From Hyaloraphidium curvatum (taxonomy: Eukaryota; Monoblepharomycota; Hyaloraphidiomycetes; Hyaloraphidiales; Hyaloraphidiaceae), in assembly GCA_025558095.1 (NCBI GenBank), contig JAIVFI010000013.1:620001-684000 (forward strand): 64,000 nt of DNA, written 5' to 3'. The translations under genes were made by a program, and so were the position numbers. The number at the start of each line of letters is the position of its first letter. Position 1 is the stretch's first letter. Under the pieces are notes generated by a model. The model was not told the DNA's origin and did no database searches. It saw only the letters and a list, made by a program, of their open reading frames with translations. Positions 1 to 64,000 of the stretch are shown here, in pieces.

Positions 1-1
1 C

Positions 2-358
2 CAGCAGCCCTCCCCGCCCACCCTCCACGGCATGCTGCACCTGCGCCCGCTCTCCTGCTCCCCCTTCCCCGAATGGGGCGCGCACCACTCGTCCCCCCTG
101 CCCTTCATCTTCGCCGCCGACGCCGTGCTCGACGCCTCGGAGAGGCGCATGGCCGCGGCCGTCGGGAGGTGGCTCGGGCGGTTCGCGCGGGGCGAGCGGG
201 TCCCCGCGACGCACGAGGGTTGGACGGTGGCGGACGACGGCACGGATGCGGTGCCGGAAGATGCGGTCTGGGGCGCGGGGAGGCGGGAGAGGTGCGGGTT
301 CTGGATCGGGGTCGCGGCGGGGGTGGCGAGGATGCAGGTGCGGGCCGCCAGCGGCTAG
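2..358 (+). CDS. Type B carboxylesterase, C-terminal fragment
   Basis: The reading frame is open from the left edge and stops at 356-358, so only the last ~118 residues of a longer gene are here. The stretch GAHHSSPLPFIF, followed by an L-x-x-x-E-R-R-M helix and W-L-G-R-F-A-R-G, matches the end of type B carboxylesterases/cholinesterases, where a G-x-x-H-x-x-E-L-x-F-V-F block carries the catalytic histidine. The matching His is present. The usual Glu after it is a Pro here. The nucleophile Ser and acid residue would lie outside the window. The family hydrolyses carboxylic esters and is often secreted in fungi; which substrate applies here cannot be told. The assignment rests on this C-terminal block alone. 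Confidence 0.6.
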   Translation, partial: QQPSPPTLHGMLHLRPLSCSPFPEWGAHHSSPLPFIFAADAVLDASERRMAAAVGRWLGRFARGERVPATHEGWTVADDGTDAVPEDAVWGAGRRERCGFWIGVAAGVARMQVRAASG

Positions 359-578
359 GCCGGCTTCCGCACGCGAAATTGGAGGTCGGAAGAGCGTGAG
401 AGATACAGACGTGACTGCCATCTTTAGAATAATGACTTTGTGTAACCGCGAGAGAAGGTCCATTTAAAACAGAGAGGTACACAAACCACTTCCAATTGTC
501 AGCATTGCTCCCCAGACGCAAGCAGTCAGCGCACTTCCAACATTCAACAAGCTCCTGAAGACGCAAGCAGCCAGGCGG

Positions 579-1534
579 CTACGAATCCGAATTCCCATTG
601 TACCCCTGCAGCAACCTCAGCACCGCATTGTCCGCATCCGCCCCCGCATACGAGTCCTCCCCGATCCAGTACCGCAAATCCGTCCAGTCCGCGCCCTGGG
701 CGTCGGCCAGCACCGGTCCGAACCCGCGGCCGTCGAACGCGGGCGGCGGTGCGAGCGTCGCAGCGGGCAGGGCTAGGCTGCCGCCCTGCAGCGGAGAAGG
801 GTACCCCACGGGGCCGGCCGGAATCTCCGGCTCCGCGGACCAAGACTCCTGCCCGTGTCCGTGGGCGCATCCCCCGTCCCCCCGCTGGCTCCAGACGGCG
901 GCATCCGCCCCGACGCGCGCCCTGCCGACCTCGGCCTCGCGCTCGCGCTGCCATTCCAGGAGCCCCTCTATCGTGCTCCGCGCGCGCTGGATGATGGCGA
1001 TCTTGGTGTTGGGCGCGCCGGGGGCCGCCGGGGGCAGCACGGCCTCGAGCAGCTCGATCTCCGCCTTAAGGGCGTCCCGCTTGAGCTTCTCTGCGTCCTG
1101 CCGGGTGCGGGTGAGCGGCGGTGCGCGCCGGGAGCTGCGCGGGGGAATCCCCCGGGTTAACGGACCTTTTTCTGGATGCGCGGGCCCGGCTTGGGCGGGC
1201 GGCCGGGCCGCGCCCTGGGCGGCGCCCGTGCCTGAACCGGCGCTTTGGGGTCCGGATAAAGGGGCGTGTCCGGGCCCGGGCGGTGCGGTCCCGGGCCGGG
1301 CTGCACATCCGGCGGGGCGCGGCCGGGCGCGCCGGCGGCGAGATGGGCGTAGTCATCCGGCAGCACGGGCAGCGCCGGGCCAGCACCGCCCCTCGCCAGC
1401 ACGCGCGAGAAGGCGCGCGCGACGGCGGCGGGGCCCGAGGCGGGGCCGGCCTGCAGCGCGGCGTCGTCCGCGTCGCCGAACAGTTCCCGCAGCCACGCGC
1501 GCCGCGGCGACGGCGTCCGCGGCGGCCCGTCCAT
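579..1534 (-). CDS. bHLH-like transcription factor
   Basis: Two exons on the minus strand: 1534-1166 and 1097-579, with a 68-nt intron (GTCCGT...CAG). Together they encode about 295 residues. Splicing joins a Pro/Arg-rich N-terminal half to a segment that reads DAEKLKRDALKAEIELLEAV, then LPP...GAPNTKIAIIQRA and STIEGLLEWQRERE. That is the layout of helix 1, loop and helix 2 of a basic helix-loop-helix domain, running into a short leucine/charged helix. The basic region is weak (PGPRIQKK directly before helix 1), so DNA contact through the usual E-box residues is uncertain. The C-terminus is low complexity and ends at 579. The start at 1534 is the first ATG in frame. A nuclear regulator is inferred; another coiled-coil protein is possible. 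Confidence 0.5.
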
Positions 1535-3316
1535 CGAGGTGGGCCTGAATGTGTCTAGCGCGGCGTGGCTGGAAACACCGACAGGGGAAAGCTCCTAGTG
1601 ACGTGACTCGAAAAAAACCCCGACTCCAGATGATTCGAGGCGGGAATGCAAAGAACGGTTGCATCGCAGACGGGGCGATGAGCCGGATGATCTGCTCGGA
1701 GGATTCGTTCGGCGCGTTGGAATTCTTCCAGCCAGAGATCGCCGTGCAGCAATCAAAAGGTTTCACCACCTTGCATGTGGCGACATGGGTGTTCTCCCGC
1801 AGCACAGGCGACTCGTCGCAATCGTGGGCCTCGCATGCAGGTCGGTGCTGGTGACGGCGACCTGACACCCTTCATGGCATTTCCGGCGGAGACCAAATCG
1901 GAGATCAACAATGCGGTACCGGCGCGGCCGGGCCGATTCCGAGGGCCTGCGCCGGGGCGCTCCTCGGCCCCGGGTCCGCGGTCGCATGTCCCGTGGCGTC
2001 CGTTCTCGACCATAGGGGCGTGGGCCCCGGGGCAGGGAATCCGCGCGGCACGCACAGTGTCCGCAACACCCTCCTCCTTTGGCCACCGTGGCCCCGCGAT
2101 CATGCGCTCGACGGCCAGCTGCTCGACGGCGCCGCCGTCGACGGTCGGGACGCCGCCCTCGAACTCAGCCGTCTGCTGCGGTCCATCCGCACGGGGAAAC
2201 CCCCCCTTTTAAGAAAACCAGGCGCGGCGTGCTTCCTCTGGCCCGTCCGAGACGACGGAGGCGGCAGCACGGCCCCCTGATGCCGGCGCGGATGAAAGCT
2301 GGGTGGGCGGTTGGGTAGGTCGCCGTGAGCTTGGATGTTTGGCTCGAAGGAAGGCCGGCAGTCGCTTCGGGAGGATCCAGTCGAGAGCGTTTTCCGCTTC
2401 GCGCTCGACTGCCCCGTGATCGCGGTGGCGGAGGAGGGAGGCGTTTCTGGCCGCGGACGGCCGCTTGAGCCCCGCCAGGCTACTGGTAGCGACCCATGGA
2501 GTGATGCCGTGAAGCCTTGCGTCGGATCTTCCGGGCGATTTGTCCGAATCTCCGGGCCACCGAGCGGCCCAAAAGCAGCAGCAGTATTCCGATCATCGCC
2601 GGGCCGCTGGACCGCTCGATGGGGCGAGGGGCACGCCGCGGAGGTTCGCGGGGCCGTCCCAGTCTGCCCGGATTCCCCAGGCCTGAGCCGCCTGGGGGGC
2701 GTGCCACGGGCTTGCGGTGGTCATGCCCAGGGTCCCCTTATCCAGACAGCTACCGGTTTGTCGGCCTGATCCCGCCAACCCGGCGCGGGGTCCCGTAGGG
2801 CGCTGCGGAAGAACAGGCTCCCACCGGCACGACCGCGGCCGAGGCTGTTGGGTCCCCTGCCGCGACGCACCCTCGGCTCCGTCGACCGCGACCTGCTCCA
2901 TGGACGGGGTGATTGTACGGCTGGCGTTGTGCTGGCGGCGGCCAGCGGAGGGCCGCGGGGTGCGGTTGCGCCCAGGCGGCGGGAGAATCGCCGATTGTTT
3001 CCGAACGTTCCGAAACTCCTGCCTCGGCGGACGAGGGCCACTCGCGCCCAAGATACGGGATCCGAATCCGGGATGAGCCCGAGCATCTGACCGCGCTGGC
3101 TGGCTGGCGGGGATAGGGCACGCCAGGGCGCGAGGGCGTGACCGTGGACACTTGGACTCCGTCGCACAGGAGGGACACGGCGCTAGCGGTCGCCACGGGG
3201 AAGCTTGCTTCCGCTGATTGTGTTTCCCACGCGGATCTTTCTCCTGTTCGCGGCGGCCACGCTGACCGATCGTCATCAGCGCCTGGCGTTGGCGGCGGCC
3301 GGCATTCGGGACCACA
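1535..3316. other. Gene-poor stretch, 1.8 kb
   Basis: No open frame here shows a recognisable domain, a plausible splice model or protein-like composition. The long overlapping frames are typical of GC-rich noncoding DNA. One minus-strand frame (2480-2707) encodes a hydrophobic stretch, AMIGILLLLLGRS, followed by basic residues, which might be the tail of a tiny membrane protein, but nothing else supports it. The region is the shared upstream area of the leftward bHLH-like gene and the rightward membrane-protein gene, so promoters for both probably lie here. Confidence 0.4.
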
Positions 3317-4879
3317 ATGCTCGCCCCGGCCGAACTCCTGGCGATCCTGCCGGCGCCATCGCCGCCGCCGCCATCGCCCGGCGGCGCGAGGCTGCGCGAC
3401 CCGGCGGCCGACGCGCGGCGCGACCGGCAGCTCACGCGCGCGGCGTTCCTCGCGGCGCTGCCGGCGCCGCTCCGCGCCGTCGATGCGGCGGCGTTTGCTC
3501 TGCGGCCCTTCGCCCGGAACGTCGTGCCGCGGTGGTTTCTGTTCGAGTTCTCCGCCGACGCCGCGCTCTACTCGGTGTTCTCCTTGAATGCCGCCGACCT
3601 GGTCTTCGGCGCCCGCCAAATCAACGCCGCGCTCGCCGCCCGCGCCGTGGTGCTGTTCTGCAACATCGGCGCGAACGTGGTGCTGCAGGGCCTCAGCGAC
3701 GCGCTGGCGCCGCGCCCCGCGAAGCGCCGGGATTCGGACCTGGACCCGCGCTCGCCAGAGGCCGCCATGCTCGACGCGCACCCCTCGGCGGTCGTGGTGC
3801 GCTGGGAGCTGCTCCGGCGCGACGATCTCCCCGCCGGCGATCTGGACGCTCCGGGGCCCTCGGAAGGCGACGATCCGGGCCCGTGGAAGGAACCCAGGGC
3901 GACCCACCGGTCCCGGCTGCTCGCCCACGACCCGCTCGACCGCCTCTGTCCCTGCCCGCTGCCGAGTTGCGCCGGCACGTTACCGGCCGCATCGGGCAGG
4001 GAGAAAATCGCGTGGCGGGTGTTCGTTTCCTTGCTCATCTACTTCGGCATGCTGCCCTTCCTGCTCTGGACGCCCTTTGTGCACTTTGCCCCTTCGTTCT
4101 GGACGTCGCCCGCCAGGGCCCCCCTCGGCGCCCTGGCAATCATCGCCACGGCGCTCTACTACGGCGTCAACATCGTGGCCATGACCAACCCCGCGGTGTC
4201 GCAGATCCGCCTCTCGCACCGCCTGCAGCACCGCGGCATGTCGATCGCGCTCGCGGACCTTATGGACCGGTTCGCCCTCGCGCTCTCCTCCCAACCTGCA
4301 GCGGCGGCCTCCCTGGCCCCCTTCCCCGCCCCCCACTCCGAGATCTACGTCGCCATGCATGCCCAGCTCGTCGCGAGCTGGGCGGCCATGCAGGGCCTCA
4401 CCAGCGTCGCGCCCGTTGGAATCTATTTTGTCAACGAGGTGCTCGCCGCCCTCGTCCACCTGTATGCGGGGTGGTGCCTGACGGCCTTCACCCCCGTGTT
4501 TCTGCTGGTCCTCGCGTGCCTCGTCGCGGCGGACCTCGTCGGGCTCGCGGCGAGCAACGGGAGGATCGGGTCGATCGCGAACCTGTACGACGCGGCCGCA
4601 GCGTCGGCCGAGGCGATGCTCCGCCGCGCGGCGGCGCAGCAGGACCCCAACGCCGCCCGCACCCGCGCCGCGGCCGCGCTGGCGGAGCACCGGCGCTTCC
4701 TTGCGTCCTTCGCCGCGGCGGCGCGGCGGACCAGGGCGTCGCTCTTTGGGCTTCCTCTGACCTGGGGGCTCGTGAACGGGGTCGCGGTGGCGCTGCTCGC
4801 TCTTGCGGGGGGCGTATGGTCCCTGCTCAAGTCGTTGGGGGTCCGCTTCACGTACGAGTGCGTTTGCCCTCCGCGGTAG
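3317..4879 (+). CDS. Polytopic membrane protein, family unknown
   Basis: A single-exon frame of 520 residues. The N-terminus is Pro/Ala-rich. Hydrophobic spans that look like membrane segments lie near residues 233-258 (VFVSLLIYFGMLPFLLW), 268-290 (ALAIIATALYYGVNIVAM), 368-415 (two spans, ending VFLLVLACLVAADLVGLA) and 485-508 (VNGVAVALLALAGGVW). A Cys-containing loop (LCPCPLPSCAG) precedes the first span. A helical Ala/Arg-rich segment around 430-480 could be cytosolic. No transporter or enzyme signature was recognised. The same architecture could belong to a lineage-specific fungal membrane protein. It converges on the F-box gene downstream. The ATG at 3317 is preceded by A-rich sequence (accacaATG). 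Confidence 0.65.
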   Translation: MLAPAELLAILPAPSPPPPSPGGARLRDPAADARRDRQLTRAAFLAALPAPLRAVDAAAFALRPFARNVVPRWFLFEFSADAALYSVFSLNAADLVFGARQINAALAARAVVLFCNIGANVVLQGLSDALAPRPAKRRDSDLDPRSPEAAMLDAHPSAVVVRWELLRRDDLPAGDLDAPGPSEGDDPGPWKEPRATHRSRLLAHDPLDRLCPCPLPSCAGTLPAASGREKIAWRVFVSLLIYFGMLPFLLWTPFVHFAPSFWTSPARAPLGALAIIATALYYGVNIVAMTNPAVSQIRLSHRLQHRGMSIALADLMDRFALALSSQPAAAASLAPFPAPHSEIYVAMHAQLVASWAAMQGLTSVAPVGIYFVNEVLAALVHLYAGWCLTAFTPVFLLVLACLVAADLVGLAASNGRIGSIANLYDAAAASAEAMLRRAAAQQDPNAARTRAAAALAEHRRFLASFAAAARRTRASLFGLPLTWGLVNGVAVALLALAGGVWSLLKSLGVRFTYECVCPPR

Positions 4880-5044
4880 CGGTTCGCAGCCCCGGGGCGA
4901 CGGTTCATTGTGTAGTGATGGCTAGATTCAGAAACAGAGTACAGAGAAGAGCACATCGAACATCAATTGAGGAGAAGCTGGATGCAAAACCGGCAGAAAG
5001 AAGTAATCCCCAAAGGTGGAACGCACACCCGTCCCAAGCGATTG

Positions 5045-6328
5045 TCAAGCGTCCCCGCCCGCCAGCGCCTCCTCCACGAAATCCGCCGTCCTCCTCGCCG
5101 CCGCCACCGCCCTCTCCCCCTCCATCCCGTCGACGGTGATGGACAGCCTCCCGTCCCCGCTCCCCGTCGCCGCGGCCCACAGCAGCAGCTCCGCCGCCCA
5201 GGCCCGCAGCGCCTCGGGCGTCTGCGAGGGGGGAGACTGGTCCGAGCCGATGTAGACCGAACAGCGGAAGGGCGCGTTGCGGAGCGACGCCAGCACGCGG
5301 GGGAAGTCGGCCGGATCCGCGAGCGAGGGGACGAGGTTCTGCAGCGTGAGGTGCTCCAGCGAGGGCGGGAACCCCTGGAGGAGCTGCCTGCTCCCCGGCC
5401 CGACGCAGTAGAGCGTCCTCAGCTCGTCGCACTTTGCCACGGCCGCCCACAGCGCAGCCGGGTCCTCCGAGTCGCACCAGTACCTGAGCTCGCCGCCCGA
5501 CTCGTTGTCGTGGGTGATGGTGCGCGGCGAGAAGCCGGGGAGGCGGAGGAGGTCCAGCAGGAGCTCGGGGTCGCCGGCTTCCCAGCTGCGGATCATGGGG
5601 AGCATGCGCGGGGGGATGCCGGCGGCGACCTCGGAGCGGGGGAGCGAGTCCTCGGCAAAGACGGAAAAATCGGCGTCGCAGAGGGCGGGGCAGCCGGCGT
5701 CGAGGGCGGCGACGAAGCGCGCGCTGAAGAAGCCGCTGATGTCGAGGCGCTTGAGGGAAGGCAGCGAGAGCTTGAAGCCGTTGGGCAGGTCCAGGCGCCG
5801 CAGGTGGATGGTCAGGGTTGTCAGGGAGTCGAGCGTGCATCCCGCGAACTTGTCGATGATGCCCGAGGCGTGGGTACCCGTCGCGTGCAGGCTCATCTTT
5901 TCAAGGTGGGGCACGGCCTCGACAAGGCCCCCCTCGAACGCGTACCGGGCGAACTCGGGCTCGTCGAACAGAAGCTCCTTCACTAGCCTGAGCTTGCCCG
6001 TCCCGAAAGAGTCCTTGACGAACTTGCGCACGTCGTCGGCGCTCGCCAGCGCCCAGTCGCTGTAGCCCACCAGCGACCCCATCGCCCTGGCGGTCGCGTA
6101 CGGCAGCAGCAGCACGTGCCACGCGCGGCAGATGAGCGTCATGCGGCCGTGGGTGCGCACGGGCGTCATCTTTGCGATCTTGAGGACAAGCTCCGCGGGC
6201 AGCGACGCCGGGGAAGGGTCGCGGGTCTCCCCCGGCTCGCCCTCTGCGGGGGCCTCCGGCGCGTCCTCGGGCCCGGGAGGCGGCGGCACGGTCTCGTTCG
6301 TCATTTCGGTGTCGGCGGAGGGCGGCAT
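5045..6328 (-). CDS. F-box protein with LRR-like C-terminal part
   Basis: A single-exon frame of 427 residues. After an acidic, Pro-rich head, residues ~40-80 (ASLPAELVLKIAKM, then GRMTLICRAWHVLLLP) fit an F-box: the LP-x-E-L start and a conserved C-R-x-W. The rest has leucine-spaced segments such as LTTLTIHLRRLDLP and LPSLKRLDISGF, then LEHLTLQNLV, which resemble irregular leucine-rich repeats. F-box proteins bind Skp1 and recruit substrates to SCF ubiquitin ligases; that role is known for the family and inferred here. The target is unknown. A second, decayed member of this class lies at 14.3-15.7 kb. It shares a 598-bp divergent upstream region with the ABM-domain gene. Confidence 0.75.
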   Translation of the reverse strand: MPPSADTEMTNETVPPPPGPEDAPEAPAEGEPGETRDPSPASLPAELVLKIAKMTPVRTHGRMTLICRAWHVLLLPYATARAMGSLVGYSDWALASADDVRKFVKDSFGTGKLRLVKELLFDEPEFARYAFEGGLVEAVPHLEKMSLHATGTHASGIIDKFAGCTLDSLTTLTIHLRRLDLPNGFKLSLPSLKRLDISGFFSARFVAALDAGCPALCDADFSVFAEDSLPRSEVAAGIPPRMLPMIRSWEAGDPELLLDLLRLPGFSPRTITHDNESGGELRYWCDSEDPAALWAAVAKCDELRTLYCVGPGSRQLLQGFPPSLEHLTLQNLVPSLADPADFPRVLASLRNAPFRCSVYIGSDQSPPSQTPEALRAWAAELLLWAAATGSGDGRLSITVDGMEGERAVAAARRTADFVEEALAGGDA

Positions 6329-6926
6329 CGCGGCTCGAATCGCGAGGAGGCGCGGTCACATGGGGCACTCTCAAAGAGAGGTGCTTGCGCCGCGCCGCCA
6401 AGAAATCGCTCAAACTCCGTGAGCCCCGGTATCACCGCATCCCCTGCTGATTACAGCTGGATGGCTATCAATTTGGATCTCTCAAAGACGTTTAAAAGAA
6501 CTCTCCTGGCATAACTGGCTCTCGTACCCTTGTGGACCGGTCGTGAGAGACAACTTGATGACGAGGTCCATTGCTCAACGTCGGAGACTGTCTCCGTGGA
6601 TGCCGTGTACGGTCCCGCAAGCTGCCACGATTCATGATCTAATGATCTAGCGCTGTTCTGTAGTTACAAGGAGGGTGAACGGAAGAACTGCTCAAGCCGG
6701 ACAAACCGACAAGGAAATTCCGGGATCTACTCCGTCCGAGAGCTCGGATAATCGTGTTCATATAAATGCTGATACTGCCTCTGCGGATCCTCGATACGCT
6801 CTGTCGCGGTGCCCAGACGCGGGCGGCTACAGTTGATCGCGCGATCGTTCTGCGGGCGAATTCTACCTTGGTCCCTTTCATCACCCCCGAGATACTGCCG
6901 TGAAACCGCCACGAAAGCACACCGCC
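6329..6926. other. Divergent intergenic region
   Basis: About 600 bp between the start of the leftward F-box gene and the rightward ABM gene. It is AT-richer than its surroundings. It contains a TATAAA at 6761-6766. No gene was found in either direction, and it probably holds both promoters. Confidence 0.5.
6761..6766 (+). promoter_or_regulatory. TATA-like box upstream of the ABM gene
   Basis: TATAAA, about 160 bp before the ABM start codon, in locally AT-rich DNA in an otherwise GC-rich window. The distance allows a short 5' leader. This is a sequence match only; the start of transcription is not known. Confidence 0.35.
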
Positions 6927-7374
6927 ATGCCGCACCACGACCACGCAAACGCCGTTCGCTGCCTCGTGCAGGTCGAGGCCCAGACCGGGAAGGAGGCGGC
7001 GCTCCTGGAGGGCCTCAAGAAGCTCAAGGAGGCCGCCAAGGAGAACCGTGGGTGGCGCACGCGGCCGCCGACCCGGCGAGCAGGATTGACGCCGTCCCGC
7101 AGACGCCATCGAATACGAGATCGTGGTCGGGGCTGAGAACGCGGCGCAGTTCGCCATCATTGAGCTGGTGGGTGGCATATGTCTCCCGTTTCAACGCCCC
7201 CACTGACCCATCCCCTCACTGCCACGACGACCCATCCGGCGACACGGCTGCCAGTGGAAGGAGAAGGCGGACGAAGACAAGTACATGGAGAGCGCTGCGT
7301 ACAAGGACCTCATCTCCAAGGCCGGGGAGCTCCTCGCCGGGGCCCCCAACATCACGTACTGGAAGCACGCGTGA
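6927..7374 (+). CDS. ABM-domain (antibiotic biosynthesis monooxygenase fold) protein
   Basis: Three exons: 6927-7047, 7103-7167 and 7255-7374, with introns of 55 and 87 nt that both start GTGGGT. The product has 101 residues. It has the pattern of a dimeric alpha/beta-barrel ABM protein: strand VRCLVQVEAQ, helix TGKEAALLEGLKKLKEAA, strand AIEYEIVVGAE, strand FAIIELW, a helix with YMESAAYKDLISKAGEL, and the final strand ITYWKHA. The family covers small heme- or quinone-acting monooxygenases and stress-response barrels, usually cytosolic. No active-site residue identifies a substrate. The start is in a good context (accgccATG). Reading phases agree across both introns. Confidence 0.8.
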
Positions 7375-7698
7375 GCCTCCAGCTCCTTCGACGAACCAAG
7401 GCAGTGGGAAAGGAGCAGGAAAATAGAGCGTTGCAACGCTCGTACCTTGCTGCATCCTCGTTTCCTTGCAGTCCTACGGGCGGCGTTGCTTTTCGGGGAG
7501 CTGATCGGTTTACGTTGCGATCGCGAGATGGTCGTGGAAGAGTTGGGGTTCTGGGGTTCGGTCGGGGTGCGGTGGGCGACCGAGGCCGACGTGAAGAGCT
7601 GGGAGGCGTGTGCGTGATCGGGGGCATCTGCGAGCAGCTAGGATGCTTGGCTTTCCACATTCACCGTTGCTGTGAGTCAACAAGGGTAACAAAGGAAG
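7375..7698. other. Convergent intergenic spacer
   Basis: A 324-bp gap between the ends of the ABM gene and the leftward secreted-protein gene. No gene or clear repeat was seen; it probably holds both 3' untranslated regions. Confidence 0.4.
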
Positions 7699-9357
7699 TC
7701 AACACATGGCCAGCAGCCCGGTCAGACCCGGCATCCACCACGCCGACCACCTCGTCCGCATCCCGCCCGCCAATCCCGACGGCACCGACGTCCGCGCCGC
7801 CGTAGTCGTCGTCGACGTGGCCGCCGCCGTCCCCGTCGCGGGCACGAACGTCCCCGGCCTCGCATTGTCCCACGTCCACGACGCCGCATCCGTCGTCGTC
7901 GCCGTCCCCGTCGTCCGGACCACGCTCGTCGTCCGCACCGGCGTCGAGCTCGCCGACAACGACCCCAGCCCCAGGTCGCCGTCGAACCGCGCGACCACTT
8001 TGCCCACACCGGGTCCGCCGTCCGCCTCGGCGGCAAAGTAGAACGCCTCCCCACCACCGGGGTCCGCACCCCCCGCCACCAACCCCCCGCGGGAGAAACC
8101 GGAGGCGTCGATGCGGAGCTCGCCCAGCACCCTGCCGATCCTGGGATACAGCGAGTACGCCACGATGCGGCGCCCCGACGCGAGGAGGAAAAAGGTGCCG
8201 GTCGCCGAGGCCGCCGCCGCGCGCACCCCCTCGGCCGCCAACGCGCCGTCCGCGGAGGAAGGATCCGGCAGCGGCGCCGCGTCCAGGTGCTCCAGCTCCG
8301 GCAGCGAAAGGGTGTGCACCATTGCCGCGGTCCTGTTCCCGTGGGCGGCGAGGACGGCGAGGTACCTCCCACCCCCGGGATCGGAGTAGACGAACGAGGC
8401 CAGGGGGGAGTCGGCGAGCCCGGAGCCGAACTGCGCGCGGCCGACGGGGCGCCCGTCGTCGTCCTGGTGGTACGCGAGCGCGAACAGGTCGGTCGTGCCG
8501 CCCAAGGAGGGGCCGAGGTCCGAGGGGATGGAGGGGAGCTGGCGCGGGAGAGGGTCGACGGGGGAATCGGGGAGGCCGGTGTACACGCGGCCGACCACCA
8601 CGGCGACGCCCGAGCCGAGGCCGGGTTTGGCGCCCGGCTGCGGGGCGAGGTAGTGCAGCGCGGCGGCGGGGAGGCCGCGGGTGGCGGTGGAGGGGAGAAG
8701 GAGGGGGAGCTGGAAGCGGGCGGTCCATGTGGTCCGGCCGTCGGCGGTGTCGGCGCGGAGAAGTTGGGAGAAGCCGGGGAGCAGCGGGTCGTCCTCGGCG
8801 CTGGCGGGGAGCGTGGTGACGAGGACGAAGCGGGAGGCGCCTGGGCCCGCTGCGATCGCCACCGCCGACTGGGCGGAGAACACGGCCGTGTCCCCGAATG
8901 CGTAGGTCGCCGGCGGGTTCTCCACGGAGAGGTTCGGGCGCAGGCGCAGGGCGGCGGCGACCTGGTGCTGCGCCCTGCCGGGGAGCTCGCCCGCGAGCCA
9001 CAGCGGCGCATCGTCGGCGGGATTGCACGCCAGCCGGGACGGCGACAGGCGGTCGGCGACCGGCCGCGTGCGGAACCCGTCGGTCGGCGGCCTCGACGCC
9101 GCCGAAATCGCCCCGTCCGGGGACACCGCCGCCACGCCGAGCCGCGATGTGCCGATGTCGTACGCCGCGAAGGCCGCCGTGCGGTTGCCGGAGGCGCAGG
9201 CGGCGATTTCCGCGTGCGGCGACACGCCGCCGAGGGCGACCAGGAAGGCCGCGGAAAGGGAGACCGCCGCGGCCGATGCCGGGGGAATGCCGCTCAGGAG
9301 GAGCAGGAAGGGGGGAAGGAGCAGAGAGGGCGGGAACGCCCGCCTGCGCCGTTTCAT
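7699..9357 (-). CDS. Secreted or cell-surface protein, family unknown
   Basis: A single-exon frame of 552 residues. It starts MKRRRRAF, followed by a long hydrophobic run (LLLPPFLLLLSGIPP) and small residues, a clear signal peptide of about 30 residues. The body alternates short beta-like strands with glycines and phrases such as APLWLAGELPG, ADGRTTWTARF and GVAVVVGRVYTG, which recall beta-propeller proteins. It has several N-x-S/T sites. Near the end comes a Thr/Ser/Ala-rich stretch (residues ~470-535), like the stalk of a wall-attached protein, and then a weakly hydrophobic tail. No catalytic motif was recognised. Secretion is well supported; the propeller fold is only an inference. Confidence 0.65.
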   Translation of the reverse strand: MKRRRRAFPPSLLLPPFLLLLSGIPPASAAAVSLSAAFLVALGGVSPHAEIAACASGNRTAAFAAYDIGTSRLGVAAVSPDGAISAASRPPTDGFRTRPVADRLSPSRLACNPADDAPLWLAGELPGRAQHQVAAALRLRPNLSVENPPATYAFGDTAVFSAQSAVAIAAGPGASRFVLVTTLPASAEDDPLLPGFSQLLRADTADGRTTWTARFQLPLLLPSTATRGLPAAALHYLAPQPGAKPGLGSGVAVVVGRVYTGLPDSPVDPLPRQLPSIPSDLGPSLGGTTDLFALAYHQDDDGRPVGRAQFGSGLADSPLASFVYSDPGGGRYLAVLAAHGNRTAAMVHTLSLPELEHLDAAPLPDPSSADGALAAEGVRAAAASATGTFFLLASGRRIVAYSLYPRIGRVLGELRIDASGFSRGGLVAGGADPGGGEAFYFAAEADGGPGVGKVVARFDGDLGLGSLSASSTPVRTTSVVRTTGTATTTDAASWTWDNARPGTFVPATGTAAATSTTTTAARTSVPSGLAGGMRTRWSAWWMPGLTGLLAMC

Positions 9358-9521
9358 GGTGTGCAGTTTGAGGAGGTAGGGACGCTGTGGCGGAGCGGAG
9401 CCTCACTCGTCACTCGTCACCGACCCCCGATCGCATCCTGCTTCCGTCTCGTTCCTCGACCGAGTTATTGCCAATCAGCTCTACATCGCCATCCAATCCG
9501 TCCTCCGCCCCCATCCGCGGC

Positions 9522-11697
9522 TCAGCACGCCCACGCCGCCAGCACCCGATCCGCCGCGGCCTGCACCTCCAGGAAGCTCTCCCCCTGCTTGGCGTCGTCC
9601 CACCGTGCCAACGCCGCGCGGATGCCCAGCGGGAACAGCTCCTCCTCCGCCGCGAACGCTGTGCTACCCGCTGAGATGCCCGAGTTGGACGATGCCGAGG
9701 CGGCGAGGATGAAGGAGGCGGAAGCGCCGGGGAAGGACGGGGACAGGGGGGGAGGGGGGGAGGGGTGGAGGAGCTCGGCGGCGGCGGCGCGGAACTCGTC
9801 CGCCACGAGGCGGGCTGTCCGAATCGGCGATCGCAAGGTCAGCACGCGGTCCTCGAGCCCGGCCGGGGAGAAGCCACCCACCGACGCCCCCGTGCCGCGC
9901 GCCCCACGCCTCCAACCACCCCTCCGCCGTCTTCACGTCCGCCGCGAATTCCCCCGGATCCCCCTCCACCGTCCCCACCCGCCCCATGAGCCTCCTCCCC
10001 GCGAGCGCCAGCGCGCCCGCCCTCACGACGTGCTGCACCGCATCGTGTCCGAAACCCCTCCCGCCGGCACTGCGCAGCGTCCGCATGAACAAGGCCGCGT
10101 CGGCCAGCACCCCCGCGAACCCCGGCGCGGTCCACAGCCTTGCATCGTTACCCGCCGCGGGCCTGCACCCCGCCAGCAGCGCGTCCATCCCCCCCGCGGC
10201 CGCGCACGCCGCCAGGCCCAGCGCCGCCGCCGCGTGCCCCGGATGCGAGAACGGCCTCCCCGCGTCGGCGAGGAACCCCGCCGCGTCGCCCCGCGCCAGC
10301 GCCGCCGCGTGCGGGTCGGGGAACGCGGGGGCGATCGACCGCCCGAGGGCGGCGAGGAGCGCGGAATGCGCGGCGTGCGCGCGCTCGTCCGCGTCGCGCT
10401 CGGCGTCGGGGAGGGCGGCGGCGCGGAGGGCGTCGACGCCCTGCGCGCGCGCGAATTCCGCGAGGCGGCAGCGCAGGGCGCCGTACAGCGCGGCGAGCAG
10501 GCGGAGCGACATGTGCGACGCGAGGCGGGAGAGCGCGGGGGAGACGAACTGCGCGGCGAGCGCCGCGCATGACTCGGGCCGGGGGTCGGCGAGGAAGGGC
10601 GCGGGGCGGACGGCGGCGGGCGGCAGGGGGAGGAGGGAGTGGGCCAACGGCGGGTCGGGGTGGTCGAAGAGCGAGTCGTGGTGCGGGAGCGGGATGTAGC
10701 CGTCGTCGAAGTACGTGGCGTGCGGGCGGCGGTGGCCCTGCAGGGCGAAGGAGCTGCGCGCGTGGGGGGGTGGAGGCGTCAGCGCATGCCCCACCGCGCC
10801 GCATCCCGCCGAGAGCCACCCACACGTCCAGCGACGCCACCAGGATGTACGTCCTCAGCATCATCTCGTTCTCCACCCACTCCTCCGCACCCCCGGGCGC
10901 CGCCAGGTGCGCGAACCTCAGCGTGCCCTGCGGCGGCCGGGGGAGCATCCTCTCCGCCGCCGCCGCCGCGGTCCTCAGCAGCGCCCCCGCCCTCGGCGCG
11001 TGGCCGTGCGGCGCCAGCGCGTGCACGAGCAGGATCGATGCCTGCGCGGCTTCGAGGTCCGTCATTCCCGGGGTCGGGGAGCCGGGGTTGTAGGAGGAAA
11101 AGACGAGCGCGCAGGCGGCGTCGCAGAGCGCCGCCGAGCGCAGGATGCGGTCCTCCTCCGGCAGCCCTGCGGCATGCAGGATGCCGCAGGCGGCCATCGC
11201 TAAAGCCAGTGCCTGCGGCGGCTGGCGGTAGATCGTGGAGGGGGAGCAGAGGGCGACGTCGAAGGTGGCTCTGTGGACGATTGGGAGCGAGGGGTGCAGG
11301 GAGGCCCAGAAGGTGGTCAGGCCGAGGTCCGCCGAGGCTGGGGAGCGCCGAGGTCCAATAGGAAATTGATCCGGAGGAGGTCAGTCAGGGGAGAAGGGCG
11401 GCCGCCGAGGCCGGCCCACCTGCGAGGTCGCTCCCCGTGCCGCCGGCCGCCTCGTCCTTGACCTCCCTCCGCGCCTCCTTCCGCTTCTCATCCCTGGGCG
11501 GCGGCGGCGCCGGCGACCCCGAATCGCCCTCCGCGGCGTCCGACGACCCGCTCGACGACAGCGCGCGGCGCCACTCTGCCCTCGCCCTCCTCGCGTGCTT
11601 CCGCGGCTCGCACGCCCGCTGCAGCTTCCGGCACCGCTCGCACGCCCCCGCTCCCGGCTGGAAGTGGCACTTTTTACGGTGCTTCCAGCACGAGGTG
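9522..11697 (-). CDS. Zn2Cys6 fungal transcription factor
   Basis: Exons found at 11697-11420, 11337-10824, 10753-9882 and 9814-9522, with introns starting GTGGGC, GTGGGT and GTGGGT; all phases agree. The first listed exon carries most of a binuclear zinc cluster: CWKHRKKC, then CERCRKLQRAC. Its first Cys would be made only if the missing upstream exon ended in TG, so the true N-terminus is unresolved; the leading exon should lie between 11698 and 12165. Later exons encode the fungal-specific regulatory domain, including LTTFWASLHPSLPIVHRATF, ALALAMAACGILHAAGL and LVASLDVSFALQGHRRP, then ending LAAWAC. Proteins of this class bind CGG-type sites and control metabolism genes. It is divergent from the LRR-kinase gene. 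Confidence 0.75.
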
Positions 11698-12165
11698 CTG
11701 TTTGGAGGTCAGAGACGGCCGGCAGGAACACGGACCGCGGAGGAGACCCGCCATGCCGACGAGGGCGCCCGCGGCGAGCCCGGGGGGTCCGACTCGGCGT
11801 CGCCCATCCCGCGGCGGGGCGGCGGCCGGGCAGTCGGGGCCGGGAAACAGAGGGGGAGTGGTGTCGCTCGGACGTCGGCGTCAGCTCGGAATCCGCCGGC
11901 CGGAGGGTCCGGATATGCTGTGCATGTCGAATCGATCCCTACGCGCGCCGAAGTCGGGGAGCCGATCGCGGTGGCCGCCGCACCGGATCAACGTCCTGAG
12001 GCGGATCTTCGAAATAGGAAGCGCGGCCGAGGCGGCCGAGGGCTGTCCGGCGCACGGGGAAGCAGCGGGCGGTCTGTCCGGTGACGTAGGGAAAGATCGG
12101 TCCCTTTCCAATAGGGCCAGGCCCACCAGACCACACAGCAGATTGCCGCCGGCCGCCCGGCGCCG
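11698..12165. other. Divergent upstream region
   Basis: About 470 bp between the Zn2Cys6 gene and the LRR-kinase gene. It must hold the missing first coding exon of the former (a candidate ATG reads MGDAESDPPG near 11807 on the minus strand but its splice does not restore the first zinc Cys) and the promoters of both genes. Confidence 0.4.
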
Positions 12166-13479
12166 ATGGCGGTCCCTTGCCGGCGGCCGCTGCTGTTTGC
12201 GGCGGGTTTGGCCGTCGCCCTGTTTCTGCTCCCGCGGGGCGGCTGCCGCGTGGCCGTGACGGTGCTGCCCGACGGCCTGCGGGCGCTCGACCTCTCGGGG
12301 TGCGGCCTGAGCTCGCTGCCGGCGGCGGCGCTGGACCTCCTGCGGCGCGACCGCGATGTGGCCGTGCTGTACGCGTCGGGCAACCGGCTGTCGGCCCTGC
12401 CGGACCTGTCGGCCACCGGCGTCACCCGCCTCGGCCTGCGCGGCAACAAACTGGCCGGCCCGCTGGACTGCTCGCGGCTCCCTCCCGCGCTGGAGCACCT
12501 GATCCTGACGGACAACGCGCTGACTTCGATCCCCGAGGACTGCGAGGCCAAGTTCCGCCGCCTGAAGAAGCTCATGCTCGCGCGGAACGGCCTCAGGCGC
12601 TGGCCGGACATCCGAACGCCGAAGCTGGAGCTCGTCCGCCTGGCGCAGAACGATCTGCGGGAGGTGCCGCGCGCGCTGCTGGACCGGAGGAAGGCGCCCG
12701 AGCTGCGGTGGCTGTCGCTGGGGAGCAACCCGTGCCGCCCCCTGCCTCCCAACCCGCTCGCCTCCCTCCCGCCCAAATCCCTGTCGGACGTCTGCCCGAA
12801 CGGCACCCAGGAGCCCCTGGGCAAGGGCACCAGCGGCACCGCCCTGCGCTGCGGCACCCGCGTGGTCAAGCGGTTCGCCGGCCTCTCCTCGGACGGCGAC
12901 AGGGCCTACGAAGCCGCCGCCACCGCCCTCGTCCCGCACAACCCCTCCCTCCTCCCACCCACCGCCAGCGTCGACCGCGGCGCCGCCTTGGCGTTCCCTT
13001 TGGTCGCAGGGAAGCCCGCCGCGAAGCCGCCCTCGGCGCGGACCGTCTCGCGGGACGTGTACCCCCCGTCCGCCCAGAGGATCCCGCCGGGGGAGGTGGC
13101 GGCGATGCTCCGTTCCCTCTCGGACGGCATCCGCGCGCTGCACCTCGCCGGCGTCGTGCACGGCGACGTCTACGCGCACAACGTGCTCCTCGTGCCCCCC
13201 TCGGGCAACGACGGATGGCGCGCGGTGCTGATCGACCTCGGCGCCGCCACCCTCACGTCGGGCCTGGACCCGGAGGAGAGGAAGGCGCTGGAGAACCTGG
13301 ACTGCAGGGCGTTCGGGACGATGGTATGGGAGTGGGCGGGGCATCTGGCGGAGGAGGGGGGAGGGAAGGAGCTGAGGAAGGAGGTGGAGGGGATGGATCC
13401 GTGCGGCAAGGGGAAACACGGGGAGGGAAAGAGGAGGGGGAAGCACGGGGAGAGGAGGGGGAAGCACGGGGACGATTGA
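12166..13479 (+). CDS. Signal-anchored LRR protein with protein-kinase-like domain
   Basis: A single-exon frame of 437 residues. It starts with a signal peptide or anchor (RPLLFAAGLAVALFLLP). Residues ~35-205 hold leucine-rich repeats, for example LRALDLSGCGLSSLPAAAL and LEHLILTDNALTSIP. A kinase-like domain follows: a Gly-rich loop LGKGTSGTAL, a lysine in TRVVKRF, the catalytic loop VVHGDVYAHNVLL, and VLIDLGAAT where DFG is usual. The region after DLG is short, so the C-lobe is incomplete by normal standards. It ends in Lys/His/Gly/Glu repeats. Topologically the kinase part would sit on the same side as the repeats unless a later membrane span exists, and none is seen. It could be a secreted or lumenal kinase, or a pseudokinase. 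Confidence 0.7.
   Translation: MAVPCRRPLLFAAGLAVALFLLPRGGCRVAVTVLPDGLRALDLSGCGLSSLPAAALDLLRRDRDVAVLYASGNRLSALPDLSATGVTRLGLRGNKLAGPLDCSRLPPALEHLILTDNALTSIPEDCEAKFRRLKKLMLARNGLRRWPDIRTPKLELVRLAQNDLREVPRALLDRRKAPELRWLSLGSNPCRPLPPNPLASLPPKSLSDVCPNGTQEPLGKGTSGTALRCGTRVVKRFAGLSSDGDRAYEAAATALVPHNPSLLPPTASVDRGAALAFPLVAGKPAAKPPSARTVSRDVYPPSAQRIPPGEVAAMLRSLSDGIRALHLAGVVHGDVYAHNVLLVPPSGNDGWRAVLIDLGAATLTSGLDPEERKALENLDCRAFGTMVWEWAGHLAEEGGGKELRKEVEGMDPCGKGKHGEGKRRGKHGERRGKHGDD
13413..13473 (+). repeat. Short tandem repeat encoding GKHGE units
   Basis: Roughly three imperfect 21-nt units (ggggaagcacggggagagga type) at the 3' end of the LRR-kinase frame. They encode repeated R-G-K-H-G-E units. Units differ by single bases and by a Gly-Lys insertion, as expected from slippage. 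Confidence 0.6.
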
Positions 13480-13691
13480 CGTGGTGGTGCGGGATATGAT
13501 TCGTTCATCGTTCAAATACAATCAGACACAGAGCATTTGCTTGGGGCCACCATGTTGCCTAAGGAGTAGAAGGATTGCGGCCGCCGGTGGGCTCGATGGC
13601 AGGACGCGGTGCCGACGGACGTGTTCCTGCCGAAACGGGGGCGCATCAGTTTCGGCGCGCTGTGCTGTAGCCTCCTCGGGGCAACGTACGT

Positions 13692-13961
13692 TCAGTGCTT
13701 CACCAGGTTGTAGTGTTTGGTGCAGTAGGGCGCTAGGGGGTCGATCTTCTTCTGGATCTTGCTTTTGCAGAGCCGCCTCTCCTCGGGGATCCAGTGGTGG
13801 CACTGCGAGGAGTTGCAGTAGTTGACGGTCTCGATGCGCCCGTCGTTGAAATGTCTCTTCATCTTGTAGTACGCAGGCTGGTCGCAATGCCTGAGCTCGC
13901 AACTCTTGGGCAGCAATCGCGGGAAGTCCCGCGGCATGCTTTCGACGGTGTAGTGGACCAT
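13692..13961 (-). CDS. Small Cys-rich protein, function unknown
   Basis: A frame of 89 residues, intronless. It is charged and not hydrophobic, so it is probably intracellular. Cysteines are ordered as CELRHC, then CNSSQC, then a single Cys in RRLC and one in YCTKH, with His residues close by (QCHHW), so zinc binding is plausible. Its codon use and lack of low complexity stand out against the noncoding frames around it. No family was recognised. It converges on nothing; the gene on its right is the decayed F-box locus in the same orientation. Confidence 0.5.
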   Translation of the reverse strand: MVHYTVESMPRDFPRLLPKSCELRHCDQPAYYKMKRHFNDGRIETVNYCNSSQCHHWIPEERRLCKSKIQKKIDPLAPYCTKHYNLVKH

Positions 13962-14292
13962 GGCTTGTCTGGGGCCGGTTTGGTAGGTGCTAGTGCCAAG
14001 GAAGGAAGCTTGTCGGCTTTGGAATTCGCTTCGTTGCTTCCGAGTCCTTCGCGACCCGTTCTATTGTACTCGAGGTCGGGGCTTACTCGTGTGGCGAATC
14101 CCCTATTCTGTGCCCGAGCCAGGCCGAGCCGCGCGCTACAGCCCCGACGCGTCGCAGCCCGTGAAGAAACCGCACCGCCGCGGGCGGAACATGCGGACAA
14201 GATTGGGAGACGGTTTTGGGCGGGCCAGTATCGGACCTGACGCGGTAAGTAAGGTGGGGATCTGGTCCGTCCAATTGCAGCAACGCGATCGG
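13962..14292. other. Spacer before the F-box pseudogene
   Basis: About 330 bp with no recognisable gene. It lies upstream of the small Cys-rich gene and downstream of the F-box pseudogene, so it should hold the promoter of the former. Confidence 0.35.
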
Positions 14293-14740
14293 TCAGGTGC
14301 GCGCCTCCCAACTCTTCTCCTCGGCATCGGTGGCCCACCGCACGCCCCGAATCCCAAAAGACAACCTCCTCGGGAAGCAGCGGGTGCACGACCGAGATCA
14401 CCAGCTCCCCAAAGTCGCATCTGGCCACGCGCCCCCGACCCACTCGATCGCTCCCCGGCCCGTGGAGAACCTTGGGTTCACCGATTCGTAGTGCCTCAGC
14501 ACGAGCCTCTTGAGGCCGCGCGGGGTGCCCGGCGAGAGGATGAGCTTCTCCGCGTTCTCCCACCGCCCCCCGTTTAGCTCGAGGTGTTCGACTCCCATTC
14601 CGGCGATTGCCGTCCCAATCCAGGCCCAGCAGCTTGCCGTCGCCGATCGAGAGCTGCGGACACCGGGGCGGTGTGAGAGCGGTTCGACCCAATCGTAGAG
14701 CACCCCCGACCGGCCCTTCGTTCTCTCTTCCCCCCCCCCG

Positions 14741-14830
14741 CGGCGGGGCCATGGGCGCTGCGGTCGGACCGGTGCTTCGGTGGGCGTCTCCAGCCATGCG
14801 CCGCGCGGCCGACCCCAATCCTCGCGCAGA
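14741..14830. repeat. Direct repeat, copy 1 (90 bp)
   Basis: Matches 14901-14990 with five mismatches over 90 bp, at an offset of exactly 160 bp. Because 160 is not a multiple of three, the copy shifts the F-box reading frame. Confidence 0.85.
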
Positions 14831-14900
14831 TAGTTTTCCGGCAGCGACTAAACTACGGATCTGGAAGATAGCAGTGCTCTTGGATGGAGCAAAGTGGCAG

Positions 14901-14990
14901 CGGCGGGGCCATGGGCGCTGCTGTCGGACCGGCGCTTCGGTGGGCATCTCGAGCCATGCGCCGCGCGGCCGACCCCAATCCTCCCGCAGA
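14901..14990. repeat. Direct repeat, copy 2 (90 bp)
   Basis: Second copy of the 14741-14830 repeat. It is the copy that stays joined to the open F-box frame, so it is probably the original and the other is the duplicate. Confidence 0.85.
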
Positions 14991-15830
14991 TCCTGGCCAG
15001 CTTTGCCCGGATCCCCGCGATGGAAGCCCATCCGCCGTCGCGTTCCGTGAGAAGCTGGGCCAGGATGAAGTTCATGCCTTCGAGCCTCGGCGCCCGATGA
15101 TCGGCAAGCATGTCCCGGAGCGCGGTGAGATCCGGATCGACGGCGTTGACGACCACCTTAAGGACGAGGCGGCGGACCGAGGACGGGAACACGGAAGTGG
15201 CGTCGAATTCGAAAGCTGCTTCCCCGTAGAGGTTCAGCCTGAGCCATTTGAGCTCCTTCGCGTCCTGCAGCAGAGTCCAGACCGGCTTGAAGGTTCCCGC
15301 TCCACGCGCCTCAATCTCGCATCGCTCGACGCCGCCGACGAGAACCCTGCGCAGTACTTTGAGCTTCTTGCCCGTCCACGACATCCCGGGGGCAATTTGC
15401 AAGCTCCTCACAAAGCGGGGCACCGGTTATCCGGCGAGAGCGTAGCCCCGGGCCAGCAGCGCCAGCTTCTCGGGCCCGCGCGCGTCACGCGGCCCGAGCG
15501 CGAGGTCGTCTGACTTGTTGGCGAGCATGAAACGCAGGAGCCTGGCGTTGAGCCTCCGGAGGGCGAGGACCTCCATGACCGCCGAGAGGAGCTCGTTGGG
15601 GAGCGCCGGGTCGGGCTGCGGTTCCAGGGGGTGCGGTTCCACGAAAGCGGCAGCGGCTTGCGCATCGTCTTTTTGAGAGTGCCGGGCTCTGACTGAGGCG
15701 CGGGAGTTCTCTTCATCGTGGGCGGCCGGCAAGACAAGGCGTGGGACCGATGATGTGGCACGAGCGCCGCAAGTCACAAGAAGCCGCTCCTGCCGCCATC
15801 CCAGACGTCGAGATATATGTATAGAACACT

Positions 15831-16928
15831 CTACGACGCCACCAGTTCCTCCCAGACCTGGATCGCCACCATCTCCGCCGTAGCCCACCAATGTGCCGGC
15901 CTCGAACCCAACGGGTCCAATACTTCGCATCCACCACGTCGTCCGCGAACTGGCGCGGGAGGAGCCAGGTGCGGACCGCATCCCGGAGCAGGTGATCCGC
16001 CGGGCTGGCCCCCTTGTACACCAACATCCTAAGCACAGGGTGCAGCAGAGCGCTCGTGCCGTACGAATCGGGCGGGCCGCCGTGCTTTTCCAGAGCCCAG
16101 CGTGCCGTCCGGAAAAAGGAAGGTGAGGAATCGAACAAGTGAGGATGCCGCCGGCGAATAAAGATTGAGAAGTCCAGCTCCTCGAAGAAGGTCGGATCCT
16201 TGAACAGGTGTTCGCATGCCGGAACGTACTTTCTCGCCAGTGGGCACGGGAGAGTCTGGTGGAGCGCGACGTACGGAGCGCGACGTACCGATGCGGCTCC
16301 CGCGTGGATGACAGAGAATGGGGGGCATTTGCATCGGCACTGACAGGTAAGCACCGCGAGATGAGCTGCGCTAGCGCGATTTTGATTGCCCGTGCTTCCA
16401 CCTGCGCGTCTAGGCGAATGAGGAACTGATCGAAAGTGAGAATCGCGTAGCATAGGATGCGGTTGCTGTCCGAACCGTGATCATGAGAACCTGCGCGTAC
16501 CCAGACTTTGTCGAGGTGGAGCCCGCGTAAGAGGCCAATGGGCACGGGCATTCTGGATCGCCCGCGTCGTGTTCAAGTAGAGAAAAAGTAGCCGATAGGG
16601 TGGAGGCCACCTCCGCCTCCTTATCGGGATCCGTGCCGTCGAGTTGATTGAAGGCGCTCGCTCCGCACGCGTCAATCCACCTCGCGAGTCCTGCACACAC
16701 GCTCCCGTCTTCCGTCTGAGGGCCGCTCCAGACCTGAAGGCGCTTGGAACGGGAAAAGATGTGCGAGATGAACGAGAAATGCAGCACGGTGAGGGTCATG
16801 ACCTGTGCCGCGAGTCCAACCGCAGCTCCTCGGACATCGAAAGCGCCGGAGGCCAGCGCTGGGGCCCACGTCGCCACCAGCAGCGCGATTTCCGGCGTGT
16901 AGAGGAAAATGGTGCGCGATACGGGCAT
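15831..16928 (-). pseudogene. Membrane-associated protein of unknown family, likely frameshifted
   Basis: Exons 16928-16546, 16465-16345 and 16255 onward, joined by introns of 80 and 89 nt (GTGCCC, GTCAGT) with agreeing phases. Exon 1 has two hydrophobic spans (TPEIALLVATWAPALASG and AAQVMTLTVLHFSFISHI). Exons 2-3 read ILCYAILTFDQFLIRLDAQ and RDAVRTWLLPRQFADDVVDA. After DAKYW the open frame becomes Arg/Trp-rich noise, while the next frame reads PAHWWATAEMVAIQVWEELV and ends at 15831. One missing base near 15916 would join them. The gene may be a pseudogene, or the base may be a sequencing error. No family was recognised. It is divergent from the gene at 17170. Confidence 0.5.
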
Positions 16929-17169
16929 GCGGTTGAACTTTGGCAGGGCGTAGAACGCGACGACGCGTTGGCAGCGCCCTCCTCGCGAGATTCCGCCATC
17001 GAGGCAGGGTGGGCCCGCGAAATCTCCACCCCGGAGATATCCGCGGCCGGCGTTTGTGGGCGTGCGGAAGGAAGGATGGAAAGGCGGAAGATCCTCTCCC
17101 GCTCGGACAGCCATCGCACCACGCCTTCACACCGGACTCCATAGCCTCCACTGCGCCGTTTCCCGCGCC

Positions 17170-17973
17170 ATGGGTCGGCCGGGGAGCTCGAAAGACGAGC
17201 AGCCGGAGCGGGAGGCGACGCAGGGGCAACAAGGGAACCCAATGCGCGCTCGCGCCTCGCAGGACACGAACGCGTTGCTGGCAACCGAGCACGCGAATGA
17301 AACCGACCCGCCGCCTCCCTACTCGGAATTCGACGGCGTTGCGGGTGATGCACCGCGGGAGTCGCCTCCGGAGCGCGATGCGTCGGACGTGTTGGCTCTC
17401 GCCGAGCGATTCCCCCCCGGCACAGCTGCCAAGTTCTCCAACAAGGACCTGAAGCTTGCTCTCTCCACTTTCGCAGGGGCGGATCCCGGCCCGTCGGCCA
17501 CGATGGCGGCGTTCGAGCTCCTGGCGCGGCTCCCGGGGCTCCGCACATCGCTGGACAAGGTCGCGGTGATCGCGGCCTTCACCGACGCAGTGCTTTTCCC
17601 AATGATCACGGATGATGAGCCCCTTGCGGTCCGTCTCCGCAACGCAAGGATCAGGTCTGGGCTGATGGATGCGCCGCCGCGCAAGGGCTTCCGGAGGCCC
17701 ACCGCCGTGACGTCAGATGCCTGGCCGGATGAAGAGTCCGCAGCGGATCCTGCAAAACCTCCATCTCTAATGGCGTTGCACGTCCTTCGCTGCTGGAGGA
17801 GGGTATGGGGCTCAGGACCGTTCGCGGACAGTCTGTGCCGGGACGCGGCGGCGGGCTTTGATGGGTTCACTAAAGCTCTGGAGCAGATCTGCTACCAGAC
17901 GCGAGACAAAAAGCCCGCATACATCGAGCGAGACTACCATGACGCCCTAAAAATGATGGAAGATCTAGTATAG
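17170..17973 (+). CDS. Hypothetical soluble protein with PPxY motif
   Basis: A frame of 268 residues from an ATG in good context (cgcgccATGG); the frame is open further upstream but without better support. The N-terminal ~95 residues are polar and disordered-looking and include PPPPYSEFD, which contains a PPxY-type motif (known to bind WW domains, as in Nedd4-type ligases; inferred here). The remaining ~170 residues are helical and well mixed (FSNKDLKLALSTFAGA, SLDKVAVIAAFTDAVLF, LMALHVLRCWRRVWG). No signal peptide or membrane span. No family recognised. Single exon. Confidence 0.6.
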   Translation: MGRPGSSKDEQPEREATQGQQGNPMRARASQDTNALLATEHANETDPPPPYSEFDGVAGDAPRESPPERDASDVLALAERFPPGTAAKFSNKDLKLALSTFAGADPGPSATMAAFELLARLPGLRTSLDKVAVIAAFTDAVLFPMITDDEPLAVRLRNARIRSGLMDAPPRKGFRRPTAVTSDAWPDEESAADPAKPPSLMALHVLRCWRRVWGSGPFADSLCRDAAAGFDGFTKALEQICYQTRDKKPAYIERDYHDALKMMEDLV

Positions 17974-17986
17974 CTCCCACCAGGGA

Positions 17987-19465
17987 TTACTTGTAGGCGA
18001 GGCCGTTGGTCCAAAACGCGAATGCCCCGGCCAAGGGCACCCTGGTCTGGTACGCACGTTCCCGCGTCTCCCGCCGTTCAGCCTCGGTGTTCCGGGCGTA
18101 GGTGCCGTGGATCATGTCCATGAGGGGCAGGTGCGGCGCAAAGTTCTGGAGGCGTCGTCAGGTGCGCGGAAAACATCCAAATGCGCATCAGACCTTGTTA
18201 ACGAGAATGTGGTGCCCGTCGTGGAACTCGCTCGCCGACTGGAAAAGGAAGTTGTACCCGCTGTGTTGCGCTGCCGTGTGCAGGATCGTGAAGGCTGGGG
18301 ATCGACAATAAAATGAGCCGCAAAGTTGAACGTGCGACGAAACCCATTACCGGTGTGCACCCAGCTGGTGAGCAGATGGCCCCTGATGAGAAGGGGAGGA
18401 ATGCCGACGGACAGCCCGTACAGGAAGAGCTCGACATCGTGGAAAGCGTGATTCGCGCTGACGTGCGTGTAGATGCTGCAAAGAGAGAGCTAGTACCGAG
18501 CAACGAACCAGCGAACCGAAGCACCCACAAGTCGTGGTGAAGGCGGTGAAAGCGGGCGTAGAAGTAGGGCCTGTGCATCAACCTGTGCCTGTTGCAAGGG
18601 TCGTCAGCATGCGGACTCGGGATCGGCAGGCCTTACATACACCCAATAGTCCCATAGATCCGCCAGCATCACGCACGCGAGCTCCTCGAGCAGGATCTGT
18701 CCCCACCACACGGCGGCGGGGTCGCTCTCTCCGAGTGAGACACGGCCCGTCCACAGCGCCCAGGCCAGGAGGCCCTGGACGGGCAGTATGAGGCGGAGGT
18801 AGCCGCCCAGCATAATCCTGAAGCCCGCGATGATCTCCGCGGGGGGAGGGTAGGGCCGTGGTTTGCCCGCGTACGACGTGCGAAAGCGTTCCAGGGCAGG
18901 AAGCCGGAGGAGGTCGAGCGCGGTGTACAGGCCGTTGACTAGGAGCTCGAAAACGAGGGTAATGACGATAGGTCTGCCGCAAACAGAGTTAGCATCGCCC
19001 TGAGCGCTTTGAAGACGAGGAAGGTCTCCCCCACGCGAACGCGAAATAGCGCTTGTCCGCAACCGTCTCCCAAAGCCATGAGTAGCCGGCGTGCACAGGG
19101 TCCCACGCGGGCGGCACGACGTCTTTCAGGGCAAAAAGGAAACTCCGCGGTACCGCCAGCAGCTGGAACCCGTGCGTGCCGTTCTGCGCCGTCTGGAAAA
19201 GTATAGGCGAAATGGGTTTCCGCGCCGCGGGACACGGCCAAGCGCGCCTACCGCGAAGAGCGGCGCCGCCCACGAGGTTGCGGACATTCTGGGAGGCGAG
19301 CGGGGTGAAGGAGCAGCGGGCGCGGTCGGCGGTCCGCGTCCACGGTCTTGGCGAGGGGACGGTGTGGAAACCCGCGGATCGACTCTCCCGAACCCGCGGG
19401 CTGTGCGGAGGCCGCAGCGGAACCCTCCAAGGGACAACCCCCGACCGACTGATTTCTGAAGCCAT
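17987..19465 (-). CDS. Fatty acid hydroxylase / sterol desaturase family enzyme
   Basis: Seven exons: 19465-19274, 19192-19035, 18973-18641, 18588-18529, 18475-18351, 18294-18194 and 18145-17987. They total 375 residues, and every intron (48-81 nt) keeps phase. The histidine boxes of this di-iron membrane family are present: DYWVHRLMH, FHRLHHDF and GHHILVNKNF. Hydrophobic spans occur in exon 3 (ITLVFELLVNGLYTAL and LRLILPVQGLLAWALW) and around the boxes. The family includes C-4 methylsterol oxidase, C-5 desaturase and alkane/fatty-acid hydroxylases in the ER; which substrate applies is not decided by sequence. The end reads HLPLMDMIHGTYARN, a typical final block. The first exon has low complexity, so the start is less sure. 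Confidence 0.85.
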
Positions 19466-19800
19466 CCACCTGCTCGTCGTTTCAGTCACGCTTACGTCAG
19501 TCCGATCCGTTGGAGATCCGGTTTTTCGCTGGGGCGGGACGAAGTCACTCACCATCGGGCGGATGTAGGAACACGCATGTCGGCAGCAGTTCTACTACTG
19601 AATGGTCTCCCTTCTCACCGTTCTCTTGGGACTCAATCTTGATGTTTCCCCTGGATTCTGGCATGCAGGATCTATGGGAGAAGTTCGCCGCGCCAAGCCG
19701 AATCGGCCCCTCCAAACAATGACGTTTCGAACGAACAAACGGGCGGCTCCGCCTTCATGAAAGGCCCGAAAAGACAGCTATCAGATCGACTGGATAAGTA
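19466..19800. other. Divergent promoter region
   Basis: A 335-bp gap between the starts of the leftward desaturase-family gene and the rightward ankyrin/CCCH gene. No gene was seen; both promoters should lie here. Confidence 0.4.
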
Positions 19801-21291
19801 ATGACCGGAGAGGGGCCGCGGCGGTCGGCGCGTCTGCAGCAGCGCGCTGTTGACGCGTCGGCGACAGCGGAGCCTACCGAAGCCGAGGTCGAGGAGGCCC
19901 GGAAGCTTCTCGGCGCTTTCGCCGCCGGCGAGGACGCCCGGACGGCCGAAAGGAGACGGACGCAGACCCCGGGCTTTGTTCCCTACTGGGGACGCTTCCT
20001 CTCGGTCTTCGGCCGACACGACCACCCGCTCGTGGCCGCCGCCCGCGCCGGCTACGCGCGGAAGGCCCTCGCCTTGCTCCGCGCGGGCAGCCCGGTGGAC
20101 GCCTCTGATACCGTCGTCGGGTTCCTCTCCGAGAGCGGGCCGGGGCGGCAGGACAGGCAGTGGCAGCACACCAGCGAGACCGGGCTCGTCGCGGCCTGCA
20201 TGGGCGGCCACGCGGGCGTCGCGAAGGTGCTGCTCGACCATGGTGCGAATCCGTCGTGGAGGACCTTCGTGATCCCGGGCGTGAAGTCCCCGCAATCCCA
20301 ACGAGACGACCAGTGGACCCCCCTGGCGGCGGCACGCGCCTCGGGTTCCGCGGCGTGCGTGGAGCTCGTTGAGGCCGGCCTTTTCCGAAAGAAGCTGGCC
20401 TTCTTCGAGAAGGTGCTCGATTTCCGCCGCAGACTCGCCAAATTCGAGGACGAGGACGAACGGGACGGCGCGTACCATGCCCGCTTCGAGGAGCTCGCGG
20501 ACATGTACCTCCACGGGACCGGAACGGCCAAGTCCACCTCGCTCGCGGCGACGTGGTACATCCGGAGCATCGAGTCCAAAAAGGCGGAGCATTGCTGGGA
20601 CCTCCCTCGGGCTCTCGAACCGCTGCGCCGCCTCGCGGAGGAGGAACTGGAACCCCTTGCCGTGGAGTTCTTTGCCGGCGGCAGGGACCGGCCCTATATC
20701 GAAGCCGTGGAAGCCCACCAGGCGCGCATGCGGACTTTCCACGAGGAAGACCGCCGCCGGAAAGAGGCCGAAGCCGCCAAGCGGGCGGCGTTCGACGCCG
20801 CCTTTGCCGAGATCCGCGAGGCCGAGAAGCAGCGATGCCGCCGCCCCCGCCAGATCACGGGCCGGAACCTGTCCACGGGTTGGTGCACCAACAACCGGTG
20901 CAGCTCCGCGGATTACTGCACGTACGACCACCTCCAATCGGACCTCCCACCCGCGTGCATGCACGGGACGGGGTGCAGGTTCGGCGCGCTATGCGTTTCC
21001 AACCACCTTCCTATGAGGACGGATGCTGCGATGAAGCGCTACCGGGAGACTTTCCTCGTCGCAGAGCGGTGGACTTGGGACGATCCGCTGGATCCGCTGG
21101 TCCTGAAGCTGGAAGAGGAGGAAGAGGACGATGACGATGATCCACGCAGCTCGGAGATCAGACCCATGGCTGAACCCGACGAAATTGATGCTTTCCTCAA
21201 GGGCGTCAAGCCGGAGCAGGCTTTGGATGACGACCGCGGATCCGAATATGCGGACTGCGAGGACGGGCTTTGGTCCGATGCGGAGATGTAG
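19801..21291 (+). CDS. Ankyrin-repeat protein with tandem CCCH zinc fingers
   Basis: A single-exon frame of 496 residues. Ankyrin-like repeats are visible at ~80-200 (HPLVAAARAGYARKALALL, GLVAACMGGHAGVAKVLLDH, TPLAAARASGSAACVELV). A coiled-coil-like helix rich in E/R/K follows (~320-360). Residues ~370-420 hold two tandem CCCH fingers: C-x4-C-x5-C-x3-H (CTNNRCSSADYCTYDH) and C-x5-C-x5-C-x3-H (CMHGTGCRFGALCVSNH). The tail is strongly acidic (EEEEEDDDDD). CCCH fingers of this spacing usually bind RNA, and ankyrin repeats bind proteins, so a role in RNA handling is inferred. A WYIRSIESKKAEH segment recalls a SEL1-type helix pair. Ankyrin plus CCCH is a known but uncommon combination. Confidence 0.75.
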   Translation: MTGEGPRRSARLQQRAVDASATAEPTEAEVEEARKLLGAFAAGEDARTAERRRTQTPGFVPYWGRFLSVFGRHDHPLVAAARAGYARKALALLRAGSPVDASDTVVGFLSESGPGRQDRQWQHTSETGLVAACMGGHAGVAKVLLDHGANPSWRTFVIPGVKSPQSQRDDQWTPLAAARASGSAACVELVEAGLFRKKLAFFEKVLDFRRRLAKFEDEDERDGAYHARFEELADMYLHGTGTAKSTSLAATWYIRSIESKKAEHCWDLPRALEPLRRLAEEELEPLAVEFFAGGRDRPYIEAVEAHQARMRTFHEEDRRRKEAEAAKRAAFDAAFAEIREAEKQRCRRPRQITGRNLSTGWCTNNRCSSADYCTYDHLQSDLPPACMHGTGCRFGALCVSNHLPMRTDAAMKRYRETFLVAERWTWDDPLDPLVLKLEEEEEDDDDDPRSSEIRPMAEPDEIDAFLKGVKPEQALDDDRGSEYADCEDGLWSDAEM

Positions 21292-21432
21292 TCCCATCAC
21301 GAGAATGGCAGCTTTCCAGCGACACAATACATCGCTCCTGAGATGAAGGCTGCCTGCGGAAATGCCGGTCAACAGGGGTCCCTCGTCGCCGTGTCGGATG
21401 CGGCACGCTGTGCTGGCCCAACCAACTCCGCC

Positions 21433-24400
21433 ATGCCCTCCAACCCGTTCCTGGACCCGTTTGCCGACCCGCACGCGGCGAATGCAAACGGCTCGGTTCC
21501 GTCTCCCGGTGCCGGGGAGCAGGCGCGGCCGTCGGGGGGCCGCCCGCCCGCGGTGGGCCCGAAGCCTCCGGACGAGCTGGCCGCGGCGCTGGCGCGGAGG
21601 CTGCGCGTGACGGAGGGCGCGCTGCCGGCCGTGTCGGAGACGCCGCCGGTGCTGCCGCCGCCGGTGCCCGCGAGGCCGTCGCAGAAGAGGGCCGCCTCGA
21701 ACCCGTTCGCGGACGACGCGGCGAAAGGAGCCGCGCCCACTCGGCCCACGGACACGAACGGAATCGGGGCAGCTAAATTGCTCTGGGATGCTAAAGACCG
21801 AAACACCGTGGAGCCGGGCGCAGAGGCCCGGAATGCGCGGGAGCGGGCAGAGGCACCCCCGCCAATGGAGAGGCCCGCCTTGCCTGAGCGGCCGGCGCTG
21901 CCACCCCGGCCGACGAGCCGAACCGTGTCGGTTTCTTCGACGCCACCGACTCCTACATCTTCAACTGGCGCGAGGGCGCCCTCGAATCCGTTCCTGGCGG
22001 CCACCATGCCGACAAGGACCGACACCAGGACACCCCCGGAACCCAGAACCTCGCCGTCCCGTGCCCTTTCGCGGCCGCCGTCAACAGTTGCCTCCACCCC
22101 TCCCACTTCCCGCCCCCATTCGGTCGCCGGTCCTCCCGCCGCGCCGAGTGCGGTCAATCGCCGCCCCCCGTTCCTGGGCAACGAGCTTACTTACAAGGGC
22201 ACCCGCGCCGCTCTGTGCTCGGGCGATTTGGTCGTCACCGTGGGCCAGGACAGGGTGCGGCTGTGGGGCTTCCCTGACTACAACCAGTTCGCGGTCCAGA
22301 GGGGGCAGCCTTTGGATTTCGGAGGCAAGGAGCTCAAGGGCCCAACTGCGGTGCGTTGCGCCTTTTGCTCATATTCATTCGATCCACTGATGCCTTCCCA
22401 CTTCGCCAGATGTCATTTGTTCCGCCCCCGATATCCTCCGCGGGCGCCTACGGCCACCACCTCTGGGTCGGCACCGCCTCCGGCGACGTCCTGCACGTCG
22501 ACTGCGCCTCAGCCTCCGTCGTCGACCGCCGCGAACCCACCTCCCGCGGCGCCGGCGCCGTCACCCATCTCGGCCACCTCGGCGGCGGCCTCGTTTCCGC
22601 GCAGGGCACGGGCGGCATGTACTGCGCGCACGAGAACGGCGCGCTCACCCTCTGGGGCACGATCGGCGTGCAGCCCCCCCGCGGGGGCGAGGGCTTCTCC
22701 CTCCGCGGCGGCCCGGTCCGCGCGCGCCGGATGAACGGCAAGCGCTCGCACGTGCTCCCCCTGGGCTCGGACCTGTGGACCAGCGGGGCGGACGGCCGCC
22801 CCGTGTTGGAGGTGTACGGGTGCGCCGAGGGCGATGCGTTCGGCCCACGCAGGGCGGATCCCGGTTCCGGTGCCGGGGCGGTGTGCTGCCTTGTGGGCAG
22901 CGCGGGGATGGGGATCGCTGGGAGCGTGCACGAGGACGGGAGGGTGGCGTGGTTCGATTCCCGGACTTTGCAGCTCCTGGGCACCGGCAAGCTGGAGACG
23001 AGCGCCAGGGCTGCGTGCGGGGTGCTGGTGGAGGAGGATCCCGACGCCGGAGGAGCGCAGCTGTGGGTCGGGCTGGGAAGCGGGCGGATATGCGTGTACG
23101 ACGTGCGGCGCGCGGCGGGGGGTGGGATGGAGATGGCGCTGGCCAAGGAGTTCGAGGCGTCGGAGAAGCCAGCGGCTGTGCTGTCGCTCATGGACGACCG
23201 GGCGGTGCTCCCCTCGGGCGCGCCGAGGCGCAAGACGCTGCAGGTGACCTCGCTCAACGCGGACGGCCAAGTGCGGCTATGGGACGGGTTCCTGGTGCGG
23301 GATCGGCTGGACGCCGAGCTCATCAGGCGGGCGCCCAGGTTTTCGGTCGAGAGGGAGCTCACCGCCCTCGTGGCCACATGGAACGTCGGGGCCGCCAAAC
23401 CCCCCGAGGCGGGCGGGCTGGGCGCCGCGAGCCTCGCGGACGTGCAGGCTTTCCGCAGGCTGCTGGTGGACGGCTGCCCCGAACCCTGGCTCTCGCGGGA
23501 CCCGCAAGGGCCGGACCTCATCGTCGTGGGCTTGCAGGAGATCGTGGACCTGGACAAGACCACAACGCAGGCAAAGAGCTTCATCAAGGGCACCCAGAGG
23601 GGGATACATTCGGCGCCCGTGAACGAGCCGTCGCGGTACACGGCGTGGCAGGACGCGCTGACCCGGCTGGTCCGGGAATCGTTCCCGCGCGCGGGATACG
23701 AGCTCGTGGACACGACGGGCCTCGTCGGGCTCCTCCTGTGCACTTTTGTGCGGGAGTCCTCCCAGCGCGGCTTCCGCATCTCGGGCCTTCAGGCCGAGAG
23801 CGTCAAGACCGGGGTCAAAGGCCTGCACGGGAACAAGGGCGCGCTCATGATTCGGTTCTGCGCCGACGACAGCTCGCTGGCATTTGTCAACTGCCACCTG
23901 CCCGCGCACCAGGAAAAGGTGTGGGAGCGCAACCTGGACTTTGCGGCCATCGCCACGGCGTCGAAGCTGCCCCCGCTGGACCCTTGGACGGGGCCGGGCG
24001 GCAGGTGGGATACCGAGGCGCCTGCGGCGGGCAGGACGGTCGGAGGCGGCGACGGCGGGATGCTCCTGGACCACGAGACCATCTTTTGGTTCGGCGACCT
24101 CAACTACCGGATCGATATGGCGCGCCCCGCGGTGCTCGAAGCCATCGCCCGCGGCGAATGGGAGCGGCTGCTGGAAAAGGACCAGCTGTCGCAGCAGCTC
24201 TCCCTTCCCGGCAGCTCCCTCCTGCGCACGTTTTCCGAGACCCCGCCCGGCTTCGCCCCGACCTTCAAGTTCGACGTCGGCACCGACAACTACGACACCT
24301 CGGACAAGCAGCGCATCCCTGCGTGGTGCGACCGAGTGCTCCACCGCGGCCCCGCGGTGCGGCAGCTCGCGTACCGCTCCCACCCCGTGCGGTGCAGCGA

Positions 24401-24578
24401 CCACCGTCCCGTCACGGCGGCGTTCGGGTTCGCTGTGAGGTCGGCCAACCCGGCGATGAGGCAGAAAGAGGCCGAGGCGGCGACCGAGGCTGCGAGGGCG
24501 GGCGCAGCGAGGCGGGCGAGGGCGGTGGCGGCGGGGGTCGAGGCCGAAGTGGCTCTGTGCGGGCCCAGGCGCGGCTAG
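21433..24578 (+). CDS. WD40-like inositol polyphosphate 5-phosphatase
   Basis: Two exons (21433-22350, 22410-24578; 59-nt intron, phase 0) give 1028 residues. The first ~250 residues are Pro/Ser-rich with three NPF motifs (SNPFLDPF, SNPFADD, SNPFLA), which in other proteins bind EH domains of endocytic adaptors. Next comes a beta-propeller region (VTVGQDRVRLWGF, HHLWVGTASGDVLHV, LTSLNADG-type strands). The catalytic domain is complete: ATWNVGAAKP, VGLQEIVDL, GNKGALMIRF, FVNCHLPAHQ, FWFGDLNYRI, KQRIPAWCDRVL and CSDHRPVTAAF. The family removes the 5-phosphate from PI(4,5)P2 and related inositides at the plasma membrane and endosomes. The ATG at 21433 has good context (ctccgccATG). Confidence 0.9.
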
Positions 24579-24607
24579 GCACGCCAAGGGTGCACTAGGA
24601 CGAGCAC

Positions 24608-25087
24608 TCAGCCCGTCAGCGAGGCCAGGAGCCGGGCGTTGTAGTCGCCGAAGCAACCAGCGAGCAGCGCGTCCCAGGTGACGAACGCCACGCGGCCCGA
24701 CTCCTCCGTGTCGAACTTTGCATCCAGAGGATTCGCATTCCTGCGGTAAAAGTCCGACTTCTCCTTGACTCTGAAGGTGTGGGTCACGAACGCGTCCGGC
24801 TCGCCCGCCCGCTCCTCGGCCGCGAAGCACAGCTCGACGTCGCCGCGGTCCAATGAAATTCCGGTCTCCTCCTTTAATTCCCTCAGCGCCGCGCCGGTAA
24901 AGTCCAATTCGTCGGCCTCGCGCGGCTCCAGCTTGCCACCGGGCAGGCCGAAGTCGGTGTGGTCCGAGCGACGCGACACGGCCAGCACGAGCGATTCCCG
25001 CGGCTCCGACGGGCGCGAGAGGAGCAGGATCACGGCCGCGAGGCGTCGGCCTTGGAGCCTGGACGGATTCGTCCAGTCCTCGGCCAT
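24608..25087 (-). CDS. Nudix hydrolase
   Basis: A single-exon frame of 159 residues. The Nudix signature is present as GGKLEPRE, then eleven residues, then RELKEETGI. The classic motif has seven residues between the first Glu and REU, so this copy has a four-residue insertion in the loop. The REU-x-EE-x-GU metal-binding part is intact. Flanking strands (AAVILLLSR and TDFGLPGG) are typical. The family hydrolyses nucleoside diphosphates linked to another moiety; the substrate is not evident. No targeting signal was seen. It converges closely (about 30 bp) on the 5-phosphatase gene. Confidence 0.8.
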   Translation of the reverse strand: MAEDWTNPSRLQGRRLAAVILLLSRPSEPRESLVLAVSRRSDHTDFGLPGGKLEPREADELDFTGAALRELKEETGISLDRGDVELCFAAEERAGEPDAFVTHTFRVKEKSDFYRRNANPLDAKFDTEESGRVAFVTWDALLAGCFGDYNARLLASLTG

Positions 25088-25273
25088 GGTGTCTGTTTGA
25101 GAATGAAGGGGATCCGCGTCCCCTGGTCCTGGACTGCGATCGGACAGGCAAGCCGTCGCGCGAGATCATTACATTCGCTGGTTGTGAGAGAGCCATGGCA
25201 TCCTATCTACACGGCCCCCGCGGGCCCCGGAACCCCCCCCGCACCCCCCAAGGCCGGCCCCAATTAGTCAGCC

Positions 25274-27219
25274 TCACAGCGGGATCGCGAACCACCGGTG
25301 CCTCAGCACCTCCTCGATCGTCGCCCTCCGCGCCGGGTCCTTCTCCAGCAGCCGGTCCATGAGGTCGATGCACTCGGGAGAGCGCGAGTACCGCGGCGTG
25401 GCGTACCGGAGGTGGATGGCCTGCTGCGCATCGGCAAAGGGGAGCTCGCCGCAGCAGATGGTGTAGAGGAGGATGCCGAGGGACCACATCTCGGCTTCGG
25501 GGCCGCGGTAGCGGGCGCCGAGGAGGATTTCGGGCTGGACGAACCACCAGAATGGTTAGCCTCGAAAACAAGCGCCAGACGCCAAGAAGGACACCCACGG
25601 GACAGTACTGAAGCGTGCCATAATACCGGTCAAAATAGCCCTCAGGGGAAGTGGGGATGAAGGAAGCGTTGCCGAGGTCGATCAGCTTGACCGTGAGGTT
25701 CGAGTCAATGACGACCTGAAACACCAGGCGGCGCCGATAAGCACGCAGACAACCCCCCAAACCAACAAATTCGACCCACGTTCTCGTCCTTGATGTCCCT
25801 GTGCACGATCCCGCACCGCACCTGCAGGTAAAAGACCGCCTCGGCGATCTGCCGGAAGATGTGCCGCGCCTGCGGCTCGGTAAAGTACTGCAGCTTCTCG
25901 ATGGCCTCGAACAGATCGCACGACGCGCGCTTGCGCACGCCCGTGACCGGCGCGGGCGGGAGGGAGGACGGCGAGGGGCGGGGAGGGGGAGGCGGCGGGA
26001 CCGGCGGGCGGGTCTCCTGCACCGCCTGCGCCGCGGCCTGCGCCTGCGCCGAATGCGGCGCGTGCCCGTGACCCTGCGCGTGGGGATGCGGCGCGTGCGA
26101 GTGCGAGGCGCCGCCGGGCACAGGCGCCTTCGAGGAGGACGAGGAGGGGGCCGGGCCGCCGTTGGGCCCGTGCGCGTTCAGGTTGGGGAAGAAGCGGCCC
26201 GGCCCGGGCGGCCGGCCGGGCGCGGTGCCACCGACGCCGCCGGGTATCATGCCCGGCTCCCCGCCGGCCTCCAAGGTGTTCACCGGCGGGGTCGGCGGCG
26301 GCGTGAGAGGCGTGGCCTTCTTGCCCGCCTGCCCCGGCTGCGCCCCGCCGGCAGACGGCCCAGCATTGTTCGCCGGCCCGAAATCAGACGACGCCCCCGA
26401 GCCGCCCGAGCCCGAACGCGCGCTCTGAGCGTCCCCGGCGGGCTCGGCGGGGCCCTTGCCGCGGGCCGCGGCGGACTGCCCAGGGCCAGGCAGGCCGAGG
26501 TTGCCCGCGACCGAGATCTCCATGCGATCGATGCGCTCGTCGTCGTCCTCCTCCGAGTCCTCGTCCGCCGAGCCGCTCTCGACGTCCTCCGAGTCCGAGT
26601 CGGCGTCGCCGTCGTCCTCGTCGCTCTCCTCGTCGACGAAGATGTGGGCATCGCGGCTCTTGACCGACGTCACCAGGGAGTCCGTGAGCACCGAGCACGA
26701 CGGCAGGTCGACCTTGCGCTCCCACGACGTGCCGTGCAGCTCCATGACCAGGATGAAGAAGCGCACGTCCTCGAAGCAGTCGAAATAGGTGACGATGCCC
26801 GGGTGCCGGATGCGCCGCAGCAGGTACACCTCCAGCGGCACGACCGCCGACGTGTGCGGTTGGCCCATGTAGCGGCCGCCGTCCGAGCCGGGGTTGACGC
26901 CGGGGCCGCCGGCAAAGTACGTCTCGTCCTTGACCCACGACTGCGAGGACACTCTCGACTTTAAGATGAACTTGGCGCACACCTCGCGGCCGTCGGCGTG
27001 GCGCACGGCCGACATGCAGAAGCCGCAGCCGCCGGCGCCGAGCTCGTCCTCGATGGCGTACAGCGCCTTGAACGCCGGCGGCAGCGGGTGCTTGCGCAGG
27101 TACCGCAGCGCGATGCTCTGCGTCGCCGGCGCCTGCGGCACGCTCTGGATGGCCACGCCGGGCCCGCCAGAGCCGCCCGCGCCCCCGCCGCCGGGCACGG
27201 GCCCGCCGGCCGCCGACAT
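25274..27219 (-). CDS. PAS-kinase-like Ser/Thr kinase with a large acidic insert
   Basis: Exons 27219-25780, 25715-25599 and 25534-25274, joined by two 64-nt introns that both start GTGGGT, give 605 residues. The N-lobe is at ~55-165 (GAGGCG loop, CAKFILK with the Lys, FFILVMELHG hinge). A stretch of ~245 residues (about 185-428), acidic then Pro/Ala/His-rich, interrupts the domain. The C-lobe resumes with ARHIFRQIAEAVFYL, HRDIKDEN and LIDLGNASF (DLG in place of DFG), then QYCPPEILLG, ARYRGPEAEMWSLGILLYT and the final RHRWF. The HRDIKDEN and WSLGILLYT blocks resemble PASK/Psk1 kinases, which sense nutrients. No PAS domain is seen. Kinase activity is likely because the catalytic Asp, Asn and Lys are present. 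Confidence 0.85.
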
Positions 27220-27473
27220 GGGCGTGCCTGAACCGGTTTGGTGTTGCGAGAGGGCTTAGGGAACCGCCCGCCTAGAGCTTCTATCGGCTGTCCCTTGCCA
27301 CAGGACTGCACCGATCTGGGCCTCTCACGCTAACGGAAAGTACTATGAAACAGCAGACACAGGCTGGGCAGCTTCCCAGGAACTTCCCCGTGCAGACACA
27401 GCCGCGATGCGCTCCGATCCCCGCCGCGGCGCGCACGCCCCACACATTCACGTGCTCGACCAACCCGATCTAT

Positions 27474-30400
27474 CTACACGGGCCCGACCTCCGACAGCCC
27501 GCAGTCCTGCAGCAGCACCGTGCTGAAATGGTTCTGCGGCCCCGGCCGGTCGTGCTCCTCCAGCAGCCCGATCAGCACCCGCTTGCTCCGCAGCGCGAGG
27601 GGCTTCACCCGTGCCCGCGTGCCGAGCACACTCAGCGTCTGCAGGTGGAACTGCAGGCTCTTGATGATCCGGAAGAAGTCGCTCCAGGTCATGCGCTGCA
27701 CCTCGGAGTGGGTCAACGGGCGGGCCGGGTCGCCGCGCGAATGCAGGTGGTGCTGCACGGTCGCGGCCAGGAAGGTCGCGCCCGGCGTGGCCGGCCGTTC
27801 GAAGAGGCCGTCTGCTGCGGGCGTCGGTGCAGCATCGGGCATCGGCAAGGGACGCGCCTTGGGCGGAGACCGCATGAAGCTGGGCGGCATGGGCGACGGC
27901 GCGTGCAGCCCGTCCAGGCTGGCGGCGCGGTCCTCCAGCTCCTGGTGGTGGTCCCCGGCCGACGTGAAACCCAGCAGATCCTCCAAATCCCGGGTGTTGC
28001 CGGCCAGAAGGCCCGTCAGCATAGGCGAAAACGGCCGCTCGGGCCCGTTCGTATCGCTCCGCGCTAGGACATTGGCAGGCTCGCCAAACAGGATGTGGCT
28101 CGGGTCGTCGTCGTCGTCCGCGCCCAAAAAGGCGCTGGACATGGCCGGATCGACGCCCTTTATCAGCGGGTTCGCGAGCCCGTTGCCGTCCTCGGTGACC
28201 ATCAGCTGCGGCGTCGGCAGCCGCTCGGGTCCGTCGACGGGCTCCTCCTTAGGCACCACGATCGTCGGCAGGGGCGCGGGCTGCACCGCAACCGGCATGC
28301 CGGACGGCGCAGGCCCCACCTGGAGGGACGCCTGCAGGCCTGCTCCAAGCGTTGGCTGGACTGATCCTTGCAGCGCCGCCGGCGGCAGCGGCGGCGGCAC
28401 CAGCTGTTCCTGCTCGACGGGCGCCGGCGATCCCTCGCCCTCGTGCCCGTCCCCGTCGGGCATCACCGTCACGACGTTGCCCACGACGGCCAGCTTCCAC
28501 CGCCCGCTGAGCCGCTTCTTGAGCGCCAGCAGCCAGATGACGTGCATCAGCGCCGTCATGTGCACGGCAAAGATGTGGAACGGCGTCGTGAGCTTGCTCT
28601 CCTCCCCGGCGACGAGCATCATCCTCAGCACGCGGCCGGAGCGGATCGCCGATTCCATGCAGAGGTGGAAGCTCGGGCTCTTTTCCCACCCGGGCGTGAC
28701 CAGGTTGCCGGTCGGGGAGTGGAGCAGGCACCCTGCAGCGTGGAAGACGAGCAGCGTGTGCAAGAGGACGACGACGGAGCGCGGGCCGTCCGTGTGGGAG
28801 CGGTCGAAGGCGGCGGCCGTGGGGCCGAGGATGACGCCTTCCTTGTCCATGAGCCGGACCGAGGGGTCCAGGCCGTCGTACCACGTCTGCAGGCGCTTCT
28901 GGAGCTGCTCCAGCACGGGGTTGGGGAGGTACGGCTCGGTGCGGGAGGCGACGCACTCGTGGCGCTGTGGAAACGTCGAACGAGTGAGGAAGTTCGGATG
29001 GGGAAACTTGGAGCGAAGGCGACTCACGTAGACGGTAATGCTCCCGATGATGCCCTGGAGACCGATCAGCGAAAACCACGCGCTCCGCGGTGCTGTCCTC
29101 TGGAACTTGACGTCCAGGTTTGCCATGGCATCGGCGAGGTAGTGTGCCTTTTGCGTCGTCGGCGACGGATCCTCGTCGTCGTGCAGGAAGCCCTCGCCGA
29201 TGGGGAGCCGCAGGCGGCATTCGGCGTCCGAGATGAGCGGCAGGTGCTCCCAGATGGCCGCGATTTGCCTGCAAATGAATGATTAGACGATGGGGAACCC
29301 AACAGCGGCGCCGAACCCACTTGTCTACGATGTAGAGCGACCACCAGATCCTCCTGCTCGTCTCCTTCTCCCCGTTCGTCCACGGGCACTCGACGCCCCT
29401 CTCGCTCTCCACGCCCCACCCGCTCTCGGGCTCCTCGTTCATGCCCAGCGCCCGGGCCATGTTGAGCGTGAGCATGAAGAGCGAGTATGTCACGGGCGAC
29501 TCAAGCGTCATTGAGAGGCTGGGCATGATGCAGAGCAGGACGAGCAGCAGGTCCCGGAGCGCCGGCACCGGCAGACGGGAAGGAGGAACGCCCAGCTGGT
29601 TGAGGACGGTGTAGAGCACATTCTTGGCGTGCAGGTGGAAGTTCTGGACCGTCGTCTTGTCGGCCCCCTGCAGGTCCGCCGAGACCGGGACCATCTCCGT
29701 CTGCTGCACGAAGTTGGTCCAGGTGGCATCGTCCGAAAGCATGTCAGTGTAGTAGTAGCGGTGCAGGAGCGGCACGAAGGGGAGGATGTTGCGGAAGTAG
29801 GTCCTCACGACCTCGGCAAACTCGTCCATCCGCCGGAAGGCCTCGAAGGTGATGAAATCCAGGAAGCGCTCTTCGCTGCGCCGGCGTCGGTGCTGCGTGG
29901 AGGCGGACATGGGGAACGGCATCGTGGGATCGTCGAAACCCTGAGTGGTGGGTGCCCTCGGCGGCGGCCGGCCGACGGCGTAGCCCATGTCCATGGGAGG
30001 CCGGGGCCCACCGTACGGCACTTGCTCACCGTACGGCACTTGGTCGGGGATCGGCCGCGAAGCAAAAGGAAGCTCCGTTCCGGAGCCTCCGGCGGGGCTG
30101 CCAAAGAGGGATCCGGATCGGGGGTGCTCGGGTCGCTCCTGCCAGGAAGGCTGGCCACCATAGTCCATCATGCCGTTCCGCGGCGACTCGTCAGGAAAGA
30201 AAGGAAGTTGCGCCTGCGGCGGTGGAGCGTGACGGAGGGAGCCGCTGTGCCCGCCGTTGAGGAAGCCGTTCGGACCATGTTGAACGGGGGGGAAGGCGCC
30301 CGCACTCCTCAGGTCCGGAGAGTAGTAGTTGTTGGGTCCCACAGGTGCGGCCTGGAGCACTGCCGGCGGAACGTTGGGCACGCCATAAGGGCGCTCGACC

Positions 30401-31115
30401 TCGCCCCACGACTGAGGGCCCCGCGAGCCAGAAGGCTCGCGCGACCTCTTCGCCGGCCTCACGACCGGCTCGTGCCCGCCGCCCAGCACGAAATCGTCCT
30501 CGCTCGGCTCCGCGTGCGCGCTGCTGCGCTTCAGCTTCGGCGGGTTCCAAGAGTGCGTGGTGGCTTCCGTGTGATTGAAGGGCGCCAAAGGGCCGGGTAC
30601 CGTGACCGTCCTGGGCCCGTGCGGCATGGTCACTGGAGGCGGGGGCACGAGTGGAGGCACGACCGCAGGCACGAAGTTAATGTCCAGCTCCACTCCTGGT
30701 TGCCCCTGCTGCTGCGCCGCGGCAATCTTGTGGACCTTGAGCTGCTTCGACTTGTTGATGGTGTAGTGACACGGTTTGCGGAGCCGCTCGCATCTGGAGC
30801 AGACCGGTTGCTTGCCTGCATGATTGAAAATGAGGAACCGAGGGAGGCAACGGACTTCTGGGGGGCATACCGTCGCATTTGATCTTCTCCTTGGAGCAGA
30901 CTGGGAGGCAGCGGGGGACGGAACGGGCCGACGTGATGGGATCAGAGACCGGGCGCGGCTGCTACCGGCCCGGTGCCAGTACCTTCGCATGTCTTCTTGA
31001 GCGGCACGGGGCTCATCAGCGCGGCCGCCGCGGCCGAGGCCAGGTCGTCGGGCACGGGCTGCCCCCCAAACGCCGGGAACGGCAGGCCCGTCCCGCTGAC
31101 GGACGGCGCAGACAT
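27474..31115 (-). CDS. Large Zn2Cys6 transcription factor
   Basis: Five exons: 31115-30983, 30900-30871 (only 30 nt), 30815-29321, 29268-29028 and 28964-27474. They total 1129 residues, with all phases consistent. The zinc cluster is assembled from three exons: CEVCSKEKIKCDGK joins QPVCSRCERLRKPC, giving the full six-Cys pattern. A long disordered segment follows, then the fungal-specific domain (PF04082-like): VVRTYFRNILPFVPLLHRYY, LFMLTLNMARALGMNEE and SRRIWWSLYIVDK. The C-terminal third is disordered with acidic patches. Such factors bind DNA as dimers in the nucleus. The in-frame 63-nt piece 28965-29027 is called an intron because it starts GTGAGT and ends CCACAG. An ATG at 31148 is an alternative start. 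Confidence 0.88.
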
Positions 31116-31463
31116 CGCTGAGCGCGGGCGGCGCCTCCACGCGGGCACTCGACGGCCCGCGGCTGCCTTCCCTCGTGGGTGAAACGCCTGGGCAACTGTC
31201 CGACCGCGGCGGGCCCAGCCCGCGGCCTCTCTGGAAGGGGAAAACTATCAACTTCACCCCCTCGTCTTCGCTAGAAGTCGCAACGGATTCCGCCAAAAGA
31301 ATTCGTCTTTCCCAGCTAACGAGCCTGCTCCGGGCAGGCTGGATTGCATGATGCATTGCAGCTTCCTGTTCAAGCCCGTTCTCTGTAGAGAGCTGCAAGT
31401 CGGAACCGCGTCATCCATTCTACGTGCTGTTTTCACCATTGGCGTCGCATTGCATCCCCAGTA
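31116..31463. other. Upstream region of the large Zn2Cys6 gene
   Basis: About 350 bp between the factor gene and the rhodanese-like gene end. No gene was recognised. It should hold the promoter of the leftward Zn2Cys6 gene and the 3' end of the rhodanese gene transcript. Confidence 0.35.
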
Positions 31464-32228
31464 TCACTCCGGTACGACGGTCCACGGCTCGCCGGGGTAC
31501 TTTCCCTTCCACCCTTTGCTCCCCCCCTCCAGCACCCACACCTTTACCCCCATGTCGTCCTCCAAAATGCCGTCGCTATCTTCGCCAGAGCTACGGTAAT
31601 GCATGTCGTTCAGGCCGTCAATGAATCGCGTCGCCGACTTTGGTCCCCGGATCAACGACAGGTTGCAGTGGAACACCACATTGCGCGGCAGCGGAATGGG
31701 CCACTTCTCGTCTGCAGGTTTCCCTTCCGCGCCGTCTGTGGCAGCTTCTCCGCTGGCCGCTCCGCGCTGCGAAGCGTTCAGTACGCGGAACGCCTCTAGC
31801 CGGACCAGCTCCACGGCGTCCCTCGCATCCTCCACGTTCAGCAGCACCGTCGACGGCAGGTTGATCGCATGGCGCACATGGTAAGAGCCAAACTGGTCCG
31901 GATCGCGGACATCGATCACGAGGAAGTCCTTGCCCAGGCTTGCGCCCGTCCCGACGCGCTCGAGCCATTCCTCGAGGGCAGAGGGCGAGAGGAACGAAAA
32001 CTGCTTCGGCGGGGAGGGGAGGGAAGAGAATGTCCTCGGAAGCGCGTTAAAGGCAGTCCTGAAAGGCTTCGGCATTGACGGAGTGGCGCCGGAGCAAGCT
32101 CGCGGCGATAGGGAGGGCAGGGAGCGCGTGAAGGCCGCAGACAAGCTCCGAACCCCACGAAACGCTAGAGAAGACATCCGAATCGCAACTCTGGTGGCCA
32201 GGCGGCATGTAACAGGCCCGTTCGCCAT
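31464..32228 (-). CDS. Rhodanese/Cdc25-like phosphatase-fold protein
   Basis: A single-exon frame of 254 residues. The first ~50 residues are rich in Arg, Ser and Ala with no acids (ATRVAIRMSSLAFRGVRS), which suggests a mitochondrial targeting peptide. The domain contains DFLVIDVRDPDQFGSYHV and RHAINLPS, typical rhodanese strands, and a C-x5-R loop (FHCNLSLIRGPKSATRF) as in Cdc25, Acr2 and Ych1 proteins, which can act as phosphatases or arsenate reductases. It ends VWVLEGGSKGWKGKYP, the usual last strand and helix. If a downstream ATG (MPKPFRTAFNALP) is used, the protein would still carry a basic leader. Function as sulfurtransferase or phosphatase is open. Confidence 0.8.
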   Translation of the reverse strand: MANGPVTCRLATRVAIRMSSLAFRGVRSLSAAFTRSLPSLSPRACSGATPSMPKPFRTAFNALPRTFSSLPSPPKQFSFLSPSALEEWLERVGTGASLGKDFLVIDVRDPDQFGSYHVRHAINLPSTVLLNVEDARDAVELVRLEAFRVLNASQRGAASGEAATDGAEGKPADEKWPIPLPRNVVFHCNLSLIRGPKSATRFIDGLNDMHYRSSGEDSDGILEDDMGVKVWVLEGGSKGWKGKYPGEPWTVVPE

Positions 32229-32320
32229 TGCGGCGTGGGTAGAGTGCCCGAGGAGTTTTCTGGTATCGCGGACCTTAGAATGGCGAGCTGTTACCTTTTT
32301 CTATTTTCTACTATAATTTG

Positions 32321-32388
32321 CATATACAAGCAACACAAAATAGCACCGCAGCGCCATATACAAGCAACACAAAATAGCACCGCAGCGC
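32321..32388. repeat. Perfect 34-bp tandem duplication
   Basis: Two identical 34-bp units at 32321-32354 and 32355-32388 (each begins catatacaag and ends cgcagcgc), followed by another CA. The DNA is much more AT-rich than its surroundings. It adjoins the CENP-B/pogo-like remnant. Confidence 0.95.
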
Positions 32389-32403
32389 CATCAGCCGTGC
32401 AGA

Positions 32404-33014
32404 TCAAAAATCAGGCCCGTCAGCGTCGAGATCGTAGGAAAAGGAATGCTGGCCAACATGCGCACACTTTCGTAGCTGCCGCCGCTTACCCTGCGGACAG
32501 GTATGTTTAGATGTGGTTCCTGGCCCCATCGGTGAAGATCGGCTCGGCGCAGGCAGCAGCAGCTTGAGCATCCGCGTACACCTCCACTGCTGATCGTAAC
32601 AGCGTTGTGGATGCGCAACTTGATGGAGAGCGGTCGTGCTGTCGGCCTTGACGCCGCGCGTCGACTGTCGTCGGAGCAGGGTCACGGAAGGCCGTGTCGT
32701 CTCCAAGACCAGCTCCGCCATTTGTGCACTGCAATCGCAGTAGGTTGACTACGATGCCGGCAACCCGCCGAATCTGCATCCATTGGGTCAAGTGGACCTC
32801 GGCACGCTCGTACGGCAGCCGCACACCATGCGGGACATGGCGCCGAGTGATCTTTCCCGGGGCTTTGGCACGTTCGCGGGGCTTCGGAATGCCAGCGCGA
32901 AATCAATGACCGATGGACGCCAAGCTGCGTCGCCACGCGCGAAGCCGAACCACGAATCGCCTTCCGCACTGCATACAGCAGCTTGCTCTTGATAGTGTAG
33001 GATGGTCTGCCCAT
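32404..33014 (-). pseudogene. CENP-B/pogo-like DNA-binding domain remnant
   Basis: From an ATG at 33014 the frame reads MGRPSYTIKSKLLYAVRKAI then SASRVATQLGVHRSLISRW, a helix-turn-helix like the N-terminus of pogo/Tigger transposases and CENP-B. After about 50 residues similarity continues in another frame with PYERAEVHLTQWMQIRRVAG, which resembles the second CENP-B-type DNA-binding helix set (family form: E-x-x-L-x-x-W-x-x-x-R-x-x-G). After that the frame changes again and protein-like sequence fades. No DDE catalytic region was seen. It is best read as the 5' end of a decayed transposase gene or of a domesticated gene that has since decayed. Confidence 0.45.
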
Positions 33015-33202
33015 GCGGGCCAGTAGATGACTCGAAGTTGCTTCTTTGCCGCAAAAGACGGTACATCAGCGAACCCGAGTCGTAGGCGGACAGTCCGCGT
33101 TCTGGTCCCTGAATCTGTCTTCCCCGCGAAAATCGCGGGCCATCGCACGTGGTCGGTGCTGTTTCGCTGTAGCTCAGTGGCCAGCGGACCGCACTGCCCG
33201 CG

Positions 33203-34831
33203 ATGAGCCGCGGTTCGCGGCCGCCTCCGGCCACGGCGCCCGAGGACTCGGTCGCGAACAAGGTCAAGCTGCCCAACACGGGGCGCGCCACCCTGGAGCC
33301 GGGAGCGAACTCGGGCGCGCAGAGGCTGCTGAAGATATTCAACGAGACGGACACGAACGCGGACGGGCACATCAACTATGCGGAGTTCCGCCGGGCGGTC
33401 TTCAAGAACGGTGGGCTGGCTTGTCCCTCGACGAACTGCCTTCTGAACCTATTTTCGTTCTTGTCTCTGCCGTTTATTGCGTGCTCTGGCCCACCTGATC
33501 TCGATTGTCCCCAACCTCCGCGCCCATGGCTTCCAGCCGAGATATCTGACAACTTATGGGTCCGAGACATCCCATCCCACACCCTCTATGCCTTTTTCGC
33601 CCGTATCGACACGGACCGCGACGACCTCATATCCTTTAAGGAGCTGCGCGACGCCTGGCCCTCGCTTTCCCAGCAGGGCTTCATGTCGGCCCTCCATTCC
33701 TTTGTGACCACGTACGACCCGGACTTCAACTCGGAGTTCTCGGTCCGGCCAAACAGGCAGGACCGGACCGCAGGTTTGCTGCCTTCGCTCCTCGGCGGCC
33801 TCGCGTCGAGCGTCAGCAAGACGGTGACGAGCCCGCTGGAGAGGCTGAGGGTTTACTACCAAACGGGCTATCCGGGCGGCGAGTCCGTCGCGAATCGGAG
33901 TCAACTCCAGGAGGCTGTGAAGCGTATCTATGCCGAAGGGGGGGTCGCTGCTTTCTGGAGGGGAAATCTTCTAAACTGCATCAAGATTGTGGGGCATTAG
34001 GCGTTCGCCAGGCGTTCGGTCTGACTCGGCCGCCTCGGCAGGCACCGGAAACAGCGATCAACTTTGCCGTCTTTGAGGCATCGCAACGTTATTTCCAGGA
34101 TTGGGAACGGACAAACAGCATCTCGAGCATGAACCGCCTGGTTAGCGGCGCCATCGCCGGCGTCGTGAGCCAGGCAGCAGTATACCCAGTCGATACCATC
34201 AGGTAGGCCACTTGGCGATTGACCAGGAACACCTGTCGGATGATCCCATGTTCGCAGGACACGGATGATGTCTACGCTGGACGCCGGCTCCGCCTCCGCT
34301 TCCTCCTCCCCCTCCTCCCTCTTCATGACCACCTTTCGCGAGATCCGGCAAACCTCCGGGATCCCGGGCTTTTTCCGCGGCATCGTCCCCGCATCTGCAG
34401 GGATTGCGCCATACTCAGGTATCTACTTCCTTTCCTACGAGACCCTCAAGTCCCGCTTCGGCAAGGGCGAGGGCGGGTCTTCCGCCATCCTCGGGATCGG
34501 CAGCGTGGCGGCCGTGATTGCTGGTGTTTCCACGTACCCGTTAGGGCTCATTCGGACACGGATGATGGCGAGCGGGACGCCTTCGCACCCTTTCGCGAGT
34601 TGCTTTCATCGCTTTCTCTGCGAGCCTGGCTCTGACCTGATGCCTGCACAGGTCTATTCGTCGACGTGGGACTGCATCCGGCAGACGTACCTCCGCGAGG
34701 GGATCGCCGGCTTCTACCGGGGCCAGGTGATCACCCTGGCCAAGTCGGTGCCATCGTCGGCCGTGAGCTTTTACATGTACGAGCGGGGGAAGCAGTGGCT
34801 CAAGGCACGGGACCGAAGCAGCTCGGAGTAA
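33203..34831 (+). CDS. EF-hand mitochondrial carrier (SCaMC/ATP-Mg-Pi type)
   Basis: Exons 33203-33410, 33537-33988, 34042-34202, 34258-34594 and 34652-34831. Introns begin GTGGGC, GTGGGG and GTAGGC, and the last probably GC (GCGAGT, 57 nt, in frame). Two EF-hands are visible: FNETDTNADGHINYAEF and FARIDTDRDDLISFKEL. Three carrier repeats follow, with the P-x-D/E-x-x-R/K signatures SPLERLR, YPVDTIR and YPLGLIR, and the conserved aromatic/glycine motifs (FWRGN, FFRGI, FYRGQ). Known members exchange ATP-Mg for phosphate across the inner mitochondrial membrane under calcium control. If the last intron is not removed, 19 extra residues are retained. The N-terminal 35 residues are disordered. Confidence 0.85.
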
Positions 34832-34948
34832 TGCTATTCGATTGCGTGTCTCTCTTCGGTTCCTTGATCCTCCTCCGCCTCATCGGGCGGACGGTTGATC
34901 CTCCCGCAAATCCCGGATCCCGCCCTGGCAGGCCCCCTCCGGCGCCTC

Positions 34949-35905
34949 ATGGGCCACTCAGACGTTCTCGTGGCGCGCCTGCGCGCGCACCCGCCGTTCC
35001 GCGACCCGTATGAGCTGAGGTCGACCGGGTCTTCGGGACACCGCGCCGCGGCAAGAAGTTCACGCTGCACACGATGCTCGCGTTTTCTGACACCGGTTGT
35101 AGGTCGCAGTGCTCCTTGTTCCGGCCGGGGACGACCTCGACGTGGTCCTTACGAAGCGGACGGGGACCATGGCGTGGGCGAACGAGGTCGTCTTTCCGGG
35201 GGGGAAGCTGGACAGTTCGGACCCGACGCTGGCACACGCCGCGCTGCGGGAAGCCGACGAGGAAGTCGGCCTCCTGGGCGGCCTATTGGCACATCCCAAG
35301 CCCGGATCAGGCGTTCCCGAGGTGCCGGAGTTTCCCCCCTTTCAGCTCGACGTGCCGGGCGTGTCGCTGGACTTTCTCACGGGCCTGCCGCTCCACCTTG
35401 CCAAGGACTCGCTGGTGGCCTCCCCTTTCGTCTTCCTCCTGAGGCACCACCCGGACTTTCTGCCCGTCCGCAATCCCCGGGAGGTGGCGCCCAGGGGCAT
35501 TTTTCGCGTGCCCCTCTCGGCCTTCCTCGGTCCGCGGTTCCGCTACTCGGCGGGCGGCGCTGAGCGTGGGCCGCCGCAGGGGGTCAGGCATTCCGTGTGG
35601 AGCTCGTGGTGGCGGGGCAGGAAGGTGCACGATTTCCACGTGCCGGCAAGGGTGTGGTGCCGCGGCGAAGAGGGCGGGACGGAAGAGCACAAGGTCACTT
35701 GGGTAGGCCTTTCCGTTCCTGTGATTGAGGGTAGTGTTGGCTCACTGGACGGCAGATGACCGCCGACATCCTCGTCGAGGTGGCCTCGATCGCCTTTGCC
35801 GCCAAACCGACGTTTGAGTTCAACGACGATTGGGCCGCCAAGGTCTCCGAGCTGGGCAACTGGGCGCCGCGGGGCCCGGACGAAATGAGGGCCGGTAGGT
35901 TGTGA
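34949..35905 (+). CDS. CoA-type Nudix hydrolase (peroxisomal/mitochondrial class)
   Basis: Three exons (34949-35057, 35110-35702, 35756-35905) encode 283 residues. The first intron starts GTTCAC, a weak donor chosen because it alone gives HRAAARMLLVPAG in frame. The CoA-specific Nudix layout is clear: VVLTKRTGTMAWANEVVFPGGK, then ALREADEEVGL with the catalytic READEE. A long linker with SPFVFLLRHHPDF and NPREVAPRGIFRVPL is typical of Pcd1/NUDT7-8-like enzymes, which cleave CoA and acyl-CoA to phosphopantetheine. The C-terminus (EMRAGRL) ends in a tripeptide, GRL, that is not a clear peroxisomal PTS1. The start codon could differ because no other ATG lies upstream in frame. Confidence 0.72.
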
Positions 35906-36457
35906 AGCTGCACTGCAGCGCTTCGGTTGCCTTGGTGAGTCAATAGGAAGATGATACCCAAGTTTTCGTACCGCCTTCGGGGCGCTAATGTCGATCCGTG
36001 AGCCCGCCCGCGCCTGATGCCCGAGACTCCGCCCTATTGTTACATGGCCACGTCGGCGGGAGAAAGCAACCACATGGAGCCAAGAGCAACTCCCGCCGGC
36101 CGAACTACTCTTGCAAGGTGTTCGTCGCCATCAGCGCGGTTGTTGTTCCGGTCTGTCGCCGTCATCCTCGGCGCATTCAGCTCGGCCCCTTTCGAACGCA
36201 AAGCCAGTGCGAGCTTGAGTCCCGTTAGCGGTCCGTCCAATTAGCCATCGGCCGATCGGGGGCGTTGGCGCGGCGGTTCACGCGGCGAAACCTTTGTAGC
36301 CGAGACCGAAGCTGGTCGTCACCAGCTCGCGCCAGAACTCGAAAGCATCCGAAACAAACACCCGCCCCGCTATAAGTGTCCACTCCGGGCACGGGCGATC
36401 CTCCGCGCAGCAGAGGCGCACATCGCTCTCGATCAACCTCCAACTCCCACTTGCACT
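35906..36457. other. Intergenic region upstream of the cupin gene
   Basis: About 550 bp with no recognisable gene. It holds a TATA-like element at 36371-36376 and the probable 5' leader of the cupin transcript (a CT-rich stretch directly before the ATG). Confidence 0.4.
36371..36376 (+). promoter_or_regulatory. TATA-like box upstream of the cupin gene
   Basis: TATAAG, 82 bp before the cupin ATG, in GC-rich sequence (ccgcTATAAGtgtcc). The spacing fits a core promoter with a short leader. Confidence 0.4.
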
Positions 36458-36882
36458 ATGAGCACCACAGCCCAGGCGTCGAACGCACCCAGTCCCGGAC
36501 AAACGACCGAGGGCAGCGAGCCAGTCGTCACGCGCACGCAGCTGGATGGGACCGACGGCTGGCGCGACTACCCCGCCGACCCTGCTCTGAGGATCTCGGG
36601 CGACCCGAAACCTCGCTTAACATCTTCCGTTCCAAGGGCGATGCCACGCCGGTTCACCGGGCTATGCTGATCTCCCTGGAGCCTTCGAGGTTCAAATATC
36701 GTTTCGTCGGCGACGAATCCTGGCTGGTTCTGAAGGGGCGGGTCACCATCACGCTGGAGGACGAGCAGGTGGTCGACATGAAGCCCGACGACCTTATCTC
36801 CATCAAGGGCGGCCGTGACTCTGTGTGGGAGGTTCATGAGTCCTTCTTAAAGTTCGTCGTCGTCTCGGCGGCATCCCACTGA
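36458..36882 (+). CDS. Small cupin-domain protein
   Basis: The cupin half is clear: ETSLNIFRSKGDATPVHRA, KYRFVGDESWLVLKGRVTI, MKPDDLISIKGGRDSVWEV, FLKFVVVSA. It reads like the DUF861/EutQ-type single cupins, which are small beta-barrels, some metal-dependent. The ATG at 36458 is in another frame. A 68-nt intron (36524-36591, GTCGTC...CTCTGAG) joins the two halves in phase, giving ~118 residues, but it removes a protein-like piece (DGTDGWRDYPADPAL). A one-base deletion near 36605 is therefore the alternative explanation. The three metal-binding His of classical cupins are not all visible, so catalysis is doubtful. Confidence 0.6.
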
Positions 36883-37114
36883 GCCGTCGTTCTAGAGCTT
36901 TTTTGACTCCTTCGAGCTCTACTTGACCCGAACTCTTTTCGATCTTTCCAACTGCGGTTCATTACGACAAACGGACTATAGATATCTTAGAAAAGGGGGG
37001 CGCGAGCGGACGGCATGTGGGCCGATTGCCTGTAAGGCGACGATCCACCGACTGCGTTCCCTGCACATTAAATGGAATATGATACGCATGGTGTACACGA
37101 GCGCAGGCGGCCGC

Positions 37115-39013
37115 CTAGTAGCACTCGATCCGCACGTTCTGGACGAACATCTCGTACCCTGCTTCTCCTTCCGGCGTCTCCCATGGCACGTATCCGCCTG
37201 CCCAGTTGCGGGTGCCCTCGGCGCCCATCCCGCCGTCCCAGATGCCGAACTGCACGAACGCGGCTTCCTCCGGGAACATGGCGGGGTACGCGGCGCGGGT
37301 GACGGTGCGGCAGACGTTGCCGTTGACGAGCCAGACGATGCGGTCGTTGTTCCAGTCTGGGCGCCGGGTCAGGGAGAACAGGCGGGAACAGAGGGTAGGA
37401 CGCACCGATGGTGAAGTCGTTGAAGCTGTAGCGCATGTCGCCCGAGTAGCAGGTGGTGTCGCGGCCGTACGACAGGATGTTGTTCGCGAACCAGTTGGTG
37501 TAGACGCCGTTGGGCATCCGCCCGATGAGCCACTCGAAGTCGATCTCGTCCGCGCGCACGGGCGACATGGTGATGAAGGCGCTCACCTGCCCCGGGCGGG
37601 TCAGACGCCTCCCCAGAAGTGCAGCTCCGCGCGCTACCCACCACACCGGGAGCCTGGTTCGGCCCGATCCGCAGGCGTGCAGTCAGCCTCCCGTTCCTGA
37701 AGGTGAACCCGGAGCTGATGACCGAGTTGAGCCCGTAGAACCTGCCGTCCGCCCCGCGGTCGTACGACCGCTTGAGCATCATCCGCGTGCCCTCGCCCGT
37801 GTACTCGATGTTGTCCCCGCGCCCGTTGCGGGAGACGCCCCAGCCGCCGGGGACGCCGCCCTGGAAGGACCAGAAGCCGGGGGTGCAGCCGCCGCCGCCA
37901 CCACCACCACCTCCGCCGCCGCCGCCGCCGAAGCACGCGGAGGCGGCGGCGCAGCGGCCGGCGTAGCAGCAGCCCGTGCCGGGGCACTGCGCCGTGGTTG
38001 AGCCCGTGCAGGCGCGGCCTGCAGACTTCGGTCAGAGAACGATCCATCCCGCGGCGTTCGAGCGGACCCACCGATGACGCCCCCGCCGTCAGTGGGAACC
38101 GGCGCCTTGGTGGTCGTCGTCCTCGTCCTCGTGGTGGTCCTGGTGCGCGTGAAGCACCGCCCGTTGGGGTCCATCGGCATCCCGTAGCGGCGCCCGCACT
38201 GGCACGGCCTGCACGTGTCGCAGAACGTGCACTTTCCCTTCACGCAGCACCCGGTCTTGCAGCGGCTGGTGGCGTTGGCGGGCTGGTTGGCGGGAGCGCG
38301 GTGCAGCTGTCCCCGAGGAGCAGGCAGCCCGCAGGGCTGATCGGGAGGCGCTGGCGGATACACCAACGGCATCGCGCCGAGTCGGTGTTGGGGCGGGGGG
38401 CGCAGCGGTCGCAGTGCGCGCAGCGGCCGTTCAGGCAGCACGCGGAGGCGCAGCCGCCCCAGGGGCGGCCGGGGGTGACGTTGCAGGCGGCGCCGAGGGA
38501 GCTCATGGCGTTGGGGGAGAGACCGCCGGAGGCGCCGAAGCCGGGGACGGCGCCAGCGTTGGGCTGCATGGCGCGAAGGGTCAGCATGTCGGAGATTGGG
38601 CCGCCGGGGAGAGGTGGAACTGACGTTGTAAGGGATGTTGTCGAACTTGGGGTCAGGGAGCCCTGCCGATGTGGAAAGCCGGGGTCCGAACCGGGTAGGC
38701 AGGTGAAGATGGACCGAATATCGCGCCGGAAATTGCGGAAGCGAACGGAGGAGGCACCGCGAGGTCAGCGTCCGCCATTTCCCGCCGCGGAGAAAGAGGC
38801 AAAAGCCGGCCACCCACACGGCACGTCCGCGCTCCATTTGACCCTTTGCGCCATCACGAGCGGTACTGCTGCCGCCAATACCGCGACGGCGACCGCCGCG
38901 AGGACGCCCCATGCCGCGGCGTTGGGGTTGCCGCCGCGCTGTGCGGCGGGGGCGGCGCCGGGCGGGGGTGCGGCGCCGGGGGCCTCTGCGGCCAGCGGTC
39001 GTGCGGAAGACAT
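37115..39013 (-). CDS. Membrane-anchored GH16 cell-wall enzyme with three Cys modules
   Basis: Seven exons: 39013-38818, 38662-38625, 38563-38364, 38265-38072, 38018-37642, 37586-37406 and 37356-37115. They give 475 residues, with phases agreeing throughout; three introns start GTGGGT. A single hydrophobic span at ~32-54 follows a basic-free N-terminus, so it is a signal anchor or signal peptide. Three related Cys-rich modules follow (GCASACCLNGRCAHCDRC, CKTGCCVKGKCTFCDTC, CPGTGCCYAGRC), a Thr/Arg linker and a Gly run. The GH16 domain begins near GFWSFQGG and has the catalytic DEIDFE (in VRADEIDFEWLIGRMPNG) and TNWF as in Crh chitin-glucan transglycosylases. Its likely role is in cross-linking or trimming wall polymers. 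Confidence 0.85.
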
Positions 39014-40361
39014 TTCGATGCGCTCGCGAGAGGAGCCGCAGGGGGTTGCGGCGCTCGCTGAAAGAGTGGCGTGAGTCGGAGGTTGATGAGGCGTAGTGCC
39101 TGGCCTGGAGCGGAATCGGGCTGAGCAAGAGTGAGGGCCTGCAAGCGGAACATCCCCCCAACGTCGCCCTTTGCCGCGAGGTTGCCGCCGGAAGATGGCC
39201 GGAGTAGCTCTTCAGGACGCCGGATGGCAGCCTGCCGAGGATTTCCGAGATTCGTCGACGGAACGGTGTCTTCGGGCCATGACGTCCCTCAGTTCGCCCG
39301 AAGGCTGATGAGTCGATTCACAGGCTTTCAAACACCCCGAAGGGAACCGACGGGCTCCAAATAATGGCGGACGGCTTGGAGATGGACCGTTCGACGTTTG
39401 CGCCTTTGGGGAGGCCCGATGGGGGCTGGGTTCCACGGAGGCCGTGTCCACGTGCGACGGCCAGCTGCGTCTTCCGGGCGGGTCCGCGTCGGCTGCCAAA
39501 CGGCACGCCGCGCCCGACAGGAGAACATTTTGATGGCGTGCGGATGCCGAGGGAGCACCATGTTGGACTGATCAGCTGCCGATCGCCGGTGCTGTGGGCC
39601 GAGGGGGTAATCCCGAAACGGCCTCCGCTCTCGCTTCCGAAGCGCGGAGCCCCGCATCACGGGCCGCAAGTGCGGACAGTGGACCACGTAAAGTGAACGT
39701 GCGGGGACCGCCTGGTGCCCGCGTGCCGGGACGGCCAGGTGGGCCCGCACCGCCTGGCCGTACTGGCTGCGGCATCCCGCGGCCGGCCGGCCGGAAAAGG
39801 GAACCGTCTCCCGGCAATCAGAGTTCACTGCGATGTATTCCATCCTGATGGGAAGACTGGTGACCGGAGCGGGATGGATGCGGGCGGCCGCGGGGAGAAA
39901 CCCCGAGCCTGGGCCGTGGAAGGACTCACCCAGGCGGGTATGTGGTCCGAAGGGGGGGGGAGGGGGGGGCACGGCGGCGCCGGGATGCCATCGTCCTACC
40001 CGGCGGTCCTGCATTTTTGATTTGGCCGCGCATCATCGTCCGCAGGCGGCTGTGTCTCGCAACGGCAGACTGGGATATGCGGGATTTCGCATTGGGCGGC
40101 CCGCTTCCAATAATCCAAATCGGGGTGGCCCAACAAACGCAGCCCCCACACGGATCCCGGCGCGGAGGACGCCGCCAGGGCGCCCTACAGCGCCAAACGA
40201 GCCTCGCGCCCCTTTTGCGGGGCCGAGCGGGCCCGACGGCCGCGAGCGCGCGGCGGGGGAGCGGGCCCTGACTTGTGACTGGACTGACTGGGCGGCTGCT
40301 GTGCCGACGCCGGAGGGAATCGCGTGCCGGGCTGCGCCGGGAGCACGATTCGGACGCGGAA
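39014..40361. other. Intergenic stretch, 1.3 kb
   Basis: The divergent region between the GH16 gene and the SEL1 gene. No protein-like frame was recognised. It has G-runs at 39952-39968 and GC-rich inverted segments around 39710-39780 that could fold, but no defined element. Both promoters should be here. Confidence 0.4.
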
Positions 40362-42662
40362 ATGAGTGCGGCCGCGGCCGTCGAGCACGCGGCGGCGCCG
40401 GCCGCGATCCACACGGCGCCGCGGCGGCCGGCCGACGTCGCGGGGTCGCCCGCGTCGTCGCTCTCCGACGGCGACCGCACGCCGACCGCCGCGCGGCTGT
40501 CGCGCAACCTGCTGCAGCGCGCAGACCCCTCATCGCCCGCGGACGACGAGCCGCCGACCCCCGGGCCCCCGAAGCGGGCGCAGGGCGGGGCACCGCCCAG
40601 GGTGGACTCGAAGCTGATGATGGACATGTTCGCCGCCGAGCAGGCTGCCAGTGCGGTGCAGGCCGCGGTGCCACCGCCGCCAGACGCCGCGGGTGCCCTG
40701 GACTCGCTGATGGGCGACCTGGAAAAGGCCTTTGGCCGCCGGGACTCCACCGATCCGCCCCTGCTGGACCTGGACAGGCTGATCATCTCGGCCCTGCCTG
40801 CGGATAAGGAGGAATCGCCGCTCACCGCATCGGCGTCGTTCGGCCCGCTCCAATCGACCGGCAGCAGAGGTGGGGACCACTCCGTCCGCACCGGCCCCTC
40901 TTCCCGCTGACGCCCGGCCCCCTCCACGCAGCTTCCAACGACTCCTCCTCCTCGTCCCGCACCCGCAACGAGTCCGGGCCGCCCTCTCCCGTGCCATCCC
41001 ACCCCGAAACCTCCACCCTCGCATCCGCCGGCGACTCCGCCTCGGTGACCACCTACCAGCTCCTCTCCACCCCGCTCAACAAGCACCTCTCCAACGTCGA
41101 GAACGACGTCATCTCCCTCCCCTCGCGGTATTCCGACTGCTCCTACGACGCGCACAGCGTTGCGGCATCGACCAACTCGATCAGCAGCGAGAGCGGCATC
41201 TCCAACGACTCGGGTTCGCAGGAGGAGATTGCGGTTGTGGGTTCCCGCGGCGGCGCGGCATTCGCTGCGGCCGATGACCCGTCTTCGCAGAAGTTCCCCC
41301 CTCTGGGCGACCTCAAGCCCGAAACGCTGGAGCTCTACAGGCAGAACGCCAAGCGGTCCAACGACCCGGCAGTGCAGCTCGAGTTTGCAAAGTACCTCTT
41401 TGTCGCCGCCGAGGGTGCGTCCCAGCTCGCGCCGCCGCAGGTTCCACCCCGCTGACCCCCATTTCCAGCCGCCAAGGAAGCCGAGGACCGCCTCCCCTCC
41501 TCCCCCACCCTCCCCCCCTCCGAAAAACGCACATCCACCCTCCTCCACGCCGAAGCCCTGCGCTGGCTCAAGCGCCTCGCGCACCACGCCTCCCTCGCCT
41601 CGGCCCCGGCCTTCTTCAACCGGCCCCCGCACGCCGAGGCCCAGTTCCTCCTCGCGGAGCTCTACTCCAAGGGCTCCGGGGTGGAGCAGGACGCCGAGAA
41701 GGCGTTCGCGTTGTACGTGCAGGCGACAAAGCAGGCGCATCCGGCGGCGTCGATGAAGACGGCGTGGTGCTACGAGACGGGGAGCGGGACCAAGAAGGAC
41801 CCGGCACGAGCAGGTTCGTCCCGGCCGCCATGCTGCAACGCTATCTGCGACTGACGCACGCACAGTGTTCCACTACCGCAAGGCCGCGATGCTGGGCGAC
41901 CCCTTCGCCATGTACAAGATCGGCACCATCCTCCTTCAGGGCCGCCTCGGGGCCAAGCAGAACCCCCGAGAGGGTGTCCTCTGGCTCAAGCGCGCCGCCC
42001 AGCCCGTCGCCTCCCGCTCCTCCGCCGAATCCCCCAACGCCCTCTTCGAGCTCGCGCAGCTGCACGACGGCACTTCGCGGGCCTGCGCGCCCGCGGACCT
42101 GCAGGGCATCGTGATCCAGGACGACGCCTACGCCTACGCTCTGTACCTCCGCGCCGCCGAGCTCGGGTACCCCCCCGCACAGCACCACCTCGGCGCGGCG
42201 TACGAGCACGGCCTGCTCGGGCTGCCCGTGGACCCGGCGCTCTCGGTGCGGTTCTACGCCTCGGCCGCGGAGAAGGGACACCCCGAGGCCGAGCTCGCCA
42301 TGAGCGGGTGGTACCTCACCGGCGCCGAGGGCGTGGTGGCGCAGAGCGACGCCGAGGCCTACAGGTGGGCCCGCCGCGCGGCGGACAAGGGCTTGGGCAA
42401 GGCAGAGTACGCCGTGGGGTACTACACCGAGAACGGGGTCGGCGTCGAGGCCGATGCGCAGGCGGCGCTGGGGTGGTACCAGCGCGCGGCGGCCAAGGGG
42501 AACAAGCGCGCCGCGGCCAAGGCGGCGGAGCTGTCGCAGGGCCGGCCGCCCGAAAAGGGGCTGCTGGGGAAGCTGGTGCCGGGCAAGAACAGGAAGGGGG
42601 CCATGAGCTTCCTGTCAAAGTCGAGCAGCAACACCTCGCTGTCGACCATGTCGTCGGGGTGA
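40362..42662 (+). CDS. SEL1-repeat protein, Skt5/Chs-regulator-like
   Basis: Four exons: 40362-40869, 40932-41414, 41469-41813 and 41866-42662 (introns 62, 54 and 52 nt; GTGGGG, GTGCGT, GTTCGT) encode 710 residues. The N-terminal ~290 residues are disordered and Ser/Pro-rich. The C-terminal half has at least seven SEL1-like repeats, for example AQFLLAELYSKGSGVEQDAEKAF, PFAMYKIGTILLQGRLG, PAQHHLGAAYEHGLLG and AEYAVGYYTENGVGVEADAQAA. The order, disordered head then repeats, matches the Skt5/Shc1 family that activates or positions chitin synthase III at the bud neck or growing tip. No C-terminal CAAX prenylation box was seen; the tail is Ser-rich (SSSNTSLSTMSSG). Confidence 0.85.
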
Positions 42663-44018
42663 GGCTGGGATACCCCTGCGTTTTGCATCTTGCGGGAAGG
42701 ACGTTTGGGGGCACGGTGACCGGGGAATCTTGGTGCGCATATGCACGCATCCGGACGCAACGACTACGCGATCATCGCGGCCCTCTTTATCTCTGTCACT
42801 AATCTAAATAGACCTGGTGATTTATTTGCTGCAAACCACGGCGAGATGATTGCCGAGTCTGGTTCACTGATTCCAGGTCGCCGAGTCTGGTTCACTGATT
42901 CCAGGTCGCGCGGCGAATTGCTCTGATTCCAGGTTGGCTGGCTGCCGGCTTCAGGGGGTCGCTCCCCCCGCCGCTACTTCCCTTGCTAGCTTCGCGCGGA
43001 GCGCGGCCGCGGAGCGGCTTGGCGAGCGCCAGCGAGCTTCGGGTGGCTGGGGAGGGCGGAGCCCCGACCAAGAGGGCAGCAGGCTACAATAACTTTTCGC
43101 GGGCAGTTCTTTCCCCCGGGGACGGCCGGGGACGCAGGCACGCTTGCCCTTGCCGCAGTTGCGCCTTCTGGAGGGGGATCGATTGCCGTCCCCCGCACAA
43201 AGGGATGGACCGCGAGCAGATTTCCATTTGCCTCGCAGGGCCGCGATGTCGACAGTTTCGTACGTCCGCACACGAAGCTCGAATGCGCGCGAGGGCGTTT
43301 TGCACGTGCGCGCGCCGGAAGCCACCTCGAAGTGGTCCGGTTCCGAGCTGGGGACGACCATTGAAGATAGGGTGAGAATGTCACGAACCATCGCAGCTGT
43401 CAGGTGTCGCGCTGATTCCACTGTCTGCAGGTTTCCTTCCTCGAGCGCGAGGCCGAAATCAACCGTACCTTCCGGGGTGAGGTTCTTGCCAGGGTGCGTT
43501 TTCGAAAATTCATGGCCTCCGACCTGCACTGATCCAAAGGTTTTAGTTCGAAAGGATGGAGAACTTCCTCGGCGCGCTGGTCAAGGCCAGCTTGCGAGGC
43601 CTTGGAAGTAGGAGTCGCCACGCGCGGAGGTCCTCGGTCTTGGCGAACGCGAGGCGCAGGATAACGCAATGATTTCCTCGCGTCGCGAGTCGATGGCGGA
43701 TCCCTTGGGGCGGTAGTAGGAAGGTCACTGATACGATTGCATAGCAACCTTGCTCCCGAAGCCCGGGGTGTACGGATGACGACGACGGGTCGGATGTCGG
43801 CGTCGGTGGGTTCCCGCTTCTTCAGTTGACCTGAGAACCGTTTCGATTGCTTTGGATGCGGAGCCACCAAACAAGGAAGTTGATTAGAGATATCTTTGCG
43901 CTTACGTGCGACGTTTTCGTTGCGACTGGCGAAAGGAGCATCCATGTCCGTGATTGAGCGACCGGATACACAGTCGCAAACTGCACGCAGCCCAGCGCAT
44001 CACTCTGATATCGAGCCG
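42663..44018. other. Repeat-bearing stretch with decayed coding pieces
   Basis: No convincing intact gene lies in these 1.36 kb. Minus-strand frames at 42951-43529 (starting MQVGGHEFSKTHPGK) and 43543-43728 (HRLATRGNHCVILRLAF) look partly protein-like and lie in different frames, as in a decayed gene, but no domain was recognised. A 28-bp tandem duplication lies at 42852-42907. Confidence 0.35.
42852..42907. repeat. 28-bp tandem duplication
   Basis: Two identical 28-bp units (each begins gccgagtctg and ends attccaggtc) at 42852-42879 and 42880-42907, followed by a partial third copy (ctgattccaggt) near 42922. Confidence 0.9.
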
Positions 44019-46171
44019 CTAGTCCTCCTCCATTGGAATGTAGCCCATCCGCGTCTTCACCTTGGCCTCTTCGAACGCGTCCTTCCTCCACAGCAGCGGC
44101 GCCACGTAGTTGTCCTCAAATTTGGCCCACCACGTGGTCCACTTGGAGTGGTCCGAAGACGGCGGCAGGGTCCAAGCGTAGCGGAAGCGCTGCACGGGCG
44201 GGACAGGCTCCGTCTTGCCGGGTTTGGCCGGCTCCAGGATCGTGATCTTGGAATCGGGGTCGTGGGAGGGCTCCTGCGCCGGTACGGGAGGAGCCTCCCC
44301 GCTCGTCTGCAGAATCGAAGGCGGTGCGGGCTTTTCTTCCCCGAGGCCACCTTCCGCAGGGGCACCACCCTCCGACACCTTGTCCGCCTCGTCATCCACC
44401 GCAGCAAGTCGGGCGACGACGCGTGGGTTCGCCGCCATCAGGTCGTCCGTCCCCACCCGGGCGGTCGCCTCCGGATTGATCCCCAGCAGCTGCTCCAGGT
44501 CCCAAACCCACCGCCACGGCGTCCGCGCGTCCGGCTTCCGGGACGTGCGTGCCAAAGTGAGCGCCTTGGCGACGATGGGGTGCGTTGGTGCGTAGTTCAG
44601 GCCGAGGAGGGAGATAGCGCGGGCCGTGCCGCCGCCCCAAAGGAGAACGGACATGAAGATCACGATGATGGTGGATCCGAGGGCGAGCATGCGGAAGGAT
44701 TCCTGGCGGGGGCGGGGGAGGGGGGGGGGGGGGGACGGGGCGGCGATCAGCAGGAGATGATTTGAAGCAGAACGGGTTTGAGACAAACGGAAAACTGCTC
44801 CGACTCGGAGAGCTCGAGCGCGAGCAGGAAAGCGACGCCCCCGCGCAGACCGGCGTACCTGTCGACAGACGCAGTCAACACCAATTTGCCGCAGCTTGCG
44901 GCCACACCGACCACATGAAGACCTGCGACTTCCAGTTGAACCGGTGCCCCTTCTTCCTGAAGAGGTTGGAGAGCGGGACAAAGAGCACCACCACGACCGC
45001 CCTGGCCACGAGGATGGCGAACTCAGTGCCGAAGATCCACGCGGCGTCGTAGGTGCTCCTTGTTCGCGACAGGCCGCCGATGGCGTAGCCCAGGTAGACG
45101 AAGAGGATCGTCTCCATGAAGCCCGCGAACGCGCGGAGCACTCTTTCCGAGACGAAGATCGTCAGTCGAAACGCAAATCGAAACGCAAACCAGGACAGGC
45201 TCGAACGCACTGTTCCATCATGTGGAAGCCCTTGATTGTCATGTTCGGGACCACGTGGTGCTTGACAAAGATGCCTCCAAAAGTGAGCGTGATTATGCCC
45301 GACAGCGTGAAGAACTCGCTGAAAATGAACGAGGCGTAGGCGAGCCCGAGCACGACGACCGTCTCGTGCACCGCCCCCCTGGATTCGAAATCGGCGAACT
45401 TGAGGAACAGGCAGGTGACGATCCCAAAAATGACTCCGACGATGATGGCGAGTATAAAAGCGAGGATGACCTGGCCGATGGCGATGCCGATGGTGGTACC
45501 GTCGATGACCGCGCCGGGCTCGGAAAAGGACTTCATGAGGCGAAACCTGGGCAGAGAGTGAGACGGTGCCGCTCGCTGCGGGCGCAAGAAGCCCACATGA
45601 TGATGCCCGTGGCGTCGTTGAGCGCCGACTCGCCGAAGATGACCTCGTTCAGGTCCGGGTCGATGGGGATCGCCTGGAAGGTCGCCAGCACGCTGACGGG
45701 GTCCGTGGCGCCCAGAACGCTCCCGAACGTGAGCGCGTCCAGGAACGATATGCGCCCGGGGCCGAGGAGGCCGTATAGGATCCCTGCCGAGGCAAAGATC
45801 CCGACCGCGATGCCCGGCAGCGCGAGGAGGAAGATGGCGGGGAAGTTCTTCTTGAAAAGGTGGCGGTCTATCGAGAGGCCGCCCTCGAAGATGATTGGGG
45901 GCAGGATCACGTTGAAGAAGAGGTACGGGCTGAGCACGAGGGCTTGCTCGAGGGACTGGTTGGCGAAGACGATGATGAGGCCGAAGATAATGCCGATAAT
46001 GACGGCAATCGACGTGTCCTGGAGGAAGAGCCAGTTGCGCTTCCACGTCTGCAGCGCGAGCGCCATGGAGATGACGGCCACGCTGATGGCCAGGAACGCC
46101 GAGAGCTGGTAGAAACGTTCGGGATCATAGGTCGGTCCCGTCTGGTTGTCGCTCTCCGCCGAAGTGGACAT
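44019..46171 (-). CDS. Na+/H+ exchanger (CPA1/NHE-NHX type)
   Basis: Five exons: 46171-45597, 45546-45211, 45142-44906, 44858-44789 and 44702-44019, encoding 633 residues with agreeing phases (introns 47-86 nt). Multiple membrane spans are visible from residue ~25 (SAFLAISVAVISMALAL, SIAVIIGIIFGLIIVFA, FFNVILPPIIFEGG). The core NHE motifs are present: LPPIIFEGG near the amiloride region, GATDPVSVLATF, and FGESALNDATGIIM with the ion-binding Asp. Later come GFMETILFVYLGYAI and the junction motif YAGLRGGVAFLLALEL. The C-terminal ~190 residues form a cytosolic tail. Family members exchange Na+ or K+ for H+ in endosomes, vacuoles or plasma membrane. A G-run of 14 or more bases lies inside the fourth intron. 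Confidence 0.92.
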
Positions 46172-46762
46172 CTCGAGCGACGGCGGGGTTTCAGACCGGG
46201 AGGACGCGGAAGGAGACGCGGCCGCGGGTCGGCACGAGCGCCCCGAACGCGGCGCGGGTTTCGGCTCTGCGGAACCGCTTCCCGGACGCTAAACGCGCCC
46301 GGCCCGCACGAGCTGCGAGGGCGTCATGGGATGGCGACGGGTGTCAGGGCTTGAGCGGCGACCCAATCGCACAGCCGCCCGAATCACCGCGCCTGACGAG
46401 ACGATCGGGGGAGCCTCGACGGCCTTCGGTTCGAAAAAACAGCGTAAACGAAACGCTTTTGCTATCTATTGGACGGCTTTCGCTTTCGCGGTTCTGGACG
46501 CGTTCGAACGTAGGAGTGAGACTGCCCTCGGATCCTCGAACCGGCCGCCCGGATTACGATGTCCGAGCCGAATGTCCATGATTCGGAAGCATCTCCACGC
46601 TTCGAATCATCCAGACTTCCCTCTATATCTGGGCGGGCCACCCCAGCGATCGCAAGGCTGCCCACGCACGGCCGGTGGCGCGATCGCCGCTCCAAACGGC
46701 ACATGCCTCCCCCCTTCCGGCCACTCTCTCGTCCCCTCCTCCGCCTCCTTCTCCGCCGCGGC
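46172..46762. other. Divergent promoter region
   Basis: About 590 bp between the starts of the leftward exchanger and the rightward aminotransferase. No gene was recognised. CT-rich sequence precedes the aminotransferase ATG. Confidence 0.4.
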
Positions 46763-48383
46763 ATGGCCCCCGCACAGACATACTCCTCCCTCGTCTCCCC
46801 GCGGGTCCGTTCCCCCTTCCTCTGCCCCCCATGCCGCGGCTGACGCCCTGCGCAGGGTTCCCGCAAGGTGCTTGACAACTTCGACCCCGTCGGCACCGTC
46901 TTCTCCGAGTTCACGGGCATGGCGATCAAGCACGGCGCCGTCAACCTCGGGCAGGGGTTCCCGACCGTGGGGGTGCCGCAGTTCGTCAGGGACGCGGCGG
47001 TGGGGAGCGTCGAGGCGGACACGCTGCTGCACCAGTACGCGCGGAGCGAGGGGAACCCCGAGCTGGTCAAGGGTGGGGGTCACAGGCGCCGTGGAGGTGC
47101 CGGCACAGGCTGACGACGCGTTTCGACAGCGCTCGCGCGGTTCTACGCCGACAAGCTCCCCCCCCTCGACCCCATGTCCGAAATCATCACCACCGTCGGC
47201 GCCACCGAGGCCATCTTCTCCACCCTAATGGCCTTTGTCTCCCCCGGCGACCGCGTGGTGCTGATGAGCCCGCACTACGACAGCTACCCCGCCAGCGTGA
47301 TCATGGCGGGCGGGGAGCCGGCGTTCGTGAGGATGAGGCCAAAGGTCGAGGCGCCGCGGACCAGCGATGAGTGGGAGGTGGATTGGGAGCAGCTGGAGGG
47401 GATGCTGGAGGAGGATAGGAGGGAGGGCGAGAAGACGGGGAGAAGACGGATAAGGGTGATGATGGTCAACAACCCGCACAACCCTCTCGGTGGGTTTCCT
47501 GGCTTGCCGTGCCCCAATTCGGGCGCTGATCCCACTGTCTATTCTAGGCAAGGTCTGGACCCGCCCAGAGCTCGAGCGCCTAGCCTCCCTCTGCGTCTCC
47601 CACGACCTCCTGCTGATCAGCGACGACGTCTACGAGGCCCTCGTCTACTCCGACTCGCCCGGCCCGATGGTCAAGGCCGCTTCGTTGCCGGGCATGTGGG
47701 AGCGCACGGTGTCGCTGGGGAGCATCGGCAAGACGTTCGGCGTGACGGGGTGGAAGATCGGGTGGGCGGTCGGGCCCAAGGAGCTGATCAGGACGATATG
47801 GCTGGTGCACCAGGTGGGTTTGCTGCCGTGCTGTCAAGGGAGGGTGTTGATGGGCGGTGAAGTGGGTCCCGTTCGCGATCGTGAACCCGCTGCAGGAGGC
47901 CTCGGCGCGCGCCTTCAACAAGGCGCTCGACGAGGGGTTCCTCCCCCGCCAGGCGGCGCAGTACGAATCCCTGCGCGACCAGCTCGCGGCGATGCTCCGC
48001 ACCGCGGGGCTGGAACCCTGCGTCCCGCACGGGGGCTACTTCATCATGGCCTCCACCGAGACGCTGCGCGACCCGGCCGAGGTGGAGCCGTGGGCGTCCA
48101 TGGACGAGTACCAATCGGAGGCGAGGCGGGATTTCAGGATCGCGAGGTGGATGACCAAGGAGGCGGGGGTGACGGCGATCCCGCCGAGCCCGTTCGTGGA
48201 CAAGGAGGACGGGGAGGCGGGGAGGGAGATGGGGCGGTGGGTGCGGTTCGCGTTCTGCAAGGAGTGGGTTGCCCGTGCCGTTCGGTTTCTAGTTCGCGGC
48301 CTGATTCGTGGGATGGCAGCGCAAAGATGATCGACGAGGCGGGGAAGCGGCTGCTGGAGCACCTGCCCAAGTTGAGGCGGTAA
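46763..48383 (+). CDS. Kynurenine-type aminotransferase (class I/II)
   Basis: Six exons: 46763-46804, 46856-47072, 47130-47489, 47548-47813, 47863-48263 and 48320-48383, encoding 449 residues. Three of the introns start GTGGGT. Fold-type I aminotransferase features are present: NLGQGFPTVGVP near the start, TVGATEAIFSTLMAFV, NNPHNPLG, LISDDVYEALVY, and the cofactor-lysine block SLGSIGKTFGVTGWKIGW. The FPT-start and PLQEASARAF region fit kynurenine-oxoglutarate transaminase/cysteine-S-conjugate beta-lyase (KAT) proteins, which form kynurenic acid from kynurenine. The short first exon (MAPAQTYSSLVSPR) joins to SRKVLDNFDPVGTVF. Location is probably cytosolic or mitochondrial; no clear leader. Confidence 0.88.
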
Positions 48384-48986
48384 CCGGCGGCGGAAGGCGG
48401 CGGATCGGACCGGGGGTCCGCCAATAGACGCGAAAGGGGCGCCTGCCGTGTTCTGCCGCCTGCTTCCGTCACGTCTTGGGCCCCTTCGTTGTCATTTTCC
48501 GGGGGAGGCGGCAGGAGCGCCTTCGCTACTTATGACGTCCGAGGCTGCCTCCCGGGCCCATTTCGCGCGGATGGTGCCCGGAAAAATCGCAAACTTCTTC
48601 CGACAGAGTGCCATGCCGTCCGGCATTGGCCGATTCGGAGGCGGAGGGTCCCGGATACGGATGGGGATCCGGATCGGCGCTGTGCGGTGGCGCGTCACGT
48701 GAGAAGGGGGAGTCAGGGGGGCGTTCCGGGCCAATTTCCCTCGGCAGGCCGAAGCTCGACCGAAGCAAGCTCTGCGGCAAGTCGGACGGTGGGGATCGGC
48801 GGGATTCATTGCCCGGCGGGGTCCGGGGGCCCGGCGCCTCGGGCAAAGGTTGTGATGCTGCTTGTTGCGTTCGCCGATTGCGCGCGCCCCCCACGGCCGC
48901 CTTGGCTCCCCCACCTGCCGGCCCGCGGCACGGGATGACGCCCGCACGCGTCTGAGGGCGCGTCTCGTCTCAGAGGAGAGGGCGGG
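48384..48986. other. Intergenic region upstream of the corepressor gene
   Basis: About 600 bp between the end of the aminotransferase and the corepressor ATG. No gene was recognised; both the 3' end of the former and the promoter of the latter should lie here. Confidence 0.4.
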
Positions 48987-51900
48987 ATGAGCGGCGCGGG
49001 CGGCGGCAACGGGGGCGCGGCCGGGCAGTTTGCCGGGCTGCGGGGCGCCCACGGCGCGAACAAGCAGGCGCTCGCGAACGCGGCGGCGGCGGTCGAGCAG
49101 ATGGGCGGCGTCGGCGGGCTGGGCGGGCTGGGGATGGGCGCGCAGGCGCAGTTTGCGCAGATGGGCGCGTTCGACCCGGCGCTGCTGGCGGGGCTGCACG
49201 GCCTGCAGGGCGTGCCCGGGCTGGCGGGGCTGCAGGGGCTGCAGGGCCTGGGCGGCCCGCTCGGCGGCGGCAACCAGATGGCCGGCGTGCCGGCGGGCGC
49301 CCTGCACGCCCCCGCCGGCCCCGCCTCGCTCAACCCGCTGGTGCTGCAGCAGCACCAGCAGCACAGGCAGATGCAGGCCGCGCAGCAGCAGCACCAGGCC
49401 GCACAGCACGCAGCACTGCGCCAGCAGCAGGCGGCCGCCATGGGCTCCGTGCCCGGCATGCAGTCGCCCAACCAGCAGATGCTCAGCGCGCTCATGGGCG
49501 CCGGCGCCGGACCCGGCTCGCTGAACCAGACGCTGCTGCAGCAGATGGCCGGCGCCGGCCACGTGCTGGACCCGCAGTCGCCCGGCTCGAGCGCCTTCAA
49601 GGACACGGTGCGGCGCGAGCTGCAGGCCTCGAACCAGCAGCAGCAGTTTGCCGCCGCCGCCCGCAACAGCCTCCAGGGCGGCTTCGCCGGTCCCGGCGCA
49701 CCGGGGGCGCCGGGCGGACAGGGCGGCCTCATCGGATCCAGCGCCAACGCCGCGGCCTCGTCCCGCGCGGAGCTCATCATTTCGGCCATCAATGTGGACT
49801 CTTCCGGGCAGCAGCAGCACGCGCAGGGACAGAACCCCGGCGGATCCAACGGCCGGCGCCCCTCGGTGCCGCCGGGTCCACCGCCGGGCATGGGCGACTT
49901 CATGTCCCCCGGCCCCGGCCCCGTCCCCTCCCCCTTCCCCAAACCGGCGCAGATGCCCTCCGGCACCGCCACCATCCTCACGCAATCGCAGATGCAGGCG
50001 CTCGCCGACCAGACCCGCGCCAACTTCAACGGCGGCGCACCTCCATCCCCCTTCCCGCCGGGCAGCGAATCCTTCGACCCCACTTCCCCGGCCGGCAACC
50101 CCTCCGTCGCCCAGCAGCACATGCAGCAGATCCGCGCCGCGCAGCAGCGCGAGCGCCAGGAGCAGCAGAACCTCGCCATACGGCAGCAGCTCCTCTCTGC
50201 CTCCTCGCGGTTCGCCGGGCCCGGGGAGCCGCAGCAGCCCGGTGACGGGCTCATGTCCCCGCCCGCGATGCGGCCGGACGAACTGCGCGCGCCCAGCGGC
50301 GGGTCGGTCGGGCCGGCGGGGTACGGCTCGTTCGGGAGGATGGGGCCGCCGCCACCGCAGCAGAGGGGCATCAGCCCCGCGGCGGGGACGCCGCAGATGC
50401 AGCCGGGGCAGGCGGGGGGTGAGGCGCAGGGGAATAGGTACAGGGCGATGTGGGTCTCGCGCGGGCGGCGATCGGTGACCGTTTGCTGATCGCTCTTGCT
50501 CCGTTGACCCTCAGGCTCGACATCCTCATTCACGACTACCTCCGCAAATCGGGCTACACCGCCGCCTCGGCCGCCCTCGTCAATGAATCCGAGTCGATCC
50601 GGAGCACCATGGTCGGCCGCCCAGGGCAACCCGGCCAGCCCGGCGGCGTGCCCCGCCTACCGGACCAAATGGACCTCCCCGACTCGATCCTCCTCGAGTG
50701 GTTCTCGGCCGGATGGGAGCGCTGGTTCGCCCCGCCCCCCGGCGGCTTCCCCGCGCCCTCGCCGCAGCAGTCCCCCGGCACCCTGGCCAACGCCCGCGCC
50801 GCCGCGCTGACGCAGGCGGGCGGCCTCCGTCCCGGCGCCGCCGCGCCTTCCCCCGTCGTCCCGTTCGGCACACCCAACCCCGCCCCAGCAGGCGCGCGCG
50901 CGGACCCCGGCTCCGCCGCCGGCGTCCTCGGCATGCCCCGCGCCTCCCTCAAGGGGGTGATGGACCACCTGGGGCTCAAGGACAAGGACCCGGACCAGCT
51001 CTCGCAGCAGGACATCGAGGCCATCATGCACCGCAGCGCGATGGAGGGGGAAGAAGGGGGGCCGCCATTCAAGAGGCAGAGGACGGAGGAGTTTGAGGGG
51101 TTTGGGGGCAACGGGCAGCAGGTGGGTTCTTTTGCGGCGGGGGCGATGGAAGGGGGCTGGGCTGATTACTTTGTGTGGCAGATGAGGGGTGGAGTGGGGC
51201 AGATGAGCCCGATGGCGGGGTTCCAGCAGATGCTCGCGCAGGTGGGTGGAAGGCGCGAGCGAAGTTCGGCGTGATTGTGACCTTTCTACCCACAGAACGA
51301 CCTCCAATCGCCACCCGGTTCCGTGCCCCAGACGGCGCAGGACATCCTCGGCGCGCTCGGCGGCATCAGCGGCACCCCGCCCGCGGCCCGCGAGTCCGCG
51401 CAGATCGCCCGGCACGCGCAGGCCGCCCAACGCCGCGCCGCCGGCCTTTCCGGGCTCCCCGGCGCCGGTTATCAACCCCAAGGTTTGCCGCCCGGATTCC
51501 CTGGCACCTCGACGGGGTCCATGGGCAGCCCGCTCGGGGTCGGCGCGCGCCCGCCGACGCCGGGGAGCGGGCAGCTCGAGAGCCCGGACGTGGCGAGGGC
51601 GGTGCCGGGGCAGCAGATGCCGGGGGCGACTGTGCAGGCGCAGCTGAGGCAGCAGCAGGTTCGTTCTTCGCGCGTGAATTGTCTTTTGGAAGGATGCTGA
51701 TGGCATTCGGGCCGCGCAGCTCATTATGATACAGCAGCAGCAGGCCGGCGGGTTCCAGCAGCCCGGCGGCTCGCGCTCCTTCACCGGCGAGTCGCCGGCT
51801 TCGGCCAAGTCCCCCGCCGAGTCGAACGCGCCGTCGAGCGGGACCCGCGGCGGCAAGCGCAGGGCCGCCGCCGAGGGGTCGCCGCCCTCGGAATCGCCGC

Positions 51901-54177
51901 AGGCGGGAAAGAAGGGCAGGAAGCCGCCGGCAAACAGGGAGGCGCCGCCGAGCCCGAAGAGGAAGGCGCCGGCGAGGACGCGGAACGTGGGTGGCGCTGG
52001 ATCGCACGGCAGGGTGAAGCTGACCTAGACGTTCTGGTTCCGCTTCCGTTTGGCACCCACAGCGCCGCAATTCGGTCAAAACCGAGGACGAGTCCGAGAA
52101 CGAGGGCGACGCCGACGCGGACGGCGAGGGTGACCAGCAGGGCGAGGACAGCGGTTTCGGCAGCCAGCAGCAGCAGCAGCAGCAGCCCCCGCCGCAGCAG
52201 CCGCCGATGACCATGCGGCCGCAGGACATCCAGCAGAGCCTTCTCTACGGTCAGTTCCAGCCCAACGTCGGCCAGCAGTTCCAGAACGCCGGCCAGCAGT
52301 TCCAGAACGCCATGCAGATGATGCGCAACCCCGCCGGCATGGCCGACCCCATGACCATGGCCTTTGGCGGCCCGCGACCGCCGTCGGACGACCTCGGCAT
52401 GTCGGGCTTCGCCAACGCCAACGGCGGGCGGCTGCCCGAGAACGCCAATTTTGACGAGCTTAGCAGCTGGCTGACCAATAACGGCGAGACCGAGAACCTC
52501 AACGCGGGCTGGAACCGGTCCAACGGCGGCAACCAGGTGGACTACGGTATGGGCGCGCTCAGCGCGGAGCTGTTCCACCAGTCCGGGCGGCTCGGGCCCG
52601 GGGAAGAAAACATGATCGTGGACGTGGGGAGCGTGTCGGACCTTTCGAGCGGGCTGATCAAGGGCGGCCGCATAAGCCCCGAGCTCGGCGGGCCCGGCGA
52701 ACCTGAAGCGGGATCAGACGGGCCCGCGCGCCTCGTCGCCTCGCTCAAAGCGCACTCGCAAAAGGTATCGGCGTGCGCGTTCGACTTTGCCGGCCGGGTG
52801 CTGGCCAGCGGCGGCCACGACCGCAAGGTGGCCGTGTGGGACGTGCGCCCGGACGCGGACATGGCGGCGCCCATCTGGACGCTCGACGGGCACACGAATC
52901 AGGTCAACTGCGCGCGGTTTTCGAACGTCTGCATGGTGCTCAGGAACGGCGCTCCGATGCCGTCTTCGAGTTCGCGGGCGGCCATCTCGGGCATGCCGGT
53001 GCTCCTGGCCACGGGCAGCATGGACAAGACGGTCAGGATCCACATCGTGCAGGGACTCCTTCCCGACCGCGTTTCGCTCGAGGCCGAGCTCGGTGCTCCC
53101 TTCCTTCGGTCCTTCTCGGAGCACAAGGCGAGCGTGACCTCGGTCGACTTTTGCCCGATTGCCATCGCCGGTGCCGACGGGCTCGAGGTGGAGTTGCCGC
53201 TTGACGGGACGACCGCGCGGATCGACGTGCTCTGCGCATCGGTCGACGGCGATGGCGAGGTCAAGCTCTGGAGCGCCGTCACGGGCCGCGTCGAAAAGAG
53301 CATCCTGCTCCCGCTCCGGGCGGCTTACGCGACCAACTGTGTCCGCTTCCGCCCCGCGTCGCACTGGGTTCCCCCCGGGACCGGGTCGAGGGCGGGCAAG
53401 GGCGGACCCAAGGGCATCCTTGCCACCGTCGCTTGCGCCGTCGCGAACCAGCTGAACCTCATCGAGCTCGCCCTCCCTTCGAGCCAAACGGACTCGCCGC
53501 TGAGCAACGCGGCTTCGCCAAAGACGGTCAACCACCGCAACGTCGGCGCGGCGTCCGTATCGGGGCACACGGGGGTCACCTTTTCTTCCGGGGACGACGA
53601 GTACAGCATCCGTATCTATTCGACGCCGCACGCCAAGAACATCAACTCGGTCGACTGGTCCAACGACGGGTCGTACCTCGTGACGGCGAGCGAGGACGTC
53701 GTCTGCGTGTGGGAGGTCGGTACGGCGGGGATGCCGGACTCGGGCTGCACGGTGGCGTTCCAGATCCCCCTGTCGACGGGCAAGATCGCCAGCTGCGTGA
53801 TCCTCCAGGACGCTGCCCGCGCGGGCCTGCCGTCGACGGCTGCCGACGAGCCGGCGACGCCCAGCTCGCCGACCAGGGCGCGCAGCCGGCCGCCCCGCAT
53901 CGCCTTTGGGGACTACGACAGGTTCTACATCTGGAACCCGCCTTCCGCGGGCTCTTCGGCCGCCTCGCAGGCCGTCGTGCCGTCGGTGCAATCCGGCAAC
54001 ATCGGCTGCCTCGCGAGCGTGGGCGCATGGGACGGGACGGTCAAGGCGGATCCCGTGACGGTGGACGAAAACCCGCACCTCCTGCACCAGGAACCGCGGG
54101 ACATCTTGCTCGCTGCGGGGAGCTCGGCGAGGGAGGACAACCTGAAGCTGTGGTCGGTGCAGCAGCGGGACGCTTGA
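48987..54177 (+). CDS. LUFS/LisH-WD40 transcriptional corepressor (LEUNIG-like)
   Basis: Six exons: 48987-50449, 50515-51121, 51182-51241, 51296-51658, 51720-51986 and 52063-54177, encoding 1624 residues. Four introns start GTGGGT. The first ~485 residues are Gly/Ala/Gln-rich with poly-Gln runs. The second exon opens with a LisH motif (LDILIHDYLRKSGYTAA) followed by PDSILLEWFSAGWERWF, the LUFS arrangement shared by plant LEUNIG and fungal Flo8/Som1. A basic segment (GKRRAAAEG, KKGRKPP, SPKRKAPAR) may be a nuclear signal. The C-terminal ~500 residues hold WD repeats: VLASGGHDRKVAVWDV, LLATGSMDKTVRIH, YLVTASEDVVCVWEV, DNLKLWSV. LEUNIG proteins recruit histone deacetylases; repression here is inferred. 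Confidence 0.85.
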
Positions 54178-54528
54178 GTAGTGAGGGCGGGAACTATGTC
54201 GACTGGAAGGCAGGCTGCGAGGGGGCGCTGAAGGCGAAGGCCGTGGGCGGTGCCGTGACTGGTGGTGGACATCGCTAGCTTTATCGAGTTATCTTGTTGG
54301 GGATTGAGAAGAAGCTGAAGTTGGGACTCGAAATGTTCAATGAACAAAGCGGATGCTCTCGGGAAGAGCTAGGAAGGCGTTGGAGCCGGGGAGCGGAAAT
54401 CAATGCTGGTGGGAATTTCCGCAACCGCTCCACAAGGACGTGGCCAGCGCGGTCAAATCCCGACATTTGCCTTACGCGATACGCTTCACGAAGTTCCTGA
54501 CTTCGTGTTGGCACGTAGATGACCTGGA
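54178..54528. other. Spacer before the MFS gene
   Basis: About 350 bp, AT-richer than average, between the corepressor end and the transporter ATG. No gene was recognised; it probably holds the transporter promoter. Confidence 0.4.
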
Positions 54529-56037
54529 ATGGAGCAGCTGCCCGATGGAGCACGGGACGAGGGCGGCGTCTCCCAACCTGAACCTCCGGCCGCGGGCACC
54601 GCTACTAAATCGAATCCCTCGCCAGTAGCCGATGAGGTTGACATCGAGTACAGGGTCTATCCGACGCGCTGGTTCGCGCTGGCTGCCCTGATGCTCCTCA
54701 TGATTTCGAGCTCCACTGCTTGGAACTCGTTCGCACCGGTCGCGGAACGCGCTGCCGAGTACTATGGCACAACGACTGCCACGATCAATTGGATGGCACT
54801 CGACATGTACCTCTGCTTCGTCGTCACGGGCCTCCTTTCTTCGTACATTATCGACACTCGAGGCCTGAGAGTGGCCTTCCTCATAGCTTCCGTCTTCACC
54901 TGCCTCGGTCTGTGGACGAGGTATCTCGGCACTCTGTCTCCCGATCGCCACACGGCCCTTGCGGTTGGTTTCCTCGGCCAAACACTCTGCGGCCTCGGGC
55001 GGCCCTTTGGCACCGCGAGCACCACCCGCCTTGCCTCGACCTGGTTCGGAATGAGCGAACGGACCTTTGCCAATGCCGTCGCATCGGTGTCACCATCGGC
55101 AGGCGTGCTCCTTGCATCGGCCGCGACGCCGTACATCGTTTCAGAACCTTCCAAAATGCCCACAGCGCTCCTGATTTGGGCGTGCGTGAGCGTCGTTCCG
55201 CTCGTCATGGCCGTTTTCATGCCTGCGAAACCGCCGACCCCACCGAGCCCGTCTGCCAACGTGATGAAGGCTACTACCGCCAGCTCGGTGGAAAAGTGGA
55301 AGATTTCCCTCCGGACCGCGGTGACGAACAAGGACTACATCGTTCTCTGGATCATGATGTCGGGACAGCTGTGTCTCTTCTTCATCTACGTCGTCCTCGT
55401 CTCCTCCGTCATGGGATCGTACGGCTACTCGGCCCAGCAGGCAGGATTTGTCACCGTCGCCGTTATTGCCTGCGGCTGGCTGTCGACGCCCATCGCAAAG
55501 ATCGTGGACCGGACCGGGGGCTGGGTACCGGCCATGCGGGCGCTGCTGATCTTGACGACGGGCGCGTTCGTGGGATTGACGTTGTCGCTGCGACCCGGGC
55601 TGTATCCTGCGATCCTGGTCTGCGCGGGCGTCTTTGGTTTCGTCTCCACGCCCGTGCTGCCCATAGTCTTTGAACTCGGTACGGTGAGCTTACAGCTTCG
55701 CGTTCTCATTCGCTGACGCCCTGCACAAGCCATGGAGTGCACATTTCCCCACCTGCAGCCCGCCATGTCGCAGTACCTCTTCTACTCCGTTGGCTGCCTC
55801 ATCGCCGTGATCGCCGTCCCTCTTCTGGCCAACGTGCAGAACAAGACAATCGTCTTCTGGGTTCTAGTGGGCGTATCTGGGCTCACTGCCTTGCTAGGAT
55901 TGCTTTATCGTGGGAAGACGAAGAGACGGCTTCACGAGACGACGGTTCTGGAGAAGCAGCAGGTGGAGAAGGCCCTTCGGGACCTGAAGGTGGACCAGAA
56001 CAAGGGAGACGAGGGGCCGGAGAGCCATGTAGCTTGA
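54529..56037 (+). CDS. MFS transporter, FLVCR/MFSD7-like
   Basis: Two exons (54529-55678, 55730-56037; 51-nt intron GTACGG...AAG) give 485 residues. About 12 hydrophobic spans are present, starting RWFALAALMLLMISSSTAW. The phrases AEYYG, ATINWMALDMYLCFV and the loop SSYIIDTRGLRVAFL match the FLVCR/MFSD7 class of major facilitator transporters, whose members move heme or small solutes. A long loop sits between spans 6 and 7 (PAKPPTPPSPSANV). The C-terminus is charged and coiled-coil-like. After splicing, FELA-MECTFPHLQPAMSQ restores the tail of the conserved helix 10-11 region. Substrate is unknown. An ATG at 54529 is the first in frame. Confidence 0.82.
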
Positions 56038-56074
56038 AAGAGCTCTACATGTCGCTAAGCCCACATGATTTGCC

Positions 56075-57172
56075 TCAAAGCTTCGACTTTGGCTTCTCGT
56101 CGCCGTAGTACTCCCTCTTTTGGTCCTCGGACGCGTCGTCCTCGATCCTGAACCAGACCTCTGAAAACAGGCCTGGTTTGTCCACGAATGAGAACGCAAG
56201 AAGCGCACCGACGCTCACCATTCATCATGGGACGCTCCGATTCCTCCCGGATGTGACCGATCAGGCCCACGGCCCGCGCAAGGACACCGATTCCCCTGCA
56301 GACCTTCCACGGGATGCCCATCTCGGAGAGAATGGCCCCGAGCGCCCCGGTAGCGTTGCACGGCACTGGATAGGTCAGAGAGATGAGCTGATGGAACATA
56401 TACCTCGGCGCTGCCTCCCACTCTGCTTGCCGCTGGCTTCTTCGGCAGCCTTCGAAATCTCCTGCATCAGCTGGACGTACGGGCCGCTGAAACCCGTCTC
56501 CTTCGCGAGCTGGAAAAGACGGGGGGTCCGCGGGTCGATGGGCTTATGGAGAGGGTCTGGCAAAGAAGAACGCGGTCAAATGAGCTCGTCCTGACAACCT
56601 AAAGCACCTACGTCCAATGCCGGGGATTATCTTCTTCTCGGCGCGGAACTCGGCGACGACCTTCTTCGCGAGCGCCTTGAGATCGACCTGGAGCTTGCCC
56701 TCCCTGATCTTCTCAGCATCCGCGAACGGCAGCGCCTCGGTGACCATCTTGGCCGACGTCTCGGTCTGCTCAAGATAAGGACTTGCTCCGTGACCGAGGC
56801 AGAGAGGAAAGAACTCACAGATCCGACAAAGACCGACCCCAAACCCGACAACCCGGCAGCAACGGCGGCCTGCATGGCCTCGGGAGCGCCGATGTAGGTC
56901 ATTCGGGCCGCGATTGCCGACGGGGTCATCCCGTGCTCAACCAGAGTGACACAGCAGGCGTCAAACATGCGGCGCTCGTTCGCGTCCTTCGGGAGCCGGC
57001 CGGTGACCGACAGATGGGCCATATCGGTGAGACTGAAGTTGCCCAGGATGTCCGTGATGTTGTGGCCATAGATGCGGATCGTGCTGGGGTCGCTCCATCC
57101 GAGACGCGTCGCGATGGGCTTCCGCTGCCTCTGGTACGGGTGCGGGGACCCGGAAGGCTTCGAGGACGACAT
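56075..57172 (-). CDS. Short citrate-synthase-fold enzyme, citryl-CoA lyase-like
   Basis: Five exons: 57172-56819, 56765-56612, 56556-56422, 56365-56219 and 56160-56075, encoding 291 residues. Introns (53-58 nt) start GTGAGT, GTAGGT, GTGGGA and GTGAGC. The protein is far shorter than classical citrate synthase (~440) and fits the short family: GHNITDILGNFSLTDMAHL, then CCVTLVEHGMTPSAIAARM (catalytic His region), GLSGLGSVFVGS, IIPGIGHPLHKPIDPRTPRLF (second His and Asp region), PCNATGALGAILSEMGIPW and GIGVLARAVGLIGHI. Known members cleave citryl-CoA or condense acetyl-CoA. The C-terminus ends KPKSKL, where SKL is a canonical peroxisomal targeting tripeptide. It is 174 bp divergent from the MDR reductase gene. 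An intron alternative (38 nt, GTATAT) before the last-but-one exon would add five residues. Confidence 0.85.
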
Positions 57173-57346
57173 AAAGGGGGGCAGCAGAGTGCTAAAGTGC
57201 TGGAATAACCGAAAAAGGGGCCGTGGAGACGCGAACGGGAGACGTTGTCGGCTCGATCCCCAATCCCTTCCCCATTCCCGGACCGACGTCTCCCCGGCGA
57301 TTCCGTTTCTTCCCTTTAGGCCAGAACTCCAAAAGACTCGGCCGGC
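57173..57346. promoter_or_regulatory. Short divergent promoter
   Basis: Only 174 bp separate the start codons of the citryl-CoA-lyase-like gene (left) and the MDR reductase gene (right), so their promoters must overlap. The interval is CT-rich before the right-hand ATG. No TATA box was seen. Confidence 0.5.
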
Positions 57347-58700
57347 ATGTCGGTCAACACGCAAGTCCTCTTTGTCCAGCGCCCCGCCAAGGGCAAGCTG
57401 GACTACCAGAAGGTCTTTGAGGTTTCGAAGAAGCGGACAAAGCCGACCGCTGCCGACCTTAAGCCCAACGAAGTGCTCGTCAGGAACGTCGTGCTCGGCT
57501 TTGATGCCGCGATGTGCGTAGCGCCGTGTTTGCAGGCGTCCTGGGAGCGCTGACATGGTCTGTACACATGGCGCCGCTCGCGCTCACCAACGCGCTCGCG
57601 AATCGAACACAGGCGGGCTTGGATGGGGGAATTGAAAACCTACCGCGAGCCGTTGCAGCTCGGGCAGCTCATGGACGGAAACTCTGTCTCCGTGGTCATT
57701 GCTTCGCGTTCGCCCAAGTTCGCTGTCGGGGACAGGATCATCGTCTTTTCCGGGTGGCAGGAGTACTCCGTCTTCAACGCCGAGTCGGAGCAGGGGCGGG
57801 GCGCGGAGAAACTACCGGCGGGCATTGCATTCGAAGATGCTCAGTACATTTCTGGGGGAACCGCGATGACTGGTGGGTTTCGTCGTCGGTTCCGGTCGAT
57901 TCGGGACCTTGACGTTCGGTCGAAGCGTACTTCGGCCTCCTCGCGGTCGGCGAAATGAAAAAGGGCGACACCGTTATCGTCTCCGGTGCTGCGGGCGCCA
58001 CCGGGTCCATGGTCGGGCAGCTGGCCAAAGCCCTGGGCGCAGGCAAGGTGATTGGAATCGCGGGCGGGAAGGAGAAATGCGAGTACCTCAAGCGCGAGCT
58101 GGGCTATGACGAGGCAATCGACTACAAGGTCGACCGCAAGGTCTTTTCCAGGGCCCTGTCGGACGCGCTCAGGGGCACCAAGGGCTGCGATCTGTATTTC
58201 GACAATACCGGTGGCATGATCACCGAGGTGGTCTTCAACCGCTTCGCCATGCGGGCCCGGATGGTGGTGTGCGGCACCATTTCCAGCTACGAGGGCACGG
58301 CGCCGCCCCAGGTCAACGTTGCTCTGGGCAACCTGGTCGCGACCCGCGCCCAGGTCAGGGGCCTCCTTGTCATGGATTTCAAGGACCGCTACGACGAAGG
58401 CAAGAAGCACCTGGCCGAGTAGGTGCCAGTTATGTTGGGCAGCTGGTTGCGGGGCTCACCTTCATGATAGGCTCGTCAAGCAGGGCAAGCTCAAGTCAAT
58501 CCACACGACTCTCAACGGGTACGTCGTCTCGGATCGCGTCTCTTGGCTGCTTCGGCCATGCTGATGGATCGCACAGGATCGAGAACGCCCCGCTTGCTCT
58601 CGCGATGCTCTTTGACGGCAAGAACAATGGCAAGATGCAATGCCGGCTGTGCTCCGATGAGGAGGTTGCCAAGGAGCTGGCTGCGGCGCCCAAGCTTTAG
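57347..58700 (+). CDS. MDR zinc-independent reductase (PTGR/leukotriene B4 dehydrogenase-like)
   Basis: Five exons: 57347-57513, 57613-57872, 57926-58418, 58471-58518 and 58577-58700, encoding 363 residues with agreeing phases (GTGCGT, GTGGGT, GTAGGT, GTACGT). The medium-chain dehydrogenase fold is clear: GFDAAMRAWM, VGDRIIVFSGWQEYSVF, the cofactor-binding VIVSGAAGATGSMVGQLAK with a GxxGxxG-like turn, CDLYFDNTGG and MVVCGTISSYEG. The structural zinc Cys loop of alcohol dehydrogenases is absent. These features fit NADPH-dependent prostaglandin/alkenal reductases, which reduce alpha,beta-unsaturated ketones or aldehydes. Late residues read LENAPLALAMLFDGKNNGK, the usual C-terminal block. It shares a 174-bp promoter with the citryl-CoA-lyase-like gene. 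Confidence 0.88.
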
Positions 58701-59052
58701 CCATGATTCATGTTTTCATTTTGCTTCAACTTGGATGATGTATGCCACGGTTCAACGATCCAAGGACGAGGGCCGGGAACGGGCCCCGCGTCCCGTTTCT
58801 CCTGCCATCCTTTCGGCCGGCCCTCGGATCCATGCGCAACTACCACGCCTACAAGTCCCGAGCGCAGAGCATACGTCGGCTCCATGCATCTTTACATGAA
58901 TTCGAGAGTCATCAAACAGAGTCCGGGGACGTCCGCCTGGCTCCCGCCCCCCAGTCCCCAGGGCCTAAGCGATACCGGACAGGAAAGCGGGACCCGCACT
59001 GCAGCTCCCCGGCAACCAACAGCTCCGTTGCCCCGGCCTCCGTGCCGGACAA
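58701..59052. other. Convergent intergenic spacer
   Basis: A 352-bp gap between the ends of the MDR reductase and Pex14 genes. It holds a short hairpin-prone GC stretch but no gene; 3' ends of both transcripts should lie here. Confidence 0.4.
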
Positions 59053-60879
59053 TCACCCCTGCGCCTCCTCCGCCGCCACGAGGCTGTTCCGCACCGCCTC
59101 CCCGTCCACGCCCTCCCCGAACCCGGCGTCGCCGTTGACCGCCGCCGCGGGACCGTTCCACGACGGCACCTGCGCCGGCTGCGCGTCGCCGTTGACCTGC
59201 GGCGCGGGCGGGGCGTCGGCGGAGGATTGCTGCCACGCCGGGATCGCCGCCGCCGTCCCCGTGCTTCCGGCCGATTGGGAGGAAAAGAGCCCGGAGAAGG
59301 TGGGCAGGTTGGCGGTGGTGGGGAAGTTCTTGCGGGAGAGGAGCTGGCCCTTGAGCGCGCGGAGGTCGGACTTGATGTCGGTGATTGTCGCGTGGAGCGC
59401 GCGGGCGGCCTCGCTCTGTGCAAAACGTCGGATGCGACAATGTCAGCACAAATGTGCGGGCGATCGGAGAGACGTGCGCACCTTGTTCTTCTCCTCGGAG
59501 CTCCCCGACCCGCTCCAATAACCTCCCCCGCCGCCCAACCCGTAGGCGGAAGCGGCCGAGAAGTACGCCTCCGACTCGCACGCCCGCTTGCTGGCATCCA
59601 ACCACCTCCTCACCGTCTTGAAATCGCTCGGCACCGTATCCTCGGCCGGCTCCGGGGGCCCGTACGAGTACCGCGGGATGGGCGGGTCGGGGATCCACCT
59701 GTCCTTGATCATCCTCGCGTGGGACGAGATACGTTCCTGCGCCGCCGAGAGGGCGTCGACGGAAGCGGTGAAGCGTTCCAGTGCGGCGGGGATGGTCTCC
59801 TTGCCCTCGGTGGCGGGCGCGCCGGCGGCGGGGGTCTTGTACAGGCCGAGGAAGCCGGCGAGCTGGGTGAGGTAGTCGATCACCAGGGTGCGCTTGTGGG
59901 AGAGGTGCGCGGCGTAGAGGTTCCAGAAGGCCGTGTAGGTGTTGATGACCAGCGACTGTTTCGACGGGCCAGCGGGTCAGAAGGCCGATTGGGCGGGCGC
60001 GGGGCAGCTCGTGGCGGGTACCTTGACGGCGTTGGCGATGCCCAGCGCCCCTCCGCCGAGAACGATCGCCATCAGGATGTAGTCCTGCACCTTCCGCCTC
60101 GCCAGCGCCTCCTCGCGTTTCTTCTTGGCCTCGAGGAACGCCTGCATCGCCCTCTCCTGTGCCTCGCGGGCGGCCTGCTCGGCGGCAGCACGGGCGGCCT
60201 GCGACTGCGCTGACTGCTGCGCCTGCAGCTTGGCGGCGAGGGCCTCGGAGGAGGGCGTGGCGCCGGTGTAGGTGCCCGGCTGCGGTGCCGCGGGGGCGGG
60301 GGTGCCCGAGGGGGAGGCAGACGGGGAGGGGGCGCCCCCGGCCACGCGGCGGCGGGCCTCTGCGATCTCTGCGTCGTTCAGGCCCTTGTTCTTGAGGAAG
60401 GCGTCCTGCCTGTCCTTGGGCGACGACTGCACCTTTGCCGACGAGAGGAACGAGACGGCCTGGCCGACGAGGTTCTCGCGCAGCGGGGCGGCGGGGGCCG
60501 GTGCGGGGGCCGGGGCGGCAGACCCCGAGTCGGACGGGACGCCGGGCGTGCCGAGCAGCTCGTCCGCGTCCTTGAGCTGCCACGCGGGGATGCCCGACGC
60601 CGTGCGCGGCGGCACCGTCGTGCCCGTCTCGGCCGAGTAGGCGGGGGGCGTGGTGCCGGGTGCGGGGGGCGATGCCCCATCGGGGGACGCGGCCGGGGGC
60701 GCCGGCTCCCCCGCCGTGCCCTCCCGCGCCGCGCGCTGCTTCTCGAGCAGCTTCCGGCGGATCTCGGCCCGCTGCTCCGGCGTCATCCGCTCGGCCGCGA
60801 ACCCCTCCGACCCCGATGACCCGCCGGCCGGCGGGCTGTCGGAGGAGTCGGGCGGCGCGCTGCCGTCGTCGGAGGACAT
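59053..60879 (-). CDS. PEX14: Peroxin Pex14
   Basis: Three exons: 60879-60022, 59955-59482 and 59415-59053 (two 66-nt introns, GTACCC and GTGCGC) encode 564 residues. The conserved N-terminal domain is at ~165-215: LRENLVGQAVSFLSSAKVQ then PKDRQDAFLKNKGLNDAEI, the Pex14 fold that binds Pex5 and Pex19 through W-x-x-x-F/Y motifs. Ahead of it lies an unusual ~160-residue disordered head. A coiled coil (residues ~230-265) leads into a hydrophobic span near 268-285 (QDYILMAIVLGGGALGIANA). A soluble C-terminal half follows, with helices (YLTQLAGFLGLYK, FTASVDALSAAQERI) and a final Gln/Ala/Pro-rich tail. The protein forms the docking and translocation complex at the peroxisomal membrane. Confidence 0.88.
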
Positions 60880-61433
60880 TGCGATGGCGCGAGGGGAGGA
60901 GGGGGTGTGTTGTCGGAACGCGTCGGTCCGCGCGGGCCGGTCCCCCTCAAGCACGGCCCTGTCACCCGGACTCCACGGAATCCCGCGGCACGGATGCAAC
61001 ACTGCCAGAGATTTTGCGTGCCCAATGTTGCACGCATCAGGAGTGCCTGCAAATGCCGAAGGTTGATTGTTTGATTGATATCCTGCAACTCTTGTCCTGC
61101 ACACCCACCCGAAAGTTTCTGCTATTTGGAAACTGTCCGTTTGATTTGAGGCAGGCAATGATCGCTGGACTTTCGATGTGCTCATTTCCGAAGCAAGCGC
61201 TTAGGAGATGTCCACTTTGGGTGCGAATCAGGCTGGATGACTCGGCGCTTGGAGGCGTTTACGAATGGACCCGGCCAGATCAAGGAAATGGGAAGACCGG
61301 GAGACAATTTTCCTTGCTGTGCAGTTGCTGTGAAAATCCAGGGTGATCCGTCGAGTATTGCCTTCGCGAGCAGGCGGGGGACTCGCGTCACGCTCGCTCT
61401 TTTCGTTTCCGACTCGACCAGCCTCGTCTGCAG
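60880..61433. other. Divergent region between Pex14 and MYND genes
   Basis: About 550 bp without a recognised complete gene. The first coding exon and promoter of the rightward MYND gene should lie here, because its open frame has no ATG up to 61605. An A/T-rich patch near 61050-61180 may mark the Pex14 promoter. Confidence 0.4.
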
Positions 61434-62624
61434 CCACTCCTCTCCGAAAGCGCCTTCGCCTTGCGCGTTTATGCCTATCTCGCCGCGGTCGCGCTCGACG
61501 GCTTCGTGACCGGGTTCATCGAGGACAGGCGGATCGAGAAGCTCTCGGGAGCCGCGCGCGACACCCGCACGACCCGCGCCACCGCGCTCGCCCAGAAGGA
61601 GGCAATGGAGGGCATCCTGCAGCGCGGAAACTTTCTCTGCGCGTGCCGCCGCCGCGTCGGTGCCCTCCGCTCAAAGTCCAACACGCTGGAAGGCTACGTT
61701 GAATGGGGCACCGAGGCGCTCGGCCTGCCCGTCGGGGACGGCTCCGAGCTGCACTTCATCGGCTTCCCGTACTGCGGCGGCGCATCGGACCCGCTCAATC
61801 CGTGCCGGCGCGAGGCCAGGTTCCGGATCGACGCCCTCAAGGCCACCGTGTTCCCTCCCCACCAGGGCTGGAGCGACCCCTCCGCGGCCATTGCGGCCCT
61901 CCCACTGTCGGCCCTCCCGTTCAGCATCGAGCTCGTGGTTGCCGCCAATGCCGTGGACGGGGACGCCGTCAGCTCGGTCCGCCGCCTCCACAGCCGCGTG
62001 CCGCTCGCTTCCCTGCGCGGCAGCACGGGGCACCTCTGCCGGGCCGCCCTGCAATCCGCCGTCGCGATCGCACGCCGCGAGGCCCAAACCGCGCTGCTCG
62101 CCTCGACCGCGTGCTTCTGCCACCCGGACTGCACCTGCCCGATGCCGGCCGTCCGCGCCGTCGCCGCCGCCGCGATCTGCCCGCCCGACGCCGACGGCCC
62201 CGCGATCGCCGACTTTGCCGGCGTCCTGGTCTGCGCTTCCCCGTCTTCGCGGCGGCGGAATGCCAGCGGACCGCATGGGGCGCGGTCAGGGCGTTCCTCC
62301 CGTGCGCGGGGGAGATGCTCGTCGACGGGCGGGTCTGGTGCCCTTGCGGCGAAGGCTGCTTCCCCTTCGCGCGGCTCTGCTGGAATCCGGCCTGCGGGAA
62401 CGGAACCGCCGCCACGAAGCGGTGCACGAGGTGCGGGACGGCGGAGTACTGCAGGTAGGGCTTATTCTCACGGCTCGTTCCTCGGCCGACGCCTCGACAC
62501 GCCGTGGGCCAGCGCCAGGTGCCAGCGGGAGGATTGGGCGATGCACAAGCCGACTTCCACGGAAGTTGTTCTCTCCCGGGCCGCTACCGGCAGCGCCAAA
62601 GAGCCCATCGAGAGCGGGGGATGA
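61434..62624 (+). CDS. MYND zinc-finger protein
   Basis: The open frame runs from a possible acceptor (CTGCAG) at 61433, reading PLLSESAFALRVYAYL, to the stop at 62624, with an intron at 62455-62518 (GTAGGG). The 5' exon with the ATG was not found. The body has many Cys (CACRRR, CFCHPDCTCP, CPCGEGC) of unknown use. The MYND finger is near the end: CWNPACGNGT, RCTRCGTAEYC, then RCQREDWAMHK. The last zinc Cys of the usual HKxxC is missing (HKPTS). A 44-nt intron or a one-base shift at about 62223-62266 is needed to keep the frame before the finger. MYND fingers mediate binding to proline-rich partners; the role here is unknown. Confidence 0.55.
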   Translation, partial: PLLSESAFALRVYAYLAAVALDGFVTGFIEDRRIEKLSGAARDTRTTRATALAQKEAMEGILQRGNFLCACRRRVGALRSKSNTLEGYVEWGTEALGLPVGDGSELHFIGFPYCGGASDPLNPCRREARFRIDALKATVFPPHQGWSDPSAAIAALPLSALPFSIELVVAANAVDGDAVSSVRRLHSRVPLASLRGSTGHLCRAALQSAVAIARREAQTALLASTACFCHPDCTCPMPAVRAVAAAAICPPDADGPAIADFAGVLVCASPSSRRRNASGPHGARSGRSSRARGRCSSTGGSGALAAKAASPSRGSAGIRPAGTEPPPRSGARGAGRRSTAGRAYSHGSFLGRRLDTPWASARCQREDWAMHKPTSTEVVLSRAATGSAKEPIESGG

Positions 62625-63067
62625 GTGCACATGAGGGAGCTTGAACGACTGGAGACTGTGCGGCGGGGATCACGAGACACAAAGGGGCGAATAAATAGCG
62701 AAGAATAGCTGCCATTCGAAAGGCTCGGCTTCCGATTCGGGGTGCTTTGTTGCTCCGTTTGGGAAGTGGGAGTGCGTGGCGAGTCCCCGCTTGCCAGCGC
62801 CTGGACCCTCGATCGTGTCCGCTTCTCCGCCCTCTCTTGGAGCTCTGCAGGCCGACCATCCGGCCATGAGACCACGGAATCATAAAGGTCGTCTACGTGG
62901 CAGCAGCATCCGACATGACGATTGCGCCGGCTTGCATTGGATGCTCCGGGTATCGGGGTTATTGGGATCGGCGTCGGATGGGAGGCGATCGATCCCAGCC
63001 CGCCGACATTCAGGCGTTCGCCGCCCTGCCGCACCGAAATCCGCGCGCCTTGCAGGAGCACCAGACA
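62625..63067. other. Intergenic stretch between the MYND and RVxF-like genes
   Basis: About 440 bp; no complete gene was recognised. An in-frame extension of the next gene is open here (from 62897), but its first ATG in good position is at 63068. Confidence 0.35.
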
Positions 63068-63424
63068 ATGCCGGCCATGGCCTCCGCTGCGTTCGACGTC
63101 TTCTCCGCCCCCCGCTCCCCCGTGCCGCGCCGCGCGAGCCTGCCCGCCGTCCTCCCGCTCCCCGCCGCGCTCCCCCGCTTCCTCGCCGAGCGTAGCCTGC
63201 CCTCCGCTCCGCCCGGCTTGGACATCCCGCGCCGCGCGGCGCCGCCGCCGAGGCGCGTGCGGTTCATGGAGGTCGTGCTGGTCCGGTGGACGTGGCACCC
63301 GGAGGACTACGACCGCACGCCGGGGGAGGACTCGTTCGAGTCGTTTTTCGGGTGGGCGCCGCATGCGGGTGCCGGACAGAATGCGACGGGGGAGGGCGAG
63401 CCGGAGCTGCTCGGCTCGCGGTGA
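63068..63424 (+). CDS. Hypothetical protein with RVxF-like patch
   Basis: A frame of 118 residues from ATG 63068. The first ~75 residues are Pro/Arg/Leu-rich and disordered. Then comes a distinctive block, RRVRFMEVVLVRWTWHPEDYD followed by RTP. The V-R-F part fits an RVxF-type phosphatase-1 docking motif, and the following W-x-x-x-x-Y-D-R is similar to patterns I associate with phosphatase-1-interacting fungal proteins, but this link is from memory and unverified. The tail is Gly/Ala/Glu-rich. No enzyme or membrane features. It is one of the shortest gene models here; the alternative is noncoding. Confidence 0.4.
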   Translation: MPAMASAAFDVFSAPRSPVPRRASLPAVLPLPAALPRFLAERSLPSAPPGLDIPRRAAPPPRRVRFMEVVLVRWTWHPEDYDRTPGEDSFESFFGWAPHAGAGQNATGEGEPELLGSR

Positions 63425-63773
63425 GCGCCCGAGTGGGGCCTGCCGACCTTGCCGAGCCGTGGGCCACGACCTGCACGGAACTTGAACTGCCACCTGGAGA
63501 GGATTGTCACCGCACCTAATGGGCACTGCTGTAGCATGGAAGATTGTTTTCTCGGGGGAAGCGAATGGAAAGGAGTATATGTGAGGAGTATAGATGCCCA
63601 CGAGGCGAACTGTACCATCTGATCCAACGACCATGAACGCGCATTGCTGCTACAGTTCTAGCAAGTCCCTGTGCAGTTGTCAGTTGTCTAGAAAGACCGA
63701 TTGTGCCCGTCGATCTTGGCGGACTCGAGCCAGCACCGAAAAATGAAGAAATTCTGTCTTCGAGAATAGGCAG
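63425..63773. other. Spacer before the last MYND gene
   Basis: About 350 bp, AT-richer than average, between the RVxF-like gene and the last MYND ATG. No gene was recognised. It probably holds the promoter of the latter. Confidence 0.4.
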
Positions 63774-64000
63774 ATGACGATCGGCTGCCAAGAAAACCGA
63801 ATCGCCTCCAAACCCGCCGCTCTTTCCACCTTCGCGGTGCCCAACACCAGCGGAAGGCCCGTCAGGCCCGTCGACGGGATCTGCGCGACAGGCCTGGACG
63901 AAGTGCGCCGCCTCGTCTGCGGCCGCTGCAAGCTCGCCCAGCCCTGCTCCCGCGAGTGCCAAGTCGCGCGTTGGGACGCGTACAAAGAAAAATGCGACCC
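63774..64000 (+). CDS. MYND-finger protein, 5' fragment
   Basis: From ATG 63774 the frame is open to the right edge (75 codons) with no stop. It reads MTIGCQENRIASKP and ends with a MYND-type finger: GICATGLDEVRRLVCGRCKL, then CSRECQVARWDAYKEKC, which shows the C-x2-C, C-x3-C and W-x-x-YKxxC pattern. The first Cys pair of a normal MYND is less clear. It is cut by the window end, so the rest of the protein, often a SET or other domain, is not seen. A spliced upstream exon cannot be excluded. Confidence 0.55.
   Translation, partial: MTIGCQENRIASKPAALSTFAVPNTSGRPVRPVDGICATGLDEVRRLVCGRCKLAQPCSRECQVARWDAYKEKCD

Follow-up and report, generated by a model that had tools for sequence, protein, structure and literature searches.

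A bacterial-type leucine-rich repeat kinase with a signal-peptide-like N-terminus in the genome of the fungus Hyaloraphidium curvatum

In the stretch of DNA analyzed here (64,000 nucleotides of contig JAIVFI010000013.1 of Hyaloraphidium curvatum, positions 620,001 to 684,000, referred to below as the window), a single intronless gene encodes a protein that, judged by its sequence, almost certainly belongs to a compact family of bacterial kinases ("leucine-rich repeat-containing protein kinase"). The explanation that we favor, with moderate confidence, is that a bacterial-type leucine-rich repeat (LRR) kinase was gained by the fungal lineage, and that the copy in the window carries a secretory signal and acts extracellularly or in the lumen of the secretory pathway. 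The gene would document that a kinase family of bacteria is present in a fungal genome. If its N-terminus works as a signal, it would also represent a new fungal route to a lumenal or extracellular kinase; with an N-terminus that is nothing but a drifted repeat, this would be an ordinary though diverged bacterial-type gene in a fungus. No paper on the occurrence of this bacterial family in fungi was found. A 2005 paper noted a Ser/Thr kinase with LRRs in Pseudomonas aeruginosa (gi 9948555; PMC1262709), and our guess would be that it is a member of the same family.

The gene is one intact open reading frame of 437 amino acids that ends in a TGA stop and has no internal stops (Table 1). Its GC3 is 0.94 versus 0.75 in the same frame of the 600 bases upstream, on which basis the reading frame looks coding. 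The next in-frame methionine after the start is residue 137 and there is no AG acceptor between 12141 and 12309, so that the hydrophobic segment near the N-terminus could not be dropped, with the repeats kept, by starting later or by a canonical splice. A spliced gene model without that segment was rejected on these grounds and because the N-terminal block of the family was not found in any of the six frames upstream of the gene.

Table 1. Features of the LRR-kinase gene and its product, in window coordinates.
Feature	Positions	Strand	Evidence
Whole gene, bacterial-type LRR-kinase family member	12166..13479	+	single exon, ORF, bacterial collinearity, GC3
Signal-peptide-like N-terminus, residues 1-27	12166..12246	+	KD13 hydropathy, HMM, absent acceptor
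Leucine-rich repeats, residues ~34-200 (the family's second and later repeats)	12265..12765	+	Pfam, alignment, model
Kinase-fold domain, residues ~213-411, N-lobe full, C-lobe reduced	12802..13398	+	Pfam, AF2, VIA-align
K235, ATP-binding lysine (VVK)	12868..12870	+	invariant in alignment A1
H332-GDVYAH-N339 catalytic loop, family signature HGDVYAHN	13159..13182	+	invariant columns H332, G333, D334, Y336, H338, N339
D357-L358-G359, DLG instead of DFG	13234..13242	+	D357, G359 invariant
Basic repetitive KGKHGE/RRGKHG tail, residues 412-437	13399..13476	+	alignment; pLDDT

Relatives of the window protein were identified at 77 loci in prokaryotic genomes, distributed over the Pseudomonadota, Bacteroidota, Cyanobacteriota and Chloroflexota, and nearly all of them have the same order of parts and the same length. 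The collinearity with the bacterial proteins spans residues ~31-389 of the window protein, with a best E-value of 1e-39. Motifs common to the family occur in both parts, namely LILTDN in the repeats and T/S-S-D-G past the lysine strand, and further ones are PP...SRDVY ahead of the C-lobe and HGDVYAHN as the catalytic loop. The LRR kinases of Shewanella, Pseudoalteromonas, Methylobacterium and Hymenobacter are representative in having this order, length and catalytic loop and no membrane span; the window protein differs from them in its signal-like start, its basic tail and its much greater divergence. The initial annotation had compared the protein to the LRR receptor kinases of plants and animals, a comparison that gives way to the bacterial family, with which the repeat-plus-kinase unit is collinear. 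The LRR receptor kinases of plants and oomycetes resemble the window protein in joining LRRs and kinase in one chain with a signal at the start, but they have a membrane span between the repeats and a cytosolic kinase, and the window protein has none. Inspection by eye of the ORF lists around 14 bacterial loci revealed no conserved gene neighborhood that might hint at function. A scan of viral contigs, carried out with a viral origin in mind, yielded no relative, and the partial matches to defence systems in PADLOC (mad6, PD-T4-6, etc.) were through the general kinase fold only and were not read as pointing to a role in defence.

The repeats of the window protein matched LRR_4, LRR_8 and LRR_1 in Pfam. 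The kinase part matched Kdo (32.4 bits, cut-off 21.3) and Pkinase_fungal (25.6 bits, cut-off 24.1), while the score for Pkinase itself (21.2 bits) was below its cut-off and an NCBIfam scan gave matches only far under cut-off. An AlphaFold2 (AF2) model built with 46 family sequences had a mean pLDDT of 87.6, and in structural comparisons with VIA-align the best PDB match of the kinase part was TBK1 (Z 15.2 over 198 residues), followed by TNNI3K, RIP3 and BRI1, with IRAK4 also among the best (model residues ~196-416). The kinase fold, as a predicted one, is confirmed by the model and by these structural matches. The neighbors named after TBK1, together with a general TKL-like fold, are what would be expected of a separate ancient eukaryotic LRR kinase, similar to the receptor kinases, whose likeness to the bacterial proteins arose by convergence or deep common descent. 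We consider such an origin highly improbable: LRR and kinase are collinear with the bacterial proteins and share with them the idiosyncratic LILTDN, a TSDG-like SSDG, PP...SRDVY and HGDVYAHN, a combination that argues for one family and not for convergence.

The catalytic set of the window protein is complete (K235, E249, H332-G333-D334, N339 and D357-L358-G359), and the lysine, both aspartates, the asparagine and Gly359 are invariant in the 46-member alignment. Bacterial members L018, L021, L022 and L075 have DLG in the alignment as well. Since bacterial relatives have the same compact C-lobe, its small size is a trait of the family. The retention of the catalytic residues argues for kinase activity, and the window protein is probably an active kinase. 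The initial annotation had described leucine-rich repeats, a kinase-like domain with the lysine, HGD and Asn kept and DLG for DFG, and a short C-lobe, all of which were recovered here, and the structure check that it proposed for completeness of the C-lobe returned the full N-lobe and reduced C-lobe listed in Table 1.

Where its relatives have an N-cap and a first repeat, the window protein starts with MAVPCRRPLLFAAGLAVALFLLPRGGC, in which an n-region containing RR is followed by a hydrophobic core at residues 9-23 (LLFAAGLAVALFLLP). The 13-residue Kyte-Doolittle (KD13) mean of this segment is 2.74, compared with no more than 1.79 in the family members examined, and of 643 open ATG starts counted across the window only 5, that of the gene itself included, reach this value. 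A 15-residue core is more in keeping with a cleavable signal than with a membrane anchor, and by the -3/-1 small-residue rule cleavage would likely occur after C27. Beyond residue 35 the best 19-residue hydropathy mean is only 1.19 and there is thus no second membrane span. The signal-like start and the lack of a span between repeats and kinase had both been recognized at the outset; a later span, a different start and a non-kinase structure had been named beforehand as findings that would count against that description, and none of them occurred. Cysteine makes up 2.3% of the window protein, which lies within the family range (mean 2.0%, maximum 3.3%), and NGT at 212 is the only N-glycosylation sequon. 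Neither feature therefore points to a broader adaptation to the secretory lumen.

The principal competing interpretation of the N-terminus is that the protein is a cytosolic member of the family and that its first leucine-rich repeat degenerated into the hydrophobic stretch, the strand having become hydrophobic by drift. The distance from the initial methionine to the second repeat is 41 residues, one of the commonest values in the family (most often 41 or 44-45), the AF2 model has a short strand at residues 18-21, with low confidence, and neither the sampled bacterial relatives nor the second family member in this genome, described below, has a signal-like start. The N-cap (TLxxLxxGxLxG) and first repeat that are common in members have no counterpart in the window protein, although we do not take them as family-defining, and since the remainder of the protein matches the family throughout, we class it as a diverged member. 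A profile (HMM) of the family's N-terminal block scored -2.1 bits on the window protein, with 1337 of 2000 shuffled sequences as good, and it scored 8.4 bits on the second fungal copy, whose own block was eligible for the building of the profile. A residual first repeat beneath the hydrophobic stretch was rejected, its profile signal being no better than that of the shuffles. Also against a drifted repeat is the 15-residue uncharged hydrophobic run after RR, which is typical of signal peptides, whereas the strands of LRRs keep polar positions. On balance, the cytosolic interpretation is rather unlikely. The features of the sequence suggest instead that the window protein enters the secretory pathway, which we regard as fairly probable, and a lumenal location is plausible.

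At its other end, the window protein has its basic tail where family relatives have the last helix of the C-lobe and an Arg-Pro motif (alignment), and pLDDT in the AF2 model is below 50 from residue 416 onward. The C-terminal Arg-Pro helix is common in members and absent from the window protein, but it was not taken as family-defining, and bacterial members L018, L022 and L052 likewise end early. A frameshifted version of the family C-terminus was sought and dismissed, as nothing family-like is present in the other frames. At the DNA level, the coding sequence finishes in a short near-repeat rich in G, AGGAGGGGGAAGCACGGGG, which encodes the KHGE/RRGKHG tail (window 13399-13476, + strand). The basic tail may lower stability or may serve in binding.

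A second family member is present in the same genome (G000:C1:144478-145965); it too is intronless and has the same architecture, but its N-cap, first repeat and C-terminus are all complete and its N-terminus is not hydrophobic. The window protein thus differs from it in having a signal-like start and in missing the first repeat and the complete C-terminus. From its sequence the second copy looks cytosolic, and having such a copy in the same genome makes a change of location directly testable. A family protein from Shewanella (L007), used as query, matched the fungal genome at length in exactly two places, all other matches covering one domain only: the second copy (C1:144610-145929, 45% identity, E 2e-77) and, with 37% identity and E 7.5e-36, the window gene. 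The window protein and the second copy are 35% identical to each other. The contigs that carry the two genes are fungal, given that 74 Fungal_trans matches were identified in the genome, one of them adjoining the window gene on its 759-kb contig.

In phylogenetic trees the window protein has an end branch of about 6.5-7.7, and the trees cannot place it among the bacteria. A joint clade of both fungal copies was not rejected (p-AU 0.387), and as such a single acquisition followed by duplication and two separate acquisitions both remain compatible with the data. The very long end branch would also suit a decaying duplicate under relaxed selection, in which the last helix of the C-lobe was lost to a simple-repeat tail and which has no function today, as would the basic repetitive tail and the lack of a family C-terminus in any frame. 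We judge this improbable, because the frame, with its GC3 of 0.94, is open throughout and neither the catalytic residues nor the family signature have been lost, although the sequence has diverged strongly elsewhere.

We therefore return to the acquisition of a bacterial-type kinase as our preferred explanation. The gene would have passed from bacteria into the fungal lineage long ago; this direction of transfer is the most likely one because the family is broad in bacteria, the sampling of eukaryotes consisting of this genome alone. The repeat solenoid runs straight into a kinase with a minimal C-lobe, and by analogy to other proteins with LRRs the repeats would most likely dock a protein partner, with the kinase then phosphorylating that partner or itself. 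The N-cap and first repeat of the window copy may have been replaced by, or have drifted into, a signal peptide, which would direct the protein into the secretory pathway to work in the lumen of the ER or Golgi, in the cell wall or in the medium, while the second copy would have remained cytosolic.

If the signal works, a lumenal or secreted location would be held in common with the Fam20/VLK secretory-pathway kinases, from which the window protein differs in that its HGD...N...D(L)G loop is the one found in the bacterial family and that it is fused to repeats; no match in sequence to these kinases was seen. The initial annotation had proposed a comparison with Fam20/VLK-like kinases. The catalytic loop does not look Fam20-like, HGDVYAHN being that of the bacterial family. 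There was no Fam20 match among the Pfam matches of the window protein, and the absence of Fam20 from the structural neighbors listed excludes nothing. The most far-reaching version of our explanation, in which an acquired bacterial LRR kinase has one cytosolic copy and another that became an active secreted or lumenal kinase when a signal peptide took the place of its first repeat, giving extracellular phosphorylation an origin independent of Fam20/VLK, is put forward only tentatively and is more doubtful than the explanation as a whole.

Several other observations were made in the window and the genome. On the minus strand, the Fungal_trans (PF04082) match adjoining the gene (window 11177-11320) is just above cut-off and marks a transcription-factor gene that is probably divergent from the LRR-kinase gene; a Zn2Cys6-like reading made by eye around 11.6-11.7 kb of that strand had no Pfam match. 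Strongly hydrophobic N-termini were also found in the ORF at 55156-55765 (+ strand) and in two minus-strand ORFs with starts 17935 and 18465 bases in from the window's right end, and these ORFs probably encode membrane proteins. A separate protein kinase gene, L005 (G000:C29:555333-558485; PK_Tyr_Ser-Thr, 101 bits), matches the window protein in the catalytic loop only. Lastly, two pairs of Fungal_trans matches have identical scores (G000:C10:42653-43207 with C51:10831-11385, and C25:4796-5410 with C25:28295-28909), which suggests duplicated or redundantly assembled segments.
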